Part shown: piece after piece, positions 1 through 64,000 of the stretch | Position numbering within the stretch: the stretch's first letter is position 1 | Layout of the letters: every line of letters begins with the position of its first letter | Assembly (NCBI RefSeq): GCF_014084125.1 | Contig: NZ_CP048405.1 | Coordinates: forward strand, 6,448,001-6,512,000 | Source: Streptacidiphilus sp. PB12-B1b | GTDB taxonomy: Bacteria > Actinomycetota > Actinomycetes > Streptomycetales > Streptomycetaceae | DNA length: 64,000 nt | Reading direction: 5' to 3' | Position numbers and translations under genes: made by a program | Notes under the pieces: model-generated | What the model saw: the letters and a program-made list of their open reading frames with translations, nothing else | Told to the model about the DNA's origin: nothing | The model's database searches: none

Positions 1-1188
1 GCGGTGGGCGTTGATCTCGTCGCGCAGCAGCAGCTCGAAGGAGGCGTCGGCGGCCTCGTAGGTGTAGCCGAGGTTCTCCCGCGCCTTGACCGTCGCCACC
101 ACCCTGCCCACCGCGTCCCGCTGGCCGGACAGGTCGTAGCCCAGCTCGCGGGCCTTCAGCTCGACGGAGGCCCGGCCGGCCATGTCCGACACCAGCATCC
201 GCATGCTGTTGCCGACCAGCGACGGATCGGTGTGCTGGTACAGGTCGGGATCGACCTTGATCGCGGAGGCGTGCAGCCCCGCCTTGTGGGCGAAGGCGGA
301 AACCCCCACATAGGGCTGGTGGGTGGAGGGCGTCAGGTTGACGACCTCGGCGATGGCGTGCGAGATCCGGGTCATCTCGGCCAGCGCCCCGGCGGGCAGG
401 ACCCGGCGGTCGAGCTTCAGCTCCAGGGCGGCGGTGACCGGGAAGAGGTTGGCGTTGCCGACCCGCTCGCCGTAGCCGTTGGCGGTGCACTGCACGTGCG
501 TGGCCCCGGCCTCGACGGCGGCCAGGGTGTTGGCGACCGCGCAGCCGGTGTCGTCCTGCGCGTGCATGCCCAGCCGGGCCCCGGTCTCGGCCAGGACGTC
601 GGCGACCACCGCCCGCACCCCGCTGGGCAGCATGCCGCCGTTGGTGTCGCACAGCACCACCACCTCGGCCCCGGCCCGGTGCGCGGTGCGGACCACGGCG
701 AGGGCGTAGTCGCGGTTGGCCTGGTAGCCGTCGAAGAAGTGCTCGCAGTCGATGAACACCCGGCGTCCCAGCGAGCGCAGATGGCTGACGCTGTCGGCGA
801 CCATCGCCAGGTTCTCGTCCAGGGTGGTGCGCAGCGCCAGCTCGACATGGCGGTCATGGGCCTTGGCCACCAGGGTGATCACCGGCGCCCCGGAGGCGAC
901 CAGCGCCGCCAGCTGGGCGTCGTCGGCGGCGCTGCCCCCCGCGCGCCGGGTCGCCCCGAAGGCCACCAACTGGGCGTTGCGCAGGGCCAGCTCGCTCGCG
1001 GCCCGGGCGAAGAACTCGGTGTCACGGGGGTTGGCGCCGGGCCAGCCGCCCTCGATGAAACCGACGCCGAAGTCGTCCAGGTGGCGGGCGATGGCGAGCT
1101 TGTCGGCGACGGTGAGGTTGATGCCCTCGCGCTGCGCACCGTCGCGCAGGGTGGTGTCGAAGACGTGGAAGTCGTCGTTGAGGGTCAT
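1..1188 (-). CDS. cimA: citramalate synthase (2-isopropylmalate synthase family), 3' end cut by window edge
   Basis: Condenses acetyl-CoA and pyruvate to citramalate, the first step of the threonine-independent route to 2-oxobutyrate and isoleucine. The 396 visible codons begin MTLNDDFHVFDTTLRDGAQREG, whose DTTLRDGAQ segment is the metal and substrate motif of the HMGL-like TIM barrel. Later residues include a metal-binding H-x-H-type segment (LGMHAQDDTGCAVAN) and GNANL. The start at 1188 has AGGAGA 9-14 bases upstream. The LeuA-type C-terminal allosteric domain would lie beyond base 1. The gene is preceded by an Ile-codon leader peptide and terminator, so attenuation by isoleucine supply is likely. 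A plain LeuA is less likely given the CimA-type N-terminus and the leader. Confidence 0.9.
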   Translation of the reverse strand, partial: MTLNDDFHVFDTTLRDGAQREGINLTVADKLAIARHLDDFGVGFIEGGWPGANPRDTEFFARAASELALRNAQLVAFGATRRAGGSAADDAQLAALVASGAPVITLVAKAHDRHVELALRTTLDENLAMVADSVSHLRSLGRRVFIDCEHFFDGYQANRDYALAVVRTAHRAGAEVVVLCDTNGGMLPSGVRAVVADVLAETGARLGMHAQDDTGCAVANTLAAVEAGATHVQCTANGYGERVGNANLFPVTAALELKLDRRVLPAGALAEMTRISHAIAEVVNLTPSTHQPYVGVSAFAHKAGLHASAIKVDPDLYQHTDPSLVGNSMRMLVSDMAGRASVELKARELGYDLSGQRDAVGRVVATVKARENLGYTYEAADASFELLLRDEINAHR

Positions 1189-1353
1189 GGCCTGGGGATC
1201 TCCTGTCCGGGGGCTGGTTGACCCCCACCGGGCTGCTGCCCGGCGGAGGCCCACGAGGGGTCTGGGGGATGTCCCAGACGAAGCTCCACTGTCCCCCTGA
1301 GCCGCGTGCACTTCGGTCGTCCGGCGTCCCTTGTGAGAACGTACCGGACAACG

Positions 1354-1382
1354 AAAAAGACCCCTCGCGGATGCGAGAGGTC
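1354..1382 (-). terminator. attenuator terminator before cimA
   Basis: On the minus strand a stem formed by 1359-1368 and 1373-1382 (one mismatch, 4-base loop) is followed by five T residues (1358-1354). It lies 60 bases after the stop of the short leader ORF and about 165 bases before cimA, the arrangement expected of a transcription attenuator. Confidence 0.75.
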
Positions 1383-1441
1383 TGCGCGCGGGTCTGAGGA
1401 CACGGTGTCCGTTCCGCATACGGGTCTGTCGTACGGAGCGG

Positions 1442-1492
1442 TCACTGCGGACCGGCGCGCCTGCTGCCAATAATGAGCGCGAGCGAGGACAC
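1442..1492 (-). CDS. candidate cimA leader peptide with tandem Ile codons (16 aa)
   Basis: GTG at 1492 opens a 16-codon ORF reading MSSLALIIGSRRAGPQ. Control codons are CTC-GCG-CTC-ATT-ATT; two adjacent ATT codons are rare in DNA of this GC content, so ribosome stalling on them would be sensitive to Ile-tRNA. The ORF ends 60 bases before the terminator hairpin at 1354-1382. No strong ribosome site precedes the GTG, so it could be read from a leaderless mRNA. The arrangement parallels the ilvB leader at 14908-14949. That it is translated is inference. Confidence 0.55.
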   Translation of the reverse strand: MSSLALIIGSRRAGPQ

Positions 1493-1633
1493 GCCGGAAG
1501 TCTCGCACAGAGTGCCGGGCGTGGACAGTCGGTCTCAGGATGCGGGACCGGCGACCGGCCGGTGCCGGTGGCGTCCCCGTCGCGCGGCTCCGCCGCCCGC
1601 GCCGGGCTCGGTGGAGCGGGCGGGGGCGGCGGA

Positions 1634-1677
1634 GTGCGGTGCGGGCGTGCGGTGCGGGCGGACGTGCGGTGCGGGCG
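1634..1677. repeat. short GC tandem repeat (14-bp unit, three copies)
   Basis: GTGCGGTGCGGGCG occurs at 1634-1647 and 1664-1677, with a 13-base copy lacking the first G at 1648-1660. It lies in the gap just downstream of the ilvE stop. It looks like slippage-type simple sequence; no function is evident. Confidence 0.7.
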
Positions 1678-1685
1678 GCGGCCGG

Positions 1686-2786
1686 TCAGGCGATGCGGTG
1701 CATCCAGCCGTGGGGGTCCTCGCGGCGTCCGGTCTGCAGGGCGAGCAGGGTCTCGCGCAGCCGCAGGGTGACCGGGCCGGGGGCGCCGTCGCCGACCGTC
1801 CAGTCGCCGCGCGCGGACTTGACCGAGCCGACCGGGGTGATCACCGCGGCGGTGCCGCAGGCGAAGACCTCGGTGAGGGTGCCGTCGGCGTTGCCGTCAC
1901 GCCACTCGTCGGTGGAGATCTTCCGCTCCTCGGTGGCGTAGCCGAGGTCGGCGGCGATGCTCAGCAGCGAGTCGCGGGTGATGCCGGGCAGCAGCGAGCC
2001 GGACAGCTCGGGGGTGACCACCCGGGCGTTCTCGCCCTCGCCGAAGACGAAGTACAGGTTCATCCCGCCCATCTCCTCGATCCAGCGGCGCTCCAGCGCG
2101 TCCAGCCAGACCACCTGGTCGCAGCCCTGCGCGGCGGCCTGGGCCTGGGCGACCAGCGAGGCGGCGTAGTTGCCGCCGCACTTGGCCGCGCCGGTGCCGC
2201 CGGGCGCGGCCCGGACGTACTCCTCGGAGAGCCAGACCGAGACCGGCTTGATGCCGCCCGGGAAGTAGGCCCCGGCCGGGGAGGCGATCAGCACGAAGAG
2301 GTACTCGTTGGCGGGCCGGACGCCGAGGCCGACCTCGGTGGCGATCATGAACGGCCGCAGGTAGAGGCTGGCCTCGTCCTGCGTGGGAACCCATGCCTGG
2401 TCCTGCTGGACCAGCGCCTCGACGGCCGCGACGAAGGTCTCCTGCGGCAGCTCGGCCATGGCCAGCCGGCGCGCGGACGCCTGGAAGCGGGCGGCGTTGG
2501 CGTACGGGCGGAAGGTCTTGATGCTGCCGTCGGCCCCCCGGTACGCCTTGAGCCCCTCGAAGATCGACTGGCCGTAGTGCAGGATCGCCGTGGCCGGGTC
2601 CAGCTCCAGCGGCCCGTACGGGACGAGCTGCGCGTCGTGCCAGCCCTGGCCCTCGGTCCAGCGGATGGTCACCATGTGGTCGGTGAAGTAGCGGCCGAAG
2701 CCGGGCGCAGCGAGGCGTGCCTCGCGCTCCGCGGCGGCCAGGGGGTGGGCCGAGGGCTTGAGCTGGATCTCGATGGGGGAGGTCAT
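1686..2786 (-). CDS. ilvE: branched-chain amino acid aminotransferase
   Basis: Transfers the amino group of glutamate to the 2-oxo acids of Leu, Ile and Val, the last step of branched-chain synthesis and the first of their breakdown. It is a 366-aa PLP fold type IV enzyme of normal length. The Schiff-base lysine is Lys202 in [13 protein letters not shown], and the substrate-entry segment [13 protein letters not shown] is at 71-83. ATG at 2786 has AAGGAC about 10 bases upstream. It lies downstream of leuB on the same strand with a 299-base gap that holds a hairpin, so separate transcription is possible. Confidence 0.95.
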
Positions 2787-3047
2787 GGGTGGATACGTCC
2801 TTCACCGTGTGGTCATGGCGGACCGCCCGGGCGTCGCCGGCGGGCGTCGCGGGGCAGGGGTCCAGGTCGATGGTCGCACTTTTACGGGCCGGTCGAACAG
2901 CCGGGCGGGTCGGGGCCCCGGCCGGGGTCCGGCTCGGGCGCCGACGCGGGTCCGGCTCGGGGTACGACAAAGCGGCCCGGAGGACGCGTACCGGTGGCGG
3001 CTGGGTCACAGACGGTGCTGACCAGCCGGGTTCGGCTCGCTGTCTTC

Positions 3048-3065
3048 CGGACCGCTGTCGGTCCG
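3048..3065 (-). terminator. hairpin downstream of leuB
   Basis: Perfect 7-bp stem (3048-3054 with 3059-3065, loop CTGT) 21 bases after the leuB stop. A wider inverted repeat built on GCTGACCAGCCGG flanks it and overlaps the leuB stop codon. There is no T-tract, as is usual in actinobacteria. Nothing else is visible in the 299-base gap 2787-3085 except the ilvE ribosome site. Confidence 0.45.
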
Positions 3066-3085
3066 TGGTCTCAGGCGCCGGCTGG

Positions 3086-4129
3086 TCAGCCGGCTACTCG
3101 GGCGGCGAGGGCGTCGCCGATCTGCGAGGTGGAGCGGGGGGCCCGGCCGACCCGCTCGGCGAGGTCCGCGGCGACGGCGGACTCGATCAGGGCGGCCTGC
3201 TCGGCCAGGCCCAGGTGCTGCAGCAGCATGGCGACCGACAGCACGGTGGCGGTCGGGTCGGCCTTGCCCTGACCGGCGATGTCCGGGGCCGAGCCGTGGA
3301 CCGGCTCGAACATCGAGGGGAACTCGCCCGAGGGGTTGATGTTGCCGCTCGCCGCCAGGCCGATGCCGCCGGTGACGGCTGCGGCCAGGTCGGTGATGAT
3401 GTCGCCGAAGAGGTTGTCGGTGACGATGACGTCGAAGCGCTCGGGCTGCGTGACGAAGAAGATCGTCGCCGCGTCCACGTGCAGGTAGTCGGTGGTGACC
3501 TCGGGGAACTCGGCGGCGACCTGCTCGAAGACCCGGGCCCACAGGCCGCCGGCGTGCACCAGCACGTTGGTCTTGTGGACCAGCGTCAGCTTCTTGCGCG
3601 GGCGGGCCTGGGCGCGGGCGAAGGCATCCCGGACGACGCGCTCGATGCCGAAGGCCGTGTTCAGGCTGACCTCGGTGGCGATCTCGTGCGGCGTACCGGT
3701 GCGCAGGCTGCCGCCGTTGCCGACGTACGGGCCCTCGGTGCCCTCGCGGACGACCACGAAGTCGATCTCCGGGCTGCCCGCGAGCGGCGAGGCGACCCCG
3801 GGGAACAGCTTCCCGGGGCGCAGGTTGACGAAGTGGTCGAAGGCGAAGCGCAGCTTGAGCAGCAGCCCGCGCTCCAGCACCCCGGAGGGCACGGACGGGT
3901 CGCCGATCGCGCCCAGCAGGATGGCGTCGTGGCCCTTCAGCTCCGCCAGCACGCTGTCCGGCAGGGTTTCGCCGGTGGCGTGGTAGCGGCGGGCGCCGAG
4001 GTCGTACTCGGTGATCTCCACCTTGGTGTCGGCGGGGAGCGCGGCGGAGAGGACCTTCAGTCCTTCGGCCACCACTTCCTGGCCGATTCCGTCACCGGGG
4101 ATTGCTGCGAGGCGGAGAGTGCGAGACAT
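3086..4129 (-). CDS. leuB: 3-isopropylmalate dehydrogenase
   Basis: NAD-dependent oxidative decarboxylase of leucine synthesis that converts 3-isopropylmalate to 4-methyl-2-oxopentanoate. 347 aa, typical for the short actinobacterial LeuB. Visible signatures are the N-terminal [11 protein letters not shown], the substrate Arg region [18 protein letters not shown], the catalytic Lys/Asp region in [17 protein letters not shown], and the NAD-binding [20 protein letters not shown]. It is preceded on the same strand by a 52-aa basic ORF (4216-4374) that may share its transcript. Confidence 0.95.
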
Positions 4130-4215
4130 GCCGGTGACCTTACTCCTGGTTTCACCTGTCGGTCGGTTGCCGTCCGGATGGTGGACGGCACCGGCCGTCG
4201 CTTCGGGCCGGTCGG

Positions 4216-4374
4216 TCAGCGGTCGCCGTGTCCGGTGGAGCCGCCGTTGTCACGGCGGTCCAGCGCCCGCTGCAGCGCGGCCGCGGCGTTGGCGGCGTCG
4301 TTGCACCGGTCGGGGCGACGGGTACGGCGGTGGTGGTGGGTGGTCTGCGGACGCAGCTGGTTCATGGTGTTCAT
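4216..4374 (-). CDS. small basic His/Arg-rich ORF upstream of leuB (52 aa)
   Basis: Begins [20 protein letters not shown] and ends in STGHGDR. GGAG lies six bases before the ATG at 4374, a good ribosome site. Three His followed by alternating Arg in the first 20 residues make it strongly basic; the second half is Ala-rich and probably helical. It has no Leu, Ile or Val run, so it is not a classical leucine leader peptide. It ends 86 bases before leuB. I do not recognise the family. It could be a real small protein or a translated leader. Confidence 0.5.
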
Positions 4375-4551
4375 GGGGAACTCCGATCACTCGGATCACA
4401 CGCGGGGAGCGTGTCACGCACAAGGGTGAACTTGAGAGGTGCGTGGCCGCGCAGGGGTCACCTGCGGCAGGGGCCGATCAGGACCGGCTGGAGATGCAGC
4501 GGACTGCCTGATGTCCTCACCGTACGACAGGGCGCTTCAGGTGTCTGCACA

Positions 4552-4570
4552 ACTACTTGGATTTCCTACT
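4552..4570 (-). promoter_or_regulatory. candidate promoter/operator of the small ORF-leuB transcript
   Basis: The minus strand here reads AGTAGGAAATCCAAGTAGT: a repeated AGTAG around the 8-bp palindrome GGAAATCC, in an AT-richer island between the chorismate mutase terminator and the 52-aa ORF. The position fits a promoter or regulator site for leuB. No regulator can be assigned from sequence. Confidence 0.35.
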
Positions 4571-4585
4571 ATCTGAGACGCGAAA

Positions 4586-4620
4586 GCCCACCGGCGGCCG
4601 TGCGGGCGGCAGCGGTGGGC
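4586..4620 (-). terminator. terminator of the chorismate mutase gene
   Basis: GCCCACCG (4586-4593) pairs with CGGTGGGC (4613-4620). On the minus strand the stem is followed by TTTCGCG, and it begins 23 bases past the stop codon. Confidence 0.65.
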
Positions 4621-4642
4621 GGGAAGGAGGGGCCGGGTGCGG

Positions 4643-4969
4643 TCAGCTCCGGGCGATGGTCTCGTGGTGCCGGATCACCTCAGCGATGATGAAGTTCAGG
4701 AACTTCTCGGCGAAGGCCGGATCCAGCCGGGCGCTCTCGGCCAGCCCGCGCAGCCGCTCGATCTGCTCCCGCTCCCGCGCCGGATCGGCCGGCGGCAACC
4801 GGTACTCGGCCTTCAGCCGGCCGACCTCCTGGGTGCACTTGAAGCGCTCGGCGAGCATGTGGACGATCGCGGCGTCGATGTTGTCGATGCTGTCCCGCAG
4901 CCTCGCCAGTTCCGCGCGCGCCTGCGCGTCCACATCGGTGTTCTCGCTGGCGGCACTGCTGTCGGTCAT
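4643..4969 (-). CDS. chorismate mutase (AroQ type)
   Basis: Rearranges chorismate to prephenate at the head of Phe/Tyr synthesis. 108 aa, all helical, with the AroQ pattern: LRDSIDNIDAAIVHMLAERFKCTQEVGRLKAEY in helix 1 (catalytic Arg and Lys), then ADPAREREQIERL and a C-terminal helix ending FIIAEVIRHHETIA. It stands alone without a prephenate dehydratase domain. A hairpin terminator follows. Confidence 0.9.
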   Translation of the reverse strand: MTDSSAASENTDVDAQARAELARLRDSIDNIDAAIVHMLAERFKCTQEVGRLKAEYRLPPADPAREREQIERLRGLAESARLDPAFAEKFLNFIIAEVIRHHETIARS

Positions 4970-5079
4970 CTGTTCCCCCGGGCGGGTGGCAAGGCGGCAG
5001 GCCGGGCGGCCACCCGGCGCGCCCAGGATACCGATTCGGAGATTCCCGCCGGATCATGTAATCTCTTCCAGGTCAGCAG

Positions 5080-5153
5080 GCGCCGCTAGCTCAGTTGGTT
5101 AGAGCAGCTGACTCTTAATCAGCGGGTCCGGGGTTCGAGTCCCTGGCGGCGCA
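5080..5153 (+). tRNA. tRNA-Lys (anticodon CTT)
   Basis: 74-base cloverleaf: acceptor GCGCCGC (5080-5086) pairs with GCGGCGC (5146-5152), discriminator A5153, D-arm AGCTCAGTTGGTTAGAGC, anticodon loop CTCTTAA giving CTT, and T-arm GGGGTTCGAGTCCC (U54 to C60 intact). CCA is not encoded. No integrase or duplicated 3' end is seen near it. Confidence 0.97.
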
Positions 5154-5165
5154 CAGCTTGCAGAG

Positions 5166-5203
5166 CCGTTGGGGCCTTCCTCCTTGGGGGAAGGCCCCAA
5201 CGG
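5166..5203 (+). terminator. terminator of tRNA-Lys
   Basis: Perfect 15-bp stem: CCGTTGGGGCCTTCC (5166-5180) with its complement at 5189-5203, 8-base loop. It starts 13 bases after the tRNA and is followed by CGTTTCG. Confidence 0.85.
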
Positions 5204-5248
5204 CGTTTCGGGCGTTCGGCCGCTGCCGGGCAGCATGAGGGGGAACCC

Positions 5249-6142
5249 GTGGCGTATCTGAGCCTGGCCGAGGTCGAGGCGGTGGCGCGGGCCGCGCACG
5301 CGGGGCAGGTGGACAAGGCCGGTCAGCCCTACGCCGAGCACCTGGCCGCCGTCGCCCAGGGCGTCCGGCAGACCGGGGGCGACCAGGAGCAGATCGCCGC
5401 CGCCTGGCTGCACGACGCCATCGAGGACGACGCCCTCACCGAGGAGTGGCTGGCAGCGGCAGCGCTCTCACCGCGCACCAAGGCGCTGGTGCTGGCGATG
5501 ACCAAGCAGCCCGGCGAGGACCCCCGGGCCTACGCAGCCCGGCTGCGCGCCGTCCCCGGAGCGGTGGCCGTCAAGGAGGCCGACATGCGGCACAACTGCC
5601 GCCCGGACCGGCTGGCCGCCCTCGACCCGCAGACCCGTGTCCGGCTGCGGCAGAAGTACGCCCGGATGCGCCGACTGCTGCGCTGGGATCCCTCCGCCGC
5701 CGAACACCGGCCGACCACCCCCTGCCCGGGCGACCCGGGAGACGCGGCCCTCCTGGCCCGCCTGGACCTGCGGCAGACACAGGCATGGGCCCGGCTGGCG
5801 GCAGCGGTCGCCGACTGGCGGGTCAAGGACGACGACTGGGGGTGGCCGGGCGGAGCACACCCGGCGTACGGCGAGCGCGTCCAGGCCGTCGTCAGCGCCC
5901 TGGGCGGCATTGGCGCCGTGACCCCCGCGTATCACTGGACGGCCTTCCCGGTACCGCAGTTGAGCTGGGACGACACCTACCCGCCCGCCGACGCGGTGCG
6001 CGCCGCCACGGCCGTCGTCCGCGGCGAGCGGTTCTGCGACGGCACCATCGGCGCCGCCTACGAGGACGGCACCCTGCACGCCATCGCCACTGCCCTCGTC
6101 GCCTGGTACACCGCCGCCGCCGGTGCCGGGCAGCGGAGTTGA
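5249..6142 (+). CDS. HD-domain phosphohydrolase-like protein with an extra C-terminal domain
   Basis: 297 aa. Residues 1-140 resemble the HD_4/RelA-SpoT type metal-dependent phosphohydrolase: the pattern includes H17, YAEHLAAVA, the HD pair H55-D56 in AAWLHDAIEDD, and KEADMRHNCRPDRL. The second half (about 160-297, WARLAAAVADWR..., ending in GTLHAIATALVAWYTAA) resembles the DUF6508 family as I remember it. GTG at 5249 has GAGGGGG six bases upstream. Substrate is unknown; a nucleotide is plausible. It is monocistronic after the tRNA-Lys terminator and convergent with the mycosin gene. Confidence 0.8.
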   Translation: MAYLSLAEVEAVARAAHAGQVDKAGQPYAEHLAAVAQGVRQTGGDQEQIAAAWLHDAIEDDALTEEWLAAAALSPRTKALVLAMTKQPGEDPRAYAARLRAVPGAVAVKEADMRHNCRPDRLAALDPQTRVRLRQKYARMRRLLRWDPSAAEHRPTTPCPGDPGDAALLARLDLRQTQAWARLAAAVADWRVKDDDWGWPGGAHPAYGERVQAVVSALGGIGAVTPAYHWTAFPVPQLSWDDTYPPADAVRAATAVVRGERFCDGTIGAAYEDGTLHAIATALVAWYTAAAGAGQRS

Positions 6143-6158
6143 GCGGGCCCGGCAGCCG

Positions 6159-7325
6159 TCAAGCCACGCTCCGGCGACGGCGCAGCAGCATCACCCCGAG
6201 GAAGATCAGGCCGACGGAGAGCATGGCCCCGATGGTCACCAGCCAGACCAGCGGCCCGCCCGACGACGAGTCAGCCGCCTTGGCCGTCACCGCAGCCGCC
6301 GGCGCGGACGCGGCCGGCACCGCCAACGGGTCGCTCGCCTGCGCGAGCGGCCCGGCCGCAGGCCCCGCCGGGACGTCCTCGGTCAACGCGGCATCGGGCC
6401 GGACCACCCCGTAGCCGTAGTGGAGATCCGGCGTGGTCTGACCGGGCTTGGCATTGGGATCGATAGCCGTCTTGATCAGCCGGTTGACCACCTGCCCGGC
6501 CGTGAGATCCGGGAACTTCGCCCGCACCAGCGCGGCAGCGGCAGCGACGTAGGCACTGGCACCGCTGGTGCCGTTGCCCAGGGAGTACTGGGTATCCGTA
6601 CCGCTGTCGTCCCCGAGGACATTCGAGCCAGGCGCGACTATGACGATATGCGAACCGTAGTCGGAACCGCTCCACATGCTCCCGTCCTGATTCGCTCCGC
6701 CTACATCGACGACGCCAGGAAAGGACGCGGGGTAGTCAGCCAGTTCAAGACCGTCGTTGCCGGCCGCAGCGACCAGAACAACATTGTGTCCCTCTGCATA
6801 AGCTACGGCCGACTGCTCGATGGAACTCGGGAAAGCGTTCCCGAAGGACATATTGATCACTCCGGCTCCGTGCGCCACCGCGTAGCGGATGGCGTCGGCA
6901 ACCTCGCCTTGGATGTCGGCAGCAGAGAGATCAACGGTCAGCGGCAGGATTTTCGCTCCAGGAGCCAACCCCATGATTCCGTCAGCCCCGTCGGGGCCGT
7001 GGCCATGCCCGGCAACGAGACTTGCCATCATCGTGCCGTGCGCTTCATTCGCGGGCACGTTGTAACTGCTGGGCGCAAAGTTCCTTCCGGGCAGCATCTG
7101 CCCCACCAGGTCCACGTGGGTGGTCCTGAACCCTGTGTCGATGACGGCAACAATCTGGCCCTTGCCGGTCGTGACAGGCCAGATCCGCTTGGCGGCTTCG
7201 AATGCCTGCAACGGCCACTGCTTGTCCCGCGCCGCGTCGGCATGCGCCGTCGGAGCTGCTGACATCAGCATTGCTCCGGCAGCGGCAGCCGCGCACACAG
7301 CACGCCGTGTCCGCGCATATCCCAT
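6159..7325 (-). CDS. mycosin-like subtilisin protease of a type VII secretion cassette
   Basis: Membrane-anchored S8 serine protease of the MycP kind, acting outside the cell on type VII secreted proteins. From ATG 7325 it has 388 aa: signal peptide 1-29 ending AHA, catalytic Asp63 (AVIDTGF), His96 (EAHGTMMASLVAGH), oxyanion Asn191 (AAAGNDG) and Ser255 (GNGTSGASAYVAAAAAL). A Pro/Ala linker leads to one C-terminal membrane helix (about 358-380) and RRRR. ATG 7325 is preferred for its GAGGATC ribosome site and correct signal peptide. A GTG at 7364 would overlap the upstream stop by GTGA and give 401 aa. Two WXG100-type genes precede it. Confidence 0.88.
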   Translation of the reverse strand: MGYARTRRAVCAAAAAGAMLMSAAPTAHADAARDKQWPLQAFEAAKRIWPVTTGKGQIVAVIDTGFRTTHVDLVGQMLPGRNFAPSSYNVPANEAHGTMMASLVAGHGHGPDGADGIMGLAPGAKILPLTVDLSAADIQGEVADAIRYAVAHGAGVINMSFGNAFPSSIEQSAVAYAEGHNVVLVAAAGNDGLELADYPASFPGVVDVGGANQDGSMWSGSDYGSHIVIVAPGSNVLGDDSGTDTQYSLGNGTSGASAYVAAAAALVRAKFPDLTAGQVVNRLIKTAIDPNAKPGQTTPDLHYGYGVVRPDAALTEDVPAGPAAGPLAQASDPLAVPAASAPAAAVTAKAADSSSGGPLVWLVTIGAMLSVGLIFLGVMLLRRRRSVA

Positions 7326-7360
7326 GCTCTGATCCTCGTTCTCGTCCGGCAGCCGACCCA

Positions 7361-8767
7361 TCACATGATGACCGGCGGATTCACCGTCACTCCGGAAGCC
7401 CAGCTCTCCGGGTCCTCGACCAGGTAGTGCGGGCGCGGACGGCGCTTGCGCTTCTTTTCCTGCCCTCCGAGGCCGCCGGGGATTCCGCCCATGCCCCGTT
7501 CCGACTCGGATGCCTCAGCCTCAGCCGTCTCGGCCTGTCTGCGGGCAGCGTCCTCCTCGATGTAACCGCTCCCCGTGCCCGACCGTGCCGAGCCGGCTTC
7601 GAAATCGTCGGCCCCGTCGGCGAGTCCGGACTGGCCGAGGCTTCCGCCGCCCAGCCCGTAGGATTCCCCGTCGGCGTCGCCCAGTTGGCCCGGCACCGCG
7701 AAGCCCAGGCTGAGGCCAGAGCCGGATCCCCGTCGGCCTCCGCTGCCGCCGCCCACTCCGAACAGCCCCCCGCCGACCGCGCCTGGGGTGCCGCCCGAGC
7801 CCCCGCCCGGGACAGTGCCCAGGCCGCCAGGAATCCCGGTGAGCGTCGTTCCCTCGCCGGGCGCAGGGGGCAGCTTCTCGCCACCCGAGATGCCGTCGCC
7901 CCCGTCACCGGGATCGACCGGAGAGCCGTGACCACCCTGACCGGGGGTCAGGCCGTCTTCACTGCCGACCGAGTCGGGGTCGCCGTCCTGGGTGAGGCGC
8001 AGCGTGCCGCCGTGGCCGGGCCCGGCCACGGTCCCGCCGTCCGTTCCGTCCACCGGGTCATGGGTGACGGTCGCCGGAGGCGGCGGCCAGACGGTCTGAT
8101 CTTCCGACCGCGCAGGCGGTTCACCGATCTTCTTCGCCGCCGATCCGTACGACCCCTCCAGCGTCTGCATGACCACGATGGCGCGCTGGTGCGCCTCTTC
8201 GTCGGCGGAGAGTTCGCCGCCGTCGAGGGCTATGGCGGACTGGCGGCTCATGCCGCTCTTGAGGTCGGCCTTGAACTGGTGGTCGTTGGTCTCGCTGGTG
8301 GCCTTGCGGCTGATCTTCTGCCACTCGCTGGGGTCCTTGGGCATGGCCTTCTTCGCGGCCCTGAGCGCGGTCGAGGCGACGGTCACGCCCTCGTGCGCGT
8401 TGGCCGCGTACTGCGCGCCGTTGCCCAGGGACTCGTGCAGCTGCTGGGCGCGGGCGGCGAAGCCGTCGGCTGCCGCGCCCTCCCAGTGTTCGAGGGCGGC
8501 GCTGGTGTGGGTCTGGAAGTCGGACTGGACCGCGACCAACGCCTTGTTGATCTTCAGCCAGTGGCCGGCGACGGTGTCCAGCACGGCCGGGTCGGCGTTC
8601 TCGATCATCGCGCGCAGGCCGTCCAGACCGCCGACGTCGTCGGCGGTGAAGTCCGTGGTGTACCCGGTCGGACCCGCGTGGCCGTTGTCGGTCCTGGCCA
8701 GGACGCTGGACCGTTGCTGCTGCTGCCGGGACTGTTGCAGGTCCCGGGCGTCGTCGATCCCACTCAC
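7361..8767 (-). CDS. WXG100-fold secreted protein with Gly-rich tail
   Basis: 468 aa, probably exported by a type VII (ESX) system. Residues 50-190 are helical with a WXG motif at 95-97 (ALEHWEGAAADGF). From about 225 to 420 the chain is Gly/Ser/Pro/Asp-rich and low complexity, then turns basic (QEKKRKRRPRP) and ends HYLVEDPESWASGVTVNPPVIM. No toxin domain is recognisable. It lies 48 bases after the small WXG-like gene and 35 bases before the preferred mycosin start, so the three genes form one operon. It could be a structural or substrate protein, like the long EspB/PPE-type partners. Confidence 0.8.
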   Translation of the reverse strand: MSGIDDARDLQQSRQQQQRSSVLARTDNGHAGPTGYTTDFTADDVGGLDGLRAMIENADPAVLDTVAGHWLKINKALVAVQSDFQTHTSAALEHWEGAAADGFAARAQQLHESLGNGAQYAANAHEGVTVASTALRAAKKAMPKDPSEWQKISRKATSETNDHQFKADLKSGMSRQSAIALDGGELSADEEAHQRAIVVMQTLEGSYGSAAKKIGEPPARSEDQTVWPPPPATVTHDPVDGTDGGTVAGPGHGGTLRLTQDGDPDSVGSEDGLTPGQGGHGSPVDPGDGGDGISGGEKLPPAPGEGTTLTGIPGGLGTVPGGGSGGTPGAVGGGLFGVGGGSGGRRGSGSGLSLGFAVPGQLGDADGESYGLGGGSLGQSGLADGADDFEAGSARSGTGSGYIEEDAARRQAETAEAEASESERGMGGIPGGLGGQEKKRKRRPRPHYLVEDPESWASGVTVNPPVIM

Positions 8768-8815
8768 TGCCGCCCCCGTTCCGGTGCCGGCGCGGTGCCT
8801 GGGGGCACCACGCGA

Positions 8816-9154
8816 TCACCCGTTGCTGTACATGTTCTGCTTGGTCTGGTGTTCCAGCTCGTCGTAGTTGTCGGCCACCTGCTTGGTCTGGCCGCCGTAC
8901 TCGTCGATGAAGCCCTGCAGCAGGCCGACCATCTGCGAGATCCACTTCTGCATGGCGTCGTGCGTGCCGAGCAGGTTCTCCGCACCCGCGAAGCCCTTGC
9001 CGAGGGTGCCGCTGCCGATGGTGGTGTCGTAGAGCGCGCAGTCGGACGTGTTGCCCAGCTCGACGGAGACCGCGTTGAGCTTGGCGACGGTGGACGACAG
9101 GGCCGCCACGTCCACCTGGTATCCCGTGCTCTTCTTCCCGTTGCCGTCGCTCAT
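8816..9154 (-). CDS. small WXG100/ESAT-6-like protein
   Basis: 112 aa, helical hairpin size. Starts MSDGNGKKSTGYQVDVAALS. The turn region is GTLGKGFAGAENLLG rather than a strict W-x-G, but it is followed by QKWISQMVGLLQGFIDEYGGQ and the C-terminal NYDELEHQTKQN, which matches the YxxxD/E type VII export signal. ATG 9154 has GGGGAAG upstream. First gene of a three-gene cassette with the Gly-rich WXG protein and the mycosin. No EccB, EccC, EccD or EccE genes are in the window. Confidence 0.75.
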   Translation of the reverse strand: MSDGNGKKSTGYQVDVAALSSTVAKLNAVSVELGNTSDCALYDTTIGSGTLGKGFAGAENLLGTHDAMQKWISQMVGLLQGFIDEYGGQTKQVADNYDELEHQTKQNMYSNG

Positions 9155-9285
9155 GCCCGGCTTCCCCCTCCCCCTGTACTGCCTCCGTCCATCATAGGGA
9201 TGCCCTCCGACAGCCCGGCAACCGGATTGGCGTGCCCAGGGCAATCTCACACCAAGGTGCGACCCCCGCCGCCGCGTTGACCGCG

Positions 9286-9342
9286 CACCAGCCCCCGCGC
9301 TCCGGTGCGCAGCTGCGGTGCGCCGGAGGGCGGGGGCTGGTG
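9286..9342 (-). terminator. terminator of serA
   Basis: CACCAGCCCCCGC (9286-9298) pairs with GCGGGGGCTGGTG (9330-9342), with a further TCCGG/CCGGA inside. It is 19 bases after the serA stop and isolates serA from the WXG cassette. Confidence 0.75.
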
Positions 9343-9360
9343 GGTGGGGCGTGGGCGCGG

Positions 9361-10968
9361 TCAGGCGGAGAGGTTCACCGAGCGGGCGAACTGGGCGCCG
9401 ATCTCGGTGGCGATCTCGGTGAGCAGCGGCTGCGGGATCTCGCTGTCGACGGTGAGCGAGACCAGGGCGTCCCCGGCCTCGTCGTCGCGGGAGACCTGCA
9501 TCCCGGCGATGTTGATGCCGGCCTCGCCGAGCAGGCGGCCGAGGGTGCCGACGACGCCGGGGCGGTCGTCGTAGCGGAAGAACGCCATGTGGTCGGTGAG
9601 CACCAGGTCCACGTCGAAGGTGTCGACGCCGACGATCTTCTGGATGCGCTTGGGGCCGGTCAGGGTGCCGGAGACGGAGACCTCGCGGCCGTCGTTGAGG
9701 GTGCCGCGGACCACGATGACGTTGCGGTACTCGGGGCTCTCGCTGGTGGTGGTCAGCCGCACCTCCAGGCCGCGCTCCTGCGCGAACAGCGGGGCGTTGA
9801 CGTAGGAGACGGTCTCGGCGACGACGTCCTCGAAGACGCCCTTGAGCGCGGACAGCTCCAGCACCTTGACGTCGTGCTGGGTGATCTCGCCGCGGACCTC
9901 GACGTCGAGCCGGACGGCGACCTCGCCGGCCAGCGCGGTGAAGATCCGGCCGAGCTTCTCGGCGAGCGGCAGGCCGGGGCGGACGTCCTCGGCGATGACG
10001 CCGCCCTGGACGTTGACCGCGTCCGGGACCAGCTCGCCCGCGAGCGCGAGCCGGACGGACTTGGCGACCGAGATGCCGGCCTTCTCCTGCGCCTCGTCGG
10101 TGGAGGCGCCGAGGTGCGGGGTGGAGACGACGTTGTCGAAGGCGAACAGCGGCGAGTCGGTGCAGGGCTCCTTGACGTAGACGTCGAGGCCGGCGCCGGC
10201 CACCCGGCCCTCCTTGAGGGCGGAGGCCAGGGCCTCCTCGTCGACGATGCCGCCGCGCGCGGCGTTGACGATGCGGACGGTCGGCTTGACCTTGTGCAGC
10301 GCCTCGTCGCCGATCAGGCCGATGGTCTCCGGGGTCTTCGGGAGGTGCACCGTGATGAAGTCGGCGACCTGCAGCAGCTCGTCCAGCGGCAGCAGCTTGA
10401 CGCCCATCTGGGCGGCGCGGGCGGCCTGGATGTAGGGGTCGTAGGCGACGATCTTCATGCCGAAGGCGGACATGCGCTGCGCGACCAGCACGCCGATGCG
10501 GCCGAGGCCGACCACGCCGAGGGTCTTCTCGGCCAGCTCGACGCCGGTGTACTTGCTGCGCTTCCACTCGCCGTTCTTCAGCGCGAGGTTGGCGGCCGGA
10601 ATGTGCCGGGCGGTGGAGATCAGCAGGCCGCAGGCCAGCTCGGCGGCGGTGACGATGTTGGACGTCGGGGCGTTGACGACCATCACGCCGGCCTTGGTGG
10701 CGGCGGGCACGTCCACGTTGTCCAGGCCCACGCCGGCCCGGGCGACGACCTTCAGCCGCCGGGCGGCGGCGATGGCCTCGGCGTCGACCTTGGTGGCGGA
10801 GCGGATCAGGATCGCGTCCACGTCGGCGATGGCGGGCAGCAGCTCGGCGCGGTTGGCGCCGTCGCAGTGGCGGATCTCGAAGTCGGGGCCCAGTGCGTCG
10901 ACGGTCGCAGGCGACAGCTCTTCCGCGATGAGAACGACAGGCTTCTTCTGAGGGGTAGCAGCGCTCAC
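9361..10968 (-). CDS. serA: D-3-phosphoglycerate dehydrogenase
   Basis: Oxidises 3-phosphoglycerate, the first step of serine synthesis. 535 aa, the long type with an intervening (ASB) domain and a C-terminal ACT domain. The order is substrate/NAD domain with VGLGRIG, catalytic Arg in NAARGGIVDE, Glu in LDVYVKEP, His in STPHLGAST, then the ASB domain from about 310, then ACT (DRPGVVGTLGRLLGEAGINIAGMQVSRD). GTG 10968 with AAGGAC upstream is chosen over earlier in-frame starts because the N-terminus SAATPQKKPVVLIAEELSP matches the family start. The ACT domain suggests serine feedback. A TAGACT-like -10 sits near 11131-11136. Confidence 0.95.
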   Translation of the reverse strand: MSAATPQKKPVVLIAEELSPATVDALGPDFEIRHCDGANRAELLPAIADVDAILIRSATKVDAEAIAAARRLKVVARAGVGLDNVDVPAATKAGVMVVNAPTSNIVTAAELACGLLISTARHIPAANLALKNGEWKRSKYTGVELAEKTLGVVGLGRIGVLVAQRMSAFGMKIVAYDPYIQAARAAQMGVKLLPLDELLQVADFITVHLPKTPETIGLIGDEALHKVKPTVRIVNAARGGIVDEEALASALKEGRVAGAGLDVYVKEPCTDSPLFAFDNVVSTPHLGASTDEAQEKAGISVAKSVRLALAGELVPDAVNVQGGVIAEDVRPGLPLAEKLGRIFTALAGEVAVRLDVEVRGEITQHDVKVLELSALKGVFEDVVAETVSYVNAPLFAQERGLEVRLTTTSESPEYRNVIVVRGTLNDGREVSVSGTLTGPKRIQKIVGVDTFDVDLVLTDHMAFFRYDDRPGVVGTLGRLLGEAGINIAGMQVSRDDEAGDALVSLTVDSEIPQPLLTEIATEIGAQFARSVNLSA

Positions 10969-11206
10969 GACAGTTGTCCTTACTGTCCGGGTCTCCCCGG
11001 CCGCTCGGGGTGCGGGTGGGCACCCTGGTGCTGTCATGGCAGGGCCATGGGCACGGACGGCATGGTGGGGACGGTGGCATGCCGCGTTGGAGACGCACGA
11101 CGCTGTGAGCCTGACGCGCAATCGGGAGTCTATCGAGGGTTGGCGGCATGACCGGCGCCCATGCGGAGGAATCACCCGCACGGGATCAGCCAAACCGTAC
11201 AAAGAA

Positions 11207-11236
11207 GCGGGGGCGCCCGTGAGCGGACGCCCCCGC
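11207..11236 (-). terminator. terminator of ilvC
   Basis: Perfect 9-bp stem GCGGGGGCG (11207-11215) with CGCCCCCGC (11228-11236). On the minus strand it is followed by TTCTTTGT. It is 16 bases past the ilvC stop. Confidence 0.85.
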
Positions 11237-11252
11237 CGGTCGGACCCGGGGC

Positions 11253-12275
<1,023 letters not shown>

Positions 12276-12347
12276 CTAGCAGTTATTGGACACCGTACGC
12301 CGGTGGCGGCGAGACGGGTTTTGTTCTCGAATGGTGAGACTACTGTC

Positions 12348-12872
12348 TCAGGCGCTGCGATCCAGCGCGCGCAGCGAGCGGTCGGTGATGGAGCGGGCGC
12401 CCCGGCCGACGGCCACCAGGCCCGACTGCACCAGCTCCTTGATGCCGTACGGTTCCAGCATCTTCAGCATCGCCTCGAGCTTGTCCGAGCTGCCGGTGGC
12501 CTCGATGGTCACGGCCTCCGGGGAGACGTCCACGGTCTTGGCCCGGAACAGCTGGACGATCTCGGTGATCTGGGAGCGGGTCTCGCTGTCCGCGCGCACC
12601 TTGACCAGCACCAGCTCGCGGCGGACCGCCGCGGCCGGGTCCAGCTCGACGATCTTTATGACGTTGACCAGCTTGTTGAGCTGCTTGGTGACCTGCTCCA
12701 GCGGCAGGTCCTCCACGTTGACGACGATGGTCATCCGGGAGATGTCGGGGTGCTCGGTCGGTCCGACCGCGAGCGAGTCGATGTTGAAACCCCGGCGGGA
12801 GAACAGGGCGGCGATGCGGGCGAGCACGCCGGGCTTGTTCTCGACCAGGACGGAGAGGGTGTGCTTGGACAT
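12348..12872 (-). CDS. ilvN: acetolactate synthase small (regulatory) subunit
   Basis: Valine-sensing regulatory subunit of acetohydroxyacid synthase. 174 aa. The N-terminal ACT domain (MSKHTLSVLVENKPGVLARIAALFSRRGFNIDSLAVG) is followed by the C-terminal ALS_ss_C domain (VRADSETRSQITEIVQLFRAKTVDVSPE). It starts 47 bases after ilvB and forms the holoenzyme with it. Confidence 0.96.
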   Translation of the reverse strand: MSKHTLSVLVENKPGVLARIAALFSRRGFNIDSLAVGPTEHPDISRMTIVVNVEDLPLEQVTKQLNKLVNVIKIVELDPAAAVRRELVLVKVRADSETRSQITEIVQLFRAKTVDVSPEAVTIEATGSSDKLEAMLKMLEPYGIKELVQSGLVAVGRGARSITDRSLRALDRSA

Positions 12873-12919
12873 GGGTTCGGCTCTCTGTTCCGTGGCTCTC
12901 GGTTCCGTGGCTGCGGGGT

Positions 12920-14746
12920 TCAGTCGTTCTCGTCGCCGAAGTCCGGGCGGACGTCGCGGGCGGCCAGGATCTCGTCGTTGCTGGTGCCGGCGGCGACCAT
13001 CGGCCAGACCATGGCGTCCTGGTGCACGATGAAGTCGATCACGACCGGGCCGTCCTTGATGGCCATCGCCTGCTGGATCACCGTGTCGAGGTCCTCCGGG
13101 CGCTCGCAGCGCAGGCCGTAGCAGCCCATGGCCTCGGCGAGCTTCACGAAGTCCGGGATGCGGGTGCCGGCGGCGGGGCCGCGGCCGTCGTTGGCCGGGC
13201 CGTCGTGCAGCACGGTATTGGAGTAGCGCTCGCCGTAGAACAGCGTCTGCCACTGCCGGACCATGCCCAGCGAGCCGTTGTTGATGATGGCGACCTTGAT
13301 CGGGATGTTGTTCAGCGCGCAGGTGACCAGCTCCTGGTTGGTCATCTGGAAGCAGCCGTCGCCGTCGATCGCCCAGACCTCGGTGTCGGGCCGGCCCGCC
13401 TTGGCGCCCATGGCGGCCGGGACCGCGTACCCCATGGTGCCCGCGCCGCCGGAGTTCAGCCAGGTGGACGGCTTGTCGAAGGTCAGGAACTGCGAGGCCC
13501 ACATCTGGTGCTGGCCGACGCCCGCGACGTAGACGGCGTCCGTGCCGACCAGCCGGCCGATCCGCTCGATGACCTGCTGCGGGCTGAGCATGCCGTCCGG
13601 CGCGGCGTCGTAGCCCAGCGGGTAGGTCTTGCGCCAGCCGTTGAGCTGCTCCCACCACTCGCCGTACTCGGGGGCGGTCCCGGCCGAGAACTCCGCCTGC
13701 ACGGCCTGGATCAGGTCGGCCAGGATCTCCCGGGCGTCGCCGACGATGGGGACGTCTGCCACCCGGTTCTTGCCGATCTCGGCCGGGTCGATGTCGGCGT
13801 GGACGACCTTGGCGTGCGGGGCGAAGGTGTCCAGCCGGCCGGTGACCCGGTCGTCGAAGCGGGTGCCGACGGCGAACAGCAGGTCGGCCTTCTGCAGCGC
13901 GGTGACGGCGGCGACCGAGCCGTGCATGCCGGGCATGCCCAGGTGCTGGTCGTGGGTGTCGGGGAAGGCGCCCAGCGCCATCAGCGTGGTGACCACCGGG
14001 ACGCCGGTCAGCTCGGCCAGGATGCGCAGCTCGGCGGTGGCGCCCGCCTTGATGACGCCGCCGCCGACGTACAGCACCGGGCGCTTGGCCGAGGTCAGCA
14101 GCCGGGCAGCCTCGCGGATCTGCTTGGCGTGCGGCTTGGTGACCGGGCGGTAGCCGGGCAGCTGCATCTCGACCGGCCAGCGGAACACGGTCTGGGCCTG
14201 CAGCGCGTCCTTGGAGATGTCGACCAGGACCGGCCCGGGGCGCCCGGTGGAGGCGATGTGGAACGCCTCGGCGACCACCCGGGGGATCTCGGCCGGGTCG
14301 GTGACCAGGTAGTTGTGCTTGATGATCGGCATGGTGATGCCGCAGATGTCGGCCTCCTGGAAGGCGTCCGTGCCGATCACGGCGCTGGCGACCTGGCCGG
14401 TGATGGCGACGATCGGCACCGAGTCCATGTAGGCGTCGGCGATCGGGGTGACCAGGTTGGTCGCGCCCGGCCCCGAGGTGGCCATGCACACCCCGACCTT
14501 GCCGGTGGCCTGGGCGTAGCCGGTGGCGGCGTGGCCGGCGCCCTGCTCGTGCCGGACCAGGACGTGGCGGACCTTGGTGGAGTCCATCAGCGGGTCGTAC
14601 GCCGGGAGGATGGTGCCGCCCGGAATCCCGAAGACCGTCTCGGCGCCGACCGCTTCGAGCGAGCGGATGAGCGACTGGGCCCCCGTCATGGGCTCGGCCA
14701 CGGGGGTCTCGCCGCGCTGGGTGGCGGCGGCTGGCTGCTCGGTCAT
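12920..14746 (-). CDS. ilvB: acetolactate synthase large (catalytic) subunit
   Basis: ThDP-dependent condensation of two pyruvates, or pyruvate with 2-oxobutyrate. 608 aa, normal length, with N-terminal PYR domain (activating Glu in [17 protein letters not shown]), central FAD-type domain, and C-terminal PP domain with the ThDP motif [13 protein letters not shown]. Expression is expected to be set by the leader peptide and terminator at 14834-14949. Operon order ilvB-ilvN(-ilvC) with serA downstream is the usual actinobacterial one. Confidence 0.97.
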
Positions 14747-14833
14747 CTGCTGTTCCTTCTCGGGGGATGCGTCACGGCGTTTCCTGGCGTTGGGTGCCCG
14801 GTGGTTCGGGGTCCTCCCCCGAAAGCAGGCAGT

Positions 14834-14868
14834 AAAAAACCCCTCGTGCCCGGGGGCATGCGAGGGGT
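14834..14868 (-). terminator. ilvB attenuator terminator
   Basis: ACCCCTCG pairs with CGAGGGGT (14861-14868) around a GC-rich inner stem; on the minus strand the hairpin is followed by six Ts (14839-14834). It lies 40 bases after the leader peptide stop and 88 bases before ilvB. Confidence 0.88.
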
Positions 14869-14907
14869 GGCGCGTCAGCTACTCGATTCCGGGACAGGGT
14901 CTCCGGA

Positions 14908-14949
14908 TCAGCCGACGCGCCCGCCAAGTACGAGAATTCGGGTGGTCAT
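14908..14949 (-). CDS. ilvB leader peptide (13 aa)
   Basis: MTTRILVLGGRVG, with control codons ATT-CTC-GTA-CTT for Ile, Leu, Val and Leu. GGGAGGAAGG lies 8-10 bases before the ATG at 14949. The sequence closely matches the ilvB leader peptides known from Streptomyces and other actinobacteria. Stalling of the ribosome on these codons when any branched-chain aminoacyl-tRNA is scarce would stop the hairpin at 14834-14868 from forming. Confidence 0.88.
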   Translation of the reverse strand: MTTRILVLGGRVG

Positions 14950-14982
14950 GTGCTCGACCTTCCTCCCGCACCCTGGGGAGTG

Positions 14983-17370
14983 TCAAGCCGGCGGGATCGC
15001 CGTCTCATCATGCGGACCCGGATCGAGATGCCCTGCGGACGGCCCGGTCCGGGAGCCTAACTGCTGGTCAACGCCCAGGTGGGAGCGGTCGCGGCCGTGC
15101 GGCCCCGGCTCGGCGGGGGTGCTGCCGCGGGCGGCCGCCGGGGCGTCCGGGCAGGTCTCGGTGCGGGCCTCCGGCACCGGGACGTCACCCGTCAGGTGGA
15201 CCAGCCGCACCGGATCGGCGGGGCGGCACGGCCGGGCGGCGACCCGCAGCCGCTGGTCGGGCTCGGTGCGCCGGTGCAGCTCGCTGCGCAGCTCCGGGGT
15301 GTAGAGCGAGACCCGGTCCTTGCCGTGCCGTTTGGCCTGGTACATGGCCAGGTCGGCGTTGCGCAGCAGCTTGGCCGGGGTGACCCCGGGCTCGGCGAAG
15401 GCGATGCCGATGCTGGCGGCGACGGTGAGCTCCTCGCCGCCGATCCAGTAGGGCGCGGAGAGCGCGCAGCGCAGCCGCTCGGCGACGTCGGCGGCCTTGT
15501 GCTGGTCGAGGTCGCCGACCAGCAGCACCGCGAACTCGTCGCCGCCGAGGCGGGCGACGGTGTCGGTGGCGCGCACCGACTCCTGGAGCCGCCGGGCGGC
15601 CTGGACCAGCAGTTCGTCGCCGGCCTGGTGCCCGGCGCTGTCGTTGACGGCCTTGAAGCCGTCGAGGTCCAGGAACAGCACGGCGACCTGGCCGGGGTCC
15701 TCCCGGGCGGCGGCGTCGTGGTCGGCCGCCTGTCGGCCGGTGCTGTCGCGGCCGCCCAGCGCCTGCCGTCCGCGGTCCAGGAACAGCGCCCGGTTGGGCA
15801 GGTCGGTGAGCGTGTCGTGGAACGCGCTGTGCTTCAACTGGGCCTGGAGGCGTACGCGTTCGGAGACGTCGCGGCAGTTGAAGATCAGCCCGTCGCGGTA
15901 GCGGTTGACGGTGGACTCGACGTCCAGCCACTCCCCCGCGCCGGAGCGGACCCGGCACTCGATGCGCGCGGTGGGCTCGCTGTCGGGGCTCTCCGCCAGG
16001 TAGCGCTGGACCTCCCAGAGCACATGGCCGAGGTCGTCGGGGTGGACCATCTCCGGCAGCCGGGTGCCGACGATCTCCTCGGCGGGCCTGCCGTAGACGC
16101 CGTTGGCGGCGGGGCTGACGTACTGCAGCACGCCGCCCGGGTCGGCGATCATGATGACGTCGCTGGAGCCCTGGACCAGGGAGCGGAAGTGTTGCTCCTG
16201 CCGGGCCAGCCGCTGGGCCAGGGCCAGGTTGTCCAGCAGCATGATGCCCTGCCGCAGGATGAGCGCGAAGACGACGGTGCAGCCGACGATCAGGACGAAG
16301 CGGTCCAGCTGGTGCTGGGTGAGGACGTCGTACAGCAGCCCGGCGGTGCAGACGGCGGCGGCCAGGTACGGGGTGAGCGCGCTGAAGGTGGAGGCGACCC
16401 GCGGGCGCGGGCCGTGGCCGGTGCCGTGCCCGTGGCTGCCGCCGGCCCAGGGCGCCCAGGCCAGCAGCATGCTGCCGGTGAACCAGCCGCTGTCGAGGAG
16501 TTGGCCGGAGTGGTAGGAGCCGGTGAGGGTGTCGCTGGTGAACAGCGCGTCGCAGAGGACGGTCAGCGCCAGCGCCACTATGGCGGTGTTGACGGCGGCG
16601 CGGTTGCCCTCGCGGCTGCGGAAGCGCAGCCCGAGCACCATGCTGATCAGCAGGATGTCCAGCAGCGGGTAGGCGAGCGCCAGGGTGAGCCGCAGCGGGC
16701 CGCCGCCCGCGCCGTGCGCGGTGCGGGAGAGCGCCAGGCTCCAGCTGAGGGTCAGCAGCGATCCGGCGATCAGCCAGCTGTCGAGGGTGAGGCAGACCCA
16801 TCCGGCCAGGTTGCGCGGGCGGTTGGCCAGCAGCAGCAGGCCGAGGATGACCGGCGGCGCGAACATCAGGAAGGCGTAGTCGGCGATGGACGGCACCGGC
16901 ACGGGCTTCTGCAGCACCACCTGGTACCAGCCCCACACGCCGTTGCCGAAGGCGACCATCAGCGAGGAGACGCCGAAGCAGAGCCAGGCCGAGCGGCTCC
17001 GGGCGCCGTGCGCGGTGCAGGCGTGGGCCAGGCAGGACAGGGCGGCGGTGAGGGCGGCGGCGGCGAGGCCGAAGTCGCCCATGAAGTCGGCGAGGCGCTG
17101 GGAGCCCCAGCCGGCCGACGCCCCGGCCAGGTAGCCGAGGCAGACGACCAGGATCAGCAGCCGGGGCAGCCGCGGGGGGCGGCCAGGCGGCTGCCCGTCC
17201 GGACCGGCGCCGTCGGGTGCGGTCCGGTCCGGGCCCGGGTCCGCGGTGAGGTCGGCGTGGACGTCCTCGAAGGTGGAACTGGGGGCCAGCGTCCGCTGGA
17301 CGCCGGGCCCCGGCACGGAGTGCTCCTCGCCCCAGGGCGGGCCGGGCAACACGGTTTCAGTACTCAACAC
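14983..17370 (-). CDS. membrane PAS-GGDEF diguanylate cyclase
   Basis: Predicted c-di-GMP synthase. 795 aa from GTG 17370: about ten membrane helices between residues 70 and 380 (MASE-like sensor), a PAS domain at about 395-500, and a GGDEF domain from about 525 with intact RLGGDEF at 609-613 and the inhibitory I-site RATD five residues before it. The C-terminal 90 residues are disordered, and no EAL domain follows. GTG 17370 is chosen for its GGAGGGGGAG ribosome site; an ATG at 17409 would add 13 residues. In Streptomyces a GGDEF gene beside ilvB is conserved as I recall. It would feed the BldD/WhiG developmental switch. Confidence 0.88.
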   Translation of the reverse strand: MLSTETVLPGPPWGEEHSVPGPGVQRTLAPSSTFEDVHADLTADPGPDRTAPDGAGPDGQPPGRPPRLPRLLILVVCLGYLAGASAGWGSQRLADFMGDFGLAAAALTAALSCLAHACTAHGARSRSAWLCFGVSSLMVAFGNGVWGWYQVVLQKPVPVPSIADYAFLMFAPPVILGLLLLANRPRNLAGWVCLTLDSWLIAGSLLTLSWSLALSRTAHGAGGGPLRLTLALAYPLLDILLISMVLGLRFRSREGNRAAVNTAIVALALTVLCDALFTSDTLTGSYHSGQLLDSGWFTGSMLLAWAPWAGGSHGHGTGHGPRPRVASTFSALTPYLAAAVCTAGLLYDVLTQHQLDRFVLIVGCTVVFALILRQGIMLLDNLALAQRLARQEQHFRSLVQGSSDVIMIADPGGVLQYVSPAANGVYGRPAEEIVGTRLPEMVHPDDLGHVLWEVQRYLAESPDSEPTARIECRVRSGAGEWLDVESTVNRYRDGLIFNCRDVSERVRLQAQLKHSAFHDTLTDLPNRALFLDRGRQALGGRDSTGRQAADHDAAAREDPGQVAVLFLDLDGFKAVNDSAGHQAGDELLVQAARRLQESVRATDTVARLGGDEFAVLLVGDLDQHKAADVAERLRCALSAPYWIGGEELTVAASIGIAFAEPGVTPAKLLRNADLAMYQAKRHGKDRVSLYTPELRSELHRRTEPDQRLRVAARPCRPADPVRLVHLTGDVPVPEARTETCPDAPAAARGSTPAEPGPHGRDRSHLGVDQQLGSRTGPSAGHLDPGPHDETAIPPA

Positions 17371-17629
17371 CGGCAACTCCCCCTCCGGCCCCGGGTGCGG
17401 TCGGAGCATCGGGGCGGAAAGCTCCGTACCGGTTCTCCCGGTCTGGACCTTACACCACTCTCGTCACTCTGCGGCATGCACACTCAACTCAGAGTAATGG
17501 AGCCCGGTGCGACCGCCGCAGGGGATTCGCTCCGCCGGGTGAAGGTGCCCGGAAACGGTGGCGCGGCAGGGGTGTTGGTGCGAAGGCGGACGCGCGGGCG
17601 GCGCCGGTGCGGCCCGGGGGCGCTCCGGC

Positions 17630-18553
17630 TCAGCCCGCCGCGACGGCGTTGGCCAGCGGTTCCCCGGCCAGGTGCCGCAGCAGTTGGGCGCGCAGCAGCC
17701 GCAGCGCGCGCGGCAGGAACGCCGAACTGGGGCCGCCGACATGCGGGGTGATCAGGACGTTGGGGGCGTGCCAGAGCGGGTGGCCGGGCGGCAGCGGCTC
17801 CGGATCGGTGACGTCCAGGGCGGCCCGCAGTCGGCCGGAGCGCAGCTCGGCCAGGAGCGCGTCGGTGCGGACGATCGGGCCCCGGGCGACGTTCACCAGC
17901 AGCGCGCCGTCCTTCATCCGGGCCAGGAATCCGGCGTCCGCCAGGCCCCGGCTCTGCTCGGTGAGCGGCACCAGCAGGACGACCACGTCGGCGGCGGGCA
18001 GAAGCTCGGGAAGCTCGTCGAGGGCGTGCACCGGCCCGTGGGGCGCGCTGCGCGCACTGCGCGCCACCCGGACGATGTCGCACTCGAAGGGCCGCAGCCG
18101 CTCCTCCAGCGCCGCGCCGATGGAGCCGTAGCCGACGATCAGCACGGTGCGGTCGGCCAGCGCCGGGTGGAACTTCTGCTGCCAGTCCCCGGTGTCCTGT
18201 CGGCGCACGGCCTGCGGGATGCCGCGCAGCGAGGCCAGCACCAGGGTCGCGGCCAGCTCGGCGGTGCTGGCGTCGTGCAGCCCCCGGGCGTTGTGCACGG
18301 CCACCCCGGCGGGCACGTGCGGCAGCACGTCGTCCACCCCGGCAGTGAGGGTCTGCACCACCCGCAGCGCGGGCAGCCGGGCCAGCAGCGGCAGGGAGGC
18401 GCCGCCGGTCAGGTAGGGCAGGCAGAAGAACTCGACGCCGTCCAGCACCTCCTGCGGGGGCGGCGGGGCGACGCCGTCCCAGACGGCGGCGTCCAGGTCG
18501 GCGGGCAGGCCGCCGATCTGCTCGGGCGGATAGGGCAGCAGGTAACGGGTCAT
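17630..18553 (-). CDS. D-2-hydroxyacid dehydrogenase family protein
   Basis: NAD(P)-dependent oxidoreductase of the D-isomer family. 307 aa: Rossmann motif VLIVGYGSIGAALEERL, catalytic Arg in NVARGPIVR, Glu in DVTDPEPLPPGHPLW, His in ITPHVGG. ATG 18553 is chosen over an earlier ATG at 18577 because the chain then starts MTRYLLPYPPEQIGG. Substrate is not predictable. No strong ribosome site is seen, and it follows the LuxR-type regulator by only 58 bases on the same strand, so read-through is likely. Confidence 0.85.
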   Translation of the reverse strand: MTRYLLPYPPEQIGGLPADLDAAVWDGVAPPPPQEVLDGVEFFCLPYLTGGASLPLLARLPALRVVQTLTAGVDDVLPHVPAGVAVHNARGLHDASTAELAATLVLASLRGIPQAVRRQDTGDWQQKFHPALADRTVLIVGYGSIGAALEERLRPFECDIVRVARSARSAPHGPVHALDELPELLPAADVVVLLVPLTEQSRGLADAGFLARMKDGALLVNVARGPIVRTDALLAELRSGRLRAALDVTDPEPLPPGHPLWHAPNVLITPHVGGPSSAFLPRALRLLRAQLLRHLAGEPLANAVAAG

Positions 18554-18611
18554 GGCAGCGAGGCTACGGTGCCGCACCGGCCGTCCGGTACGCCGCCCGA
18601 CGGGCGCGCCG

Positions 18612-21600
18612 TCAGGCCGGGACCAGCCGCAGCCGGTGCGCCATGGCGGCGGCCTCGCCCCGGCCGGCCACCTCCAGCTTCGCCAGGATGTTGGAGACGT
18701 GGACGCTGGCCGTCTTCGGCGAGATGAACAGCTCCTGCGCGATCTGCCGGTTGGTGCGCCCCAGCGCGACCAGCCGCAGCACGTCCCGCTCCCGGGGGGT
18801 GAGCCCGAACACCGCGGGTTCCGGCTCCGGGCCGCCCTGCGGCTGCGGTCCGGCGGGCCCGTCGGCGGGGCGCAGCCGGGCGCGTTCGGCGAGCAGCGCG
18901 GCCTCGCGCCGGGTGCGGACGTCGCCGTGCCGGGCGGCCTGGGCCTGCGCCCGGTGCAGCAGCCCGGCCGCGGCGGCGCGGTCGCCCCGGGCGGCCTCGG
19001 CCTCGGCGGCCCGCAGCAGCGCCAGGTCCAGCGGGTAGGGCAGGCCGGTGGCCTCCAGCGCCTCGGCCGCCGCCCGGTAGGTCTCGGGCTCCGACCGGCC
19101 GTCGGCGCGGGCGAGTTCGGCGTCCAGCAGCAGCGACCAGCCGCGCTCCAGCGGCAGGGTGCGGCGCAGTCCGGCGGCGGCGCCGCGGATCCGGGCCAGT
19201 ACCTCCGGGCGGCCGTCGGCGGCCGCGGGCAGGCCGTAGCCGTCGGCCTCGGCGGCGGCGCCGTGCACCAGCAGCGGCCAGACGTAGCGGGACTTGCCCC
19301 GGGGGAAGGCCGCGCCGAGCTGCCGCAGCAGCTCCGCGCGGGCGTCCTGGAACCGCCCCTCGGCGACGGCCAGACGGATCGTCAGTTCTGCTTCGGGCAG
19401 CTGGAACTGGAATCGGGACGGGGCGGACTGCTCGATGCAGCAGGCGAGTTGGCGGGCGGCCTCGGGCAGGTCGTCCCGCAGCAGCGCGATGACGCCGCGC
19501 ATCCGGGCCAGGAAGCCGCGCTCCCCGGCCGAGCCCAGCTCCGGGGGCGCGGCGGCGAGCAGGTCGGCGGCCTCGTCCAGCTCGCCCAGCGAGATCAGCG
19601 ACTCGGCCAGGTTGCCGCGCAGGGTGGTGCCGGACGCACCCAGCAGGCCGTTGATCCTGGCCATCCGGGCTCCGGCGCGGGCCACCTCGACGGCCTCGGC
19701 CGAGCGTCCCAGCCCCTCGTAGACGTCGGTGTAGAGCACGTGCGTGCGCGACAGCAGGTCGGGATCCTGCAGGGCCAGCGCCCGGGGCAGCACCAGGTCC
19801 AGTTCCGCCAGCCCCTCCTGCTCGCGGTCCAGGCCGACCAGCAGCGAGCTGAGGGTGCAGCGGGCGTGCAGCTCCACGGTCTCGGCGCCGACCTGCCGGG
19901 CGATCCGCACCGCGCTCTCGGCCAGGTCGAGGTCCTCCTCGACCGGCCACTCCACCACGTCGCAGGCGGCCAGGCGGGTCAGCACCTCGGCCTGGACGGC
20001 GCTCGGCGGGCCGTCGCCGATGAGCCGGCGGGCGTGCTCCAGCTCGGCCTTGGCCTGGTCGCCGGGGCCGCAGACGCGGGAGCTGAGAGTCAGGAACCAG
20101 GCGGCGCGGGCCGGGTCGGCGGTCTCGTCGATCAGCCGCAGCGCCTGGCGGCACAGGCCGAGGCTGCGTTCGCGCTCCCCGGCCAGCCGGGCGGCGACGG
20201 CGGCCTCGGCCAGCAGGTCGACGCAGCGCGGACCGGACCGGCTGCACGGCTCCGGGCCGTCGGACGGTGCGGACGGGTCCGCCGGGTCCGCCGGGTCCAG
20301 CGGGTAGGACTCGACGTCGGCGCCGGGGCGCAGCCGCGCCAGCACCTCGCCCGGCACCCGGTCCCACAACTCCAGGGCGCGTTCCAGCAGGTGCAGCTGC
20401 TCGGCGAAGGCGCTGCGGCTGCGGGCCTCGCGGGCCGCGTCCAGGGCGGCGGGCAGGGCGCGCTCCGGGTCGCCGGCGGCGTACCAGTAGTTGGCCAGGC
20501 GGGTGGTGCGCTCGTCGTCGTGGACCAGCTGCGGGCGCTCGGCCAGGACGGTCGCGTAGCGGCGCTTGATCCGGCTGCCCTCGCCGGGCAGCAGGTCGTC
20601 GGCGACGGCCTCGCGGACCAGCGCGTGCCGGAACCGGTAGCCGTCGCCGTCCGCCGTCGGACGCAGGATGTTGACGTCGACGGCGGCCCGCAGCAGCGCG
20701 ATCAGTTCGTCCTCGGGCAGCCCCAGCACCGCCTCCAGCAGCCGGTATTCGACGGCGGAGCCGCCCTGGGCCAGCGCCCGCAGCACGTTCTGCACCGGCT
20801 CGGGCAGCGCCTCGACCCGCACCAGCAGCAGATCGCGCAGCGAGTCGGTGAGCCCGGCCGAGCAGCCCTGCTGGTGGCTGGCGGCGAGCTCCTCCACGAA
20901 GAAGGGGATGCCCTCGGAGCGGGTGAAGACCCGGTCCAGCAGTTGCGGCGAGGGCGCGGCGTCCAGGATGCCGTGCAGCTGCTCGGCGACCTCGGCCCGG
21001 GCCAGCCGGGCGAGGTCGAGCCGCTGGACGGTGCGCAGCCGGTCCAGCTCGGCCAGGAAGGGCCGCAGCGGGTGCCGGCGGTGCAGGTCGTCGCTGCGGT
21101 AGCTGCCGACCAGCACCACCCGGGCGTCGTGCAGCATCCGGACCAGGTACACCAGCAGTTCCCGGGTGGAGCGGTCGGACCAGTGCAGGTCCTCCAGGGC
21201 GACGACGACGGTGCGGTCGGCGGCCAGCCGCTCGAAGAACTGGGCGGTGTGCTCGAACAGCCGGGCTCGGCCGTACTCGTCCCGGGCGGCCGCGGCCGCC
21301 TCCGCGGCGTCGCCCAACTCCGGCAGCAGCTGGGCGAGATGGGCCTCGCTGCCGACGGCGGCCCGCTCGACCTCGGCGGGCAGCGCCCGGTGCAGCGCCC
21401 GCAGCGCGGAGGCCACCGGCGCGTACGGCAGCCCGTCCGCGCCGACCTCGACGCAGCCGCCGAGGGCGAAGGCCGCGCCGCGGGCCCCGGCCACCGCGGC
21501 GAACTCCTCCAGCAGCCGGGTCTTGCCGACCCCGGCGTCCCCGGCCACCAGCAGCGCCTGCGGCTGCCCCGCCCCGGCCCGGTCCAGGGCCGCCGCCAGC

Positions 21601-21668
21601 TCCGCCAGTTCGACGGAGCGGGCGACGAACACCGGGCTCACAGATATCCGCTCCACACAGGCGAGCAT
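18612..21668 (-). CDS. large ATPase-LuxR family transcriptional regulator (LAL type)
   Basis: 1018 aa. Residues 10-300 form an AAA16-type ATPase with Walker A GDAGVGKTRLLEEF and Walker B VVALEDLHWSD. The middle 500 residues are Ala/Leu-rich helical repeats (TPR-like). The C-terminal 65 residues form a LuxR HTH (LTPRERDVLRLVALGRTNRQIAQELFISPKTASVHVSNILAKL). ATG 21668 has GGAGG 8 bases upstream and gives MLACVERISVSPVFVAR; an earlier ATG (21770) would add a low-complexity 34-residue extension. Target genes are unknown. Confidence 0.9.
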   Translation of the reverse strand: MLACVERISVSPVFVARSVELAELAAALDRAGAGQPQALLVAGDAGVGKTRLLEEFAAVAGARGAAFALGGCVEVGADGLPYAPVASALRALHRALPAEVERAAVGSEAHLAQLLPELGDAAEAAAAARDEYGRARLFEHTAQFFERLAADRTVVVALEDLHWSDRSTRELLVYLVRMLHDARVVLVGSYRSDDLHRRHPLRPFLAELDRLRTVQRLDLARLARAEVAEQLHGILDAAPSPQLLDRVFTRSEGIPFFVEELAASHQQGCSAGLTDSLRDLLLVRVEALPEPVQNVLRALAQGGSAVEYRLLEAVLGLPEDELIALLRAAVDVNILRPTADGDGYRFRHALVREAVADDLLPGEGSRIKRRYATVLAERPQLVHDDERTTRLANYWYAAGDPERALPAALDAAREARSRSAFAEQLHLLERALELWDRVPGEVLARLRPGADVESYPLDPADPADPSAPSDGPEPCSRSGPRCVDLLAEAAVAARLAGERERSLGLCRQALRLIDETADPARAAWFLTLSSRVCGPGDQAKAELEHARRLIGDGPPSAVQAEVLTRLAACDVVEWPVEEDLDLAESAVRIARQVGAETVELHARCTLSSLLVGLDREQEGLAELDLVLPRALALQDPDLLSRTHVLYTDVYEGLGRSAEAVEVARAGARMARINGLLGASGTTLRGNLAESLISLGELDEAADLLAAAPPELGSAGERGFLARMRGVIALLRDDLPEAARQLACCIEQSAPSRFQFQLPEAELTIRLAVAEGRFQDARAELLRQLGAAFPRGKSRYVWPLLVHGAAAEADGYGLPAAADGRPEVLARIRGAAAGLRRTLPLERGWSLLLDAELARADGRSEPETYRAAAEALEATGLPYPLDLALLRAAEAEAARGDRAAAAGLLHRAQAQAARHGDVRTRREAALLAERARLRPADGPAGPQPQGGPEPEPAVFGLTPRERDVLRLVALGRTNRQIAQELFISPKTASVHVSNILAKLEVAGRGEAAAMAHRLRLVPA

Positions 21669-21690
21669 CGCACAGACCTCCGCGCCGAGG

Positions 21691-21912
21691 TCAGCAGCAT
21701 CCGGCGGCGGACGCCCGGCGCGAGCGCCGGACCCACCACGGCCGGGCCGGGGCCGTGCAGTCCGGCTCACCCCCCGGTGGCCGTGGACCGCAGGACGCGG
21801 TCCGCTCCGGGGCGCCCTCCAGGGCGGCGCGCACCCGGCGCTGCTCCTCGGCGAAGCGGCGCAGCTCGGCCTCGCGGCCCTGCAGGGACTGGTGGGTCAG
21901 TTCGGTGAACAT
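21691..21912 (-). CDS. small hypothetical protein, helical N-terminus (73 aa)
   Basis: MFTELTHQSLQGREAELRRFAEEQRRVRAALEG forms a charged amphipathic helix, followed by a Pro/Arg/Ser-rich tail. GAGGAG lies seven bases before the ATG, a strong ribosome site. It starts after the DUF4232 gene terminator and ends 22 bases before the LuxR-type gene, so the two may be cotranscribed. The family is not recognised; similar short helical ORFs are common in Streptomyces. Confidence 0.55.
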   Translation of the reverse strand: MFTELTHQSLQGREAELRRFAEEQRRVRAALEGAPERTASCGPRPPGGEPDCTAPARPWWVRRSRRASAAGCC

Positions 21913-22052
21913 GGGCTGCTCCTCGGGTGCTGCCGCCGGGTTCCGGCAGGTCTTCCTGCCTGGACCAAGCCTGCTCGCCGAGGGGGGTCCGGGGCATCGG
22001 GAGCCTGCCCCATCCTGCGGCGCCCGGATGCCTTAGACGGGGCCCGGCAATG

Positions 22053-22091
22053 CCTCAGCCGCCCCGCCGGTCGTCGGCGGGGCGGCTGAGG
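22053..22091 (-). terminator. terminator of the DUF4232 lipoprotein gene
   Basis: Perfect 17-bp stem CCTCAGCCGCCCCGCCG with its complement around a short loop, starting 11 bases past the stop at 22103. Confidence 0.8.
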
Positions 22092-22102
22092 GGGGCCTCA
22101 GG

Positions 22103-22906
22103 TCAGCCGTTGGCGGGGTTGGCGGAGGCCGCCGCGTCCGCGACGGTGCTGCGGTACAGGCCCAGGAAGGGCGCCTTGACGTAGGGGTTGCCGGAGCCGC
22201 CGCCCTCTTCGACGATCTTGGTGTCCACCTCGTAGACGTTCGGCAGGTCGCTGCTGGCGATGACCGACAGCTGGTCGTAGCTGCGGCCGGCACCGGCCGT
22301 GCTGTGGCTCGGGTCGAGGTCGACCACGGCGTAGGCGGTCCGGCCCGCGTACAGCGCGTAGTACGGCGCGCCGCCGAGGCCGCCGGGGACCTTGGGCTGC
22401 ATGGTCTCGGCCTGGCCGTGGCCGACGTTGATGGTGGCGCTGGCGTCGATCGCCACCATCGGGTAGTAGCTGAGGCCGCAGGCGGTGCTGCCGGTGTCGG
22501 TGACCTCGATCAGCCGCTTGGTCGCGCCCAGCGACGGGTCGTAGACGGACTTCACCGCGAGCCGGTCACCGGCACAGGGGTGCTTGTAGGCGTACGCGTC
22601 GCTGGTGGCGTCGGAGCTGCCGCTGCTGATGGTGGTCCCGGACGCGGAGCCGCCGGTCGAGCCGGTCGATCCCTTGGTGGAGCTGCCGCCGGTGGAGCCG
22701 GTGGAGCCCGCCGGGGCGGAGGACTGCGGTGCGGCCGAGCCGCCCGTGGACGCCGCCGCCGAGGTCGCGGACGACGGCGCGGCGCCGCCTGCGGCGGTGC
22801 TGCTGCTTCCGGTCGCGCCCCCGCAGGCGGTCAGCGCCAGGGTGGTGCCGGCGGCGAGCAGGGCGAGCGGGAGGATGCGGCGGCGGGCGTTGCTGGGCGT
22901 GGTCAT
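22103..22906 (-). CDS. DUF4232-type cell-surface lipoprotein
   Basis: 267 aa. Lipoprotein signal peptide with lipobox LTAC (Cys28), then about 80 residues of Ser/Thr/Gly/Ala linker, then a C-terminal domain of about 150 residues (CAGDRLAVKSVYDPSLGATKRLIEVTDTGSTACGLSYYPMVAID...) with the pattern of the actinobacterial DUF4232 family, including paired Cys. Extracytoplasmic and membrane anchored; role unknown. Monocistronic, with its own terminator. Confidence 0.8.
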   Translation of the reverse strand: MTTPSNARRRILPLALLAAGTTLALTACGGATGSSSTAAGGAAPSSATSAAASTGGSAAPQSSAPAGSTGSTGGSSTKGSTGSTGGSASGTTISSGSSDATSDAYAYKHPCAGDRLAVKSVYDPSLGATKRLIEVTDTGSTACGLSYYPMVAIDASATINVGHGQAETMQPKVPGGLGGAPYYALYAGRTAYAVVDLDPSHSTAGAGRSYDQLSVIASSDLPNVYEVDTKIVEEGGGSGNPYVKAPFLGLYRSTVADAAASANPANG

Positions 22907-23111
22907 GCGGTCCCCCGGGTGGTCCGTGTGAAAGCTGGTATTGCTCCCCTACACGGCGGGCGGGACAGCGCCGGTTTCGCGGCGACCGTAACGACTGCCG
23001 TTACAGACAGGGCCCCTGACAAGGCCGTACCCCGCCCGCGCGAACGCGGACGGGGCACGGATCCCACAGCGGTGGTCAGCCGAGCCGTTCGAGGCTGTGC
23101 TGCCGATCCTC

Positions 23112-24614
23112 TCAGGCAAGCCGTTCGAGGATGAGCTCCTTCACCCGGGCCGCGTCGGCCTGGCCGCGGGTGGCCTTCATGACCGCGCCGACCAGTGCGC
23201 CCGCCGCGGCGACCTTGCCGTCGCGGATCTTGGCGGCGACGTCCGGGTTGGCCTCGATCGCGGCGTCGACCGCCGCGCCCAGCGCCGAGTCGTCGCTGAC
23301 GACGGCGAGGCCGCGCTTGGCGACGACCTCGTCCGGCTCGCCCTCGCCGTCCAGGACGGCCTCGATGACCTGGCGGGCCAGCTTGTCGTTGAGGGAGCCG
23401 TCGGCGACCAGCGCGCACACCCGGGCGACCTGGGCCGGGGTGATCGGCTGGGCGCTGAGGTCGGTGCCGGACTCGTTGGCGCGCCGCGCCAGCTCGCCCA
23501 TCCACCACTTGCGGGCCTGGTCGGCCGGGGCGCCGGCGGCGATGGTCTCCAGGATCGGCTCGATGGCGCCGGCGTTCAGCACCGCCTGCATCTCCAGGTC
23601 GGAGATCCCCCACTCGCCCTGCAGCCGCACCCGGCGCACCCTGGGCATCTCCGGCAGCCCGGCGCGCAGCTCCTCGACCCACTCGCGGGCCGGGGCGACC
23701 GGCACCAGGTCGGGCTCGGGGAAGTAGCGGTAGTCCTCGGCGTTGTCCTTGATCCGCCCGGCGCTGGTGCTGCCGTCCTCCTCGTGGAAGTGGCGGGTCT
23801 CCTGCAGGATGGTGCCGCCCGCGTCCAGCACGGCCGCGTGCCGCTGGATCTCGTACCGGGCGGCCCGCTCGACGCTGCGCAGCGAGTTGACGTTCTTGGT
23901 CTCCGAACGGGTGCCGAACTGCTCGCGGCCGTGCGGGCGCAGCGAGAGGTTGACGTCGCAGCGCATCTGGCCCTTGTCCATCCGGGCCTCGGACACGCCC
24001 AGGGCCCGGATCACCTCGCGCAGCTCGGCGACGTACGCCTTGGCGACCTCGGGGGCGCGCCTGCCGGCGCCCTCGATCGGCTTGGTGACGATCTCGATCA
24101 GCGGGATGCCGGCCCGGTTGTAGTCCAGCAGCGAGTGCGAGGCGCCCTGGATACGGCCGGTGGAGCCGCCGATGTGGGAGGACTTGCCGGTGTCCTCCTC
24201 CATGTGGGCGCGCTCGATCTCGACCCGGAAGACCTCGCCGTCCTCCAGCGTGACGTCGAGGTAGCCGTTGAAGGCGATCGGCTCGTCGTACTGCGAGGTC
24301 TGGAAGTTCTTCGGCATGTCCGGGTAGAAGTAGTTCTTCCGGGCGAAGCGGCACCACTGGGCGATCTCGCAGTTCAGCGCGAGCCCGATCTTGACGGCGG
24401 ACTCCACGCCGACCGCGTTCACCACCGGCAGCGAGCCGGGCAGCCCCAGACAGGTCGGGCAGACCTGCGAGTTGGGCTCCTCGCCCAGCTCGGTGGAGCA
24501 GCCGCAGAACATCTTGGTGGCGGTGCCCAGCTCGACGTGGACCTCCAGGCCCATCACCGGGTCGTAGGCGGCGAGGGCGTCCTCGTAGGACACCAGGTCG
24601 ACGGTGACGGTCAT
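23112..24614 (-). CDS. gatB: Asp-tRNA(Asn)/Glu-tRNA(Gln) amidotransferase subunit B
   Basis: Binds misacylated Glu-tRNA(Gln) or Asp-tRNA(Asn) and phosphorylates it before amidation. 500 aa. Signatures: GLEVHVEL, Zn-type Cys residues in FCGCSTE and CPTCLGLPG, the kinase region [19 protein letters not shown], and a C-terminal YqeY-like tail ([24 protein letters not shown]). ATG 24614 with AAGGAG upstream. It is separated from gatA by a 99-aa ORF and 233 bases holding a small repeat. Confidence 0.96.
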
Positions 24615-24735
24615 AGGAAGTGCAACTCCTTCAATGCGTGAGTCAGTCCCTCGAACCAGGTCGAGTGGGCGGGGATCTGTCGAAGTCGGCCGGGGCGCAC
24701 GTCCCGCCGTCGAGCTTCCCGGACTGCCTCCGCGG

Positions 24736-24762
24736 TGCGATGCGTGCGATGCGTGCGATGCG
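24736..24762. repeat. 9-bp tandem repeat, three perfect copies
   Basis: TGCGATGCG repeated three times in the gap between gatB and the 99-aa ORF, followed by a degenerate fourth copy. A microsatellite-like tract with no coding role. Confidence 0.8.
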
Positions 24763-24847
24763 TGCGGTACGGGCGGTCGGGGCCGCGTGGGGCGGGGCCG
24801 GGCACGAGCTGCCCTGCCCCGCCCGGTCGCGCGGACGGGAGGGGCCG

Positions 24848-25147
24848 TCAGGGCGCCAGTACGTCGTCGCTGCCCAGGCGGCGCAGCTCGCGGACGAGCA
24901 GCGCGGTGCTGGTGACGATGGCGAGTGCGGCCACGGCCGCGTTGACCAGCTTGAGGGTGTCGCCCTCGCTGCGGGACTTGCGGATGTCCTTGACCACGCC
25001 GACCGCGCCGAAGGCGCTGGTGCCGATGGAGATCAGCAGGCCGGGCTTGCTGTGCTTGAAGCCCTTGAGCTGGCTCGACCGGCTGGCCTTGGCGGCCTTG
25101 GCGTCGAACGACTCGGCCTTCTCGATCTTGACGATGGATTTGCTCAC
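24848..25147 (-). CDS. conserved small membrane protein between gatA and gatB
   Basis: 99 aa. GTG 25147 overlaps the gatA stop by GTGA, with GGAGGAGG upstream, so translation is coupled to gatA. The N-terminal 40 residues are charged ([22 protein letters not shown]), followed by two moderately hydrophobic stretches ([16 protein letters not shown] and [19 protein letters not shown]) that could be membrane helices, then RELRRLG. Family not recognised. A gene at this position is also present in Streptomyces as I recall. Confidence 0.75.
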
Positions 25148-26655
25148 AGTGCGGGTGCCTCCTCCAGCAGGGGGTGTCCCCACTTGTCGTTGAGTGCCGC
25201 CTCGACCGCTCCACCGACCCGGTAGAGCCGGTCGTCGGCCATGGCGGGGGCGATGATCTGCAGGCCGACCGGGAGATTGTCCTCCGGGGCGAGGCCGCAG
25301 GGCACCGACATGGCCGAGTTGCCCGCCAGGTTCGACGGAATGGTGCAGAGGTCGGCCAGGTACATCGCCATCGGGTCGTCGGCGCGCTCGCCGATCGGGA
25401 AGGCGGTGGTCGGCGTCGTCGGCGAGACCAGCACGTCGACGTCGGCGAAGGCGCGCGCGAAGTCCTGGGTGATCAGGGTGCGGACCTTCTGCGCGGAGCC
25501 GTAGTAGGCGTCGTAGTAGCCCGAGGACAGGGCGTAGGTGCCGAGGATGATCCGGCGCTTGACCTCGGGGCCGAAGCCGGCCTCGCGGGTCAGCGCGGTG
25601 ACGTCCTCGGCCGAACGGGTGCCGTCGTCGCCGACCCGCAGGCCGTAGCGCATGGCGTCGAAGCGGGCCAGGTTGGAGCTGGCCTCGGACGGCGCGATCA
25701 GGTAGTACGCCGGCAGGGCGTAGCTGAACGCCGGGCAGGAGACCTCGACGACCTGGGCGCCCAGCGAGCGCAGCAGCTCCACCGACTCGTGGAAGCGCTG
25801 CATGACGCCGGGCTGGTAGCCGTCGCCGCCGAACTCCTTGACGACGCCGATGCGCATGCCCGTGACGTCCTTCAGCCGCGCCGCGGCGGCCAGCGGCAGC
25901 ACCGGGGCGTCGATGGAGGTGGAGTCCAGCGGGTCGTGCCCGGCGATGGCCTCGTGCAGCAGCGCCGCGTCCAGGACCGTGCGGGCGCAGGGGCCGCCCT
26001 GGTCCAGCGAGGAGGAGAAGGCGATCAGGCCGTAGCGGGAGACCGTGCCGTAGGTCGGCTTGACGCCGACGGTGCCGGTGACCGCGCCGGGCTGGCGGAT
26101 CGAGCCGCCGGTGTCGGTGCCGATGGCCAGCGGGGCCTCGTAGGCGGCCAGCGCCGCGGCGGAGCCGCCGCCGGAGCCGCCGGGGATGCGGGAGAGGTCC
26201 CACGGGTTGCCGGTCGGGCCGAAGGCGCTGTTCTCGGTGGAGGACCCCATGGCGAACTCGTCCATGTTGGTCTTGCCGAGGACGACGACGCCGGCCTCCT
26301 TCAGCCGGCGGGTCACCGTGGCGTCGTACGGCGGGATCCAGCCCTCGAGGATCTTCGACCCGGCGGTGGTGGGCACGCCCTTGGTGGTGAAGACGTCCTT
26401 CAGCGCGAGCGGGACACCGGCCAGCGGGCCCAGCTCCTCGCCCTTGGCGCGCTTGGCGTCCACCGCGCGGGCGGCGGCCAGCGCGCCCTCGGTGTCGACG
26501 TGCAGGAAGGCGTGGACCTTGCCGTCGACGGCGTCGATCCGGGCCAGGTGCGCCTGGGCGACCTCGACGGCGGAGACGGTGCCGGCGGCGACGGCCGCGG
26601 CGGTGTCGGCGGCGGTGGCCCGCGTCAGGTCGGAGGCGGTGGTGAGATCAGCCAT
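25144..26655 (-). CDS. gatA: Asp-tRNA(Asn)/Glu-tRNA(Gln) amidotransferase subunit A
   Basis: Glutaminase subunit that releases ammonia for GatB. 503 aa amidase-signature enzyme: catalytic Lys in [11 protein letters not shown] and the Ser-cisSer-Lys triad region [16 protein letters not shown]...[16 protein letters not shown]...[13 protein letters not shown]. It starts 4 bases after gatC. The operon is gatC-gatA-ORF-gatB. Confidence 0.97.
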
Positions 26656-26659
26656 GGTC

Positions 26660-26956
26660 CTAGTCCTCCCCGAGGATCTGCGGCACGCGGAAGCGCTGCT
26701 CCTCCACGGCCGGGGCTCCGGCGAGGGCCTCTGCGGGCGTGAGCGAAGGGCGGACCACGTCCGCGCGCATGACGTTGGTCAGCGGCAGCGGGTGCGAGGT
26801 CGGCGGTACGTCATCGGCGGCGATCTCGCTGACGCGGGCGACCGCGTCCACGATCGCGTTGAGCTGCTCGGCGAAGTGGTCCAGCTCGTCGGCCTTCAAC
26901 TCCAGCCGCGACAGCCGGGCGAGGTGGGCGACCTCCTCGCGCGTAATGCCAGGCAT
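26660..26956 (-). CDS. gatC: Asp-tRNA(Asn)/Glu-tRNA(Gln) amidotransferase subunit C
   Basis: 98 aa clamp subunit that wraps GatA and Gat[43 protein letters not shown] is the family signature, and the C-terminus [11 protein letters not shown] is also characteristic. First gene of the amidotransferase operon. Confidence 0.95.
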
Positions 26957-27024
26957 GCAGCGATCCCATCCGGGTGAGTTTCACGTGTCGACGCCAGTGT
27001 ATTGACAACGGCGCGACCCCCATC

Positions 27025-28635
27025 CTACGGAGGCGGGGCGGGGGCCTGCACCGGCCTTTCGCCCGGGGCGGCGTCCAGCGCGGGCGCGGAGGCGTTGCGG
27101 ATCCGCAGCCAGGCGGTCGCCTGGTCGGCCGGGAGGGCGGCGGAGACCAGCCAGCCCTGCACCGCGTCGCAGCCCATGTCGTGCAGCCGCTCCCAGGTCT
27201 GGTCGTCCTCGACGCCCTCGGCGACCACGGTCAGGCCCAGCGAGTGCGCCAGCTGGACCGAGCACAGCACGACGGCGGCGTCGTGGTCGTCGGCGACCAT
27301 CCTGCTGACGAACGAGCGGTCGATCTTCAGCTCGCCGACCGGCAGCCGGCGCAGCCGCACGAGCGAGGAGTAGCCGGTGCCGAAGTCGTCCAGGGACATG
27401 CCGACGCCGTGCCGGCGCAGCTCCTCCAGGGTCGCGGCGGCCAGCTGGCCGTCCTCCAGCAGCAGCCGCTCGGTGATCTCCAGTTGCAGGGCCGCCGGGG
27501 GGACGCCGTGCCGGGCGAGGCGGTCGGCGACGGAGCCGGCGAAGCCCTGCCGGAGCACGTCGCGCGGCGAGACGTTCACGGCGACCTGCACGGTCATGCC
27601 CTCGGCCCGCCAGCCGGCCAGCTGCGCCACCGCGGCGTCCAGCACGTAGTCGGTGAGCTGCGGCATCAGCCCGGTGGACTCGGCCAGGCCGACGAACTCC
27701 TCCGGGCTGACCGGGCCGCGGCCGACCCGGTCCCAGCGGACCAGGGCCTCCAGCCCGACGACATGGCCGTCGAAGGCGACCTTGGGCTGGTAGTGGATCT
27801 TCACGTCGCCGTTGTCCAGGGCCCGGCGCAGGTCGGCCAGCAGGCCCAGCCGCTCCGGCGTGTCGGCGTCCTGCTCCGGCTGGTACATCTCGATGCCGCT
27901 GCGGCTGCGCTGGGCGTGGGCCATGGCGATGTCGGCCCGGCGCAGCAGCGTCTCGGCGTCGGCGGCGTGGTCCGGCGAGACGGCCAGCCCGGCGCTGGAC
28001 TCCAGCACCAGCTGGATGCCGTCGAGGAAGACCGGCGCGGCCAGTTCGGCGGCGAGCCGGCGGGCGGTGCCGAGGACGTCGGCGTCACCGCCCGCGCCGG
28101 GCAGCAGCACGGCGAACTCGTCGCCGCTGATCCGGGCGACGACCGCGCCGGGCGTCTGGACGGCGCGGCGCAGCCGGATGCCGACCTGGACCAGCAGCCG
28201 GTCGCCGGCCGCGTGGCCGAGGGTGTCGTTGAGCGAGCGGAAGCGGTCGAGGTCGAACAGGACCAGCGCGACCCGGTGCAGGGCGGCGGCGTGGTGCGTC
28301 CCGGGCAGGTGCGGGGTGCGGTGCGGGTGCTGGTCGGCGGCGATGGCCTCGCGGGCGGCCCGCAGCAGGGCGCTGCGGTTGGCCAGCCCGGTCAGCGCGT
28401 CGGTCTCCTGGTCGCGCATCCGCTCGCGGGCCAGGCGCCAGGCCGCGTACAGCACCGTCAGCGGGACGGCGAACAGCGGCAGCAGTTGCGGCGCGTGCCG
28501 CAGGGTGAGCACCACCAGCGGCACGAGCAGCGCCGCCCCGGCCGTCAGCGCGCCGACGAACACTGCGGCCCTGGCCGTCTGCCCAGCCCGGTCGGACGGG
28601 CCGGCGGCATGGCCGGACCTCGAGGTGCGATCCAT
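27025..28635 (-). CDS. membrane GGDEF-EAL protein, likely c-di-GMP phosphodiesterase
   Basis: 536 aa from ATG 28635 (GAGG 8 bases upstream). Two N-terminal membrane helices, a GGDEF domain whose signature is ISGDEF (first Gly replaced by Ser, no I-site before it), then a complete EAL domain with EALVRW, LEITERLL, DDFGTGYSSL and EGVEDDQ. The intact EAL and altered GGDEF favour phosphodiesterase output, with the GGDEF part perhaps binding GTP. Its position between gatC and ligA matches S. coelicolor RmdB (SCO5495) as I recall. Confidence 0.88.
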   Translation of the reverse strand: MDRTSRSGHAAGPSDRAGQTARAAVFVGALTAGAALLVPLVVLTLRHAPQLLPLFAVPLTVLYAAWRLARERMRDQETDALTGLANRSALLRAAREAIAADQHPHRTPHLPGTHHAAALHRVALVLFDLDRFRSLNDTLGHAAGDRLLVQVGIRLRRAVQTPGAVVARISGDEFAVLLPGAGGDADVLGTARRLAAELAAPVFLDGIQLVLESSAGLAVSPDHAADAETLLRRADIAMAHAQRSRSGIEMYQPEQDADTPERLGLLADLRRALDNGDVKIHYQPKVAFDGHVVGLEALVRWDRVGRGPVSPEEFVGLAESTGLMPQLTDYVLDAAVAQLAGWRAEGMTVQVAVNVSPRDVLRQGFAGSVADRLARHGVPPAALQLEITERLLLEDGQLAAATLEELRRHGVGMSLDDFGTGYSSLVRLRRLPVGELKIDRSFVSRMVADDHDAAVVLCSVQLAHSLGLTVVAEGVEDDQTWERLHDMGCDAVQGWLVSAALPADQATAWLRIRNASAPALDAAPGERPVQAPAPPP

Positions 28636-28825
28636 GAAGTGGTCCTCTTGCTTCCCCGCGCACCCGCTGCGGACGGGCTGCTTCAAGCCTAAGTGCCCGT
28701 CTGTGCAGAGGACATGAAATTGGACGGTACGTAACCCAGTGGTGTCCTTGCCGCCGGTTCGCGGTACCGGATTGCACCGCATTGAGCATTTTGCCTTTGC
28801 GTTAAGTCATTTGACGAGCAATCAG

Positions 28826-32081
<3,256 letters not shown>

Positions 32082-32140
32082 GACCGCAGCGTACGGGACC
32101 GGGCCCGCGCGCCCCAGCCGGGCGGGGGCCCGGCGCGGGC

Positions 32141-32830
32141 TCAGCGGCCCGGGCGGACCGTCAGGTCGGTGATCTCCGCGTCGCGCGGCAGGTCGAGCGC
32201 GGTCAGCACGGCGGCGGCCACCGACTCCGGGGCGATGTAGGCGTCCGCGTCGTACGCCAGGCCCTCCTGCGAGCGGACCCGCTGCTGCATGGCGGTGGCG
32301 GTGCGCCCGGGGTAGACGCTGGTGACCCGCACCCCGTTGCCGTGCTCCTCCCCGCGCAGCGCGTCGGCCAGCGCCCGCAGCCCGTGCTTGGAGGCCGCGT
32401 ACGGGCCCCACTCGGGGTGCGCGGCCAGACCGGAGCCGGAGTTGACGAAGACCACCTGCCCGCGCGAGACCCGCAGCGTCGGCAGGAACAGCCGGGTCAG
32501 CTCGGCCGGGGCGATCAGGTTGACTGCCAGCGTCTCGTTCCACACCTTGGTGGTGAGGTCCCCGACGGTGCCCAGCTGGACGACCCCGGCGATGTGCAGC
32601 AGCGAGTCCAGCTCGACCGGCTGCGTCTGCTGGCCCAGCGCCCAGGAGAGCCGGTCCGGCGTGCCCAGGTCGCCGATCAGCGTGTTGCTCCCGGGGAACC
32701 GCTCGCGCAGCTGCGCGGCCCGCTTGGCGTCCCTGGCCAGCAGCCACAGCTGCTCGCCGCGCTCCGCCAGCCGCTCGGCGACGGCCGCGCCGATGCCCGA
32801 GCCGGCTCCGGTGATCAGATGTGTACCCAT
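32141..32830 (-). CDS. short-chain dehydrogenase/reductase
   Basis: 229 aa classical SDR: THLITGAGSGIGAAVAERL cofactor motif, NAG-like HIAGV, catalytic Ser in VNSGSG and YAASK. Asp/Arg residues after the second strand (LARDAKRA) suggest NADPH. Substrate unknown. It lies 59 bases upstream of the MetE-like gene on the same strand. Confidence 0.88.
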   Translation of the reverse strand: MGTHLITGAGSGIGAAVAERLAERGEQLWLLARDAKRAAQLRERFPGSNTLIGDLGTPDRLSWALGQQTQPVELDSLLHIAGVVQLGTVGDLTTKVWNETLAVNLIAPAELTRLFLPTLRVSRGQVVFVNSGSGLAAHPEWGPYAASKHGLRALADALRGEEHGNGVRVTSVYPGRTATAMQQRVRSQEGLAYDADAYIAPESVAAAVLTALDLPRDAEITDLTVRPGR

Positions 32831-32959
32831 GGGTTCAGCAGTATCACGATCCCGGCTGTCCGTGTTCGGCCACCTGCGGGTGGTGCTGCGGCTGTGCGAC
32901 GACGCCTTCGCCGGGACGGTCCACCGGGCGCTGCGGGCCTCCTGCCCGGGGCCGGGGGC

Positions 32960-33493
32960 TCAGCCGGAGCAGCCCTCCAGGTAGGCCAGGGCCTGCGCGC
33001 CGTCCGCCGCGAACCGCACCAGCTCGTCCATGGCGACCGGCAGGAAGCCCTCGCTCTCCATCCGCCGCAGCTGGGTGCGCAGCCCGTCGTAGAAGCCGTC
33101 GGTGTCCAGGAAGACGATCGGCTTGTCGTGCTGGCCGTGCTTCTTCAGCTCGACCACCTCGGTGGCCTCGTCCAGCGTGCCGAAGCCGCCGACCAGGACC
33201 ACCACCGCGTCGGCGCGGGCCAGCAGCAGCGCCTTGCGGGCGGCCAGGTCCTCGGTCATCACCAGCTCGTCCGCGTGCTGGTAGCTGCGGTGGGCGAGCA
33301 TGCCGACGTTGATGCCGACCAGCCGGGCCCCGGCTGCCTTGGCCTCGTCGGCGACCGCGCCCATCAGCCCGGCGTGGGAGCCGCCCCAGACCAGGGTGTG
33401 GCCGTGCTCGCCGAGGAGCCGGGCGAACTCCCGGGCGGGCTTGGTGTAGCGCTCGTCGAGGTCGTTGGCAGAGCAGAAGACGGTGATGTGCAC
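32960..33493 (-). CDS. LOG-family (TIGR00730) nucleotide phosphoribohydrolase-like protein
   Basis: 177 aa Rossmann protein of the lysine decarboxylase-like/LOG family, which cleaves cytokinin riboside or purine 5'-monophosphates. FCSANDLDERY at the start, VWGGSHAGLMGAVADEA, and the signature VGGFGTLDEATEV, where the usual PGG is VGG. The Glu of TLDEATE is retained. Ends 32 bases after the mnmA stop on the minus strand, so probably cotranscribed with mnmA. Confidence 0.85.
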   Translation of the reverse strand: MHITVFCSANDLDERYTKPAREFARLLGEHGHTLVWGGSHAGLMGAVADEAKAAGARLVGINVGMLAHRSYQHADELVMTEDLAARKALLLARADAVVVLVGGFGTLDEATEVVELKKHGQHDKPIVFLDTDGFYDGLRTQLRRMESEGFLPVAMDELVRFAADGAQALAYLEGCSG

Positions 33494-33524
33494 AGGATCC
33501 CCCCGGGGTCGGTCGGCGGCCCGG

Positions 33525-34673
33525 TCAGCCGGTCATGGCCGGGCGGGCGGTGGTGGCGATGGTGGCCGAGCCGACCACCCGGGTGCCGTCGTAGAGCACC
33601 ACGGCCTGGCCGGGGGCGATCCCCCGGGCGGCCTCGGCCAGCTCGACCCGCAGCTCGCCGTCGACCACCTCGGCGGTGACCGGCACCGGCTCGCCGTGGG
33701 CGCGCAGCTGCGCGCTGTACGCGCCGGGCCCGACCGGGGCCGGGCCGCACCAGCGCGGCCGGACGCCGGTGAGCGCGCTGACGTCCAGCGCCTCGACCGG
33801 TCCGACCGTGACCCGGTTGTCGACCGGCGAGATGTCCAGGACGTAGCGCGGCTTGCCGTCGGCGGCCGGGTGGCCGATCCGCAGGCCCTTGCGCTGGCCG
33901 ATGGTGAAGCCGTACGCGCCGCTGTGCTCGCCGAGGCGGACGCCGTCGACGTCGACGATCTCGCCGGAGCGGGTGCCCAGCCGCTGCTCCAGGAAGCCCT
34001 GGGTGTCGCCGTCGGCGATGAAGCAGATGTCGTGGCTGTCGGGCTTCTGGGCGACGGCCAGGCCGCGCCGTTCGGCCTCGGCGCGGACCAGCTCCTTGGG
34101 GGTGTCGCCGAGCGGGAAGACGGCGTGCGCCAACTGCTCGGCGTCCAGCACGCCCAGCACGTACGACTGGTCCTTGGCCGGGTCCACCGCGCGGTGCAGC
34201 TCGCGGGCGCCGTCCGGGCCGGCGAGGATCCGGGCGTAGTGGCCGGTGCAGACCGCGTCGAAGCCCAGCGCGACGGCCTTGTCCAGCAGCGCCGCGAACT
34301 TGATCTTCTCGTTGCAGCGCAGGCAGGGGTTGGGGGTGCGTCCGGCGGCGTACTCGGCGACGAAGTCGTCGATGACGTCCTCGCGGAAGCGCTCGGCGAG
34401 GTCCCAGACGTAGAAGGGGATGCCGATCACGTCGGCGGCCCGGCGGGCGTCGCGGGAGTCCTCCAGCGTGCAGCAGCCGCGCGCGCCGGTGCGGAAGGAC
34501 TGCGGGTTGCTGGACAGCGCCAGGTGCACGCCGGTCACCTCGTGGCCGGCCTCCGCCACCCGGGCGGCGGCGACGGCCGAGTCCACGCCGCCGGACATGG
34601 CGGCCAGGACGCGCAGCCGCCCGCCGCCGAGGGAGGTGGAGGTTGCGTCAGGGGCCCCAGGAAAGTCATTCAT
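33525..34673 (-). CDS. mnmA: tRNA-specific 2-thiouridylase
   Basis: Makes s2U34 in tRNA-Lys, -Glu and -Gln using sulfur passed on from a cysteine desulfurase. 382 aa: PP-loop [16 protein letters not shown], catalytic Cys pair in [14 protein letters not shown] and [10 protein letters not shown], and the MnmA-specific segment [11 protein letters not shown]-like [13 protein letters not shown]. The next gene upstream is a cysteine desulfurase, which is its expected sulfur donor. ATG 34673 kept; ribosome site weak. Confidence 0.96.
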
Positions 34674-34724
34674 GATGCGTCCAGGGTACGTGCCGTGCGG
34701 GCGTGGTCCGGGTGCGCGCGGCGG

Positions 34725-35912
34725 TCAGCGCCGGGCGGCGGCGGCGCCGGCCATCCGGGCCCGCTCCACGACCGGGCCGATCGCCTCCAGCAGGGCGGCG
34801 ACGTCGGCGCCGGTGGAGGTGTGGCCCAGCGAGAACCGCAGCGAGGCCCGGGCGAGCGCCGGCTCCACGCCCATGGCCAGCAGCACATGGCTGGGCTGCG
34901 GGACGCCGGCCGAGCAGGCGGAGCCGGTGGAGCACTCGATGCCGCGGGCGTCGAGCAGCATCAGCAGCGCGTCGCCCTCGCAGCCGGGGAAGGAGAAGTG
35001 CGCCCCGGCGGGCAGCCGGCCGCCCGGCTCGGTGCCCGGGTCGCCGTTGAACACCGCGTCCGGGACGGCCGCCAGCACACCGGCCACCAGGGTGTCCCGC
35101 AGCGCGGCGACCCGGGGGGCGTACTCGGGGCGGCGCTGCACGGCGATCTCGGCGGCGGCGGCGAACCCGGCGGCGGCCGGGACGTCCAAGGTGCCGGAGC
35201 GCACGTCGCGCTCCTGCCCGCCGCCGTGCAGCAGCGGCACCGGGGCGGCCGCGCGGGAGAGCACCAGCGCGCCGATGCCGTACGGGCCGCCGATCTTGTG
35301 GCCGGTGACGGTGAGCGCGTCCAGGCCGGAGTCGGCGAAGGAGAGCGGCAGCTGGCCGAAGGCCTGCACCGCGTCGGCGTGTATGGGGATGCCGAACTCC
35401 CGGGCGATGGCCGAGAGTTCGAGGATCGGCTGGACGGTGCCGACCTCGTTGTTGGCCCACATCACGGTGATCAGCGCGATGTCGTCCGGGTTCGCGGCGA
35501 CGGCGTCGCGCAGCGCCTCGGGGTGGACCCGGCCGAGGCGGTCCACCGGCAGCCAGTCGATCCGGGCGCCCTCGTGCCGCTCCAGCCACTCGACGGCGTC
35601 CAGCACCGCGTGGTGCTCGACCGGGCTGCACAGGATCCGCACCCGGGCCGGGTCGGCGTCGCGGCGGGCCCAGTACAGGCCCTTGACGGCGAGGTTGTCC
35701 GACTCGGTGCCGCCGCCGGTGAGCACCACCTCGCTGGGGCGCGCGCCGAGGGCCTGGGCCAGGGTCTCGCGGGACTCCTCGATGACGCGGCGGGCGCGGC
35801 GGCCGGCGGCGTGCAGGGAGGAGGCGTTGCCGGTGCCGCCCAGGTGCGCGGTCATGGCGAGGACCGCTTCGGGCAGCATCGGTGTGGTGGCCGCGTGGTC
35901 GAGATAGGGCAT
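34725..35912 (-). CDS. cysteine desulfurase (NifS/IscS-like)
   Basis: PLP enzyme that takes sulfur from cysteine, here probably for MnmA. 395 aa: [10 protein letters not shown] at the start, PLP Lys in [17 protein letters not shown], sulfur-carrying Cys in [12 protein letters not shown] 35912 is chosen over 35936 because the chain then begins MPYLDHAAT. Operon order desulfurase-mnmA-LOG. Confidence 0.94.
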
Positions 35913-36104
35913 GGCGGGACCAAGTGTAGAGGGCACCGGTGCCCGCGCCGACCGCGGCCGGACGGCAGCCGCCGGGCCTGCGCGGCGAGCCGCAGCCGCC
36001 GCCCGCGTTGCATCCTGCGCAACGGCTGCCTAAGCTCCCTGCACACCCGAAGTCCGCGCCCGGAGCCGCACCCGACGCTCGGACGACTCCGCAGGGGAGC
36101 GGTT

Positions 36105-36854
36105 ATGGCACAGACAGTGGACAGGGCCCTGGTGATCCTGGCCTCCCTGGCCGAGGGGCCGGCCTCGCTGGAGCAGGCCGCCAACCGGATCGGGGTGCAC
36201 AAGTCGACCGCGCTGCGGCTGCTGCGGACGCTGGAGGAGCACGGCTTCGTGCACCGCCAGTCGGACTACCGCTACCGCCTCGGCGGCAAGCTGTTCTCGC
36301 TGGCGCAGCTGGCGCTGGAGAGCATCGACGTCCGGGTGGTCGCCGCCCCCCATCTGGCCGATCTGAACGAGCGCTGCGGGCACACCGTCCACCTGGCCGT
36401 GTACGAGGACGGCGAGGTGACCTACGTGGACAAGCTGGAGAGCCGCTACCCGGTGCGGATGTACTCCCGGATCGGCAAGCGCGCGCCGCTGACCGCCTCC
36501 GCCGTGGGCAAGGTGCTGCTGGCGGACCTGGCCGAGGCGCGCCGTCGGGAGGTGGTGGAGGCGCTGGAGTTCCCCGCCTACACCGCGCGCTCGCTGCGCA
36601 CCCCGGGCGATCTGCTGACCGAGCTGGAGCTGGTCCGCAAGCAGGGCTGGGCGGTGGACCGGGGCGAGTACGAGGAGACGGTGAACTGCGTGGCGGTGCC
36701 GATCCGGGGGGTGGACGGCCGCACCATCGCCGCCTGCTCGATCTCGACGCCGACGGTGGTGGCCCCGCTGGCCTCGCTGCGCCGGCTGGTCCCGGAGCTG
36801 CTGCGCACGGCCGAGGCGGTCTCGCAGGAGTACGGCGGCCGGGCGGACGCCTGA
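36105..36854 (+). CDS. IclR-family transcriptional regulator
   Basis: 249 aa: N-terminal winged helix (VDRALVILASLAEGPASLEQAANRIGVHKSTALRLLRTLEEHGFV) and C-terminal IclR ligand domain (GHTVHLAVYEDGEVTYVDKLESRYPVRMYSRIGKRAPLTASAVGKVLLA). GGGGAG lies 7 bases before the ATG. It is divergent from the cysteine desulfurase gene over a 192-base gap. It is not the leuCD-adjacent NdgR type. Ligand and targets unknown. Confidence 0.92.
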   Translation: MAQTVDRALVILASLAEGPASLEQAANRIGVHKSTALRLLRTLEEHGFVHRQSDYRYRLGGKLFSLAQLALESIDVRVVAAPHLADLNERCGHTVHLAVYEDGEVTYVDKLESRYPVRMYSRIGKRAPLTASAVGKVLLADLAEARRREVVEALEFPAYTARSLRTPGDLLTELELVRKQGWAVDRGEYEETVNCVAVPIRGVDGRTIAACSISTPTVVAPLASLRRLVPELLRTAEAVSQEYGGRADA

Positions 36855-36903
36855 GCGCCCACCGGAAATCCGGACGCCCGCCGGGGTCGGACGCGAGCCC
36901 GGG

Positions 36904-37575
36904 TCAGGCGTCCTCCGGTCCACTGGAGGCGCTGCCGCGGTGCCAGGCCCGGGGCGCCCGCCACTCGTAGCGCAGCGCCAGCATCCGTACGGCGAAGGCG
37001 ACCAGGGCGGCGGCGGTGCCGGTGACGGCGCCGAGGCTGTGGGCGGCGATGAGCAGCGCCGTGATGGTGCCGCCGACCAGCGCGGGCACGGCGTACAGCG
37101 CGCGGTCCCAGCGCAGCAGCGAGGGCGGCAGCTCGCCGACGAGCAGGTCGCGGATGACGCCGCCGCCGGCCGCGGTGACCATGCCCAGGACCACGGCGGC
37201 GACCGAGCCCAGGCCGTAGTCGTGGGCCTTGGCGGTGCCGGTGACGCAGAAGAGTCCCAGGCCCAGCGCGTCCAGGGTCTGCACGGCGTTGTTGATCCGG
37301 GCGACCTCGGGGTGCAGGAAGAAGACCACCAGGGCGGCGACGAGCGGGGTGAAGAAATACCCCCGGTTCTCGAACGCGGCGGGCGGCACCGCCCCGATGA
37401 TGAGGTCGCGGAGCAGCCCGCCGCCCAGCGCGGTGGCCTCGGCGAGCACGGCGATGCCGAAGATGTCGAGGTTCTTCCGGACGGCCAGCAGACCGCCGGA
37501 CAGTGCGAAGACGAAGATGCCGATGAGGTCGAGGGTCTGCTGCACGTCGGCCGAGAAGAGTCGTGAGGTGGTCAC
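36904..37575 (-). CDS. TRIC-type trimeric cation channel family membrane protein
   Basis: 223 aa with seven hydrophobic helices and the duplicated UPF0126/TRIC pattern: GGLLAVRKNLDIFGIAVLAEATALGGGLLRDLIIGAVPP, and again MVTAAGGGVIRDLLVGELPP. GTG 37575 has no ribosome site and a TACAAC -10-like hexamer a few bases upstream, so it may be leaderless. Confidence 0.88.
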   Translation of the reverse strand: MTTSRLFSADVQQTLDLIGIFVFALSGGLLAVRKNLDIFGIAVLAEATALGGGLLRDLIIGAVPPAAFENRGYFFTPLVAALVVFFLHPEVARINNAVQTLDALGLGLFCVTGTAKAHDYGLGSVAAVVLGMVTAAGGGVIRDLLVGELPPSLLRWDRALYAVPALVGGTITALLIAAHSLGAVTGTAAALVAFAVRMLALRYEWRAPRAWHRGSASSGPEDA

Positions 37576-37984
37576 AGCCCAGTTGTATCGGCTTCCCGAG
37601 TACGGAAGTCGTCGCCGCCCCGGAGAATGAATGTGGCCATTCAATCGCCCGCGTAGTTGACGATTCACGCTCCGGAAACACCCGCCGTCTCACGCCTCAG
37701 ACGCGAATGTAAAGAACTCGTAAAATGCACCACTGCACGGGGTGCTCGGATAAACCACACTAAAACGGACATAATGCCGTTGGTCCATAGCTGTGCGTCA
37801 TCCATGAAGGTGGCCGATCTCGCTACATATCGGACATTCGATCATAACGTAGCGATCTCGCATGATCTCATTCTGGTCTCAGCAGGGGGCTGGCTCTTGA
37901 GGAGCGAAAATCGGCATGCGTAGAGTCCCCTATCACCGCGCCGCGATACGAACATCTGAACTGAGATCCGGGGATGTCTGCACG
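37576..37984. promoter_or_regulatory. AT-rich intergenic region before the oligopeptide ABC operon
   Basis: A 409-base gap, clearly richer in A+T than its surroundings, with no convincing gene. It holds a divergent start region for the TRIC gene at its left, an imperfect repeat pair CGATCTCGCTAC (37815-37826) and GTAGCGATCTCG (37849-37860), which repeats CGATCTCG directly and has CGCTAC/GTAGCG inverted, and a good promoter at 37897-37926. The repeats are operator candidates. Confidence 0.5.
37897..37926 (+). promoter_or_regulatory. HrdB-like promoter of the oligopeptide ABC operon
   Basis: TTGAGG (37897-37902), 18-base spacer, TAGAGT (37921-37926), close to the vegetative consensus. 59 bases before the first gene's ATG. 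Confidence 0.6.
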
Positions 37985-39028
37985 ATGACCAAGCAACCCC
38001 AGCCGACGGGCTCCAACGGCGACACGACGACCTTGACGCCCGACCCGGCTGACTCGTCGCAGGGTCCCGAACCCGTGGCTGCAGCTGCCATCTCCGGCCG
38101 CTCGCCCGCCCTGCTGGCCTGGACGCGACTGAAGCGCGACCGCGCCTCCATGATCGCGTTCGTGGTGGCCGTGCTCTTCATCGCCGCCGCCATCGCCGCG
38201 CCGCTGCTGTCGAAGGTGGAGGGCTGGGGCCCGATCACCCCCGACCTGAAGGCGATCAACCCCGACACGGGCAACTTCCCGATCGGCTCCCTCGGCGGGA
38301 TGAGCGGGCACCACTGGCTCGGCGTCGAGCCGGGCACCGGCTACGACGTGTTCTCGCGGCTGTTCTACGGCCTGCGGACGTCGCTGATCGTGTCGATCCT
38401 GGCCGCCACCATCTCCACGGTGCTCGGGGTCGTGATCGGTCTGGCCGCCGGCTACTTCGGCGGCAAGATCGACACCTTCCTCAACTGGGTGATGAACGTC
38501 TTCCTGGCGTTCCCGCAGCTGCTGTTCATCATCGCGGTGACCCCGGTGATCACCAACGCCTTCACCACCAACACCCACGGTGGCACCAGCGAGACGCTGC
38601 AGCTGGGCGCGATCATCTTCATCATCTCGATCTTCGCCTGGGCCTACACCGCCCGACTGGTGCGCGGCCAGGTCCTCTCGCTGCGCGAGCGCGAGTTCGT
38701 GGACGCGGCCAAGATCATGGGCGCGGGCTGGGGCCACATCCTGTTCAAGCAGCTGCTGCCGAACCTGTGGGCGCCCATCCTGATCTCCTTCGCGCTGGCG
38801 GTGCCGACCAACATCGCCACCGAGGCCGCGCTGTCCTTCCTGGGCGTGGGTGTCGTCCCGCCCAACCCCGACCTGGGCGGGATGCTCAACGCCGCCACCC
38901 AGTACTACCTGTACGACCCCACGTACATGGCCGTGCCCGGCGTCGCGCTCGTGCTCGTCGTGCTGTCGATGAACCTCTTCGGCGACGGCGTGCGTGACGC
39001 GCTGGACCCGCGAGCCGGCCGGAACTGA
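37985..39028 (+). CDS. oligopeptide/dipeptide ABC transporter permease (OppC/DppC type)
   Basis: 347 aa inner-membrane permease. A long polar N-terminus (1-45) precedes the first helix (MIAFVVAVLFIAAAIAAPLL); a large external loop and five more helices follow. The permease EAA loop is LREREFVDAAKIMGAGWGHILFKQLLPNLWAPIL. It is unusual only in heading the operon, ahead of the binding protein. ATG 37985 with GGGGATG upstream; an ATG at 37916 would add a doubtful 23 residues. Confidence 0.93.
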   Translation: MTKQPQPTGSNGDTTTLTPDPADSSQGPEPVAAAAISGRSPALLAWTRLKRDRASMIAFVVAVLFIAAAIAAPLLSKVEGWGPITPDLKAINPDTGNFPIGSLGGMSGHHWLGVEPGTGYDVFSRLFYGLRTSLIVSILAATISTVLGVVIGLAAGYFGGKIDTFLNWVMNVFLAFPQLLFIIAVTPVITNAFTTNTHGGTSETLQLGAIIFIISIFAWAYTARLVRGQVLSLREREFVDAAKIMGAGWGHILFKQLLPNLWAPILISFALAVPTNIATEAALSFLGVGVVPPNPDLGGMLNAATQYYLYDPTYMAVPGVALVLVVLSMNLFGDGVRDALDPRAGRN

Positions 39029-39107
39029 GACTTCCGCACCACCTGCCCGTCCCCGGACCGGCGGACCAGGCGCGGGGCAACCAAGAAGACCAAGAGGAGA
39101 CCCATTC

Positions 39108-40784
39108 ATGATGCGCAAGACGCGCACGGTCACCATGACCGCGATAGCGATTTCTGTCGCCTTGGGTGCCACCGCCTGTGGCGGAGGATCCAGCAGCAGC
39201 TCAGGTGCGGTCAGCAAGGGCGGGACGCTCGTCTACTACACGCCCAGCGACTTCGACCACCTCGACTCCGGCCGCACCTACACCACCCAGGGCCAGAACA
39301 TCGGGCGCGAGATCTACCGCACCCTGACCGGGTGGACGCAGAGCGCCAGCTCCCCCAACGCCAAGCCCACCCTCACCGGTGACCTGGCAACCAACACCGG
39401 TGTCTCCAGCAACGGCGCCAAGACCTGGACCTTCACCCTGCGTTCGGGCATCAAGTGGCAGGACGGCACGCCGGTCACCTCCGCCGACGTCAAGTACGGC
39501 GTCGAGCGCACCTTCGACCCGGACCTGTCCGGCGGCCCGACCTACGCGCAGCAGTGGCTGGCCAACGACAAGGGCTACAAGGGCCCGACCAAGAGCGGCG
39601 ACCTGGCGTCCATCCAGACCCCCAACGCCAGCACCATCGTCTTCCAGCTGAACCAGCCGGTCAGCGACTTCAACGAGGCCACCGCGATGGGCACCTTCGC
39701 GGCGGTTCCGAAGGCCCACGACACGGGTGCGACCTACGACACCCACGTGTACTCGGACGGCCCGTACGAGGTGAAGTCCTACACCCAGAACAAGGAGCTC
39801 ATCCTTGTCAAGAACCCGGAGTGGAGCCAGGCGACCGACCCGCTCCGGAACCAGAATGTCGACGAGATCGACATCAAGATGGGCATGGACCAGGCGGCCA
39901 TCGACCAGCTGATGAAGGCGGACGGCCCCGACGCCGAGAACGCCGTCATCGAGGACCCGATCGCGGGCACCGACCTGAACTCGTTCGTCAACGACCCGAC
40001 CCTCAAGTCGCGTCTGCACGCCATCCCGGCGCCGGGCACCAACTACCTGGCGATGAACACCACCACGATCAAGAACCTCGCGGTCCGTCAGGCCATCGAG
40101 TACGCGATCAACAAGGAGACCATCCGCGGTGCCTTCGGTGGTTCGGCCTACGGCCAGTACGCCACCGTCTTCCTGCCGCCGGGCACCGACGGCCGCCAGG
40201 ACAGCGCCGCCCCGTACGGCACCAACCCGGCCGGCGACCCGGCCAAGGCCAAGGCGCTGCTGGCGCAGGCCGGCGTCAAGAACCTGACGCTGTCCCTCGC
40301 CGTCGAGGCCACCCCGACCCAGGCCAAGGTCGGCTCCGCGATCGCGGACGCCCTGGCGCAGGTCGGCATCACGGTCAACATCAAGCAGATCGACCGCGCG
40401 ACCTACTTCAACACGGTCGGCAACACGTCCAACAAGTACGACCTGATCTGGGGCGACTGGATCGCCGACTGGCCCAACGCCAGCACCATCCTGCCGCCGC
40501 TGTTCGACGGCCGTCAGATCCAGCCGCAGGGCAACCAGGTCTTCTCGCAGCTGCAGGACCCGGCCGCCGAGAAGCAGATGGACGCGATCGACGCCATGGC
40601 CGACCCGGCCCAGGCCGACGCCGCCTGGGGCGCGCTGGACGTCCAGCTGCTCCAGAAGGACGCCGCGGTCGTCCCGCTGGTCTACATGACCTTCTACGAG
40701 CTGCAGGGCAAGAACGTCGGCGGTCTGACCAACGACAGCGAGCTCGCCGAGATGAACCTCGCGCACGTCTACCTGAAGAAGTAG
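39108..40784 (+). CDS. family 5 extracellular peptide-binding lipoprotein
   Basis: Substrate-binding protein of the oligopeptide ABC system. 558 aa, lipobox GATAC at about Cys25, then SBP_bac_5 signature region YTTQGQNIGREIYRTL, TWTFTLRSGIKWQDGTPVTSADVKYGVERTF. GAGGAG lies before the double ATG. A strong hairpin directly after it (40804-40842) probably raises its mRNA level relative to the downstream genes. Confidence 0.94.
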   Translation: MMRKTRTVTMTAIAISVALGATACGGGSSSSSGAVSKGGTLVYYTPSDFDHLDSGRTYTTQGQNIGREIYRTLTGWTQSASSPNAKPTLTGDLATNTGVSSNGAKTWTFTLRSGIKWQDGTPVTSADVKYGVERTFDPDLSGGPTYAQQWLANDKGYKGPTKSGDLASIQTPNASTIVFQLNQPVSDFNEATAMGTFAAVPKAHDTGATYDTHVYSDGPYEVKSYTQNKELILVKNPEWSQATDPLRNQNVDEIDIKMGMDQAAIDQLMKADGPDAENAVIEDPIAGTDLNSFVNDPTLKSRLHAIPAPGTNYLAMNTTTIKNLAVRQAIEYAINKETIRGAFGGSAYGQYATVFLPPGTDGRQDSAAPYGTNPAGDPAKAKALLAQAGVKNLTLSLAVEATPTQAKVGSAIADALAQVGITVNIKQIDRATYFNTVGNTSNKYDLIWGDWIADWPNASTILPPLFDGRQIQPQGNQVFSQLQDPAAEKQMDAIDAMADPAQADAAWGALDVQLLQKDAAVVPLVYMTFYELQGKNVGGLTNDSELAEMNLAHVYLKK

Positions 40785-40803
40785 CAGCAGCAAGCACCAC
40801 CCC

Positions 40804-40842
40804 GCTCCGGTCGGCGACGGCGACACCGCCGCCGACCGGAGC
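40804..40842 (+). terminator. intra-operon hairpin after the binding-protein gene
   Basis: Perfect 13-bp stem GCTCCGGTCGGCG (40804-40816) with its complement (40830-40842). No T-tract. Likely an mRNA stabiliser or partial terminator inside the operon. Confidence 0.6.
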
Positions 40843-40935
40843 CCACATCCGTATCGTCACTCCGCGCGCAGGTCATACCCGGCCGCCCGAAGCGAGAGGG
40901 AGGCGGGCCCGACCACGGTCGGGTCCACGCACCAC

Positions 40936-41928
40936 ATGACTCGTTACCTCATTCGACGCCTCTTGAGCGCTTTCACCATCATCGTGGTCGTGAGCATCGT
41001 CACCTTCTTCATCTTCTTCGCGGTGCCGGCCAGCCCTGCGGTACTGGCCTGCGGCAAGGCGTGCACCCCTGACCGCATCGTGCAGATCAAGCACTCCCTG
41101 GGCCTCGACCACAGCGTCGTGGTGCAGTACGCGGACTTCATCAAGGGCATCTTCGCCGGGCGCACCTTCGGCGACGGGCCGCTCGCGGTCCCCTGCCACG
41201 CACCCTGCCTGGGCATCTCCTTCCACGACGACTCCAACGTCCTGGACACCCTGATGAACCGGCTCCCGGCCGACGTCTCGCTGGCCGCCGGCTCCGCCGT
41301 GATCTTCCTGATCACCGGCGTGGGCCTGGGCATCGCCGCCGCCGTCCGCAAGGGCAAGGGCGTGGACAAGTTCGCGGTCGGCTTCGCGCTGTTCGGCATC
41401 TCGCTGCCGATCTACTTCACCGCGCTGGTGCTGCAGTTCTTCTTCGTGGACAAGTGGCAGCTGCTGCCCTCCCCGAACTACACGCCGATCACCCAGGACC
41501 CGGGCCAGTGGTTCGAAGGACTGCTGCTCCCCTGGGCCTCGCTGGTCATCGGCTACCTCGCCTACTACACCCGGCTCACCCGCTCCAACATGCTGGAGAC
41601 CATGGGAGAGGACTTCGTCCGCACCGCGCGGGCCAAGGGCCTGTCCCAGCGGAGCGTGATCTTCAAGCACGCGCTGCGCGCCGCGATCACGCCCATCGTC
41701 ACCATCTTCGGCATGGACTTCGGCGCCCTCGTCGGCGGTGCCGCGGTCATCACCGAGTCGGTCTTCGGCATCCCCGGCATCGGAGCGCTCGCGGTCCAGT
41801 CGGTCGAGAACTCCGACCTGCCTGTCATCATGGCCACCACGCTCTTCGCCGCCGTGGCCGTCGTACTCGCCAATGTCGTCGTCGACGTCGTCTACGGCAT
41901 CATCGACCCCCGCGTCCGCCTCGCCTGA
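40936..41928 (+). CDS. oligopeptide/dipeptide ABC transporter permease (OppB/DppB type)
   Basis: 330 aa. Starts MTRYLIRRLLSAFTIIVVVSIVTFFIFFAVPASP, the OppB N-terminus; EAA loop MGEDFVRTARAKGLSQRSVIFKHALRAAITPIVTIFG. Pairs with the OppC-type permease to form the channel. A Cys-containing external loop (ACGKACT, PCHAPC) could form disulfides. Confidence 0.94.
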   Translation: MTRYLIRRLLSAFTIIVVVSIVTFFIFFAVPASPAVLACGKACTPDRIVQIKHSLGLDHSVVVQYADFIKGIFAGRTFGDGPLAVPCHAPCLGISFHDDSNVLDTLMNRLPADVSLAAGSAVIFLITGVGLGIAAAVRKGKGVDKFAVGFALFGISLPIYFTALVLQFFFVDKWQLLPSPNYTPITQDPGQWFEGLLLPWASLVIGYLAYYTRLTRSNMLETMGEDFVRTARAKGLSQRSVIFKHALRAAITPIVTIFGMDFGALVGGAAVITESVFGIPGIGALAVQSVENSDLPVIMATTLFAAVAVVLANVVVDVVYGIIDPRVRLA

Positions 41929-42013
41929 CCGATCTGCCAAGCCAGAACAGCCGAGCCTGAACCAACCGGCGCGGGTCGGCGATCCCGACCCCCCGTCGAC
42001 TTAGGAAGTACCA

Positions 42014-43084
42014 GTGGCCCTCGAACTCTCGACGCAGACTGTGCCCGTCAACCCACCCTCCTCCTTCCTGGAGGTCAGGGACCTGCGCGTGCACTTCCCC
42101 ACCGAGGACGGCCTCGTCAAGTCGGTCGACGGGGTGTCGTTCGCCCTGGAGAAGGGCAAGACGCTCGGCATCGTCGGCGAGTCCGGCTCCGGCAAGTCCG
42201 TCACCAGCCTGGCCCTGCTCGGCCTCCACAAGGGCACCCGGGCCAAGGTCTCCGGCGAGATCTGGGTGGACAACGACGAGCTGGTCGCCCTGACCGAGCA
42301 GCAGATGCGTCCGCTGCGCGGCAACAAGGTCTCGATGATCTTCCAGGACCCGCTCTCCGCGCTGCACCCCTTCTTCACCGTGGGCTCGCAGATCGCCGAG
42401 GCGTACCGGGTGCACCACAAGGTGACCAAGAAGGAAGCCCACATCCGCGCCGTGGACATGCTCCAGCGCGTGGGCATCCCGCAGCCGGACAAGCGCGCCA
42501 AGAGCTACCCGCACGAGTTCTCCGGCGGTATGCGCCAGCGCGCCATGATCGCCATGTCCCTGGTCTGCGACCCCGAGCTGCTGATCGCCGACGAGCCCAC
42601 CACCGCCCTGGACGTCACCGTCCAGGCCCAGATCCTGGACCTGATCCGGGACCTGCAGCAGGAGTTCGGCTCGGCCGTCATCATCATCACCCACGACCTG
42701 GGCGTGGTCGCCGAGATCGCCGACGACATCCTGGTCATGTACGGCGGCCGCCGGATCGAGTACGGCAGCGTCCGGGACGTCCTCAAGGCCCCCGAGCACC
42801 CGTACACCTGGGGCCTGCTGCAGTCCATGCCGCACCTGGGCGGCGACGTCAACGTCCGGCTGAACCCGATCGCCGGCTCCCCGCCGAGCCTGATCAACCT
42901 GCCCAGCGGCTGCGCCTTCCACCCGCGCTGCGAGTACCGCGACCGGGTGCCGGACGACCGCTGCGTCACCGAGCGGCCGGAGCTGCTGCCCGTGCCGGGC
43001 ACGGACAAGCACATCGCGGCCTGCCACCTCGACGGAGACAGCAAGATCGAGATCCGCAGCGCAGCCGACCGGCTCGCCAAGTGA
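42014..43084 (+). CDS. oligopeptide ABC transporter ATP-binding protein (OppD/DppD type)
   Basis: 356 aa ATPase: Walker [11 protein letters not shown], signature [15 protein letters not shown], Walker [14 protein letters not shown]-loop THD, and the C-terminal oligopeptide domain with Cys ligands ([19 protein letters not shown]). GTG 42014 with AGGAAG upstream. It overlaps the next GTG by four bases. Confidence 0.95.
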
Positions 43085-43110
43085 CGGCCGCGGACGAACA
43101 GGAGCATGGC

Positions 43111-44178
43111 GTGAGCACCACCAACACCGTCCCCGCCCCGCGCGACGGGGCGGCCCCCGCAGCGGACGGCGACGCACTGCTGGAGGTCAAGAACCTCCAG
43201 ATGCACTTCCCGATCCGGCAGGGCATCGTCTGGCAGCGCCAGGTCGGCGCCGTCCGGGCCGTGGACGGCCTGGACTTCTCGGTCAGGGCGGGCGAGTCGC
43301 TCGGCCTGGTCGGCGAGTCCGGCTGCGGCAAGTCGACCACCGGCCGCCTGGTCACCCGGCTGCTGGAGCCGACCGACGGCACCATCCGCTTCGACGGCGA
43401 GGACATCACCCACAAGCGGGTGTCGTCCATGCGCGAGGCGCGGCAGAACCTCCAGATGATCTTCCAGGACCCGTACTCCTCGCTGAACCCGAGGCACACG
43501 GTCGGGACCATCATCGAGACCCCGATGAAGCTCAACGGGATCAACCCCGAGCAGGGCCACAAGAAGCGGGCCCAGGAGCTGCTGGAGATCGTCGGCCTCA
43601 GCCCCGAGCACTACAACCGCTACCCGAACGAGTTCTCCGGCGGCCAGCGCCAGCGCATCGGCATCGCCCGCGCGCTCGCGCTCAAGCCCAAGCTGATCGT
43701 CGCGGACGAGCCGGTCTCGGCCCTGGACGTCTCCATCCAGGCCCAGGTCGTCAACCTGCTGCAGGACCTGCAGCGGGAGTTCAACCTGGCCTTCGTGTTC
43801 ATCGCCCACGACCTCGCGGTGGTCCGCCACTTCTCCGAGCGGGTCGCGGTGATGTACCTCGGCAAGATCGTCGAGATCGCCGACCGGGAGACGCTCTACC
43901 TGCGCCCGCAGCACCCGTACACCCACGCGCTGCTCTCCGCCGTGCCCGAGGCCGACCCGGACAGCGAGTCCCGCCGCGAGCGGATCCGGCTCACCGGCGA
44001 CGTGCCGAGCCCGATCAACCCGCCCTCCGGCTGCCGCTTCCGCACCCGCTGCTGGAAGGCGCAGGACATCTGCGCCAGCCAGGAGCCGCCGCTGGTGCAG
44101 CTGGGCGACTCGGTCGACGGCCACCAGGCCGCCTGCCACTTCCCCGAGGTCCGGCAGGTCGTCGCGCCGGAGTCCTGA
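43111..44178 (+). CDS. oligopeptide ABC transporter ATP-binding protein (OppF/DppF type)
   Basis: 355 aa ATPase: Walker [14 protein letters not shown], signature [15 protein letters not shown], Walker [14 protein letters not shown]-terminal oligo_HPY ([15 protein letters not shown]). GTG 43111 has AGGAG 6 bases upstream; a GTG at 43081 would overlap the OppD stop by GTGA and add 10 residues. Last gene of the operon. Confidence 0.95.
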
Positions 44179-44203
44179 GCCCCGACCGGCCCCCGGTACA
44201 CCG

Positions 44204-44260
44204 ACGGCGCGCCGGGCCCGTTCCTCCCGACTGCGGGAGGACGCGGGCCCGGCGCGCCGT
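44204..44260 (+). terminator. terminator of the oligopeptide ABC operon
   Basis: Perfect 17-bp stem (44204-44220 with 44244-44260) followed by CTTTCTG. 25 bases past the last stop. Confidence 0.9.
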
Positions 44261-44336
44261 CTTTCTGCCGCCCGCCGTCTTTCTGCTGCGCGGGTCCGGC
44301 GCCGCAGCCGCGCTCGGCGCCCCGCCCTGCCGGGCG

Positions 44337-45095
44337 TCAGCGCAGCGGCTGCGGGTAGCCGTAGCCGGGGCGGCCGACGGCCTCGCTGTCGTAGAAGGGC
44401 ACCGCCCGCACCCGCAGCCACAGCGCCACCGGGTCGTACGGGTCGGACATCGCCACCGTGGACACCGCCACCCCCTCCGGGGCGGTCGGCAGCGCCTGCT
44501 CCATCATCAGCCGCACCGACTCCACCGCCGCCGGACCGGCGTCGTACAGCTCCAGGCCGATCACCAGGTACGGCTCGCCCCAGGCCGGGCGCACCCAGGC
44601 CCTGCGCAGCGTGCGCACCGCCGGGGCGCCGTGCGCGGCCTGCTCCAGCGCGGCGTAGAAGGCGTCCGCGGCCACCCCCGCGTCGGTGATCTGCAGCGGA
44701 CCGGCCGGCAGCCGGTCCAGGCCGCCGGCGACCCGGCGCAGGTCCGCCCAGGGCACGCCGACACCGCCGCCGGGCTGGTGCGGGTTCAGCCACAGCCCCC
44801 AGCGCTCCCGGTACAGCGAGGCGGCGACCTCGCGGCCGGGGGTCAGCTGGTGCGCCCGGGTCCAGCCGCTGGCGGAGAGCTGCTCGGCGGAGGTCACGCA
44901 CGGCGCGTAGCCGAAGCCGCCGACCTCCATGTTCCCGTACTGGGCGTCCGGACGGCCCGGCTCGCCGTACCAGAGCAGCATCCACACGTGGCCCTCGGCG
45001 AGGGCGCGCAGCAGCTCCTCGTACGCCTCGTAGCGCCCCGGGGCAACGCCCCGCAGGGCCTGCTCGACGGCGCGACCGTCACCTGCCTGGACCAC
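44337..45095 (-). CDS. SseB-like protein (first of two)
   Basis: 252 aa. Two-part layout of the enhanced serine sensitivity (SseB) family: N-terminal half [35 protein letters not shown]... and C-terminal half with [25 protein letters not shown] and [14 protein letters not shown]. Family function is unclear; its place beside glycine and serine genes fits the name. GTG 45095. Transcribed with the second SseB-like gene 130 bases upstream. Confidence 0.75.
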
Positions 45096-45225
45096 GTGCT
45101 GTGCCGCCCTCTCCCCCGGTGTCCTGCCCTGCCCGTCCCGCCGTGCCGCCCGTGCCGCCCGTCCCGCCGTGCCCGCGCGGTGACCGCCTGCCCGGCGCCG
45201 CCGGAGAACGGCTCAGCCTATCCCG

Positions 45226-45975
45226 CTAGCCCCTGGCGTAGAACGGCTGTACGGCGCTCAGCATCCAGTCGACCAGCGGGTCGCGGACGGCGTCCAGCAG
45301 CACGATGCCGACCTCCCAGGGCAGCGGCACCGCGCCCAGGGCGCGGCCCAGGGCCAGCGTCGCCGCCTGCTGGTCCTCCGGCTCGCAGCGGGCCAGCTCG
45401 ACGCCGACGTACAGCTTCTCCTGGTCGGCCTCGACCTGCACCAGGGCGCGGCGCGCGGTCAGCACCACCGGGGTGGCGGTGAGTTCGCCGATCGCCGCGA
45501 CCAGGAACTCCACCGGGTCCTCGTGCGGCCCGGGCACGCGCAGCCCCAGTCGGCTGGCCGTGCCGCCGCGGACCTCCGGGCTGCGCAGCTCCGGGACGCC
45601 GGCGGCGGGGATGGGGATGCCCACCGCGCCCTCCGGGTTGACCACGATGCCCACGCCCAGCGGCATGCCCTCGGCCAGCTCCGGCACCGGCGCGACCGCG
45701 AACGGCAGGTCCCCGGCGATCAGCCGGAACTGCTCCTCGGAGCTGAACACCGGCACGAACGGCTGCCCGGCCAGCTCGGTCGTCGGCAGGTCCAGGGTCG
45801 CGCCGTCCCGGGTCGGGCCGCCCGGCAGCGGCAGCCACACATGGCTGCGCCGCAGCACCTCCACCACCCGGGGGGTGGCGCCGGGGTCGCCGACGGCGGC
45901 GGTGAGCACCCGCTCCAACTCGTTGGCGGGCCAGCCGCCCGCGCCGTTCTGCGCCGGAATCCCCGGGTGCTGCAT
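45226..45975 (-). CDS. SseB-like protein (second of two)
   Basis: 249 aa, same architecture as its neighbour: ANELERVLTAAVGDPGATPRVVEVLRRSHVWLPLPGG, FVPVFSSEEQFRLIAGD (SseB N-terminal signature), then TARRALVQVEADQEKLYVGVELARC and a VQPFYAR end like the other copy. ATG 45975 with GGTAGGA upstream is preferred; the frame is open further upstream but without a good start. Divergent from gcvT across the glycine riboswitch region. Confidence 0.82.
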   Translation of the reverse strand: MQHPGIPAQNGAGGWPANELERVLTAAVGDPGATPRVVEVLRRSHVWLPLPGGPTRDGATLDLPTTELAGQPFVPVFSSEEQFRLIAGDLPFAVAPVPELAEGMPLGVGIVVNPEGAVGIPIPAAGVPELRSPEVRGGTASRLGLRVPGPHEDPVEFLVAAIGELTATPVVLTARRALVQVEADQEKLYVGVELARCEPEDQQAATLALGRALGAVPLPWEVGIVLLDAVRDPLVDWMLSAVQPFYARG

Positions 45976-46130
45976 GGTCCTACCACCGTTCTGCGACGTC
46001 GGTACCGGCAGTGAGCAGGATAACGAGGACGGTGCCGGAGCCGGAGCCCCGTGCCCCGGCCCGTGCGCCGTGTCGGCCCTCCGTGCCATGATGAGCGCGA
46101 CGAACAACTTCACACCGGCCGTTCGAACCC

Positions 46131-46356
46131 GCGCGGGAGAGCCAGGCCGACCACCGCCCCCCGGGGCCGGGGTCGCAGTCGGCGCCGAAGGAGCAAGCCT
46201 TCCCCGGAATCTCTCAGGCACAGCTACCGCACGGGCGAGGCACATCTGGAAAGTGGCAGGCCCGGCGTCCGGGCAGGCCCACCAACGGTGCAAGCCGCAG
46301 CCGTCCGCCACGCGGGCCCGCGGTGAAGCTCTCAGGTTGCAGCGACAGAGGGGGAG
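46131..46356 (+). ncRNA. tandem glycine riboswitch upstream of gcvT
   Basis: Two consecutive glycine aptamers. Aptamer 1 runs from GCGCGGGAGAG through GGCGCCGAAGGAGCAAGC, AATCTCTCAGGCACAG and CTACCGCACGGGCGAGG to ATCTGGAAAG near 46252. Aptamer 2 contains AACGGTGCAAGCC, GGTGAAGCTCTCAGG and GACAGAGGGGGAGAC, ending about 55 bases before the gcvT ATG. The position in front of the glycine cleavage genes fits activation by glycine. Confidence 0.93.
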
Positions 46357-46410
46357 ACTGCCGCAGCATGCCCTGCATGTGCCCGACCGAGAGCACCGAG
46401 GAGTTCCTCC

Positions 46411-47568
46411 ATGACGTCGTCAAGCCCCGAAAGCCCCGACTCGTCCGCGCAGCCGCTGCGCCACACGGCCCTGGACGCCGTGCACCGCGCGCTCGGCGCC
46501 ACCATGACCGACTTCGCCGGCTGGGACATGCCGCTGCGCTACGGCAGCGAGCGCGAGGAGCACCTCGCCGTGCGCACCCGCGCCGGGCTGTTCGACCTCT
46601 CCCACATGGGCGAGATCACCGTCACCGGGCCGCAGGCCGGGGAGCTGCTGGACCACGCCCTGGTGGGCTTCGTCTCGGCGCTGGGCGACAACCGCGCCCG
46701 CTACACCATGATCTGCGCGGCCGACGGCGGCATCCTGGACGACCTGATCGTCTACCGCACCGGCGAGCAGGAGTTCCTGGTCGTCGCCAACGCCTCCAAC
46801 GCCCAGCTGGTCCTGGACGAGCTGACGGCCCGCGCCGAGGGCTTCGACGCCGCCGTCCGGGACGACCGCGACGCCTTCGCGCTGCTCGCCGTCCAGGGCC
46901 CGGAGGCCACCGCCATCCTGGCCCCGCTCACCGACGCGGACCTGCCCGGCCTGAAGTACTACACCTCGCTGCCGGCGACCGTGGCCGGGCGCCCGGCGCT
47001 GCTGGCGCGCACCGGCTACACCGGCGAGGACGGTTTCGAGCTGTTCGTCGCCCCCGGCGACGCCGAGGCGCTGTGGGCCGCGCTGACCGAGGCCGGCGCC
47101 GGGCGCGGGCTGGTCCCCTGCGGCCTGTCCTGCCGCGACACGCTGCGCCTGGAGGCGGGCATGCCGCTGTACGGGCACGAGCTGACCACCTCGCTCACGC
47201 CCTTCGACGCGGGCCTGGGCCGGGTCGTCCGCTTCGACAAGACCACCAACGGCGGCGCGTTCGTCGGCCGTGAGGCGCTGGAGAAGGCCGCCGAGCAGGC
47301 CCAGGCGCAGCCACCGCGGGTGCTGGTGGGCCTGGTCTCGGCCGGGCGCCGGGTGCCGCGGGCGGAGATGTCGGTGGTGTCGGCCGACGGCTCGGTCATC
47401 GGCTCGATCACCTCCGGGGCGCCCTCGCCGACCCTGGGCAAGCCGATTGCGATGGCGTACGTGGACGCGGCGCACGCCGTGCCCGGCACCCCGGTCGCGG
47501 TGGATGTCCGCGGGACGCACGAGCCGGTCGAGGTCGTGGCTCTGCCGTTCTACAAGCGCGCCCGCTGA
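46411..47568 (+). CDS. gcvT: glycine cleavage system T protein (aminomethyltransferase)
   Basis: Transfers the methylene group of glycine from the lipoylated H protein to tetrahydrofolate. 385 aa with TDFAGWDMPLRYGSEREEHLAVRTRAGLFDLSHMGEI, the folate Asp region DDLIVYR, and the C-terminal GCV_T barrel (PRVLVGLVSAGRRVPRAEM). GAGGAG before ATG 46411. The P protein gene is not in the window. Confidence 0.96.
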   Translation: MTSSSPESPDSSAQPLRHTALDAVHRALGATMTDFAGWDMPLRYGSEREEHLAVRTRAGLFDLSHMGEITVTGPQAGELLDHALVGFVSALGDNRARYTMICAADGGILDDLIVYRTGEQEFLVVANASNAQLVLDELTARAEGFDAAVRDDRDAFALLAVQGPEATAILAPLTDADLPGLKYYTSLPATVAGRPALLARTGYTGEDGFELFVAPGDAEALWAALTEAGAGRGLVPCGLSCRDTLRLEAGMPLYGHELTTSLTPFDAGLGRVVRFDKTTNGGAFVGREALEKAAEQAQAQPPRVLVGLVSAGRRVPRAEMSVVSADGSVIGSITSGAPSPTLGKPIAMAYVDAAHAVPGTPVAVDVRGTHEPVEVVALPFYKRAR

Positions 47569-47678
47569 CACTGGTCGGGTACCCTCCCGTCACCCCCGCC
47601 CCGCCCGTCCGGCCGCAGCGGTCGCCGCGGGCCGGGCCGTTTCGCCCCGCCACCCCCTGATCCTGGAGAATCGCCACC

Positions 47679-48056
47679 ATGAGCAACCCCCAGCACCTGA
47701 CGTACAGCAAGGAACACGAGTGGCTGACGGCCGTCGAGGACGGTGTGGCGACCGTGGGCATCACCGCCTTCGCCGCCGACGCGCTCGGTGACGTGGTCTA
47801 CGTGCAGCTCCCCGAGGTCGGCGACACCGTGACCGCCGGCGACACCTGCGGCGAGCTGGAGTCGACCAAGTCGGTCAGCGACCTGTACTCCCCCGCCTCC
47901 GGCGAGGTCGTCGAGGCCAACCAGGCGGTCGTGGACGACCCGTCGCTGGTGAACTCCGAGCCCTTCACCGAGGGCTGGCTGTTCAAGATCCGCCTCGCCG
48001 GGACCCCCGAGGGCCTGCTGACCGCCGACGAGTACTCCGCCTTCACCGGCGCCTGA
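47679..48056 (+). CDS. gcvH: glycine cleavage system H protein
   Basis: 125 aa lipoyl carrier. Lipoylated Lys in [20 protein letters not shown]. Starts [16 protein letters not shown], the family N-terminus. Follows gcvT after 110 bases and glyA after 25. Confidence 0.96.
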
Positions 48057-48081
48057 CTCCGACCTCTCCGAGGAAGCAAAC

Positions 48082-49350
<1,269 letters not shown>

Positions 49351-49410
49351 CCCGGCCCTGCACCGCCGGACCGGCGCTCCTCACCCCAGGGGCGTACGGT
49401 CGCCAATGGA

Positions 49411-49449
49411 CGGGGCACCGCGCACACCGGACCGTGGGCCGGTGCCCCG
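49411..49449 (+). terminator. hairpin between glyA and sdaA
   Basis: Perfect 10-bp stem CGGGGCACCG (49411-49420) with CGGTGCCCCG (49440-49449). It could end the gcv-glyA transcript or only weaken read-through to sdaA. Confidence 0.55.
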
Positions 49450-49488
49450 CCGCACGTACTCCCCCCACCACAGACAAGGGCGTCTCCC

Positions 49489-50877
<1,389 letters not shown>

Positions 50878-50898
50878 CGAAACACACCCTGATCTGCG

Positions 50899-50998
50899 GC
50901 TTCGTCTCTTTCAGAGCTGTCAGCGGCTTCCCTGCTTGCACCGCGAAAAGTCCCCGAAAAGTCCCCCAGACGAAGCAGAAAGTCCCCGAAAAGTCCCC
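50899..50998. repeat. tandem GAAAAGTCCCC repeats inside an inverted repeat; candidate island attachment site
   Basis: GAAAAGTCCCC occurs twice in tandem at 50945-50966 and again, with one A missing in the first unit, at 50978-50998. The first pair is flanked by the inverted repeat GCTTCGTCT (50899-50907) / AGACGAAGC (50968-50976). It lies at the junction between the sdaA chromosome block and the accessory island. No second copy is seen in the window. Confidence 0.7.
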
Positions 50999-51056
50999 AG
51001 CGGCTCCCCGAGTGCACTGGGCCTGACCTGCCCATAGCCCATTCCGCAAGCGAGCC

Positions 51057-51100
51057 AACGGGCGGCGGCCCGTGACCGTAGTCACGGGCCGCCGCCCGTT
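51057..51100. terminator. 20-bp perfect hairpin between sdaA and the island
   Basis: AACGGGCGGCGGCCCGTGAC (51057-51076) pairs fully with 51081-51100 around a CGTA loop. It could serve both sdaA and the convergent helicase gene. Being 180 bases past the sdaA stop and beyond the tandem repeats, it may have been separated from sdaA by insertion. Confidence 0.75.
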
Positions 51101-51148
51101 CATCCGTTCTGGTCACACCGCCCGAATCCGGCCGACAGCGGCGCGGCG

Positions 51149-54100
51149 CTACCGGGTGCGCCGGGTGGTGACGAGCTGGCCGTCGTGGAGGTGGTGGTCG
51201 AGGTCGAGTCCGCTGTCGAGCATCGCGAGGACGTCAAGGTGACGGTCAGCTGGCACGGTCGCCACCCGGCGCCGGTCACGGTGGACGCGGATGGTCGGGT
51301 TGCTCTCGCTGGGCGGTGCGACGGAGACCGGCCCGGCGGGTGTCCCCGGTACGAGCCGAGTCAGCGGGGTGGCCGCGGCACGGTCGTCGAGTAGCCGGTT
51401 GATGAGATCGGAGGGAGTACGGACGTAGTCGAGGAGGTCTTGGACCTCGAACTCGCCCGCGCTGTAGTGCTCCGTCCAGCCGTCGATGTGGTGCTGGGCG
51501 GTCCACTGACGCAGCGCGCTCGACCGGTACCCGAGGCGGGCGGCGTCACGGCCGAGGAGGTGGGCGATGCGACGGGAGGTGATACCGGAGGTGAGCAGGG
51601 TCAGCGCCTGCTCGGTGTCGACGCCGTGGCGGATGTGCCAGGCAGTGTGCGTGTTCAGCCTCGGGGCGATGGGGGAGAGTGCAGGGCTGGTGTTGACCAG
51701 GTTGATCAGGGCGCCGACAGTCCAGCTCAGGGCGTGACCGAAGGCGGTGCTGATGTTACGTACTGCCTGATCGAGCGCCCACCCGGTGGGGATAGCGGGT
51801 TGCCAGGAGCGGGCGAGATCAGGGATGGGTGCGCCGGAGATCCACTCCCGGAGCGCGGGGGCAATCGGGACGGTCATCTCCGCGCCCCGAGTCTCCTTGT
51901 CCTTAAAGCTCCAGGTCTTGTTGACCTCTGGGAGTCTACTGAGGAGGCGATCGAAGACCTGGTGCTCAGTGAGGAAGTCGAGGGTGCGCTGCAGCGACCA
52001 TTCCTGCGGTTCGGCGAGTTGGTCCTCTCCCGTGATGTTGAGCCACGTGGCCAGGTAATCCGCGAGCCAGTCGAGTTGGCGAGCAGACCCCAGGCTGGTG
52101 CCAGTTCCAGCCCACCGGCCGGCTGGCGCAGGATCGGTGTCGTAGAACACGGTGACGACCTGGTTAGCGAGGGCGATCCACCGGTTGGCGGTCGGCCTGT
52201 TGCCGGTCTGAGACAGAGCGAACAGCGCGTACATGGAATCGAGGGAAGCACCCTGCGGCGCCGATGACGAAGCGTGCAGATGGAGGACGAGCCAGACGAA
52301 CGAGACGAAGTCCGCAGCGGTGCCGTCCGCCAGTGCGAAGATGCCGTCAGCGTTGTTGCGCAAGGTGTTCTCGGCGGCTGCGAGATCGGCCAGTGCCTCG
52401 TCGGTCAACAGTGTGGAGACGACACGCAGTTGCTCCGGGTCGGGGTTAAGGGCGTCGAACTCTGCGGGGCGGGGCGGGTAGGGGCGGGTCAGGAGGATCC
52501 ACCCCTCGCTTTCCCGGCCGGCCCGCCCAGCGCGGCCGATGGCATTGAGGAGCTCGGCGGGAGACAGGGCGCGCTGGCTGTCGTAAGCGAGCGGGTCACC
52601 GTCGACCTTGTGGTGCACGATGACGGTGCGCACTGGCAGGTTGACGCCGTCGGTGAGGGTGCTGGTGCTGGCGATCGCCAGGAGCTCGTCGCGGCGCAGC
52701 GCGCCCTCGACGGCGTGGAGGACGTCCTCGGGCAGGGCACCGTGGTGGTAGGCGACGCCGTGCCGGGTGCATCGCACCAGCGGGTGTTCCTCGCCGAGGG
52801 TGTCGGCAAGGTAGTCGGTGAGGACGGCGGCCTCGGGCCGCTCAGGCAGGCGCTCGGCGATGGCGAGCGCCGTGTCGCGGGCTGCCCGCCTGGTGCCGAC
52901 GACCATCAGGACGCTGCCGGCCGAGGTGAGCTCTGCGGCGCCGGCGGCGAAAACCTTGTAGTCGGCGATCCCGCCCGACAGGGCGGTCCTGGCCTTCCAC
53001 CGGCCGGGGTCACGGCCAGGGTAGCGCCGGGTGCCCACCTCGCCGGTGGTCAGCAGGGCGATGGTGGAGGAGGCGGTCGGCCGGACGGCGAGGAGGTTCT
53101 CGACCGGCACGGTGGCGATCACCTGCGAAGGGCGCTTCGCCGTCGCCGGCCGTTCCGCCAGCTCGGCCCGCTCCACCATCAGGTTCGGGTACATGAGGCC
53201 GTGCATCCGGCGAGGGCCCCGCCAGGTGTCGGTGAAGTAGACCTCCCGCTCGGGACGCTGCGGGTCGAGCCACGAGGCGATGTCGCCCTTGTTGCCGACC
53301 GCCGCGGACAGCAGCACCAGCCGGATGCCGCTGCGGACCTGCAGCAGCGCGAGCAGGCTCTCCAGCACGAAGCCGCGCCGCCCCTGGCTCAGGTGGTGGG
53401 CCTCGTCGACGACGACCAGCCCGACGCCCTCCAGCGCATCGCCGGTGTTGTTGCGGATCATGTGCATGAGCCGCTCAGGGGTGACGATCTCCACGTCCCC
53501 ACCGTCCGACTCGGCCGACGAGGCCCACCGGCCGAGCGGGAATTCCGGCTGCTCCGCGGCCAGACGCCGCCCTAGCACCCGCAGCCGGCCCCTCAGCGCC
53601 CCGCGCATCTCCCGCCCCAGGCTGCGCATCGGCGACACGTACACCACCCGCCCCGGACGCTGCGCCAGGTGCGAGCAGATCACCAGCTGGGCCATCAGTG
53701 TCTTGCCCGCGCTAGTCGGCACGCTGATCAGGCTGCGCGACGTCGCCGGGTCGAGCGGGTTACCGCGCTCCAGCTTCAGGAGCTGGCGCTGCGGCGGCCA
53801 GAGCGTCATCACCGGGGGCCTCGACAGCGCAAAGCTCCGCGCCACTGCCGGGGGGGTGCCCGGTGGGAGCAGCTGGTACAGGCTGCTGGCCGCCATCTCC
53901 CCACTCAACTGGAGCAGGTGCGCGGCGACCCACCGCGCCAGCCGGTCGCCCCGGCCGACCGTCTCCGTCATCACGTCCAGCAGCAGCCGCTGCGCGGCTA
54001 GCAGCTCATACTCCTCGCCGAAACTCAGGAACTGGTAGAGGTGGAAGATCGCCTCCACGACAGCCTCCGCCGGCCCGTACATGGTCCCTGCGAGGGACTC

Positions 54101-54643
54101 TCGGCGCATCACCGCCCGCACCCTGCGCAGCTGCCGCCGCCACACCTGCAGCGCCCGGCCCAGCTTCGGGCGGTCGAAGCCGAGGAAGACGACGCCGGCC
54201 TCCACCGCCAAGGTGCCGATGTGCAGGCGGAGCTCGCCGCTGATATCGACGAGGGCGCGGACCCGATGGTAGACGGCGGTGGCATTCGGGTCCTGCTCAC
54301 TGCGCCGGTACCCGGCCTGGGCGGCGAAGGCGATCTGGAGCCGCTCGGCTTCCGGTCGGCGTTCGTCGCCCAGCGCAAGGTCCATCAGGTGCGCGCTGGC
54401 GGCGAAAGCCCGCCGCACGCGCACCGCGTCATAGCCGGGAGTCTCCGGGTCGAGCGCGGCGAGCCCGTGCAGGTACCACGCTGTGGCGAGGGTCTCGTCC
54501 CGGATCTCCCGCTCACCGCGGAACGCTGCGACCTCCAACTCGGTCATCGCCGCGAGCAGGTCTTGGGCGCTGGGCAGCACCCCGCCCACCCGGTACTCGC
54601 CGAGCGCCGAGGCGAGCACCTCCGGGTCTAGAGTGCGCTCCAC
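51149..54643 (-). CDS. Ski2-like SF2 helicase of a Hachiman-like defence pair (HamB-like)
   Basis: 1164 aa. A helical N-terminal domain of about 280 residues has no recognised fold. The helicase core has Q-motif region LWPPQRQLL, Walker A VPTSAGKT (308-315), DEAH (413-416), motif III LLSAAVGNKGD, motif V ASTSTLTDGVNLPVRTVIVHH and motif VI NAIGRAGRAGRE. A 400-residue helical C-terminus follows. The motif set is that of Ski2/Hel308-like helicases, as reported for HamB. GTG 54643 (GAGGGGG upstream) overlaps the end of the upstream gene by 16 bases, so the two are coupled and probably form a complex. The HamB assignment is inference from architecture and partner. Confidence 0.8.
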   Translation of the reverse strand: MERTLDPEVLASALGEYRVGGVLPSAQDLLAAMTELEVAAFRGEREIRDETLATAWYLHGLAALDPETPGYDAVRVRRAFAASAHLMDLALGDERRPEAERLQIAFAAQAGYRRSEQDPNATAVYHRVRALVDISGELRLHIGTLAVEAGVVFLGFDRPKLGRALQVWRRQLRRVRAVMRRESLAGTMYGPAEAVVEAIFHLYQFLSFGEEYELLAAQRLLLDVMTETVGRGDRLARWVAAHLLQLSGEMAASSLYQLLPPGTPPAVARSFALSRPPVMTLWPPQRQLLKLERGNPLDPATSRSLISVPTSAGKTLMAQLVICSHLAQRPGRVVYVSPMRSLGREMRGALRGRLRVLGRRLAAEQPEFPLGRWASSAESDGGDVEIVTPERLMHMIRNNTGDALEGVGLVVVDEAHHLSQGRRGFVLESLLALLQVRSGIRLVLLSAAVGNKGDIASWLDPQRPEREVYFTDTWRGPRRMHGLMYPNLMVERAELAERPATAKRPSQVIATVPVENLLAVRPTASSTIALLTTGEVGTRRYPGRDPGRWKARTALSGGIADYKVFAAGAAELTSAGSVLMVVGTRRAARDTALAIAERLPERPEAAVLTDYLADTLGEEHPLVRCTRHGVAYHHGALPEDVLHAVEGALRRDELLAIASTSTLTDGVNLPVRTVIVHHKVDGDPLAYDSQRALSPAELLNAIGRAGRAGRESEGWILLTRPYPPRPAEFDALNPDPEQLRVVSTLLTDEALADLAAAENTLRNNADGIFALADGTAADFVSFVWLVLHLHASSSAPQGASLDSMYALFALSQTGNRPTANRWIALANQVVTVFYDTDPAPAGRWAGTGTSLGSARQLDWLADYLATWLNITGEDQLAEPQEWSLQRTLDFLTEHQVFDRLLSRLPEVNKTWSFKDKETRGAEMTVPIAPALREWISGAPIPDLARSWQPAIPTGWALDQAVRNISTAFGHALSWTVGALINLVNTSPALSPIAPRLNTHTAWHIRHGVDTEQALTLLTSGITSRRIAHLLGRDAARLGYRSSALRQWTAQHHIDGWTEHYSAGEFEVQDLLDYVRTPSDLINRLLDDRAAATPLTRLVPGTPAGPVSVAPPSESNPTIRVHRDRRRVATVPADRHLDVLAMLDSGLDLDHHLHDGQLVTTRRTR

Positions 54644-55500
54644 ACGTACCCCCTCACGGTCTTCGCGAAGTCCTCAAGATCGTCGATCGCCACCACCATT
54701 CCCTGCAGTGCCCCATCGTGGGTGTGGGTGGTGAAGTGCTTGTGAGAGCGGTCGAAGGCCGTGGCGGGGGTATCCGCGGCGTCGAGAGCCACGCTGACAC
54801 CGCCGTTGCTCGACTCCTTCGCCTCCACCCACTGCCGCGCCATCGAACTGACGAACCCCCGGGTGTCGGGGGCGAGCTCCCGCCCACCCCACGAGATCTG
54901 CCCCAGGTACCGCGCTCCCCAGTCATTCAACTGCTGCCACGCTTTGCGGATCGTGTCGCTCGGCTTCGTCGTCTCGGCGGTGAACTTCTTCATCTCCCAC
55001 AATCGGAAGACGAACCCCAGATCGCTGCCGGGCACACGGTGGATCAGCAGCCCGTCGGGACCGCTGTCGGTCACCGTTGACGAGGGCGGGTCCAGAATCT
55101 CCACGCTGCGCCCCGGCTCGGGGGCAAGGTCGCGGGTCGAGAGGTACCAGAGCCACTCCCCCACGTAGCCGGTAACACCAGTGGGGTCGTTGGCCTCGAA
55201 CACCGGACCGGCGTACAAGAGGACGTGCGCGTGATCGAGGCCAGCCAGTGGGGTGCCGACCAGGACGCTGTCGCGCCAGAGCTGATAGGCGCGATTATCA
55301 AGATCGGTGCGGGCCCGCATGATCTCGTCGGCGACGATCCATGCTGCTGCAGCGCGGTCCTCGGGCTCCTGCCCGATGGTCTCCACCAAGTCCCACGGGC
55401 AAACCTGTGTGAGGCCGCGACCCTCCCGCCGGGTGAGGTCCACAAGGCGGCCGCCAGCGGCTTGGGCGCGCTCCATCGCCTTGAGCGCAGGTACCGACAC
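54628..55500 (-). CDS. PD-(D/E)XK-like protein, HamA-like partner of the helicase
   Basis: 290 aa. The first 100 residues are mixed and end in LLYAGPVFEAND. After the GE of YVGEWLWYL (114-115) comes a nuclease-like core: SGPDGLLIHRV (Asp149) and FRLWEMKKFTAE (Glu169, Lys171), the D...ExK layout of PD-(D/E)XK enzymes. DUF1837/HamA proteins of Hachiman systems share a GE segment, D and E-x-K order and a place next to a Ski2-like helicase. The C-terminal part ends MVVAIDDLEDFAKTVRGYVWSAL. GTG 55500 with GGAGG upstream. It could also be an unrelated nuclease in a similar operon. Confidence 0.65.
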   Translation of the reverse strand: MSVPALKAMERAQAAGGRLVDLTRREGRGLTQVCPWDLVETIGQEPEDRAAAAWIVADEIMRARTDLDNRAYQLWRDSVLVGTPLAGLDHAHVLLYAGPVFEANDPTGVTGYVGEWLWYLSTRDLAPEPGRSVEILDPPSSTVTDSGPDGLLIHRVPGSDLGFVFRLWEMKKFTAETTKPSDTIRKAWQQLNDWGARYLGQISWGGRELAPDTRGFVSSMARQWVEAKESSNGGVSVALDAADTPATAFDRSHKHFTTHTHDGALQGMVVAIDDLEDFAKTVRGYVWSAL

Positions 55501-55949
55501 CCACCCCCACCTCCGCTCCTGACCTGGTGCCGAGCCTGCGGCGACACGGGATCACCCTATCGAGCATGAGCAGCAGCAGGGCCGTTTCCTGCGTCCCGTC
55601 GACCGCGGTGTTGGAGCGGTCCGCGTGCCTCCGACGGTCACGCAGTGTAACCGTCAGCAGAGATCGCAGGGAGCGGCCTTCATTCCATGGTGCACTCCAC
55701 CCCATCGAGACGGTGCTGAGGAAGCGGTGGCGATACCTAATCCCTGCGCAAGGGGGAGTCCTCGCGTGCACACCGGAACCAGCTCATCCTTTCGGCCTAG
55801 CGCAGTGGCCGGGCGGTAAGAGACGGTCACGCGGACAGCGCGGCGCGACCCACCCGGGAGTCAGCTGGCGGCGTCCCTCACTGTGTCTGTTCGTCAGTTT
55901 CGGTTGATGGAGCACCGGTTGTCGTACCCGGCCGCTACTCTGCGACGTT
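55501..55949. promoter_or_regulatory. divergent intergenic region between the two helicase modules
   Basis: A 449-base gap with no convincing ORF. On the minus side a TAGGGT hexamer (55559-55554) sits 54 bases before the HamA-like GTG. On the plus side TACTCT (55936-55941) is 8 bases before the ATG of the HNH-helicase gene, which lacks a ribosome site, so that mRNA is probably leaderless. No clear -35 boxes and no inverted-repeat operator were found. Confidence 0.4.
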
Positions 55950-57863
55950 ATGGCAGGAATTCCCGAAGGGTCCCGCGACCGCCGTCGTTCGTTCAACGGT
56001 GAAGAGCGCATCGCTCTGTTCCTCGCCGCAGACGGACGGTGCGCCGAATGCGGCCAGGAGCTGGAACCCGGATGGCACGGCGACCACATCGAACCTTGGT
56101 CCGAAGGCGGCCCGACCGATGTGATCAACGGACGCGCGACCTGCCCGAGCTGCAACTTGAAGAAGGGAAACAGGTCCATGGCGATCTCCTCCGGTCTGCG
56201 AAGCTGGCAGCAGGAAGCACGCGAGCGTTACCACTCTCGCAATGGCGGCGAGAACTCGAACTTCCTGGTCGTCGCCACCCCAGGGGCCGGAAAGACCACC
56301 TTCGCGCTGACCATCGCCGAGGACCTGATCAGCCGCGGCACCATCAGCAACATCGTGGTCGTCGCCCCCACCAAGCACCTGCGCCGCCAGTGGGCCGAGG
56401 CTGGGGCGCGGGTGGGCATCAAGCTCGATCACCTCTTCGAGAACAAGAACGGCGCGGTCGGTTCCGACTTCGACGGTGTCGTGGCCACATACCAGGCCAT
56501 CGCATCCGCCCCGCTGCTGTGGAAGCGCCTGTGCGCCAGCAAGCGCACCCTCGTGATCTTCGATGAGATCCACCATGCCGGCGACGGTGACGGCCTGGTC
56601 TGGGGCGATGCCCTCAAGGATTCCTTCGAGAGCGCCACACGGCGGCTACTGCTTTCAGGAACGCCGTTCCGCACCGACGGCAAGCCGCTCCCGTTCGTCG
56701 CGTATGACGAGACCCGCCGGGCCGTGCCCAGCTATAGCTATGACTACGGCATGGCACTGGCCGACGGCGGCGTGGTGCGTCCGGCCGTGTTCCCGGCCTG
56801 GGACGGAAAGTCGAAGTGGCGCAGGTCGGGGCAACTGGCCGTCACCGAGGTCGACCTGAGCGATGCTGACAAGGACGAGATTCCCCCGGCGTTGAAGGCC
56901 GCCCTCGACCCGACCGGCGCCTGGATTCCGTCCGTCCTCCAGGAGGCACATGAAGCCCTCCTGCGGATGCGGATCGACACCCCCGACGCAGGTGGCCTGG
57001 TGATCGCAAGCGACCAGTTCGCCGCCACCGCGTACGCAGCGATCCTCGAACGGATCGCCGGAGTTCAGGTCCCGGTCGCCATCTCGGACGAGCCGAACGC
57101 CTCCGACATCATCAAGAACTTCGCCAGGGGTAATGCCCCCTGGATCGTCGCCGTACAGATGATCGCCGAAGGCGTCGACATCCCACGCCTGGGTGTCGGC
57201 GTCTACGCCTCCCGGGTTCGCACCAAGATGTTCTTCACCCAGGTCGTGGGACGCTTCGTGCGCATGCGCGGCGACGAAGACCCCACGACGGCTCGGCTGT
57301 TCATCCCTTCCATAGCTGTCCTCCTGGCTTTCGCGCAGGACATCGAGAAGATGGTGGATGCGGTGCTCGCCGAGGAGGAGAAGCAGATCCGCGAGATGCA
57401 GGACACCCATGGCCAGGGCGACACGCTCATCCCGGCCTACGAAACGGTGAGCTCATCTGTCGCAACCCACCACGTGACGATCGCCGGGGGTTCCCAGTTC
57501 ACCCCCGAACAGCTGGACTTCGCCCAGCGCACCATGGCGATGGCCGGGCCGACGTCGCCCTCAGTGACCGCAGAGTGGGTGGCGGGCCTGCTCACATCGG
57601 CCCAGCTCCTCAACGGAAATGCCCTCCCCGGCCAGCGCGCAGACACCGATGTTGAACCACTCGGTGACCAAAAGAAGTCTCTGCGCAGGCTCATCCACCG
57701 CAAGGCTGGCCGACTTTCGGCACTCACCAACCGCCCCTACGAACACATCAACGGGGAGCTGAACCAGTCCCTCGGCAACGTCGTCAAGACCGCGACGATG
57801 GAGCAGCTTCAGAAGCGCCTGGCGATGCTCGACGCCGCGATCAAGGAGGCACAGAAGAAGTGA
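55950..57863 (+). CDS. HNH nuclease-SF2 helicase fusion
   Basis: 637 aa. Residues 25-75 are a complete HNH domain: CAEC (31-34), GDHIEPWSEGG (Asp45, His46), Asn60, CPSC (65-68) and NLKKG. A ResIII/DEAD-like helicase follows: QQEARERY, Walker A TPGAGKTT (110-117), Walker B DEIHH (205-209), LLLSGTPFRTD, and motif VI QVVGRFVRMRGDE. The C-terminal 200 residues are helical with a long charged helix (DIEKMVDAVLAEEEKQIREMQ). No ribosome site; -10-like TACTCT 8 bases before the ATG. Its stop overlaps the next start (GTGA). A nuclease fused to a translocase plus a coupled DNA-binding partner suggests DNA restriction or phage defence; specificity unknown. Confidence 0.8.
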   Translation: MAGIPEGSRDRRRSFNGEERIALFLAADGRCAECGQELEPGWHGDHIEPWSEGGPTDVINGRATCPSCNLKKGNRSMAISSGLRSWQQEARERYHSRNGGENSNFLVVATPGAGKTTFALTIAEDLISRGTISNIVVVAPTKHLRRQWAEAGARVGIKLDHLFENKNGAVGSDFDGVVATYQAIASAPLLWKRLCASKRTLVIFDEIHHAGDGDGLVWGDALKDSFESATRRLLLSGTPFRTDGKPLPFVAYDETRRAVPSYSYDYGMALADGGVVRPAVFPAWDGKSKWRRSGQLAVTEVDLSDADKDEIPPALKAALDPTGAWIPSVLQEAHEALLRMRIDTPDAGGLVIASDQFAATAYAAILERIAGVQVPVAISDEPNASDIIKNFARGNAPWIVAVQMIAEGVDIPRLGVGVYASRVRTKMFFTQVVGRFVRMRGDEDPTTARLFIPSIAVLLAFAQDIEKMVDAVLAEEEKQIREMQDTHGQGDTLIPAYETVSSSVATHHVTIAGGSQFTPEQLDFAQRTMAMAGPTSPSVTAEWVAGLLTSAQLLNGNALPGQRADTDVEPLGDQKKSLRRLIHRKAGRLSALTNRPYEHINGELNQSLGNVVKTATMEQLQKRLAMLDAAIKEAQKK

Positions 57864-59311
57864 ACGCAACGGAGAACGCCAACGGAAACGCGGTGCTGGT
57901 CAACGCGCTCAGCTCGTCTATGCGGTCCACCATGAACGGCATGGAGTCTGTCCCAGGCTTGGTTCGGCAGGTGATCGAAGAAGATTCCTGGCGCAATTTC
58001 ACTACCCCGCGCGGCGAGCAGGTGACGCATGCGTCCTTCGAGTCGTTCGTCACCGCGAAGCCCACCAAGGGCCTGGGGTACAGCGTCGCAGAGCTGATGC
58101 GCCTGGTCGCCGACGACACCGAGACCGCGCACCTGGTAGCCAACCTACTCGGGCGCCCGGTAGCCGAGTTCCAGCAGGCCGAGAAGAACGTCTGGAATGA
58201 GCCGGCAGAGCGCGCATCGGGTGTGCTGCCCTCGCAGGATCCGCTCTGGCGCGACCCTTCTGACGACCCGGTGGCCCTCGCACAGAGTGACGAGCCCGAC
58301 CTCGATCTCGCCGACCCCGTTGACCGCGACGCCTTCGAGCTGCGGTCAGTGGGTCGGTCCGGCAGCTGGGTCTGGGCGCTCAAAGTCGCCCGGAACATCA
58401 TCAAGAGCAAGCCAGGGTCGCTTTCCGAGCAAGATCGTCGCGAACGCGATGATCTTGGGAAAGTCTCCCCCACGGAGTTCGGCCGCCGGATCGGCTGGAG
58501 CACCGATCGCGTGATGCGGTACTACCGGGCGTGGGAGAAGGGAATCGAGAGGCATGGTCTCCCTGCCTTCGACCAGCTCAAGCCCGGCATGCACGTGCCG
58601 TTGCCCGCCGCCAAGACCTGGGCGGCTTGCTTCGTCCCGGGCCGCGTCAACTCCGAGCGCGCCGAATCTTTGGAGACCGCTGCGGTAGAAGCAGGGCTGA
58701 GCATGGGGCAGGTGGTGAACGCGGCCAAGAGCCCAGGTGCCATGAAGGCTGCAATCATCGCCGACACCAGCACAGCCGAGGCGGCGTACTCAGCACTCCT
58801 GGAGCGCTCACGCAGCGACGGCAATCTGCGGGCCACGATGGCGCGCACGATTGCCCACGACCCTGTCTTCCGCAAGGAGACGGCCGTCGAGTCCAGGAAG
58901 GCGGAGCGTGCCGAGTACGTGCGGCACGTCGTCGACACCGGGCAGGTGAAGAGTGCAGCCGGTCAGGTGCTCGATCTTCCCAAGCAGGCGAAGGACACAG
59001 CCAGCAAGCTGTTGGCCGTGGTAGAAGACCCCCACGCCACATCAGAAGAGGTTGCAGAGGCTTACGAGGCCGTTCAGGGGATCGCTGCTGAGGTGGTCAA
59101 GGCAGATCCGGAGATTCAGACCCGCGAGCAGCGGACCAGGTTCTCCAAGGCGCTGAGTAGCACTGCGAAGAGCATTGAGGCGATCGATCCTGACGACCTC
59201 ATCGCCGTCGCGGATGACGATCTCCGCGAGAAGCTGGCTGGTCTCCAAAAGCAGGTCAACGAACTGGCCGCGCTGATCGTCAATCCGACGGCGCATCTGC
59301 GTGCCGTATAG
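57860..59311 (+). CDS. unrecognised HTH protein coupled to the HNH-helicase
   Basis: 483 aa, GTG 57860 overlapping the helicase stop by four bases. Three parts are visible. Residues 28-110 are a compact region (VPGLVRQVIEEDSWRNF...FVTAKPTKGLGYSVAELMRLVADD). Residues 160-250 hold a helix-turn-helix (KVSPTEFGRRIGWSTDRVMRYYRAWEKG, 201-228). From 260 to the end the chain is mostly helical, with coiled-coil-like segments rich in Ala, Glu and Lys. No catalytic motif seen. A ParB- or replication-initiation-like DNA binder is possible, but a recognition subunit for the helicase-nuclease fits the coupling better. A terminator follows 55 bases downstream. Confidence 0.7.
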   Translation: MNATENANGNAVLVNALSSSMRSTMNGMESVPGLVRQVIEEDSWRNFTTPRGEQVTHASFESFVTAKPTKGLGYSVAELMRLVADDTETAHLVANLLGRPVAEFQQAEKNVWNEPAERASGVLPSQDPLWRDPSDDPVALAQSDEPDLDLADPVDRDAFELRSVGRSGSWVWALKVARNIIKSKPGSLSEQDRRERDDLGKVSPTEFGRRIGWSTDRVMRYYRAWEKGIERHGLPAFDQLKPGMHVPLPAAKTWAACFVPGRVNSERAESLETAAVEAGLSMGQVVNAAKSPGAMKAAIIADTSTAEAAYSALLERSRSDGNLRATMARTIAHDPVFRKETAVESRKAERAEYVRHVVDTGQVKSAAGQVLDLPKQAKDTASKLLAVVEDPHATSEEVAEAYEAVQGIAAEVVKADPEIQTREQRTRFSKALSSTAKSIEAIDPDDLIAVADDDLREKLAGLQKQVNELAALIVNPTAHLRAV

Positions 59312-59366
59312 GACACCCCGGCAAGCGCCGCCGTGGGTCTTGTTGCGACCTGGACGATGAGATTGA

Positions 59367-59398
59367 GCACAGGCCCCCGCTCCGGTCGGGGCCTGTGC
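59367..59398 (+). terminator. terminator of the HNH-helicase/HTH operon
   Basis: Perfect 11-bp stem GCACAGGCCCC (59367-59377) with GGGGCCTGTGC (59388-59398), 10-base loop. 55 bases past the stop at 59311. Confidence 0.85.
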
Positions 59399-59490
59399 CG
59401 TTCCGGGCGCTGGCGTGCTTCTGCGGATCCGGAATATCGCGCGGCTCTTCTTGATTGGGTTCCCCGAACGATCACGGGGAGGGAATGACG

Positions 59491-59733
59491 ATGACGGACC
59501 TGCGGGTGTTCCGGAGAGGCAGCGACGGTCGTGAGTCGGAGCTGCGCGGATCAACGGTGCGGTTGGAGCGCGCTCTGCAGCTTCGGGTCGAGGCTGGGCT
59601 GGAGGAGATGCTGGGCATCCGGCTCGTGGCGTCGGAGTACACGACGGGTCGGTGGCACCGGGGCCGGGTGGACACGCTGGGTCTGGACGAGAACAACGCG
59701 CCAGTGGTCATCGAGTTTACCGACCGCAGGTAG
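59491..59733 (+). pseudogene. 5' fragment of a PD-(D/E)XK/DUF5655-like gene, truncated by an insertion
   Basis: Good ribosome site (GGGGAGGGA) and start MTDLRVFRRGSDGRESEL. The 75-residue stretch up to GRVDTLGLDENNAPVVIEF matches the N-terminal nuclease-like core of bacterial DUF5655-type proteins as I remember them, which continue VEYKRG and are 250-330 aa long. Here the match breaks after the Glu codon at 59713-59715 and five foreign codons lead to TAG. The missing Lys of the E-x-K motif makes it non-functional. The break coincides with a 12-bp repeat that marks the recombinase element. Confidence 0.65.
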
Positions 59734-59794
59734 TGCTGCCCGTGATGTCCGTCTGGGTCTGTGACTTGGGCGTCGCGGGCTCGTTTACCGACCG
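59715..59794. repeat. 12-bp direct repeats at the left end of the recombinase element
   Basis: GTTTACCGACCG at 59715-59726 and again at 59783-59794, 68 bases apart. The first copy begins exactly where the truncated nuclease-like gene loses its family sequence, so these look like recombinase binding or end repeats. No further copy was noticed in the window. Confidence 0.6.
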
Positions 59795-59811
59795 TGTCCG
59801 GAGCGCCCGTC

Positions 59812-61023
59812 ATGTTCCGGAGTCGGTACGGAGGACGAGTGGCAGGGCGAGTGGTGGTCGGGGACCTGAGGGTTCAGCAGATCGAGCGGAAGGACGGGCG
59901 GCGGTCGTGGACGATCGTGTGGCCCGAGGGCAGTCTTCACGCGGAGGCGGACCGGTTCCTGCGCGTGCACGACGGGTCAGGGACGCAGAGGACCTACGCG
60001 TACTACCTGGTGGACCACCTGCGGTGGCTGGAGCGCGAGTGCCTGGCCTTCGAGAAGGTCGTGCTGCGAGACCTTGAGCGCTACATGGGCATCGTCGGCG
60101 CCGAGGTCCTCATGCCGCTCGGAGAGCCGTGGCGAACCGGCAAGCGCCCCTACGGTCGCTCGGCGCTGTCGACCGCGGCGGCCTGCCTGAAGGGCTTCTA
60201 CTTGCACCAGTCGTCCTTGGGCGTGAACGGGGAACTCGGCAAGAAGCTCGACACCTCGCGGCTGCCCACGCGCGCGGACCGGCGCCGCGCGTTCCTGGGG
60301 CACGTGAAGAACTCCCTGCCCACCAACCCGCTCGCGCCGACGCGGCCGCGCCGTCGGCACCCGAAGATGCTCCCCGACGGTGCACGGGACAAGCTCCTGG
60401 CGGTGGTGAACGCCGCCCGCGACCGGCTGGTGGTGACCTGGCTGGCCGACGGCGGCCTGCGGATCGGCGAGCTCTGCGGGCTGCACCTGGTGGACCTGCA
60501 CCTACGGGAGAACGCAGCCTGCGGGGAGTGCCGCGCCCCGCACGTCCACGTCTGCCACCGCCCCGGCAACCCGAACCGCGCCGAGGCAAAGACCAAGCTC
60601 CCCTGGCGCATCGACGGCAGCACAGTGACCGGCGGACTGATCAAGCGAGTCAGCCCGGCGATGGTGCACACCTATTTCGAGTACCTCACCGGCGGCGAGT
60701 ACCCGCGCGAAACCGCCGGGCACGGCATGCTCTTGATCCAGCTCCACGGCAAGAACTCGGGGCAGCCATGGGCGCCGGTCGGGGCCCGCCGGATGCTCGG
60801 CCGCGCCGGGAAGCGCGCCGGGCTCGGCGTCGTGAAGCCCCATGCCTTCCGCCACAACTTCACTTCGGCGGTGCTCGACGCGGCCGGTGGCAACCTGCTG
60901 ATCGCCCGGGACGCCGGTGGCTGGGCCTCGGCCGCGATGGTCGACGAGGTCTACGGGCATGTCGACATCCACGACCATGCCTTCGACGCCGCCCTGCGCA
61001 CGGTCTGGGGTGGCGCCCAGTGA
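59812..61023 (+). CDS. tyrosine recombinase, TnpA-like (first of triad)
   Basis: 403 aa. SAM-like N-terminal DNA-binding domain (SGTQRTYAYYLVDHLRWLERECLAF), then the catalytic domain with Arg in ADGGLRIGELCGLHLVDL, His/Arg in KPHAFRHNFTSAVLDAAGG, and Tyr in SAAMVDEVYGHVDIHDH. It has a small Cys/His insert (CGECRAPHVHVC) typical of this Tn554-type group. ATG 59812 has GGAG eight bases upstream; GTG 59839 (GGAGG upstream) is an alternative. The stop overlaps the next GTG by four bases. Confidence 0.87.
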   Translation: MFRSRYGGRVAGRVVVGDLRVQQIERKDGRRSWTIVWPEGSLHAEADRFLRVHDGSGTQRTYAYYLVDHLRWLERECLAFEKVVLRDLERYMGIVGAEVLMPLGEPWRTGKRPYGRSALSTAAACLKGFYLHQSSLGVNGELGKKLDTSRLPTRADRRRAFLGHVKNSLPTNPLAPTRPRRRHPKMLPDGARDKLLAVVNAARDRLVVTWLADGGLRIGELCGLHLVDLHLRENAACGECRAPHVHVCHRPGNPNRAEAKTKLPWRIDGSTVTGGLIKRVSPAMVHTYFEYLTGGEYPRETAGHGMLLIQLHGKNSGQPWAPVGARRMLGRAGKRAGLGVVKPHAFRHNFTSAVLDAAGGNLLIARDAGGWASAAMVDEVYGHVDIHDHAFDAALRTVWGGAQ

Positions 61024-63635
61024 CCGCGCCCTCCCTCCTTCCCCGGCAGGATGCCCGCACGCAACGGGACCGGCTGGAGGTGCTCACCGTGCTGATCAAC
61101 GGGCCCGAGTTCGACCCGGTACTGCGTGGCGGGGTCCTGAAGATCCCGCCGACCCACCCGGTTTATCCGTGGAGCTGCACGGTCCCCGACTGCGCACGGC
61201 CGCGCTGGCAGCGCTACGCGATGTGCTCGGTGCACGCCGGCCAGTGGCAGGAGGCAGAGGCCAGCGGGATGAGCCGGGCCCAGTTCCTGCGCGGGGCAGA
61301 GCCGCTGGCGGCGTCCGACGTCCCGGAGGAGATGATGTGCCGGATCTGCCCGCAGCGACCGGCCTTCAGCCTGCGCCTGGTGCTGTGCTTCCGCCACCGC
61401 AACCGGTGGCTGGGCTACCTGAAGCGGCACCCCGGCGCCAGCGAGGAAGACGGGCAGTTCGAGCGGTGGCTGGCCGATCAGCAGCCCTGCCCGGGCTACG
61501 GCGAGTGCCGCACGGAGGTGTGCGACGAACTGGCCTCCTCGCCGCTGGGGTTGTGCGGCGCGCACGAGCGCGGCTACATCCGGGCCGGGCGTCCGGGCGG
61601 AGCCCGGCTGCCCAAGAACTACTTCGCCACCTTCGAGCGGCAGGACCGACCTGTCCCCATCTCCATCGACGACCAGATCGCCTTCCGCTCCTGGTGCCGC
61701 GCGCAGTTGCCGGTGCACCGCACCGGGCGGATCTACCTGCGCGGCCTGCGGCCCCTACTGCGGGCCGAGTTCCAATGGGGCATGTATGCCCACCGCCTGC
61801 AGCCCACCGCCGTGTGGAACTTGACGTGGGTGCAGTCGCTCGCGGACGAGTGCCAGCGTCGCGACGTGGCGTCCCTGGCCGGCCTGGACCCCTCCGACTT
61901 CCACCGCGACTACCACCAGCGCATGGTCCAGGAGATGCAGGAAGCCCTGCGGAAGGTCTACTTCAGCCCCTCCGACACCCGCGATGCCGGCTACATCGAG
62001 ACCGAGCACTTCGGAGTGCGCTTCCCCCACCGCTCCAGCTACATCGACCTGACCTGCGTCTCCCAGCGGTGGCTGCGCGACCTGCTGTGGGACCATATCG
62101 CCGACGTGCTGCGCTCGCCCTCCTGCCCGCGCAGCGCCCAGCCGGTGGACTACCAACGCCGCGCGGGCGCCGAGCTGAGCGCGTTCCTGGAGGCCGAGGC
62201 ACCGGACGGCGGCCACGATCCCCGGGCACTGCGCGAGGAACACGCCCACCGCTTCGTCGCTGACCTGCGCAACCGCGAACGTCTCGGCCTTGCCTTCCGC
62301 GGCCAGGCCCGCCTGAACGGCAAGAAGTCGAAGGTCACCGAGAACATGCGTCGGCTGGTGCTCAACTACGGCCGGTCCGTGCTGCGCGGCGCGCTGGACA
62401 ACGGCAGCGCCGAGCGAATCGGCTTGAACCGCGCCTTCATCACCGCCATGCCGGTCGGCGGCCCGGGTACGCCCCGCAGCCGCAACCCCTTCCCCGACGA
62501 GGTGGCCCGCGCTCTCGCGGACGAGAGCAACCTGCGGCAGCTCGCCGAAGACCACGACCCGCACGACCGCGGCCTGCGGGATATGTGGGAGGCCATCATC
62601 ATCACCGGCCGGCGCGCCAACGAGGTCATCCAGCTCCACCTGGACTGCATCGGCCGCTACGGCGGGATGCCCGTGCTCTGGCACGACCAGACCAAGGTCG
62701 GCAACCTGAACGCGGCCATCCGCATCCCCGACCGGCTCATGGACCGCCTTGAAGAACGCCGCCGCAAGACCCTGGCCCGCTTCGCCGACCGCCACGCGGG
62801 CCGCGCCCCCACCCCCGCCGAGCGCGTCCACCTGGCCCTGTTCCCCACCGACATGCTCAACCCCGACGGCCATCGCGCCCTGTCCTACACCTGGTTCCAT
62901 ACCGGCCTGCGCAACTGGATCACCGACCTCGACCTGGGCGGCCATTACGTCGCCCACCAAGCCCGGCACACGCTGGCAACCCGGCTACTGCGGGCCGGGG
63001 CCAGCCTGACCCACATCCGCCGATATATGGGACAGGTCAGTGATCGAATGGCGGAGCATTACGTCCACCTGACCCAGTCCGACCTCGACGACGTACTCCA
63101 GCGCGTCTGGGTCGCCGGCCCCGGCACCGCCAACCCCGGCGAACTCCTGGCCGGGATCGCCGCACCACTCACCCGCGAGCAGGCCCAGGCCCTGGCGATC
63201 GACCTCTCGCGCCGCAGCACCCCGGCCGAGGGCGGGTTCTGCACCTTCCAGCCCGTCGTCGAGGGAGGCGCCTGCCCCTGGAACCTGGACTGCCACAACT
63301 GCGACAAGTTCGTCCTGTCGGGGGCCGACCTCCTCTACTGGCGTCGCAAGCGCGAACAGTGGCGGCTCCTGGCCGAGGGCGCCCCCGACGACGCCACCGC
63401 CGACTACCTCCACCGCTACTTCGAACCCACCGCCCGCGCCATCGACGGTCTGGAAAGCGCCCTGGCCGGCCTCGGCCTCCTCGACGATGCCCTCGCCCTG
63501 GACCTGCGCAAACCCCAGGACTACTTCCACCGCGTGTGGTCCACCGCCTTTCGCGCCACCGACCTCGCCGAGCCCGTCGGCGACGAACAGGCCCAGGCCG
63601 AAGACACCACCGACGAACAGGAGCAATGCGCGTGA
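61020..63635 (+). CDS. long tyrosine recombinase with zinc-knuckle N-terminus, TnpB-like
   Basis: 871 aa. The first 180 residues carry several C-x-C/C-x-x-H clusters (CTVPDCARPRWQRYAMCSVH, CRICPQRP...LCFRH, CPGYGECRTEVCDEL...LCGAH). The catalytic domain has Arg in IITGRRANEVIQLHLD, HQARH in GGHYVAHQARHTLATRLLRAGASLTHIRRYMG, and Tyr in AEHYVHLTQ. A C-terminal Cys cluster (GACPWNLDCHNCDKF) and helical tail follow. GTG 61020 overlaps the previous stop by GTGA. Probably works with the first recombinase in a synaptic complex. Confidence 0.87.
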   Translation: MTAPSLLPRQDARTQRDRLEVLTVLINGPEFDPVLRGGVLKIPPTHPVYPWSCTVPDCARPRWQRYAMCSVHAGQWQEAEASGMSRAQFLRGAEPLAASDVPEEMMCRICPQRPAFSLRLVLCFRHRNRWLGYLKRHPGASEEDGQFERWLADQQPCPGYGECRTEVCDELASSPLGLCGAHERGYIRAGRPGGARLPKNYFATFERQDRPVPISIDDQIAFRSWCRAQLPVHRTGRIYLRGLRPLLRAEFQWGMYAHRLQPTAVWNLTWVQSLADECQRRDVASLAGLDPSDFHRDYHQRMVQEMQEALRKVYFSPSDTRDAGYIETEHFGVRFPHRSSYIDLTCVSQRWLRDLLWDHIADVLRSPSCPRSAQPVDYQRRAGAELSAFLEAEAPDGGHDPRALREEHAHRFVADLRNRERLGLAFRGQARLNGKKSKVTENMRRLVLNYGRSVLRGALDNGSAERIGLNRAFITAMPVGGPGTPRSRNPFPDEVARALADESNLRQLAEDHDPHDRGLRDMWEAIIITGRRANEVIQLHLDCIGRYGGMPVLWHDQTKVGNLNAAIRIPDRLMDRLEERRRKTLARFADRHAGRAPTPAERVHLALFPTDMLNPDGHRALSYTWFHTGLRNWITDLDLGGHYVAHQARHTLATRLLRAGASLTHIRRYMGQVSDRMAEHYVHLTQSDLDDVLQRVWVAGPGTANPGELLAGIAAPLTREQAQALAIDLSRRSTPAEGGFCTFQPVVEGGACPWNLDCHNCDKFVLSGADLLYWRRKREQWRLLAEGAPDDATADYLHRYFEPTARAIDGLESALAGLGLLDDALALDLRKPQDYFHRVWSTAFRATDLAEPVGDEQAQAEDTTDEQEQCA

Positions 63636-64000
63636 CCACCACCGTCCCCGACCCGCGCACGGCCGCCGCCCTCGCCGCCCGCCACCGCACAACCGAGGCT
63701 GCCCTCGGACGGGTCCGCGACGCCATCACCCGGCTCCGCCGCGAGAAGACCCAGCTCAGCGTCGCCGCCGTCGCCCGCCGCGCCAACGTCTCCCGCACCT
63801 TCCTCTACGACCACCCCGACGCCAGAGCCGCGGTCGCCACCGCCACGGCCGAAGCCGGCGAACGCCGGGCCCAGCTGGTCACCGACCAGGACGAGGCACG
63901 CGAGGCGACCTGGCGCGAACGGGCCCTCAACGCCGAGGACGCCCTCAAAGCCGCCCATGCCGAGATCCTCACCCAGCGCACGCGCATCGGCGAACTCATA
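63632..64000 (+). CDS. TnpC/DUF6262-like helical HTH protein, cut by right edge
   Basis: 123 visible codons. Ala/Arg-rich helix (TAAALAARHRTTEAALGRVRDAITRL), TetR-like HTH (QLSVAAVARRANVSRTFLYDHPDARAAV) and the start of a long coiled coil (ERALNAEDALKAAHAEILTQRTRIGEL). GTG 63632 overlaps the TnpB-like stop (GTGA); an ATG at 63626 in frame is an alternative. This is the usual third partner of Tn554-type triads. Confidence 0.78.
   Translation, partial: MTTTVPDPRTAAALAARHRTTEAALGRVRDAITRLRREKTQLSVAAVARRANVSRTFLYDHPDARAAVATATAEAGERRAQLVTDQDEAREATWRERALNAEDALKAAHAEILTQRTRIGELI

Follow-up and report, generated by a model that had tools for sequence, protein, structure and literature searches.

An HNH-helicase gene and its partner gene lie within a predicted integrative conjugative element

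The window, a 64,000-nucleotide stretch of the Streptacidiphilus sp. PB12-B1b genome, contains a gene for an HNH-helicase fusion (P0001) followed by the gene of a partner (P0002), the two sharing 4 bp (GTGA) at positions 57860-57863 (Table 1). Both open reading frames, the N-terminal HNH domain and the overlap agree with the original prediction made for this DNA. The terminator that it had assigned to the pair held up as a hairpin but not as a canonical terminator: the RNA fold of 59300-59420 had a z of -2.5 with a strong GC hairpin inside, while the hairpin lacks a T-run and no canonical terminator was found downstream of the pair by the scan.

The island in which the pair had been placed is, as predicted from its genes and repeats, an integrative conjugative element (ICE) of ~88 kb that occupies the sdaA 3' end, with the pair 5 kb inside it. 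The element is bounded by 66-bp direct repeats, the right one lying beyond the window at window-numbered 139172-139237, empty sdaA sites are seen in two relatives, and the genes include a relaxase (PF03432), a coupling protein (PF12696/PF02534) and an integrase (PF00589). A 562-aa gene at the right end was ruled out as a recombinase, since its Pfam assignment is DUF6119. Divergent from the pair lies a Hachiman-like two-gene unit (51149-55500, minus strand), in keeping with the defence pair noted there earlier; no PADLOC model matched its 290-aa product. Type I restriction genes are found in the same ICE.

Table 1. Features in and around the HNH-helicase and partner genes (window numbering)
Feature	Position	Strand	Basis
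Left 66-bp direct repeat (sdaA 3' end)	50814..50879	+	Repeat comparison, empty sites
HamB / PDC-M23B-like helicase, 1164 aa (context only)	51149..54643	-	HamB E 6e-55, PDC-M23B E 3e-59
290-aa partner of the HamB-like gene (context)	54628..55500	-	phrog_37270
P0001, HNH endonuclease - SF2 (XPB/RadD-like) helicase fusion, 637 aa	55950..57863	+	ORF, Pfam, residues, structure profiles
HNH domain of P0001, residues 31-75	56040..56174	+	Pfam PF01844, E 5e-12
P0002, partner, 483 aa, GTG start sharing bases with the helicase stop codon	57860..59311	+	ORF; no family above cut-off
P0002 N-domain, residues ~4-97, accompanies the helicase in phages and plasmids	57869..58150	+	Profile E 8e-36, the window's own row belonging to the model
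P0002 long-type part (putative HTH and C-terminal part), residues ~150-483	58307..59308	+	37-45% identity to the linear-plasmid class
GC-rich hairpin 3' of the pair, no T-run	59367..59398	+	RNA fold, terminator scan
Tyrosine recombinase, 420 aa (context)	59761..61023	+	Pfam
Tyrosine recombinase, 871 aa, overlaps the 420-aa recombinase gene (context)	61020..63635	+	Pfam

The fusion protein joins an HNH domain to an XPB/RadD-like motor

In P0001 a ResIII domain occupies residues 83-241 (Pfam, E 2e-17). The catalytic residues of both domains are conserved, with D45, H46, N60 and N69 of the HNH domain present in 32 of the 33 aligned rows having that region, and K115, T116, D205, E206, Q431, G434, R435 and R438 of the helicase in all 36 aligned rows. 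In profile searches against structures the best matches were XPBII (E 3e-21) and RadD (E 1e-17), both over positions 73 to 427-428, and the NCBIfam equivalog cut-offs for XPB (24.8 vs 610 bits) and RadD (23.2 vs 720 bits) were not reached. SftH, considered as a candidate for the core helicase, was dropped because it features in papers on Lhr and YprA-type helicases. Residues 82-485 match phrog_16, a family of phage DNA helicases (PHROGs, E 3e-34). The helicase core is shared with the phrog_16 phage SF2 helicases, and also with an HNH-less Streptacidiphilus core helicase encoded on the chromosome of 14 of 14 genomes (42-49% identity over the matched part; one copy, in G013, is shorter and broken). 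Unlike P0001, neither kind of relative shows an HNH domain that can be recognised at its N terminus, and of 15 such helicases in viral contigs 12 have no partner.

These relationships bring in one reading of the unit, a DNA-processing machine serving the phage, plasmid or ICE itself, in which motor and HNH domain would open or cut branched replication or recombination intermediates and the partner would guide them to the element's own sites. We consider it a real but uncertain possibility. The phrog_16 match speaks for it, as do XPB and RadD as the closest structures; XPB-Bax1 is described as a helicase-nuclease for DNA repair (PMC7293015). The unit shares the logic of motor plus nuclease with archaeal XPB-Bax1 and bacterial RadD. 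However, the XPB-Bax1 nuclease is a separate protein (PMC7293015), whereas here the HNH domain is fused to the motor, and no nuclease profile from Pfam, PADLOC, NCBIfam or PHROGs matched P0002.

No named system matched the unit in PADLOC 2.0.0 (of 2023), Pfam, NCBIfam or PHROGs, as had been anticipated; no single PADLOC 2.0.0 system was matched by both proteins, and P0002 matched none. The PADLOC matches of P0001 concern helicase parts only or, weakly, an HNH part. The best of them, PbeA of PbeABCD (E 3e-20, 70 bits), is likewise an SF2 helicase in a nuclease-helicase defence protein, but its nuclease is HKD (PMC10853773), and that of P0001 is HNH by Pfam. Against the phosphorothioation-linked (Dnd) helicase TIGR04095, P0001 scored 52.5 bits, under the cut-off of 600. 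PbeABCD and Dnd are set apart here on helicase-protein features alone.

The R subunits of type I and type III restriction systems also combine a ResIII helicase and a nuclease in one protein that works with a separate DNA-recognition subunit. These subunits usually carry a PD-(D/E)XK nuclease, unlike the HNH nuclease of P0001, and their operons include a methyltransferase or specificity subunit, whereas the unit that recurs here consists of two genes only; no methyltransferase lies directly beside the pair in the window, and P0002 had no methyltransferase match. The Hachiman (HamAB)-like neighbour is likewise a helicase and partner encoded by two genes of this ICE, but it forms a separate, divergent operon and its helicase belongs to another family.

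The partner is modular

P0002 matched no Pfam family at the curated cut-off, and PADLOC, NCBIfam and PHROGs gave no match at E 0.1, in line with its earlier description as a protein of no known family. The best Pfam candidate, the polyvalent-protein domain LPD22 (PMC5512222), was rejected since its 20.2 bits fall under the cut-off of 28.6. The HTH label previously given to the partner has a single footing, a weak match to a phage protein that carries an HTH annotation (E 5e-4). The partner probably binds DNA, and the suggestion that it picks targets is retained in the form that it may choose them.

Comparison among loci showed that the partner is built of a ~95-aa N-terminal domain that travels with the helicase and a remainder that is exchangeable. 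Identities of the N-domain track helicase-core identities (Mantel r 0.86) more closely than those of the HNH domain do (0.64; n=43 pairs). The N-domain of the window partner shares 47-51% identity with its nearest short-type counterparts (L078, L117 and L132), its C-terminal part is 45% identical to the closest plasmid-type partner, and no long-type partners were found by the scan of viral contigs. Judged by these identities, the window partner is a hybrid of a phage-type N-domain and a plasmid-type C-terminal part.

The partner accompanies HNH-bearing helicases

The pair is kept in tens of loci, more than expected by chance, which bears out the original view of a conserved two-gene unit. In viral contigs the partner adjoins 34 of 35 full-length helicases with an HNH domain, scored by profile, versus 3 of 15 without a recognisable one; counted by 90% clusters the figures are 31/32 and 1/10 (Fisher p 2e-7, relatedness beyond clustering being uncorrected). 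This count left out 29 of 79 loci, 20 in which no helicase ORF exceeded 50 bits and 9 that were truncated or fragmentary. The viral scan used one HNH-domain pattern and one helicase pattern, with 80 of 90 confirmed stretches kept, so the sample leans to members bearing these patterns.

Outside viruses a helicase lies upstream in 21 of 21 loci with a strong N-domain and upstream sequence in reach, including the window and L115, which entered through the helicase, while the same C-terminal part without the N-domain has a helicase upstream in none of 19 ORFs (18 loci). Two later non-viral cases showed a helicase tail at the contig edge (L104) and a partner gene adjoining an integrase with no helicase (L218). 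The latter counts against the reading that we favour below, as do two HNH-bearing helicases with no partner beside them (L171 in a viral contig and L033 in a genome) and three loci where the partner is present and the HNH domain unrecognisable (L164-L166), L165 being devoid of the D, H, N and N residues.

The unit is sporadic cargo of mobile elements

Besides the ICE, the unit occurs on Streptomyces plasmids, some of them linear, as well as in viral contigs and a single sequenced phage, so that one two-gene nuclease-helicase module links an ICE with temperate phages and Streptomyces plasmids. At least 7 of 394 genomes from the family carry a verified pair, and only phage PIS 136 has one among 50,697 phage records. 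The unit is therefore sporadic, a general cargo of mobile elements.

Its spread over unrelated elements, and the frequent occurrence of HNH domains among homing endonucleases, would suit an autonomous homing or selfish nuclease from which the carrier gains nothing. We hold this to be very improbable: in annotated loci the pair is free-standing among varied neighbours and never an insert within a gene, and the key helicase residues are invariant in the alignment. Its presence on three kinds of mobile element would also fit an early-expressed counter-defence or establishment factor acting on host or resident DNA at entry, for instance by eliminating a competitor already present. In the ICE the pair is 5 kb from one of the att repeats, and on several linear plasmids it is close to an end, but in L006 and L090 it is far from one, and closeness to plasmid ends, judged by eye on 8 long-type plasmids, was rejected as a trend because it is not clearly above chance. 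Such an establishment role seems unlikely.

Neighbourhoods elsewhere include replication genes and show no defence enrichment

PADLOC revealed no enrichment of defence genes among 138 neighbours of the pair at 18 other plasmid or genome loci (the window's 6 neighbours were excluded and L075 was unused), and a general association with defence islands, which the original prediction had wanted measured, is not supported. No family matched more than two neighbours: TnpB-like Cas12 models, Csx1 and PDC-S07 matched two, and DrmD, ZorD, PDC-M41B and PDC-M30B one each. The test is weak because matches among the control set (128 neighbours of 16 loci), in the 25 of 47 families listed, were mainly to PD-T4-6 models, with at most 8 members each, which are probably ordinary kinases.

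Among 147 viral neighbours, PHROGs identified replication initiation (4), primase/helicase (3), RusA (2), DnaB-like (2 and 2) and DnaC-like (2 and 2) proteins; these came from 21 of 22 chosen loci, L129 being dropped because its helicase was missed in gene calling, and proteins below 80 or above 1200 aa skipped. A DnaB gene directly adjoins the unit in the viral locus L120 and lies ~3 kb away in L148 and ~8 kb in L128. In phage PIS 136 the pair sits in the genome half with annotated DNA-metabolism genes. These neighbours favour a role in processing the element's own DNA, but PIS 136 has, by annotation, a DnaB and a DNA polymerase III alpha of its own, the unit is rare among phages, its host elements differ greatly in replication mode, and exchange of the partner's C-terminal part would be unexpected under a fixed function at an element's own origin. 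The original prediction had weighed itself against a pair lying chiefly within modules for plasmid replication or conjugation; the pair is indeed mainly on mobile elements and sometimes near replication genes, but the unit is not a fixed component of any replication or transfer module.

A possible role in conflict with other DNA

Our tentative preference is for a two-subunit nuclease-helicase that its partner would recruit to DNA and that would be used in conflict with other DNA, this use being the most likely one, narrowly ahead of the element's own replication. The two products of the overlapping genes would form a complex, the partner N-domain docking on the SF2 motor, as suggested by its accompanying the helicase almost everywhere and varying in step with it. 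The C-terminal part, swapped between lineages, would bind to certain sites or structures in DNA, where it would load the motor; this motor, XPB/RadD-like, would then open the DNA or track along it and the HNH domain would nick or cut it. Competing phage or plasmid DNA would thus be damaged, which would make the unit a defence-like cargo of the ICE.

The Hachiman-like pair and type I restriction genes carried by this ICE count for use in conflict, while the lack of PADLOC enrichment elsewhere, the replication neighbourhoods in some viruses and the closest solved helicases being repair proteins count against it. The proposal of a candidate new defence system accordingly survives in its unnamed unit, catalytic residues and adjacent defence-type genes, but not in a general link to defence islands.

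A bolder version, which we regard as rather doubtful, is a retargetable modular nuclease-helicase in which a constant docking domain would couple a swappable DNA-recognition module to the HNH-SF2 effector; elements could then alter what they attack by exchanging the C-terminal part of the partner. If the partner steers the cutter, the natural domain exchanges would offer ready pairs for working out how the protein encodes its specificity. Should the unit instead be a recombination tool, it would represent a relative of XPB/RadD-type motors that is fused to an HNH domain and has a loader of its own.

The HNH-helicase and its partner

Both open reading frames, P0001 (the helicase) and P0002 (its partner), lie where they had been predicted from the sequence alone. 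As predicted, P0001 carries an HNH domain (residues 31-75, Pfam HNH, E 5e-12), and C-terminal to it we found an SF2 helicase (Pfam ResIII, E 2e-17). The GTG start of P0002 overlaps the P0001 stop codon, with GTGA as the common bases, which agrees with the overlap proposed for the two genes. The partner had been assigned to no known family and this held: Pfam gave no match over its curated cut-off, and searches with PADLOC, NCBIfam and PHROGs profiles returned none at E 0.1. The proposed terminator was supported in part, as a strong GC hairpin lies 3' of the pair without a T-run. The divergent neighbour pair was also recovered, as a helicase matching HamB and PDC-M23B (E 6e-55 and 3e-59) beside a 290-aa protein that matched phrog_37270 and no PADLOC model; these two genes are a possible Hachiman-type pair.

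Coordinates of the HNH-helicase pair and of the features around it
Feature	Window numbering	Window's genome (G000:C1)	Strand
sdaA 3' end, left direct repeat	50814-50879		
HamB / PDC-M23B-like helicase and 290-aa gene	51149-55500		-
P0001, HNH-SF2 helicase, 637 aa	55950-57863		+
P0002, partner, 483 aa	57860-59311		+
Overlapping tyrosine recombinase genes, 420 aa and 871 aa, within the ICE	59761-63635		
Second repeat copy, outside the window	139172-139237		
ICE, ~88 kb, in the sdaA 3' end		6498814-6587237	

In a 36-row alignment the HNH region was present in 33 rows, and D45, H46, N60 and N69 were kept in 32 of these. The exception is the viral locus L165, in which the four cysteines are intact, D, H, N and N are absent, and the profile recognises no HNH. 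All four zinc cysteines were lost, with D, H, N and N kept, in L138, L143, L151, L157 and L162; all eight residues occur in 27 rows. The residues of what we take to be Walker A, Walker B and motif VI were invariant (36/36). The solved structures closest to the helicase profile were XPBII (E 3e-21) and RadD (E 1e-17), and the partner profiles matched no solved structure below E 0.2.

The pair is carried by an integrative conjugative element

A direct repeat at the 3' end of a gene that, from its sequence, we take to be sdaA has a second copy identical at 65 of 66 positions. Between the repeats lie a relaxase (PF03432), a coupling protein (PF12696, PF02534) and a tyrosine integrase, together with HsdR, HsdM, a second N6 methylase and DUF6119. 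In two relatives with empty sites (G006 and G011) the right flank lies within about 300 bp of the sdaA end; in G012 about 1.35 kb separates them. Given the repeats, the conjugation genes and the empty sites, an ICE carries the pair as cargo, with its left repeat 5 kb away. The island of the original prediction is thus this element, and defence-type genes are indeed present near both its ends. More than one copy of the sdaA-end repeat was found in G002, G012 and G013, and the site is likely an integration hotspot.

Distribution in plasmids, genomes and viruses

P0002 matched 13 of 72,556 plasmid records, every one from Streptomyces. The HNH-helicase lies directly upstream in ten (L003-L008, L086, L087, L088, L090) and is missing in two (L009, L089); in the thirteenth, H11, which is another record for the SAP1 strain, a helicase match adjoins the P0002 match. 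An eleventh plasmid pair, from S. yangpuensis, was reached through the helicase and short-partner searches. The eight plasmids with long-type partners have an 8-9 bp gap between the genes and no overlap. P0002 matched 100 of 394 family genomes (E 1e-10), with the pair verified in at least seven (G000, G012, G094, G140, G236, G243, G390), a minimum, as enough flanking sequence was covered for only part of the matches. Counting the window's genome, the partner profile matched 2 of 396 genomes in the phylum sample and the short partner 12 of 394 in the class sample, several of them partial. An HNH-less helicase 42-49% identical to P0001 (L031) occurs in all 14 genomes of the genus and is a core gene of it.

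Among 50,697 phage records the pair was found in one, Saccharomonospora phage PIS 136. A scan of IMG/VR based on six aligned HNH-helicases yielded 79 loci. Setting aside nine truncated loci and 20 in which no helicase ORF scored above 50 bits left 50. HNH and partner occur together in 34, HNH without partner in one (L171), partner without recognisable HNH in three (L164-L166) and neither in 12; by 90% clusters (n=42) the counts were 31, 1, 1 and 9 (Fisher p 2e-7). The ORFs of the 34 viral pairs overlap by 4 to 109 bases, counting from first possible start codons. Matches to phrog_2, presumably the terminase large subunit, occurred in 11 of 28 viral records, and in 11 of 14 cellular genomes used as a control; TerL_ATPase (PF03354) matched four of the 28, three over cut-off, making 14 records with either. 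Integrase (phrog_1) matched 12 of 28. From the terminase-type and integrase matches, many of these contigs are probably temperate phages.

The partner is modular

Similarity between P0002 and the short partners (about 190-250 aa) is confined to the first ~95 residues; the long-type partners on linear plasmids (424-452 aa) resemble P0002 weakly over this N-domain and well over the remainder. Outside viral contigs, the helicase lies just upstream in 21 of 21 loci with a strong N-domain. Two further cases are L104, with a helicase tail at the contig edge beside a strong N-domain partner, and L218 (G882:C45), a 3.1-kb contig of 47% GC where a strong N-domain occurs without any helicase; by eye, its short-type gene neighbours an integrase-like ORF and a small HTH-like one. 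A helicase was also lacking at four weak N-domain matches, most of them fragments. The N-domain model was built on 23 of the rows tested, for which E-values are not independent.

For the long C-terminal part without N-domain, a helicase was found in 0 of 19 ORFs (18 loci, at least 2 kb upstream examined), and 28 such family loci (L038-L065) had none within 0.6-1.5 kb upstream. Stand-alone proteins akin to this part (L038-L074, about 340-650 aa as ORFs) are encoded on family chromosomes, 0.4-0.8 Mb from an end in several complete ones.

Over 43 pairs, identities correlated with those of the helicase core at r 0.86 for the N-domain, and with those of the helicase at 0.64 for HNH and 0.73 for the C-terminal part, all three inflated by relatedness and with short HNH and N segments. 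Compared with L132, L078, L117 and L116, the window's pair is 50-53% identical in the helicase core and 42-51% in the N-domain; the partner's C-terminal part is 37-45% identical to that of plasmid-type partners and 11-25% identical to that of short-type ones. Judged by these identities, the pair is a hybrid of the short and plasmid types. L172 looks like another domain exchange: compared with the window's helicase it is 74% identical in the HNH and 22% in the core, and by eye that core is plasmid-like.

Candidate role and neighbourhood

The anatomy fits a motor-nuclease loaded onto DNA by a DNA-binding partner. Known nuclease arrangements, in passages of PMC10853773, PMC12839542 and PMC5512222, include HKD-helicase, PD-(D/E)XK-helicase, wHTH-SAD-HNH, ParB-HNH and OLD-HNH, and an HNH-SF2 helicase with such a partner is not among them. 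Within a coverage that leaves out most subscription papers, no paper came up for HNH-helicase fusions as a phrase, and among the titles listed for related topics none names the pair.

Viral neighbours were sampled as 147 proteins from 21 loci (20 viral contigs and PIS 136). The best 25 of 178 families among them include several with replication roles, namely replication initiation (4), primase/helicase (3), DnaB-like (2 and 2), DnaC-like (2 and 2) and RusA (2), and integrases, regulators and endolysins recur too. DnaB_C exceeded its cut-off in 4 of 28 viral records; by hand, it adjoins the pair in L120 and lies about 3 kb (L148), 8 kb (L128) and 20 kb (L161) away in the others. The pair may alternatively process the DNA of its own element, but PIS 136 has its own annotated DnaB and polymerase. 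For this reason, and because the unit is sporadic, carried by unrelated elements and exchanged in the partner's C-terminal part, we slightly favour conflict with other DNA as the candidate role over processing of the element's own.

A defence-island setting in general was not borne out: 138 neighbours from 18 other pair loci held no PADLOC family with more than two members, so that defence neighbours are clear only in the window's ICE. The best 25 of 70 Pfam families among these 138 include regulators, NUDIX, GNAT, transposases and ParA-type ATPases, together with TrwC relaxases (2) and Replic_Relax (3).
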